Shown in pieces: positions 1 to 16,295 of a DNA stretch of 16,295 nt (within the stretch, counting starts at the first letter, position 1; every line of letters begins with the position of its first letter). The position numbers were made by a program, and so were the translations under genes. A model generated the notes under the pieces. It worked only from the letters and a program-made list of their open reading frames with translations, was not told the DNA's origin and made no database searches. This DNA is from Candidatus Moraniibacteriota bacterium (GTDB lineage: Bacteria; Patescibacteriota; Minisyncoccia; Moranbacterales; GCA-2747515). The stretch lies in the NCBI GenBank assembly GCA_027016355.1, contig JALWAF010000009.1, positions 1 through 16,295 of the forward strand, given 5' to 3'.

Positions 1-174
1 ATGTACTGCAAATGGTACATGTGCCAAAGCACCAAAAATAGCAGGTTCACGCTCACAATGTAAAAGCACATGTAATTCAAATGCAGATTGTACAAGTGGA
101 CGTATAATTGAGACTAGACCATAAAAAGTACAAAAAACTAAACATAATAAAAAACGGATTTGTAGTCCGTTTTT
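1..174 (+). repeat. Direct repeat, copy 1 (gene tail plus terminator)
   Basis: Aligns without gaps to 3224-3397. I count 14 mismatches in 174 bases (92% identity), covering the last 41 codons (stop included), the 3' spacer and the terminator stem. This marks a tandem duplication or gene conversion between neighbouring surface-protein genes. Similarity stops right after the terminator. Confidence 0.9.
2..124 (+). CDS. 3' end of a Cys-rich exported protein (partial, paralogue of the next gene)
   Basis: Forty codons and a stop are visible; the start lies outside the window. The peptide has six cysteines and ends in SGRIIETRP, as the complete gene at 231-3347 does. The two DNA tails align without gaps at a constant offset of 3223 bases, and most differences are in third codon positions. 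It is therefore the C-terminus of a second, tandem copy of the large surface protein. The domain is presumably extracellular and disulfide-bonded, since the sister gene has a signal peptide; this part of the call is inference. Too little is present to assign a function. Confidence 0.8.
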   Translation, partial: CTANGTCAKAPKIAGSRSQCKSTCNSNADCTSGRIIETRP

Positions 175-182
175 AGTTTTTT
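149..182 (+). terminator. Rho-independent terminator after the partial Cys-rich gene
   Basis: An 11-bp stem (149-159 with 165-175, the outermost pair imperfect) has a 5-base loop TTGTA and is followed by T-rich sequence. It begins 25 bases after the stop codon. The same hairpin with the same loop follows the paralogue at 3372-3398. Confidence 0.8.
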
Positions 183-193
183 GATTTTTATGT

Positions 194-199
194 TATACT
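194..199 (+). promoter_or_regulatory. -10 box (TATACT) for the 1038-aa surface protein
   Basis: TATACT lies 31 bases upstream of the ATG at 231, just after the previous terminator. No convincing -35 hexamer is seen at the right spacing, so the call rests on the -10 box and position. No Shine-Dalgarno sequence is close to the ATG. Confidence 0.45.
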
Positions 200-230
200 G
201 AAAAGGTAAAATAAATTGTAAAAAATACAT

Positions 231-3200
231 ATGAAAAAAATATCTTTTGCACTAGCATTTGTGCTATTATTGTGTACAACTAGTAATGCTTTTGCCCAAA
301 ACAACTCAGATATTGTAGATTCATCAGTGAAAGTGATTGAAGGCAATAGTGATGACATTGTTGCTAATGTTGATTTTGAAAAAGTAACTATAGAACAAGA
401 TAAAAAAGATAATAGAAAGATGACTATTTCCTTTGATATAGTCAACCATCATACAAAGGTATTATCCAATCTTGTTAATTCAGTGCAAGTATTAAAAGGA
501 CAAAGAGTTATTTATGAGGAAGTTATGCCAGGAACAGCAACAATCGCTCCACAGAGTTCTGTAAAAGAAATTATTCATTTTACTGTTCCAAAATTTATAG
601 GAGGAGATGTATCTTTGCGTATTATGGGAGCAGATCGTACAGGTTTAGTGCTAGAAGATTACATTGTTGATAATATTAATTTACCTCAACAAGATACAAA
701 GAGTATTACAATACATGATTGTTCATTGTTTGTAAATGCTAAAGAACAGTTTTTACTTTCCGATGGAGTAGATATTAGTCCTCAAGAAAAATTATCCATT
801 GAGTGTGATGTAGATAATGACTCTGATCAAGATATTACATATACTCCTGAAATAAATATATATGCAAAATCAATTTACAGCGGAAAAGTAGAAAAAACAT
901 GGAAAGGAAAAGAAGAAATATTTACCAAACAATCGACAAAAACAGTCAATTTTGAAATGCCACTTCCACAATCACCGGGGTATTACGATGCAAGGCTTAA
1001 TTTTTTAAATGATAATGATAAAGTAGCAACAGGAGTTGTGGCCCATTTTGTTTTACAAGGTCAATCAGCTTCTTTGAGCTTTGTATCATTTGATAAACAA
1101 CAATACAAGAAAGGAGATACAATTACCGCCAAAGTACTCATAGCCGGTTCAGCAGATTCTTTTCCGGGCGCTCGCAATCAAAAATCTCTACAACCAAAAA
1201 GTATAACATTAAAAGGCTCTATTGAATCTGAAGGTAAAAAATGTGCAGAGGATATTGAAAAAGATATTTCCGGAAAAGACGGCACATATAATGTCATAAT
1301 TGAGAAAAAAGCAACTAGAGATTGTAAAAAACCGGTAGCAAGTATTGCACTTTATGATGAAAATGGTCAATTACTTGATAGCAATGAATACAAACTTCAT
1401 ACGGAAACTAAAAATGTTGTAAAACAATCTTCATCACAAAGCAATAATAGTAAAACATTGTTCAAAACAATAATGCTTATTTTAGCTCTCTTGTTCATAA
1501 TATCATTAGCAACATGGTTAATTTATTTAACAAAAAAACATCACAGTGGCAGTATTGGACTATTTGTTTTGATAATGACTCTTGGTATTTTAATAGGCGC
1601 TCATAGTGTACATGCAGGTGTTACTGTGCAGTGTGGTCCAAGTAGTTTGAATGATCATGGATATTGTTATTATGATGTCAGTCCAACCGGAGATTGTTCT
1701 ACAATGCGTGGCGAAGCACGAATTAGTTGGAATGTGTGTCAAAATCACAAAAGAAGTCTTGAGATTCAGTGGAGACCAACTGTTAATGATCAGTTTGAGT
1801 CTTTGGTAAAGGGTTCTGAAATTTATGTCAGACAATGTAGTAAAAAAACTGATAATTTTGGGAATATTTGCTATACAAAACGCGCTGGAAAATGTAAAAA
1901 TAAATATTCTCCTTTAGGACATTGTCCAAGTGATGCATATTTAGCACACGATCTCTGGGGAACTCCAATCCCACAAAAAGTACAAGGAGGTAATTGTATT
2001 AAGGATAGTGGTTGTGATAAGACATTTTATGGATTTGCCTGTCCAGAATGTAATAATATAAAAGATTATAACAATAAATTTTATGAAATAAGTAATGGTA
2101 TGCCAGGGTGGGGTTTAAAAAGTGCTCAGGTAACAAAAGTTGTTGGCTCAGGTAATCATGTAGCAAGATTTCGTTTTATGTTTCGAGATTTAAAGGATCA
2201 TAAAGATGATACGGATGTTTATTACAATGCACCATATACGGTTCCACAATGTCCACCTGTTAATGGGCAATGTTCTTCTGCAAGTCCATATACATATAAT
2301 GCAAGTCAAACAACATGGCCTGCAGCAGCAAATAATCCAACATATTTTTGCGCAAGTGGTACACCAACAATTACACCAACACAAAGTAATTTTCCAAACT
2401 ACGGTCAAACAACATCATGGGATTGCATAGGCAAAAATGGAGGCACATCAACACAAGGTGGTGCATGTAAGGCAACACGTCAGATGCCAACAGCACATTG
2501 CATTGCAGGAGAAAGGCCTGAAACAAACACAAAACCAACAACAAACCTCTGTCCACCAAATCACACAGCAAGTGATCCACAAATTGTGAGTAATCAGTGG
2601 CAGTGGACCTGCACTCACAATGTAACAGGTGCAACTCCACAATTTGCAACATGTACAGCACCAATTCCAGGCGCAAAATGTGGAACCGCACATACAGATG
2701 ATCCCAATAACACAACAAACACAAAACCAACAATAAATTTATGTGCAAAACAAGGACAAGGAGTATGTAGTTGGCCAGGTAATACATTGCCTGATGTCTC
2801 ACTTCAAAATGATGGTTGGTGGCATTGGCAGTGCACACATGATATGCAAGCATATCCACAAACAGTTGATTGTCATGCTCCAACATGCCTAGCAAATATG
2901 CCAATAAACTACACAACCCCAGTAATTATCTCAGACGATATGAAAACAATGATTTCTCTTAATTGTCCAGGAACTAATTCGAGTAATAAATTATGTTGCA
3001 AAATTCACAATACTGCACAAGGTGCTGACCATGAGATTACAATGTGTACAGGAGACCCTGCAAAGGAAGTAAAAATTATAGAAGGAGCAGAAAACAAATT
3101 TTATGCAAAATGTTGGTTTAGTGGCAATGGCAATGGAAATGGCAATGGCAATGGAAATGGAAATGGAGGTGATAATTCTGTAGATAAATCTTTCACAGTA

Positions 3201-3347
3201 CAAACAGCATGTATAGAATCACAATGTACAGCAAACGGCACATGTGCCAAAGCACCAAAAGCAGCAAGTTCACGCTCACAATGTAAAAGTACATGCAATT
3301 CAAATGCAGATTGTACAAGTGGACGTATAATTGAAACAAGACCATAA
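231..3347 (+). CDS. Large Cys-rich cell-surface protein with an internal transmembrane hairpin
   Basis: This 1038-aa protein was not recognised as a named family. Residues 1-22 are a signal peptide (cleavage likely after AFA). Residues 23-405 look like beta-rich, Ig-like exported domains. Two hydrophobic segments follow (about 411-434 and 440-462), joined by a short KKHH loop; the second ends in VHAG like a second signal-peptidase site. The C-terminal half is Cys-rich, with three related repeats (about 674-746, 755-812, 817-886) of the form C...LC...W.W.C...C.AP, as in many Patescibacteria surface proteins. A (GN)7GG linker spans 965-980, and a final small Cys domain ends in SGRIIETRP. If both helices insert, both halves face outward. 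It is the second of two tandem paralogues. Adhesion or envelope structure is a guess from architecture only. The ATG at 231 is chosen because it begins the signal peptide. Confidence 0.85.
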   Translation: MKKISFALAFVLLLCTTSNAFAQNNSDIVDSSVKVIEGNSDDIVANVDFEKVTIEQDKKDNRKMTISFDIVNHHTKVLSNLVNSVQVLKGQRVIYEEVMPGTATIAPQSSVKEIIHFTVPKFIGGDVSLRIMGADRTGLVLEDYIVDNINLPQQDTKSITIHDCSLFVNAKEQFLLSDGVDISPQEKLSIECDVDNDSDQDITYTPEINIYAKSIYSGKVEKTWKGKEEIFTKQSTKTVNFEMPLPQSPGYYDARLNFLNDNDKVATGVVAHFVLQGQSASLSFVSFDKQQYKKGDTITAKVLIAGSADSFPGARNQKSLQPKSITLKGSIESEGKKCAEDIEKDISGKDGTYNVIIEKKATRDCKKPVASIALYDENGQLLDSNEYKLHTETKNVVKQSSSQSNNSKTLFKTIMLILALLFIISLATWLIYLTKKHHSGSIGLFVLIMTLGILIGAHSVHAGVTVQCGPSSLNDHGYCYYDVSPTGDCSTMRGEARISWNVCQNHKRSLEIQWRPTVNDQFESLVKGSEIYVRQCSKKTDNFGNICYTKRAGKCKNKYSPLGHCPSDAYLAHDLWGTPIPQKVQGGNCIKDSGCDKTFYGFACPECNNIKDYNNKFYEISNGMPGWGLKSAQVTKVVGSGNHVARFRFMFRDLKDHKDDTDVYYNAPYTVPQCPPVNGQCSSASPYTYNASQTTWPAAANNPTYFCASGTPTITPTQSNFPNYGQTTSWDCIGKNGGTSTQGGACKATRQMPTAHCIAGERPETNTKPTTNLCPPNHTASDPQIVSNQWQWTCTHNVTGATPQFATCTAPIPGAKCGTAHTDDPNNTTNTKPTINLCAKQGQGVCSWPGNTLPDVSLQNDGWWHWQCTHDMQAYPQTVDCHAPTCLANMPINYTTPVIISDDMKTMISLNCPGTNSSNKLCCKIHNTAQGADHEITMCTGDPAKEVKIIEGAENKFYAKCWFSGNGNGNGNGNGNGNGGDNSVDKSFTVQTACIESQCTANGTCAKAPKAASSRSQCKSTCNSNADCTSGRIIETRP
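3123..3170 (+). repeat. Hexanucleotide GGNAAT repeat encoding (Gly-Asn)7-Gly-Gly
   Basis: Seven in-frame units of GGC/GGA-AAT are followed by GGAGGT, giving a flexible Gly-Asn linker between the Cys-rich repeats and the C-terminal Cys domain. The unit is six bases, so gain or loss of units by slippage would keep the frame and only change linker length. Confidence 0.9.
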
Positions 3348-3397
3348 AAAGTACAAAAAACTAAACACAATAAAGAACGGATTTGTAATCCGTTCTT
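3224..3397 (+). repeat. Direct repeat, copy 2 (gene tail plus terminator)
   Basis: This is the partner of the repeat at 1-174, with a period of 3223 bases. One difference in the terminator stem is compensatory: A152-T172 in copy 1 is G3375-C3395 here, so pairing is kept. Confidence 0.9.
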
Positions 3398-3400
3398 TTG
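3372..3400 (+). terminator. Rho-independent terminator of the 1038-aa gene
   Basis: A perfect 11-bp stem (3372-3382 with 3388-3398) has loop TTGTA and a short T run on its 3' side. It begins 25 bases after the stop codon and is homologous to the hairpin at 149-175. Confidence 0.85.
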
Positions 3401-3413
3401 TAGTAATACAAGT

Positions 3414-3442
3414 TTGACAAGTGTGGGGTATTTGCTTATGGT
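3414..3442 (+). promoter_or_regulatory. Promoter of the orf57-pyrE-pyrF operon
   Basis: TTGACA (3414-3419), a 17-base spacer and TATGGT (3437-3442) lie just after the preceding terminator and about 54 bases before the first ATG. A small palindrome, TTGTTA-ACT-TAACAA (3458-3472), lies in the leader and could be an operator or hairpin; nothing shows that it is. Confidence 0.7.
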
Positions 3443-3495
3443 TGTAATAAGGATTTTTTGTTAACTTAACAATTAAAATGAAGGAGTGATAAGAA

Positions 3496-3669
3496 ATGAA
3501 TAAAAAGGATTTGGATAGTATTAGCCCGAATGACATTGAGCGCATTGGAGTATGTGCTGAACAAAGTGCAAATGATTGTAATTTTGAACTTGGTGAATTA
3601 TGTAAATTTTGTTCTGTATGGATAGACAAAAATGTGCCACGGAATTGTCCATGGGTACGGAAAAAATAG
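3496..3669 (+). CDS. Small Cys-rich protein, 57 aa, first gene of the pyr operon
   Basis: The ATG at 3496 is preceded by a good ribosome binding site (AAGGAG, 3481-3486). The 57-aa product has five cysteines (20, 28, 36, 39, 51), including CKFC at 36-39 and a later NCPW, which suggests metal binding, perhaps zinc. There is no signal peptide or membrane segment, so it is probably cytoplasmic. It ends 15 bases before the pyrE ATG and shares the promoter at 3414, so it is cotranscribed with pyrE and pyrF. I do not recognise the family. A regulatory or accessory role in pyrimidine synthesis would be a guess from position only. The RBS, the operon spacing and the balanced composition make it a likely real gene despite its length. 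Confidence 0.72.
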   Translation: MNKKDLDSISPNDIERIGVCAEQSANDCNFELGELCKFCSVWIDKNVPRNCPWVRKK

Positions 3670-3676
3670 GGAGGAG
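3669..3676 (+). promoter_or_regulatory. Strong Shine-Dalgarno site for pyrE
   Basis: GGGAGGAG overlaps the last base of the orf57 stop codon and sits 8 bases before the pyrE ATG at 3685. It fixes that start. It also shows this genome uses normal anti-SD pairing for some genes, unlike the envelope genes downstream. Confidence 0.8.
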
Positions 3677-3684
3677 AAAAAATA

Positions 3685-4449
3685 ATGCAGAAAAACATTG
3701 ATAAAAAGAGTTTAACAGCACTTTCAGAACGTGATCGGCAGCTGTATAATCGTACACTCGGGAAAATGGATGTGTGGCAATATTTAGAGAGCTGTGGTGT
3801 AGCCCTTGAAGGACACTTTGTTTTTTCGGGTGGCGGTCATGGAAATGTTTATATTAATATTCGTGATCTCAAAACCATTACATTACTTTCGCCCGTAGCA
3901 ATGCAAATCGCTTGGGATGTTAGACAAATTGAATTTGATGTAATCATTGGCACACCGCATGGAGCTGATACGTTGGCTGTACTTGTTGCATATTACTATA
4001 CGCTATTTGCTGAGAAAAATGTGGAAGTGCTCAAACCACTCAAAAGTGACAGTGGTTTGGTATGGTACAAAGATCATGGAACTCGAGTAAAAGGTGCGCG
4101 CACTTTGCAGATTGAGGATGTGATTAATTCTGCAGGAAGCTTGATTGAAACTGCTCAATTTATCGGGCAGTCACATGGGGTACTTTTGTTAATCTATGCT
4201 GTTTGTAATCGGCGTAGTGATAAAAATCCAGGTTTATTTAAATTGAGCGAAAAATTTGGTGCAAAAGTATTTGCATTAACTGAAGTTGATGCAGCTAACT
4301 ATAGCGTTAATGTTCCACTTGATATCATAGGACAATGCCCACTGTGCAGAGACGGTGTTCCTATTGATACACGTGTAGGACATGGTGCAAAATTCCTTGC
4401 ACAGATTGAGGATGTATATCCCAATTTGTACAATAAATTAAGATCGTAA
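3685..4449 (+). CDS. pyrE: Orotate phosphoribosyltransferase
   Basis: Transfers phosphoribose from PRPP to orotate to give OMP, the fifth step of UMP synthesis, in the cytoplasm. The 254-aa protein has the type I phosphoribosyltransferase PRPP loop at about 141-152 (LQIEDVINSAGS), in the variant form with SA where TG is usual. An N-terminal segment HFVFSGGGHGNVYIN (44-58) matches the family's H-F-x-(L/T)-S-G-x-H-(S)-x-x-Y-(I/V)-N region. It is longer than typical PyrE (about 210 aa). The extra C-terminal part carries CPLC at 218-221 followed by GVPIDT and GHG, which might bind a metal. It lies between orf57 and pyrF, and the pyrF neighbour supports the call strongly. A related purine or xanthine phosphoribosyltransferase is less likely. 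Confidence 0.85.
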   Translation: MQKNIDKKSLTALSERDRQLYNRTLGKMDVWQYLESCGVALEGHFVFSGGGHGNVYINIRDLKTITLLSPVAMQIAWDVRQIEFDVIIGTPHGADTLAVLVAYYYTLFAEKNVEVLKPLKSDSGLVWYKDHGTRVKGARTLQIEDVINSAGSLIETAQFIGQSHGVLLLIYAVCNRRSDKNPGLFKLSEKFGAKVFALTEVDAANYSVNVPLDIIGQCPLCRDGVPIDTRVGHGAKFLAQIEDVYPNLYNKLRS

Positions 4450-4482
4450 CAAATAAAGATTAATTTAACAGAGGTGACTAAG

Positions 4483-5421
4483 ATGGCAGGACGTGAAATA
4501 GCATTGGCAACCCATGTGAAAATTTCAAAAGATGGTTTCAGAGAAAAATTACGACTCAGGCAAAAAAGTGTTAATTCACTTGTTTGTGTAGGGCTAGATC
4601 CGTTGCCAGAGAAACTTCCGCGATGTTTACGGCGTAAATTTTTCCTTTCACGAAACTGGAAGGCTATTGCTCAATGGATGATAGACATTGTCGACGAGAC
4701 AGCACCTTATGCATCAATGTACAAACCACAGAAAGCGCATTATGAAGCTATCCCAAATGGAGATAAAATTTTGCGTGCTGTTGTGGCGTACATTCATGAG
4801 TTTTATCCAGACATTCCAGTATTTCTTGATTGTAAACGTGGTGACATTGGCAGGACACAACAGCGTTACAAAATTGCACATTTTGAAATTGATGATGTTG
4901 ACGGTATGAATTTCTCACCATACATGGGGAGCAGTTGCATGGCGCCATTATTTGACCCTGTTCATGCAGGACGAGCAATCGTGGGGCTTTGTTATACCAG
5001 TAATCCTGAAGCACGTGAAGTGCAGGATATCATTTGTGCTGATGGGCGACCGTATTGGCAACATATGGCGGAAAAAATTCATAGTTGGGCGTATGAGATT
5101 GGCGTTAATGAAAATGCCGGACTTGTAATGGCAGCTGCCTATGAAAATCCAAAAGGGTCGGGAGAAATTTTTTCACAACACTTGTCACAATGTCGTGAAA
5201 TTGTTGGATCTGATATGTGGTTTTTGATTCCAGGAGTTGGGAAGCAGAAAGGATTTGTACGAGAGACTGTTTTCGCTTCGTATGTTGGCGAAGGATCAAT
5301 TGCAATTAATTCCAGTTCTGGAATTATTTTTGCCAGTAGCGGAAAGGATTATGCACAGGCAGCTGGATGTAAGGCAAAAGAATTACGTGATGAAGGTCGC
5401 ATAGCATTAAGTGAAATGTAG
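4483..5421 (+). CDS. pyrF: Orotidine 5'-phosphate decarboxylase (type II-like)
   Basis: Decarboxylates OMP to UMP, the last step of de novo pyrimidine synthesis, using the product of the upstream pyrE. The 312-aa protein has CVGLDP at 35-40, the catalytic block DCKRGDIG at 116-123 (Lys 118 and Asp 121 of the usual D-x-K-R-G-D-I; Cys replaces the common Ala), NFSPYMG at 143-149, CYTSNP at 170-175 and the phosphate-binding PGVGKQKG at 250-257. These and the length fit the longer subfamily 2 enzymes. The frame can also open at GTG 4474, but that GTG is part of GAGGTG, an ideal Shine-Dalgarno site for ATG 4483, so I take 4483 as the start. It lies 33 bases after pyrE and is followed by a strong terminator. 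Base composition looks less AT-rich than that of the flanking envelope genes. Confidence 0.93.
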   Translation: MAGREIALATHVKISKDGFREKLRLRQKSVNSLVCVGLDPLPEKLPRCLRRKFFLSRNWKAIAQWMIDIVDETAPYASMYKPQKAHYEAIPNGDKILRAVVAYIHEFYPDIPVFLDCKRGDIGRTQQRYKIAHFEIDDVDGMNFSPYMGSSCMAPLFDPVHAGRAIVGLCYTSNPEAREVQDIICADGRPYWQHMAEKIHSWAYEIGVNENAGLVMAAAYENPKGSGEIFSQHLSQCREIVGSDMWFLIPGVGKQKGFVRETVFASYVGEGSIAINSSSGIIFASSGKDYAQAAGCKAKELRDEGRIALSEM

Positions 5422-5426
5422 ACGGG

Positions 5427-5463
5427 ATAACCAGTTGCAAAAATTGTAACTGGTTATTTTTAA
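5427..5463 (+). terminator. Rho-independent terminator of the pyr operon
   Basis: A 13-bp stem (5427-5439 with 5445-5457, one G-T pair) has loop AAAAT and is followed by a T run. It starts 6 bases after the pyrF stop and separates the pyr operon from the rRNA unit. Confidence 0.9.
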
Positions 5464-5533
5464 TTTATGATTATGAGCAAACTGCAAATTCAAAGTCTTG
5501 CAAAATAAATTAATGTATGTTAAATTTATTTAG

Positions 5534-5561
5534 TTGACATTTTAGTGCAAAAAAATATTTT
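5534..5561 (+). promoter_or_regulatory. Possible upstream rRNA promoter (P1)
   Basis: TTGACA (5534-5539), a 16-base spacer and TATTTT (5556-5561) lie in very AT-rich sequence upstream of a stronger promoter. Tandem promoters are common on rRNA operons. The weak -10 box keeps this tentative. Confidence 0.4.
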
Positions 5562-5617
5562 TTTGAGCAAAATTTAGTATAAATTTATTTTAATTTTATA
5601 CTAAGATTTGAAAAGAC

Positions 5618-5645
5618 TTGACAAATATTTTAACTTTGCTATAGT
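5618..5645 (+). promoter_or_regulatory. Main promoter of the 23S-5S rRNA unit (P2)
   Basis: TTGACA (5618-5623), a 16-base spacer and TATAGT (5640-5645) are near consensus, with AT-rich sequence upstream that could act as an UP element. The predicted transcript starts near 5652 and reads directly into a leader of about 390 bases and then 23S, with no 16S gene between. Confidence 0.72.
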
Positions 5646-5651
5646 GGTTAT

Positions 5652-6045
5652 TACTGCTCCGAGAAAGAAAAAAACTTTCGTAGACAGAGCGAAATAAGCG
5701 AGATAAATTTGGGGAGGTAACTCGTTTTTTTATTTGTTTGAAATTGATTTAAAAAATTGTGCTGAAACATGGTGAAAAAAATGTTTACTTGTTTCCGCAG
5801 AATGAGAACTTTCACAATTGCATATAATTTTGATTGATTACATAGTATTTGCGGAAATACATATGTGGTTAAATCAGGAGAAAGCAACAATAGGTTAAGC
5901 AATTTCATTGATTTTGGTATAGCGCAAGTTATATCAGCATCAAATGAAAGAACAAACACTCATTCTGATTAAGTAGTATATGAGTTTTCAATTAAGTTTT
6001 TCTTAATTGTCAATTCTTTATAGACTTATATCGAAATAAAAGAAC
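5652..6045 (+). other. Leader of the 23S rRNA precursor; no gene seen
   Basis: About 390 bases with no convincing ORF, tRNA or 16S sequence. It holds several possible hairpins. GAAAG/CTTTC lies near 5660-5680. AAGCGAG pairs with CTCGTTT followed by T's near 5694-5731 and could be an attenuator. TTTCCGCA (5792-5799) pairs with TGCGGAAA (5850-5857). The left arm of the 23S processing stem lies at 6000-6025. The 102-codon minus-strand frame here has no support. Confidence 0.6.
6000..6025 (+). other. Left arm of the 23S rRNA processing stem
   Basis: TTCTTAATTGTCAA (6000-6013) is the exact complement of TTGACAATTAAGAA at 10404-10417, and ATAGAC (6020-6025) of GTCTAT at 10391-10396. The arms flank the mature 23S sequence on both sides and so form the long stem typically cut by RNase III. 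Confidence 0.85.
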
Positions 6046-6539
6046 AAGGTTACGAAGAGCGTATAGTGGATGCCTTGGTTGATACAAGCGATGAAGGACG
6101 TAGTTGGGTGCGATAAGCTTCGGGGAGTTACCAAACAAGCGGTGATCCGGAGATTTCCGAATGGGGAAACCCACTCACTTTATGTGAGTACTCATAACTA
6201 AATATATAGGTTATTGAGAGTGCACTCTGGGAATTGAAACATCTTAGTACCAGAAGGAAAAGAAATTAATTAAAGATTCCGTAAGTAGTGGCGAGCGAAC
6301 GCGGATGAGTCTAAACCATTTTCTTTATGGAGATGGGGTTGCGAGGTAAACGGACTAGCTTAGAGCTGGGCCGATTAGTTTTTCTTAGTAGAACACTCTG
6401 GAAAGTGTGACCATAGAAGGTAATAGTCCTGTAAACGAAAAGAAAAAATAATAGGTGAGTTTATTCTCAAGTAGGGCGGGACCGGTGAAATCCTGTCTGA
6501 ATCTGGGAGCACTAACTTCCAAGACTAAATATTGTATCA

Positions 6540-6581
<42 letters not shown>

Positions 6582-6636
6582 TCCCGTAGAGGGAGGTGAA
6601 ATAGAACTGAAACTATATGCTAACAAAGAGTTGGAG

Positions 6637-6944
6637 CCCCTCACCCAAATTATTTTAATTTATGTACAAAATATATATGCATTATGTTTATGTATTACAA
6701 GCAATTGATGATGTAGAAAATTTTTACGTTGGCTGCACGAGTGATTTAAAAAGTCGTTTTAAATCTCATAATGATGGTCAAAATAAATCTACAAAAGCAC
6801 ATAAATGGAAGATTGTTTATTACGAGGCTTGGATGACATTAAGTGCTGCACGCACAAGAGAATATCGTCTGAAGCATTGTGGTAAAACAAAATATCAATT
6901 GATTAAAAGAATTAAAGAAAGTTTAGAATAATTTGGGTGAGGGG
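6637..6944 (+). mobile_element. ORF-bearing intervening sequence in 23S helix 25
   Basis: An 18-bp perfect inverted repeat (6637-6654, CCCCTCACCC..., with 6927-6944) encloses the GIY-YIG ORF almost exactly. Only 7 bases separate the left arm from the ATG at 6662, and the stop codon lies inside the right arm. Flanking sequence (GTTGGAGC and TGACAGCG) matches E. coli helix 25 (GGGAGC...TGACTGCG). No group I or II core fits in the few non-coding bases. This is therefore more like an RNase III-excised intervening sequence, as known in H25 of Salmonella, than a splicing intron. The excision mechanism is inference. Confidence 0.8.
6662..6931 (+). CDS. GIY-YIG family endonuclease inside 23S rRNA
   Basis: A single-domain GIY-YIG nuclease of 89 aa (84 if it starts at Met 6, ATG 6677, which would give the common MxYVYVL beginning). 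The motif elements are YVYVL (8-12) and YVG (22-24), the catalytic Arg in LKSR at 32, HN at 36-37, YYE at 53-55 and the metal-binding Glu in RTREYRLK at 67. In length and layout it resembles the YhbQ/UPF0213-type small GIY-YIG proteins. Here the gene sits in the loop of a hairpin in helix 25 of 23S, and it likely cuts DNA to spread the insert; that role is inference. No Shine-Dalgarno site is near the start, and translation would need the excised or precursor rRNA. Confidence 0.87.
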   Translation: MYKIYMHYVYVLQAIDDVENFYVGCTSDLKSRFKSHNDGQNKSTKAHKWKIVYYEAWMTLSAARTREYRLKHCGKTKYQLIKRIKESLE

Positions 6945-7566
6945 TGACAGCGTGCTTTTTGCAGAACGACCCAGCGAGTTAGTTTTGTATGGCTTGCATA
7001 AGTTACTATGTAACAGATGCGCAGTGAAAGCGAGCTGTAACAGGCGAATATGTCATACGAACTAGACCCGAAACCGAGCGAGCTACGCATGAGCAGGGTG
7101 AACACAATGTAAAAATTGTGGGAGGCCCGCACCCACTGATCGTGCAACATCAGGGGATGACTTGTGTGTAGAGGAGAAATTCCAATCGAGCTCGGCAATA
7201 GCTGGTTCTCTCCGAAATAGCTTTAGGGCTAGCGTTGTTTAATTAGTCATGGGAGGTAGAGCTACTGAATGAGTTTCCGCCGCAAGGTAGGTCACTCAAC
7301 CAAACTCCGAATGCTCATGACCGTATTACAGCAGTTAGAACTGCGGGGCTAAGCTCGTAGTTCAAAAGGGAAACAGCCCAGACCACAATCTAAGGTCCCT
7401 AAATTCATACTCAGTGGGAAAGGAAGTGAGACTTCATAGACACCTAGGAGGTTGGCTTAGAAGCAGCCATCCTTTAAAGAAAGCGTAACAGCTCACTAGT
7501 TTAGAGGTCTTGCGCCGAAAATATAACGGGGCTTAAGTATGATACCGAAGATGTGGATATCGTGCA

Positions 7567-7701
7567 CGGCACTTAAATTTTAAATTGTAAATTTAAAATT
7601 TTAATTGAATGACAAAATTATTTAATGTTTTAAACATTAAAAATTTAAGCATTAAAAATTCATTTGAAATTAAAAATTGAAAATTTGAAATTAGAGTGCT
7701 T
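7567..7701 (+). other. ORF-less AT-rich intervening sequence in 23S helix 45
   Basis: The natural H45 stem is seen as ATCGTGCA (7559-7566) with TGCACGAT (7702-7709), extended by GCACT (7569-7573) with AGTGC (7695-7699). Where E. coli has a short loop, about 120 bases of almost pure A/T follow, with nested palindromes such as AAATTTTAAATT-GTA-AATTTAAAATTT and variants of CATTAAAAATT and AAATTTGAAATT. No ORF is present. H45 is the second classical site of RNase III-cut intervening sequences. Confidence 0.8.
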
Positions 7702-8702
7702 TGCACGATGTGGTAGGAGAGCGTTCCATTCACACCGAAGCCGGACGGGCGACCGCCGGTGGAGTGTATGGAAGTGAGAATGCTGGGATGAGTAACCGCA
7801 ATGCGCGTGAGATCCGCGCACACCGAAAATCTAAGGTTTCCTGGGCAATGCCAATCATCCCAGGGTTAGTCGGGCCTAAGGCGAGGCCGAAAGGCGTAGT
7901 CGATGGACAGCAGGTTAATATTCCTGCACCGTTTATGTATGCTGACTGGAGTGACGTATTTTAGTAGCTACTGCATGTTATTGGATTCATGTGGATATAC
8001 TAGGGACGTATAGTAGGAAAATCCGCTATACACTAAGTCCGAGGTATATACAGACGTTCTACTTTGGTAGAATTAATAGTAGTGAGCAGAGTACCTGGAA
8101 AAGCTTCTAAGCTTCAATATATAAACGCCCGTACCGCAAACCGACACAGGTAGATAGGGCGAGTAGCCCAAGGTGAATGAGTGAGACCTGGTTAAGGAAC
8201 TCGGCAAAAAAGCTAGACGTACGTTCGCAAGATGTCTTCCCGACTTTTTGTTAAGTCGGGCGCAGCTAAAGTGCCCTTCCGACTGTTTACCAAAAACACA
8301 ACTCTCTGCTAACCCGTAAGGGGATGTATAGGGGGTGACACCTGACCAGTGCTGGAACATTAACGGGAGCGGTTCACGCCAATCCCCGAAGTGCCAGTGA
8401 ACGTCGGCGATAACTATAATCGTCCTAAGGTAGCGAAATTCCTTGTCGGCTAATTACCGACCTGCATGAAAGGTGTAACGAGATGGGAACTGTCTCAACC
8501 AGGTGCTCGGTGAAATTGCAATAACGGTAAAGATGCCGTTTACCTACAGCTAGACGAAAAGACCCCGTGGAGCTTTACTATAGCTTGGCATTGAATTAGA
8601 GTTTTAGTTGCCGAGAATAGGTGGGAGACTTTGAGACTGTCCTTTTGGGGACAGTGGAGTCGCCAGTGGAATACCACCCTGCTGAAGTTTTGATTCTAAC
8701 CT

Positions 8703-8898
8703 TGCACCGTTAGGTGTATTTAATAGAAGAGGAGAATGCATATTAGGCGAATAGTAGAGTTACACATATTAAAATTATTGTGTATTTTTTGTGTTCCTCT
8801 GTAATGTGGAGGTTAAAATAACAATATTAATGTAACTAAACAATTCGTCTGATGATAATTTTCTTCTACAAACCATATTAAATATAGCTACCGGTGCA
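8703..8898 (+). other. Long structured insertion in 23S domain V (near helix 79)
   Basis: E. coli has about 25 bases here between TTCTAAC and GGACAGTG; this gene has about 200. Nested complementary arms support one long helix: 8703-8709/8892-8898 (7 bp), 8717-8725/8876-8884 (9 bp), 8726-8730/8862-8866, 8745-8752/8843-8850 (one G-T pair) and 8758-8764/8831-8837 (7 bp), with a small hairpin CCTC/GGAGG at the tip. No ORF and no group I core were seen. It could be an expansion segment kept in the ribosome or another excised intervening sequence. Confidence 0.75.
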
Positions 8899-8913
8899 GG
8901 AACAGTGCCTGGT

Positions 8914-8945
<32 letters not shown>

Positions 8946-9106
8946 ATGTAACGGAGGCGTTTACAAAGGTTGGTTAGGTCCGGATGGACATCGGGCCGAT
9001 AGTGCAAACGCATAAACCAGCTTTACTGAAAGACATACAAGTCGACCAGTTACGAAAGTAGAAGTTAGTGAACCGACCGAACGCTAGTAGTAGCGCGGAA
9101 GATCAT

Positions 9107-9137
<31 letters not shown>

Positions 9138-9210
9138 AATTCCTCCCAAGAGTTCACATCGACGGAGGAGTTTGGCACCTCGATGTCGGCTCATCTCATC
9201 CTGGGGCTGG

Positions 9211-9247
<37 letters not shown>

Positions 9248-9273
9248 AGGTACGCGAGCTGGGTTCAAACCGT

Positions 9274-10014
9274 CAACTTGAATTAAAAACGGCGGCCTAT
9301 GCGAGTAATTGCATATGGAAAAAACTGACTCATATCGGAGAAATCCTTGCACGATAACCTGTAGTGTGATAGGATAATTCCGAGGGAAGTCGTAAATTTT
9401 GTCTATGAATAATGTTTTCGCAGCTTATATTGCTGGTTTTTTAGATGCTGATGGTAGTATTTATGTTCAATTAAAGAAAAATACATCGTATAAATATGAT
9501 TTTCAAATTTATGCACAAGTTGTATTTTGTCAATCTTCCAAACATAAAAATTTCCTTGTGAAATTATGTAAGGAAATTGGATATGGATATGTAAGGGAGC
9601 GTAATGATAACATTTCTGAATATATCATTGGAGATTGTGAAGGAATGATGTGTGTTATTGATATCACACTTAAGTATCTAAAATTAAAAAAAGAACAAGC
9701 AATATTAATGCAAAAAATTCTTAATCAAAAACAGAATATTGATTCTGCAGATGATTTTGTGAGACTTGCAAAAAGTATTGATCGTTTTCGTGAATTGAAT
9801 TATTCAAAAAAGCGAATTAATACAGCTGATGTAGTAAAAAAACATTTAATAGAAAAGAATTTATTGACCCCGTAGAGACTTGAATATTTATTATTCAGAT
9901 TTTGATTGATACGCATTGCGTAAATTATAATCAAAATAACACGTCGGTCTCCCACAATAGTGTGGGATGGTGGTATAGTCCATGCCATTGGTAACAATGG
10001 AATTTGAAATAATG
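9274..10014 (+). mobile_element. Group I intron in 23S at E. coli position 2593
   Basis: The 741-base insert interrupts TCAAACCGT^CGTGAGAC. The upstream exon ends in T and the insert ends in G, as group I splicing needs, and the site equals the I-CreI intron site L2593. The 3' part has core-like features. GACT (9877-9880) with AGTC in TATAGTCC (9977-9980) is a plausible P7. Hairpins are 9899-9907/9929-9937, CCCACA-ATAG-TGTGGG (9951-9966), and CCATTG-GTAA-CAATGG (9985-10000) with a GNRA loop. The 5' part has a P2-like TATGC/GCATA hairpin and GCGG able to pair with the exon end. A LAGLIDADG ORF lies between the two halves. The subgroup was not determined. Confidence 0.85.
9405..9875 (+). CDS. 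I-CreI-like LAGLIDADG homing endonuclease (intron-encoded)
   Basis: A 156-aa single-motif LAGLIDADG protein, close to the length of I-CreI (163 aa). The motif YIAGFLDADGS spans 8-18, with Asp 16 at the place of I-CreI Asp20. Gln 43 matches Gln47 and Lys 95 (LKLKKEQ) matches Lys98, while His replaces Arg51. GYGYVRERN...SEYI (59-74) parallels GVGYVRDRG...SDYI of I-CreI. A single motif implies a homodimer that cuts the intron-less 23S allele at the insertion site, which is the I-CreI target itself. The start is ATG 9405 rather than the in-frame TTG at 9399. The stop codon lies just before the presumed P7 strand of the intron, so the coding end and the ribozyme core abut. Catalytic residues look intact, so it is probably active. 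Confidence 0.92.
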   Translation: MNNVFAAYIAGFLDADGSIYVQLKKNTSYKYDFQIYAQVVFCQSSKHKNFLVKLCKEIGYGYVRERNDNISEYIIGDCEGMMCVIDITLKYLKLKKEQAILMQKILNQKQNIDSADDFVRLAKSIDRFRELNYSKKRINTADVVKKHLIEKNLLTP

Positions 10015-10155
10015 CGTGAGACAGGTTGGTCTCTATCTGCTGTAGGCGTGTGTGCTTGAGAGAAGTCTTTCCTAGTACGAGAGGACCGGAAAGAACAAAC
10101 CTCTGGTGTATCGGCTGTTCCGCCAGGAGCATTGTCGAGTAGCTAAGTTTGGTGT

Positions 10156-10190
<35 letters not shown>

Positions 10191-10305
10191 ACTCGAGATA
10201 AGGCACAGATACCCTAGAAGACGACTAGGTTGATAGGTTTTAGATGGAAGCGCTGTGAGGCGTTGAGTCGAGAAATACTAATGTATCATTATAACTTTTT
10301 TCTTT

Positions 10306-10337
10306 TCCGCCAAAGGCGGACCAGTCTTCGGACTGGT
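10306..10337 (+). other. Two adjacent stable hairpins just after 23S
   Basis: TCCGCC-AAA-GGCGGA (10306-10320) is followed directly by ACCAGTC-TTCG-GACTGGT (10320-10337, sharing one base), the second with a C(UUCG)G tetraloop. They lie inside the 23S processing stem, close to the mature 3' end. No T run follows, so processing or folding is more likely than termination. Confidence 0.75.
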
Positions 10338-10390
10338 ATTTCGAAACTTTGTCTTGTTTGTAAATTTATTTATAAGTGATGGCAAAAATC

Positions 10391-10417
10391 GTCTATAATT
10401 GAGTTGACAATTAAGAA
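10391..10417 (+). other. Right arm of the 23S rRNA processing stem
   Basis: Complements 6000-6025 in two blocks (14 bp and 6-8 bp) with a small internal loop. It contains TATAAT and TTGACA by chance of sequence; these are better explained as part of the stem than as a promoter. Confidence 0.85.
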
Positions 10418-10555
10418 GAACGTAATGTTTGATTGAGTTTAATCGCAGACACGTTTCTTTCTCCTGTATTACCCACTGTAGCTCTTTGAGCAAAAGGAGG
10501 GTAACTATATATACCTTTGAGATTTTTTGCTGATGAAGGTATAAATTATATGCAT
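10418..10555 (+). other. 23S-5S spacer; no tRNA seen
   Basis: Holds possible processing hairpins: CTCC...TTACCC with GGAGGGTAA around a small GCTC-TTT-GAGC loop (about 10460-10506), and TATACCTT (10510-10517) with AAGGTATA (10536-10543). No tRNA-like cloverleaf or T-loop was found. Confidence 0.55.
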
Positions 10556-10567
10556 ATTTTGAATATA

Positions 10568-10684
10568 GCGTTTCCAGTGTTTTTGGCGATAGGGTCACAC
10601 CTGATTCCATACCGAACTCAGTAGTTAAGCCTATCAGCGCCGATGGTACCTCTATGAGGGAGAGTAGGTCAATGCTGGAAACAG
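10568..10684 (+). rRNA. rrf: 5S ribosomal RNA
   Basis: The conserved core ACCTGATTCCATACCGAACTC, AGTTAAGCC, GCGCCGATGGTA and GGGAGAGTAGGTC marks 5S rRNA. The terminal helix is GTTTCCAG (10570-10577) with CTGGAAAC (10675-10682). Outside it, ATTTTGAATA (10556-10565) pairs with TATTCAAAAT (10687-10696) to form a precursor stem. It is cotranscribed with 23S and followed by a terminator. Confidence 0.95.
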
Positions 10685-10708
10685 TGTATTCAAAATAAAA
10701 GTTGAGAT

Positions 10709-10735
10709 ACCAGCCGAGAGGTTGGTTTTTTGTTT
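10709..10735 (+). terminator. Rho-independent terminator of the 23S-5S unit
   Basis: A 7-bp stem ACCAGCC-GAGA-GGTTGGT (10709-10726, one G-T pair) is followed by a run of T's. It lies 25 bases after 5S. Confidence 0.88.
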
Positions 10736-10759
10736 TACAGACATTACTTAAAAATATGC

Positions 10760-10765
10760 TATAAT
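10760..10765 (+). promoter_or_regulatory. -10 box (TATAAT) for the MFS gene
   Basis: A consensus TATAAT lies 21 bases before the ATG at 10787. The -35 region (TTTACA at 10734-10739, 20-base spacer) is poor. The leader would be only about 15 bases of A-rich sequence without a Shine-Dalgarno site. Confidence 0.55.
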
Positions 10766-10786
10766 AGAGAAAAATAAAAATAAAAA

Positions 10787-11986
10787 ATGACAAAAAGATT
10801 TTATGCAAAATATATTGTAAATGAAAGGACTATACGTTTAATTACATTTTTAGGGTTTGTTTTTGGATTTTCTGGTGCGCTTCTTACATATATTACATCT
10901 TCATATTTCAAACAAGTTATGAACACAGATAATGTGGGCATTTTTTATGTGATTAGCTTTTCAATTATTTTAGTTTCATTGTTTTATCTTAATAAACTTA
11001 TTGAAGGTTTTGGACGTGCGAGAACTCTTATGACACTTATAACTATGCAAATTGGTGTTCTTTTTATGTTGCAATTTGTAGATATAACAATTGAGGGCAC
11101 AATATTACTCATGTTGTATACGATTTTGTTTGGTGTTATATCTGTAGTTTTTGATATTGTGTTGGAGGCTTATTCTACAGATGGCAAAACTGGACGTACT
11201 AGAGGACTTTTCCTCTCTGTGTATAATTTTGGTTTTTTGATTGGACCATTGGTATCAGTATATATTTTGCAACATTATGGATTTATCGGAATATTCTTTA
11301 GCACGATGATTCTTTATATCATTATGTTTTTTGTGATATTCATGGCACTTAATGATATAAAGGGACACATTAAAAAACAAAGCCTTTCTTCTACACAGAT
11401 AATTATAAAATTTAAAAATAATATAAATTTAACAAAGATATATCTGATCGCATTTGTTCTTAGATTTTTTTATGCAGTAATGACTATTTATATGCCGTTA
11501 TATTTACGTGATATTGGATTTTCTTGGGGTGATATTGGACTTATTTTTGCAGTTATGTTAATTCCATTTATTTTTGTAGAGTATCCAGCAGGAGTACTTG
11601 CAGATAAAAAATATGGTGAAAAGGAGATGCTTTTTATTGGTTCAATTATTGTTATTTTTTCTACTGTTATCATGTATTTTATACATGACCCCATATTATG
11701 GGTATGGATGAGCATTTTATTTGTGTCGCGTATAGGGGCAGCACTTCTTGAAGCAATGCAAGATAGTTATTTTTATAAACAAATAGATGAGAATGATGTA
11801 GCACTTATTAATTTTTTTCGTTCTACACGGTCCATTGGGTATATTGCAAGTGCTATATTAATAGGTATAACATTATATCTTTTTGATGATATGAGATATA
11901 TTTTCATTGTTTTGAGTATAATGTTTATTGTAGGATTGTATCCAATTGTTACATTGAAAGATACTTTTCCTGTAACGCAAAGATAA
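10787..11986 (+). CDS. MFS (major facilitator superfamily) transporter
   Basis: A 399-aa integral membrane protein with about 12 hydrophobic helices, split by a charged central loop (about 190-215, DIKGHIKKQ...KFKNN) as in MFS carriers. A motif-A-like sequence GVLADKKYGEKEML lies near 268-282 between two helices. In the first half the matching loop reads LIEGFGRARTL (about 71-81). There is no signal peptide; the first helix begins near residue 17. The substrate cannot be read from the sequence; drug, sugar or peptide export or import are all possible. It is flanked by the rRNA terminator and the envelope cluster, with its own -10 box, and is probably monocistronic. No Shine-Dalgarno sequence precedes the ATG. 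The lack of a strong terminator after it leaves read-through possible. Confidence 0.85.
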   Translation: MTKRFYAKYIVNERTIRLITFLGFVFGFSGALLTYITSSYFKQVMNTDNVGIFYVISFSIILVSLFYLNKLIEGFGRARTLMTLITMQIGVLFMLQFVDITIEGTILLMLYTILFGVISVVFDIVLEAYSTDGKTGRTRGLFLSVYNFGFLIGPLVSVYILQHYGFIGIFFSTMILYIIMFFVIFMALNDIKGHIKKQSLSSTQIIIKFKNNINLTKIYLIAFVLRFFYAVMTIYMPLYLRDIGFSWGDIGLIFAVMLIPFIFVEYPAGVLADKKYGEKEMLFIGSIIVIFSTVIMYFIHDPILWVWMSILFVSRIGAALLEAMQDSYFYKQIDENDVALINFFRSTRSIGYIASAILIGITLYLFDDMRYIFIVLSIMFIVGLYPIVTLKDTFPVTQR

Positions 11987-12000
11987 AAAGAGCAATCGAA

Positions 12001-12030
12001 TTGTATCATTTAGACGGTTTATGATATAAT
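12001..12030 (+). promoter_or_regulatory. Promoter of the first WxL-like gene
   Basis: TTGTAT (12001-12006), an 18-base spacer and TATAAT (12025-12030) end 28 bases before the ATG at 12059. Confidence 0.6.
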
Positions 12031-12058
12031 TTTATTGTGTAAATAAAAAGAAAATTTT

Positions 12059-12748
12059 ATGAGTAAAAAAGTTATTTTAAGTTTGGCTATAATTGTGTTG
12101 GTGTTACCAATTATCGTAATTGCAGCCACAGATGGTACGTATAATATTACAGTTGATAATATTGGGTTTGCTGGAGGGGAAGCAAGTGTTGATGGAACAT
12201 ATAATTTATCTGATACTGTGGGTACGCCACTTGTAGGACTTGGTACTAGCACGAATTATAAAACTCAAGATGGATTTTGGTATATGGTCAATAATACTAT
12301 TGCACTTGTCTTGGATTCAAATACTAAAGATTTAGGTACAATAACACCAGGCTCACCAAATACAGCAACAACAACTGCAACAGTGACAACTGACGCATGG
12401 GGAGGTTATGAATTATTAATCAGTGAAAATCACAGTTTAACTCATACCGTTGATGGTACTACCACAATTGCAGATTATGCAGGAACAATTGCTACACCAA
12501 CAGCTTGGAGTGGTACGGGACTTGGATTTACTGTAACAAATGGTTCTGGTGTAGCAGCAAAATGGGGCACATCACCAAATAATAATTATGCCGGTATTCC
12601 AACGACGGATACAGTTTTTCACGATAAGGGCGGATACACAAGTGGTGGAGATGATACAGTAGTAGAATATAAAGCAGATGTGCCAAGTACACAAAAGTCT
12701 GGAACATATACAAATACAGTTACATATACAGCAATTTCAAAGCTGTAG
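12059..12748 (+). CDS. Secreted WxL-like surface protein A (Y-for-W variant, no cysteines)
   Basis: A 229-aa protein with a signal peptide (1-22 or 23, ...IVIAA). Residues about 24-76 form a separate module ending in TSTNYKTQDGFWYM, a pattern (G..TS.NYK...GFW) seen in many bacterial surface proteins. Residues about 80-229 share a beta-rich domain with the genes at 12983 and 14650: LGTITPGSP, TDAWGGYELLI (113-121), WSGTGLGF (150-157), NNNYAGIP, and the end DVPSTQKSGTYTNTVTYTA. The layout resembles the Gram-positive WxL domain, in which GWxL and a terminal TWTL anchor proteins to peptidoglycan, but W is Y in both motifs. This is the only one of the three without cysteine. WxL homology is judged by eye, and wall association is inference. 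Confidence 0.7.
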   Translation: MSKKVILSLAIIVLVLPIIVIAATDGTYNITVDNIGFAGGEASVDGTYNLSDTVGTPLVGLGTSTNYKTQDGFWYMVNNTIALVLDSNTKDLGTITPGSPNTATTTATVTTDAWGGYELLISENHSLTHTVDGTTTIADYAGTIATPTAWSGTGLGFTVTNGSGVAAKWGTSPNNNYAGIPTTDTVFHDKGGYTSGGDDTVVEYKADVPSTQKSGTYTNTVTYTAISKL

Positions 12749-12982
12749 GTGTAGCTACGTTTTTGAAAATTAAAAAAGAGGTTTATGAAACTTTAAATTA
12801 TAGTTTTTGTGAATCTTGTAGATATTTTTTGAATACGTAAACAAACTGTGGATAACTTTTGTTGGTTATATATTAAATTATAATGTATTATATAAACGAG
12901 GTATTTTTGATTAGGTCGATAACAAAAAATCAAAAATAAAAAAGTTGGTTTAATTAAACGAATTTACAAATAAAACAAAAAT
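12749..12982 (+). other. AT-rich intergenic region with one DnaA-box match
   Basis: No gene was found. TGTGGATAA at 12847-12855 is the exact complement of the DnaA box TTATCCACA. A -10-like TATAAT is at 12879-12884. A weak, short hairpin follows the upstream stop codon (AGCT...AGCT, then ACGTTTTT). Confidence 0.5.
12879..12884 (+). promoter_or_regulatory. -10 box (TATAAT) for WxL-like gene B
   Basis: A consensus hexamer about 98 bases before the ATG at 12983. The -35 region (TTGTTG, 14-base spacer) is poor, so another start site is possible. Confidence 0.4.
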
Positions 12983-13678
12983 ATGAAATTAAATAAAATA
13001 ATTGCAGGTACAAGTGCTCTTGCATTATCGTTGTCAATGACAAGTGTGGCACTTGCTGCAGATGCAGGACCAGAGGTTATAGATTTTACAGTTAATGTGC
13101 AAGATACTATTTCTATGACATGTCATGAACATGGTCAACTTGATGCTGATAAGAGTATTGATTTTGGTACAGTAACAGCCGGTACCCCAGTATTTGGCTC
13201 ATCAGACTGTGATGTTACAACAAATGATGAAAATGGTTATTATTTAAAAATGGTAAATGATAACGGTGCAGGTGAAACAATGACAGACCCCAATGGTGTA
13301 ACATCTGATATTACAGACACATTAGCAGCATTTGATTGGGGAAATGGTGATGGAGCTGGAGGTGTTCCAACATTAGTTGCGTGGGGAGCTAATACAGGAG
13401 TCGGATTTACAATTGCTAGTGCTCCAACCAAAGAATCACAATTTGGTTCGTCAACAACATGTGTTGACACAATAAATCATAATTTTGGAGGAGTTCCTGC
13501 CACTGCAGAGCCAATTATGAGACATCAAAATTATTCAGCAACTGAGACGACAACCACAACTTGTTATATCTTGGATGTAACAGCAACTCAAGAATCAGGT
13601 GTTTATACAGGAAGTGTTACATATACGGTAACTAGCGATGCTTCAAGCGTTACGGACATAGATGCTATAAACTCTTAA
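12983..13678 (+). CDS. Secreted WxL-like surface protein B (four conserved cysteines)
   Basis: A 231-aa protein with a signal peptide (1-26, ...VALAADA). The mature part follows the same plan as genes A and C: SIDFGTVTAGTP (58-69), CDVTTNDENGYYLKM (76-90), WGANTGVGF (134-142), FGGVPATAEPIM (168-179) and the end ATQESGVYTGSVTYTV (201-216). The WxL positions are YYL (86-88) and TYTV (213-216). Cysteines 47, 76, 160 and 194 match 44, 68, 146 and 179 of protein C, which suggests two disulfides outside the cell. A short acidic tail (SSVTDIDAINS) follows the last motif, unlike in A and C. The next gene downstream is a damaged partner-type gene. Function is inferred as a wall-bound or partner-bound surface protein; it could also be a pilus- or S-layer-like subunit. 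Confidence 0.72.
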   Translation: MKLNKIIAGTSALALSLSMTSVALAADAGPEVIDFTVNVQDTISMTCHEHGQLDADKSIDFGTVTAGTPVFGSSDCDVTTNDENGYYLKMVNDNGAGETMTDPNGVTSDITDTLAAFDWGNGDGAGGVPTLVAWGANTGVGFTIASAPTKESQFGSSTTCVDTINHNFGGVPATAEPIMRHQNYSATETTTTTCYILDVTATQESGVYTGSVTYTVTSDASSVTDIDAINS

Positions 13679-13691
13679 GTTGAATTATTTT

Positions 13692-13730
13692 ATTCTTCTT
13701 AACATTTTTGTGTGTTGAGAAGAATATAAA
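13692..13730 (+). terminator. Terminator-like hairpin after WxL-like gene B
   Basis: A 13-bp stem (13692-13704 with 13713-13725, one G-T pair) with an 8-base loop begins 14 bases after the stop codon. Only AT-rich sequence, not a clean T run, follows, so efficiency is uncertain. Confidence 0.65.
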
Positions 13731-13778
13731 TGATTTAATAATAGATGAAAATAATATTAATTAATAAATAAAGCTTTG

Positions 13779-13784
13779 TATAAT
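13779..13784 (+). promoter_or_regulatory. TATAAT at the 5' break of the truncated gene
   Basis: A consensus -10 hexamer just before coding homology begins. No -35 box is evident. It may be a relic or chance in AT-rich DNA. Confidence 0.3.
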
Positions 13785-13788
13785 AATC

Positions 13789-14541
13789 AGTGTAGAGGAT
13801 TTTTATGTTGGAGAAGATGGATCTGAACCATTGTTTTTTGTGCCAGATGATAAACATCCAAGAAAAAATAGAGATGTTATTAATTGGATAACATTGCCAG
13901 AAAATTTTGTTTTAGCGCCCGGTGAGAGTAAAAATATTGATTTTGTAGTGAGCGTGCCAAGTGGTCAGCCAACAAATGGATATTATGGAAGTATATTTTT
14001 TGAGGCAAGTGATTTGGAAAAAAATGATAGTATACCAAAGTCTAATACAATGGGTATAAATTATAGAATAGGGTCACTTGTTATAATGTCAATTCAAGGT
14101 GACGAGCCTATGAAAATTGATGGAGAATTACAAAAATTTTATACAACACAAAAAGTTTTTTGGACTACACCCGCAAAAATGAAAGTAGAAACGATTAATA
14201 CAGGTAACATCCATTATCCCCTATTTGGAAAAATTGAAATCAATAAGTTTGGTAAAAAATTTCATGTCATAGAATTAAAACCTCAGTTAGTATATCCTGA
14301 TATAGTTAAAAATTATGAAGAAGATATGGAGTTTGGTATATGGGATTTTGGCAGGTACAATGCACATTTATCAATGTGGTCGCAAGATAAAACTGTAAAA
14401 TTTGAACAAGATGTGTCATTTTGGGTCATACCATGGAAAGGATTGCTAATAATTATTGGTAGTGTAGTGGGATTAATTATTATTGGTATATTGTTTAAAA
14501 AGTACGTTCATATTGGTGCAAAACCTATAAGAAGAGATTAA
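13789..14541 (+). pseudogene. 5'-truncated WxL-interacting-protein-like (DUF916-type) gene
   Basis: From 13789 the frame aligns with residues 74 onward of the complete copy at 15416: SVEDFYV vs QVEDFFV, FFVPDDKHP vs FFVPDKNHP, LAPGESK vs LAPGETK, QPTNGYYGSIFF identical, MKIDGE, INKFGKKF and FWVIP. The signal peptide and first 70 or so residues are missing. Upstream in frame there is a stop at 13765-13767 and no ATG. The only in-frame start-like codon is TTG 13831, which falls inside the domain. The C-terminal part is intact, with a membrane helix GLLIIIGSVVGLIIIGILF and a basic tail. It is either a recent pseudogene or a gene making a shortened product. A TATAAT at 13779-13784 lies at the break. 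ATG 13805 is in another frame and gives only 28 codons. Confidence 0.72.
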
Positions 14542-14590
14542 AGAATAAAATAAATATATGTAATTTTTATTGTAAAATAAAATTTTGTGA

Positions 14591-14596
14591 TATAAT
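14591..14596 (+). promoter_or_regulatory. -10 box (TATAAT) for WxL-like gene C
   Basis: TATAAT lies 53 bases before the ATG at 14650. TTGTAA at 14570-14575 with a 15-base spacer is a weak -35 candidate. Confidence 0.45.
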
Positions 14597-14649
14597 AATA
14601 TATACTTACTTGAAAATAAAAATAATATAAATTAATTAAAGACAAAAAT

Positions 14650-15267
14650 ATGAAAAAAATTATAGTAGGAATGAGTGTAATTATATTTTCACTGTCAACA
14701 ACTAGTATAACATTTGCTGCAGTGGATACGGACGGGGTTAATCTTTCAGCAACAATCGGTGAAAGCATGACGCTTGCTTGTGGTGCTGATGTAGATATTG
14801 ATGGAGGTGGTAGCGTAACAGCAGGTACTCCAGAATCGAATTCTACAACATGTACTGTTACAACAAATGATAATGATGGATATAATTTGCAAATTGCAGA
14901 TGATAATGCTGGAAGTGATGCATTGGTCAATGGATCAAATACAATTACTGATAAAACAGCTTGGGATCCAACTGCAGCAGCTGGAAATGGTAATGCAGTG
15001 GCTTGGTCAGGTACAGGGCTAGGGTTTAGTGTATATGCTTCAACAGCAACAAAAAATACTACGTGGTGGGGAACTGGATCAGCGTGTCATGATGCAAATA
15101 ATAAGTATGCAGGATTACCAGATAGTGCTACAAATATCATGGAGCACACCGCATACTCAAGTAGTAGCACCACAACAAGTATTTGTTATCGAGTAGATGT
15201 GCCTGCAACACAGGCTTCAGGTGAATATTCTGGTTCAGTTACATACACTGCAACAGGTCGTCCATAA
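14650..15267 (+). CDS. Secreted WxL-like surface protein C (four conserved cysteines)
   Basis: A 205-aa protein with a signal peptide (1-24, cleavage after TFAA). Mature segments are SVTAGTPE (55-62), CTVTTNDNDGYNLQI (68-82), WSGTGLGFSV (119-128), NKYAGLPDSATNIM (151-164) and the end VPATQASGEYSGSVTYTATGRP, where the domain and the protein finish together as in WxL proteins. YNL (78-80) and TYTA (198-201) take the place of the two WxL motifs. Cysteines 44, 68, 146 and 179 match those of protein B, its closest relative here. The full partner-type gene follows 148 bases later, repeating the order seen with B and the truncated copy. Envelope location is well supported; wall binding is inferred. 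No Shine-Dalgarno sequence precedes the ATG (GACAAAAAT). Confidence 0.73.
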   Translation: MKKIIVGMSVIIFSLSTTSITFAAVDTDGVNLSATIGESMTLACGADVDIDGGGSVTAGTPESNSTTCTVTTNDNDGYNLQIADDNAGSDALVNGSNTITDKTAWDPTAAAGNGNAVAWSGTGLGFSVYASTATKNTTWWGTGSACHDANNKYAGLPDSATNIMEHTAYSSSSTTTSICYRVDVPATQASGEYSGSVTYTATGRP

Positions 15268-15346
15268 TCTAGACACGTTTTTATTCTTTGAAATTTTTTA
15301 GATAAAATTTTAAATAAACATTACAAAAGAAAATGAGATATTACTT

Positions 15347-15374
15347 TTGAATACATGTATGTGATGAGTATAAT
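15347..15374 (+). promoter_or_regulatory. Promoter of the intact partner gene
   Basis: TTGAAT (15347-15352), a 16-base spacer and TATAAT (15369-15374) lie 41 bases before the ATG at 15416. Confidence 0.6.
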
Positions 15375-15415
15375 ATATTCTAGTTGTACATGTTTTTCTT
15401 TTTTAAATTTTGAAA

Positions 15416-16295
15416 ATGCAACAAAATAAGTATAAAAAAATAAAACAGGGTATTCAAGGATTTTTAGTATTATTAGTCGTATTTTCCTGGAGTAGTGTGC
15501 AAGCAGAATCAACTCCAGAGACTGGTGTACAGATTTCTCCAATTCGTTTTGATTTACAAATGAAAGAAGGAGAACAAAAAAATGAAGAAATTGTTGTGCA
15601 TAATTTTTCTAATGTTCCACATGATGTAGAAGTGCAGGTAGAAGATTTTTTTGTATCAAATGATAGCCAGCAGGCAAATTTTTTTGTACCAGATAAAAAT
15701 CATCCACTCAAAGCTTATGATGTAATTGATTGGATTGATGTGCCAGAGGATTTTACACTTGCACCAGGTGAAACAAAGAGGCTTACAATTGTAGTTAATG
15801 TCCCTAAAGATCAACCGACCAATGGTTATTATGGAAGTATTTTTTTTAAAACAAAAGCTAATAATGTAGCAGAAAATGACAATATTGATGGTGTAAAATT
15901 AGATGTTAATTATCGTGTTGGTGTATTGATGACAATTGCAGTGCAAGGTGATGAGAAAATGAAAATTGATGGGAGTGTTGAGGATTTTGGAGTGTCAAAA
16001 AAAATTTTTTGGGAAAGTCCAATAATAATTTTTGCAAAATTAAAAAGCGATGGCAATGTACATTATAAAGCTGGTGGTAAAGTGGAAATAAGGAAATTTG
16101 GTAAGCGATTTGCAGTAATAAAGGTGGATGATAGGATAATGTATCCAGGTAGAGAGCGGACTTTTCGAGAACAAGTGATGTTTGGCATGTGGGATTATGG
16201 AATATATATCGCTAAATTGGCTATGCAATCAGAGGATGGAAGCATTCCTTTTAAAAATAAAGAAATAAACTTTTTTGTCATTCCATCGAAACCGA
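15416..16295 (+). CDS. WxL-interacting-protein-like (DUF916-type) envelope protein, 3' end outside the window
   Basis: The frame is open from ATG 15416 to the window edge (293 codons seen). A signal peptide spans 1-30 (basic QNKYKKIK, hydrophobic FLVLLVVFSW, then VQA). The first beta domain (about 36-130) has SPIRFDLQMKEGEQKNEEI, typical of the N-terminal strand pair of DUF916/WxLIP proteins. A second follows, with LAPGETKRLTIVVNVP, DQPTNGYYGSIFF (132-144) and MKIDG (182-186). FFVIPSKP at the edge corresponds to the point just before the membrane helix of the truncated copy at 13789, so one helix and a basic tail probably follow. In Gram-positive bacteria such proteins are membrane-anchored partners that bind WxL proteins and peptidoglycan. 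The nearby WxL-like genes fit that role. The family match is by eye. Confidence 0.75.
   Translation, partial: MQQNKYKKIKQGIQGFLVLLVVFSWSSVQAESTPETGVQISPIRFDLQMKEGEQKNEEIVVHNFSNVPHDVEVQVEDFFVSNDSQQANFFVPDKNHPLKAYDVIDWIDVPEDFTLAPGETKRLTIVVNVPKDQPTNGYYGSIFFKTKANNVAENDNIDGVKLDVNYRVGVLMTIAVQGDEKMKIDGSVEDFGVSKKIFWESPIIIFAKLKSDGNVHYKAGGKVEIRKFGKRFAVIKVDDRIMYPGRERTFREQVMFGMWDYGIYIAKLAMQSEDGSIPFKNKEINFFVIPSKP

Follow-up and report, generated by a model that had tools for sequence, protein, structure and literature searches.

The locus described here raises the question of which kind of surface structure is encoded where three genes for small secreted proteins (A, B and C) lie among genes resembling those for the WxL-interacting protein (WxLIP) of Gram-positive bacteria. 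The window, i.e. the whole stretch of DNA analyzed (16,295 nucleotides from the genome of a very small, uncultured member of the Patescibacteria, Candidatus Moraniibacteriota, contig JALWAF010000009.1), is the entire contig, and the last WxLIP-like gene runs off its end. An initial annotation made from the sequence alone proposed a WxL-like envelope system in which Trp had been replaced by Tyr at two hallmark motifs. We favor instead, with a probability of about 0.6, a divergent, usher-less Pam-type fiber assembled by donor-strand exchange, with the WxLIP-like protein as membrane-anchored chaperone.

Results

The genes follow one another as A-B-WxLIP'-C-WxLIP (Table 1), so that the alternation of three small genes with two WxLIP-like ones originally described is imperfect, although both gene types are present.

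Table 1. Features of the cluster, in coordinates of the window
Feature	Coordinates	Strand	Description
Gene A	12059..12748	+	229 aa secreted protein; PamT-like N-terminal module and pilin-like domain, ~residues 75-228
A motif 1, GYEL	12404..12415	+	sequence reading
A motif 2, TYTA	12722..12733	+	sequence reading
Gene B	12983..13678	+	231 aa secreted pilin-like protein; short C-terminal tail past last strand
B motif 1, GYYL	13235..13246	+	sequence reading
B motif 2, TYTV	13619..13630	+	sequence reading
WxLIP', 5'-truncated WxLIP-like gene	13777..14541	+	no signal peptide; probable pseudogene
Gene C	14650..15267	+	205 aa secreted pilin-like protein
C N-terminal extension, residues 28-38	14731..14763	+	candidate donor strand; alternating hydrophobics
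C motif 1, GYNL	14878..14889	+	sequence reading
C motif 2, TYTA	15241..15252	+	sequence reading; in last strand (model strand E197-203)
WxLIP-like gene	15416..16295	+	DUF916/PGBD and second Ig-like domain; candidate membrane-anchored chaperone

All three small proteins have signal-peptide-like N-termini in their ORF translations and, as first reported, a common C-terminal domain with the motifs GYxL and TYT(A/V). B and C are 42% identical over their alignment. There were 150 database proteins homologous to C at E <= 0.001, C itself counted, and from the best 120 of these were drawn the 51 that together with B and C make up the 53 sequences of profile A1. A, which is not among the rows, was recovered by that profile at 2e-33, while the better E-values of B and C (6e-61 and 1e-93) arise by construction, since both are rows. 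Against the NCBIfam Pam pilin domain (NF058581) A, B and C scored 2.3e-3 (18 bits), 6.5e-6 (26.3 bits) and 3.8e-3 (17.3 bits), all below the cut-off of 55, but comparison of profiles found the window's pilin family homologous to that domain with a probability of 97.9%, and we therefore use the label "Pam-type". A also matched the PamT model (NF058579) at 2.8e-11, with 43.3 bits, below its cut-off of 240. Judged by sequence, the three proteins are distant members of the pilins of the NCBI "CPR Pam pilus", with A resembling PamT. None of the 128 genomes of the order had PamT over cut-off, and none had PamR (NF058578), for which the best score in the window's own genome was 19.5 bits against a cut-off of 300.

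Among 90 domains of the pilin family the second position of motif 1 was Y in 85, F in 3, S in 1, A in 1 and W in none, and that of motif 2 was Y in 73, F in 9, L in 4, I in 2, A in 1 and W in 1. Tyr characterizes the family as a whole, so that no W-to-Y change is visible in the window's lineage, and the consistent replacement and separate binding surface that had been suggested are not shown.

The product of the last gene (15416) matched Pfam WxLIP_PGBD (PF06030, formerly DUF916) at 1e-9 with 38.9 bits, over the cut-off of 27.3. The Pfam search gave it no match to PF11797 (HBD), and its second domain is visible by fold only, hence the name "WxLIP-like". A full-length homologue (P0121), 96% identical and 324 aa long as against 293 here, was modeled with a pair of Ig-like domains and, at the C-terminus, a membrane helix at 291-314, which in the window's protein would by this comparison fall past the contig end. 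The first fold matches of this model were to the solved Enterococcus WxLIP (9i1y/9i25), followed by fimbrial chaperones, so this half of the initial annotation held both by Pfam match and by fold. The other gene so assigned (13777) is WxLIP-like by identity but truncated at its 5' end: it is 46% identical to the last gene over the latter's residues 70-292 and 53% identical to an ORF of genome G001, starting at residue 108 of that ORF, and its similarity to P0121 begins at residue 73. Lost are the signal peptide and the first ~70 residues, including a basic residue of the first strand, and nothing else in the window corresponds to the missing part except the equivalent stretch of the last gene. 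The Pfam search found no PF06030 match in this frame, which by these comparisons is probably a broken gene, i.e. a pseudogene. The WxLIP alignment (A2) held 39 of 46 WxLIP homologues and the two window frames.

Pilin and WxLIP genes occur together well beyond the window, as the initial annotation had anticipated. A Pam pilin match was found in 73 and a WxLIP match in 119 of 286 Patescibacteria genomes, and 70 of the 73 with the pilin also had WxLIP; at the level of the order the pairing held in 14 of 17 genomes. The phylum Pam profile was built from 30 loci, one per genome, out of the 73 genomes. In 15/15 genomes over the pilin cut-off the matched stretches lay 16-201 bp apart, counting one pair per genome chosen by eye among the best matches listed, and counting for genome G158 a pilin end fragment of 46 codons from the WxLIP contig, the full pilin being on another contig. 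A WxLIP-like gene adjoining the pilin is thus a regularity found here rather than a curated Pam criterion, and the window conforms to it. The usher PF00577 gave no match in any of the 128 order genomes, the window's own included, and was detected in the E. coli positive control.

The AlphaFold2 model of C (pLDDT 89.9) has no strand ahead of residue 40. In the 53-sequence alignment the hydrophobic fractions at positions 30, 32, 34 and 36 of C were 0.92, 0.98, 0.77 and 1.00, and at 31, 33 and 35 they were 0, 0 and 0.02. Fold matches of the pilin model, a predicted fold, were to donor-strand pilins, with TasA and TLP-1 also among them, and the pilin profile found no PDB sequence at E up to 10. 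An N-terminal strand with alternating hydrophobics, unpaired in the monomer model, makes it a candidate for donor-strand completion of a neighboring subunit.

Discussion

The window's system appears to be a relative of a recently named Patescibacteria pilus and to be related no more than distantly to the WxL wall proteins of Gram-positive bacteria. In the fiber that we favor, Sec would export B and C as pilin subunits. Each subunit would be an immunoglobulin-like sandwich, incomplete on its own, and its free strand at the N-terminus would fill the groove of the neighboring subunit. A is a candidate tip or capping subunit, PamT-like, in which the extra N-terminal module would replace the free strand. 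The WxLIP-like protein, its two predicted Ig-like domains anchored by a C-terminal membrane helix, would serve as chaperone on the outside of the membrane, holding the newly exported subunit by strand insertion and then handing it to the fiber; one of the window's two chaperone genes is probably broken. Subunits would polymerize in this order of assembly, and the product may function in surface adhesion.

A fiber of this kind explains more than the proposal that A, B and C are WxL domains binding a wall or S-layer, with Trp changed to Tyr, and displayed with WxLIP, which we consider improbable. The WxLIP partner is real, and in sister genomes the domain stands at the C-terminus of large proteins, as in large WxL proteins. 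Direct alignment to 15 WxL proteins (alignment A3, made up of 11 of 14 WxL hits and, from three plasmid records, four further proteins, one of which is identical to one of the three omitted hits) was collinear, placing GY on GW and VTYTA on LTWEL. Trimmed direct profiles scored 18.8-21.5 against WxL, as compared with 17.6 for the best of 40 column shuffles and 15.4 and 15.7 for the best of 100, the 15.4 being the maximum set against 21.5. However, the WxLIP PGBD control reached 24.8 with the same profile and 25.9 with another, and was lower only with the third (18.2, WxL there 19.1); since the control outscored WxL in two of three pilin profiles, the direct test decides nothing. Its probability was 3.9%, with 12% for the WxLIP control, and for the window's own family against Gram-positive WxL alone it was 3%, under a control of 14%. 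A full-length direct comparison was rejected, its alignment being of signal peptides; the PGBD control with full-length profiles scored 28.2. Further against altered WxL domains, PF13731 (WxL) had no match in A, B or C at E up to 10, none in the 17 family genomes, and was absent from the best 25 of 28 families listed for the 53 family members, and Trp is as good as missing from both motifs across the family.

A deeper relationship has a somewhat less than even chance of being correct: WxL domains and Pam pilins may be branches of one donor-strand subunit superfamily with WxLIP as common partner. This is compatible with the Pam-type fiber, the window being a member of the Pam branch and its WxL-like look reflecting deep homology. 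Of the 286 Patescibacteria genomes, 10 encode PF13731 proteins, 5 of them over the cut-off, and all 10 have a WxLIP match; WxLIP lies within 6 of 11 stretches around the Patescibacterial WxL places. One such protein (L166; 25.8 bits, over the WxL cut-off) reads GYTL and TYTTTLTF. The profile of the 11 places compared with Gram-positive WxL at 98% over 139 columns and with all pilins at 62% (control 2%), for a score of 33.9; the WxLIP domain as control scored 19.3, the best column shuffle in 100 reached 15.7, and the reversed profile gave 14.7. This is a repeat with PF13731 places only, an earlier mediated comparison having also used four paralogues that the WxL profile had selected, among them L159:5599-6225, which lacks a Pfam WxL match. 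The two probabilities make remote kinship likely, so that WxL is by sequence a probable distant relative of the Pam pilins and the homology first proposed for the small proteins would survive in this remote form, through Patescibacterial WxL, rather than as a match to the WxL model. Structure 9i25, found at 0.0012 (chain 9i25_A) by the profile of the 15 WxL proteins, where sequence searches of the PDB with two Enterococcus mundtii WxL proteins yielded no WxL chain, has WxLIP in complex with a WxL chain, and an AlphaFold2 prediction reported in PMC10599100 inserts a WxLIP strand into WxL. Against common ancestry, the confident part of the alignment covers only ~30 C-terminal columns, with motif 2 among them, motif 1 is placed differently in direct and mediated alignments, and the window's own family reached 33%; 9i25_A was absent among the best 50 fold matches of the pilin model, an absence that excludes nothing. 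An alternative explanation could be that the domain is only a C-terminal anchor or display module of secreted proteins, forming no fiber. In sister genome G002, in which no WxLIP match was found, it forms the end of proteins 335, 1111 and 1218 aa long, and 3'-end pieces of it were found at the ends of contigs in both G001 and G002. This would not account for B and C, which consist of a single domain and carry a free, donor-like strand, nor for the WxLIP pairing in order and phylum, and seems unlikely.

If the Pam-type fiber is correct, a second widespread fiber type with its own chaperone would be another candidate for host binding in Patescibacteria, whose cultivated members live on other microbes and for which type IV pili are the host-binding candidates under discussion (PMC12206443). 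In the literature searched, outside which lay preprints and most subscription journals, we found no description of CPR Pam pilus, PamT or PamR pili among the papers listed, no paper on Patescibacteria with donor strand and nothing related on Patescibacteria with WxL; a published source of the NCBIfam Pam models may exist outside it. More speculatively, and with the odds rather against it, WxLIP might be the monoderm counterpart of PapD/FimC, building usher-less donor-strand fibers from Tyr-type (Pam) and Trp-type (WxL) subunits both in Patescibacteria and in Gram-positive WxL clusters, with subunits held at the membrane by the C-terminal helix, and with the Moranbacterial branch keeping to this plan through small pilins of the Tyr type and a tip like PamT, but without PamR. 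Gram-positive WxL clusters would then gain a testable subunit and chaperone mechanism in place of a wall-binding label.

Several known systems resemble the cluster in part. With the CPR Pam pilus it has in common the homologous pilin domain, a PamT-like first gene and a WxLIP-like gene by the pilins, but its scores are far under the curated cut-offs, its pilins are small and single-domain, and its order is without PamR over cut-off. Gram-positive WxL/WxLIP clusters of the csc type are similar in having WxLIP by sequence and fold, adjoining small subunit genes, large proteins with the C-terminal domain (here in the sister genome) and probable remote kinship of subunits, and differ in that the window has no WxL model match, Tyr instead of Trp, and a PamT-like subunit. 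Chaperone-usher pili (Csu, type 1, P, CFA/I) share predicted pilin and chaperone folds and the alternating N-terminal strand; as differences, the order genomes gave no usher match, the full-length WxLIP homologue has a C-terminal membrane helix, and the pilin profile matched no PDB sequence. For the TasA/TapA fibers of Bacillus no sequence match was found, and the likeness is one of fold, through TasA and TLP-1; donor-strand fiber assembly in a Gram-positive, which bears on this TasA/TapA comparison, is described in PMC9674648.

Results

The five co-directional genes from position 12059 onward (table) encode three small secreted pilin-like proteins, A, B and C, and two products resembling the WxL-interacting protein (WxLIP), and the kinship of A, B and C with pilins of the Pam pilus is firm at the level of sequence. 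In NCBIfam, A matched PamT (2.8e-11) and A, B and C each matched the Pam pilin domain (NF058581) weakly, this domain being matched by 43 of 53 family members at E <= 0.1. Although none of the three reached the curated cut-offs, the link is firm because, when 30 phylum-wide NF058581 matches were combined into a profile, it aligned with the close family of these pilins at 97.9% probability. As initially annotated, GYxL and TYT(A/V) are both present in all three proteins, but no sign of an earlier Trp was found behind the proposed W-to-Y change. Rather, Tyr is the state of the whole family, since it predominates at both motifs among 90 aligned domains (53 family members, 7 A-type domains and 30 phylum-wide Pam pilin domains), with Tyr in 85 and Trp in 0 at the first motif and 73 and 1, respectively, at the second. 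The pilin family of C also showed a weak recurrent likeness to the GH123 N-terminal domain (18/53 members, Pfam, E <= 1), which was the top Foldseek row for the pilin model, and to DUF4402 (17/53, best 3e-4).

The window is the entire contig C9 of a draft genome of 1.16 Mb in 189 contigs. Within that genome the pilin profile had no match beyond A, B and C, and the WxLIP profile none beyond the third and last genes of the cluster; contig C42 carries a further PamT-like N-terminal module. The third gene has neither a signal peptide nor its initial ~70 residues, position 44 included, and therefore, as read, should not be exported; an intact counterpart (L065) lies downstream of a pilin gene in G001, which like G004 belongs to the same genus (G006 to the same family). 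Because this frame is broken, C and the last gene make up the one pair of pilin and putative chaperone here without visible damage, within the limits of the contig.

Features of the window and of related loci
Feature	Position	Strand	Remarks
Secreted protein, 1038 aa	231-3347		Cys-rich C-terminal part
23S rRNA gene	6043-9353		3311 bases vs model 2925
GIY-YIG endonuclease-like ORF	6662-6931		1.3e-11; inside 23S rRNA gene
LAGLIDADG homing endonuclease ORF	9399-9875		between 23S and 5S rRNA
A	12059-12748	+	secreted pilin-like, first of five
B	12983-13678	+	second of five
WxLIP-like frame	13777-14541	+	third of five
C	14650-15267	+	fourth of five
WxLIP-like gene	15416-16295	+	last of five; cut by contig end
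Pilin-domain 3' fragments	L066 start, L068 start, L069 end		G001 contig ends
Pilin-domain 3' fragments	L075 end, L076 end		G002 contig ends
Protein with C-terminal pilin domain, 1218 aa	L071:4943-8599		G002
Protein with C-terminal pilin domain, 335 aa	L072:6948-7955		G002
Protein with C-terminal pilin domain, 1111 aa	L073:5477-8812		G002
WxL-type proteins	L159-L169		PF13731; G393, G141, G207, G215, G169, G151, G282, G344, G187, G201

The expected pairing of the two gene types was borne out: of 73 genomes with a Pam pilin match among 286 in the phylum (15 over cut-off), 70 were also among the 119 genomes with a WxLIP match, against 30 expected. In all 15 over-cut-off genomes a WxLIP match lay 16-201 bp from a pilin match, that used in G158 being an end fragment. 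A gene adjoining a pilin matched the WxLIP profile in 6/6 fetched clusters, one from a genome under the pilin cut-off, and including the canonical cluster of G194 (L131; PamT 295, Pam pilin 183 and PamR 356 bits); to three such genes from two clusters NCBIfam gave no meaningful name. Among 128 genomes of the order, WxLIP accompanied the close pilin family in 14 of 17 and a PamT-like match in 37 of 41, while neither an usher nor PamR over cut-off was found in any. The three genomes with the close family and no WxLIP match were G002, G005 and G046; in G002 the pilin domain is the C-terminus of three proteins. WxLIP_PGBD also matched in the control genome of Thermotoga maritima, where the WxL model gave no match, i.e. 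a domain without a recognised WxL partner.

Near-identical DNA for the C-terminal ~25 residues of the pilin domain occurred at contig ends of two sister genomes, G001 and G002, so this 3' end is a repeat, at which assemblies seem to break; it may recur in several large surface proteins and be prone to recombination.

Discussion

The proposal that A, B and C are WxL-like stands only in part. Pfam WxL (PF13731) matched none of them, leaving no WxL assignment, and direct comparison of pilins with Gram-positive WxL scored 21.5, above the shuffle maximum of 15.4 but below the WxLIP domain control (24.8). WxL-type proteins do occur in 10 of 286 Patescibacteria genomes (5 over cut-off), all ten with a WxLIP match (about 4 expected) and two, G141 and G393, also with Pam pilins. 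Most of these proteins are near 200 aa in length, the others having 307 and 475 aa; motif 1 is GW, AW, EW, GF or GY, and 6 of 11 stretches fetched around them carried a WxLIP-like gene, 27 bp away in L169 and 109 bp in L164. Their profile aligned with Gram-positive WxL at 98% and with the pilins at 62% (score 33.9; WxLIP control 19.3, shuffles <= 15.7, reversed 14.7), although the confident core was about 30 C-terminal columns, motif 2 inside. On this survey and these alignments, common origin of WxL domains and Pam pilins is a serious reading, which we rate a little short of even.

According to PMC10599100, WxLIP binds WxL, and AlphaFold2 predicts a WxLIP strand inserted into WxL; the predicted contact is of the same kind as that between chaperone and pilin. 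The same survey and alignments lead us to give roughly one chance in three that WxLIP is the monoderm counterpart of PapD/FimC, serving usher-less donor-strand fibres with Pam and WxL subunits, of which the Moranbacterial cluster would be one branch. In the main reading of this cluster, subunits would be exported by Sec, as their N-termini suggest, captured by WxLIP through a strand and handed over by donor-strand exchange, the fibre growing at the membrane without an usher and A possibly at its tip; that the fibre adheres to a host cell is guessed from the lifestyle. The Pam pilus is already known to curators, since NCBIfam models exist; our literature searches found no paper on it, and the source of the models may lie outside them. 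Added here are a divergent Moranbacterial branch, the finding that WxLIP almost always accompanies Pam pilins, and the presence within the same phylum of Trp-type WxL subunits, bridging WxL and Pam pilins.

Elsewhere in the window, the GIY-YIG-bearing stretch within the 23S rRNA gene is an intron or insertion, and no Rfam intron family matched at the LAGLIDADG ORF (E <= 0.5). The 1038-residue secreted protein gave a weak WxLIP_HBD match (Pfam, E 0.03). A longer paralogue of 1887 aa, encoded on C42 (L137), is 65% identical to it over 875 aa and has the same C-terminal end, CTxGRIIETRP.
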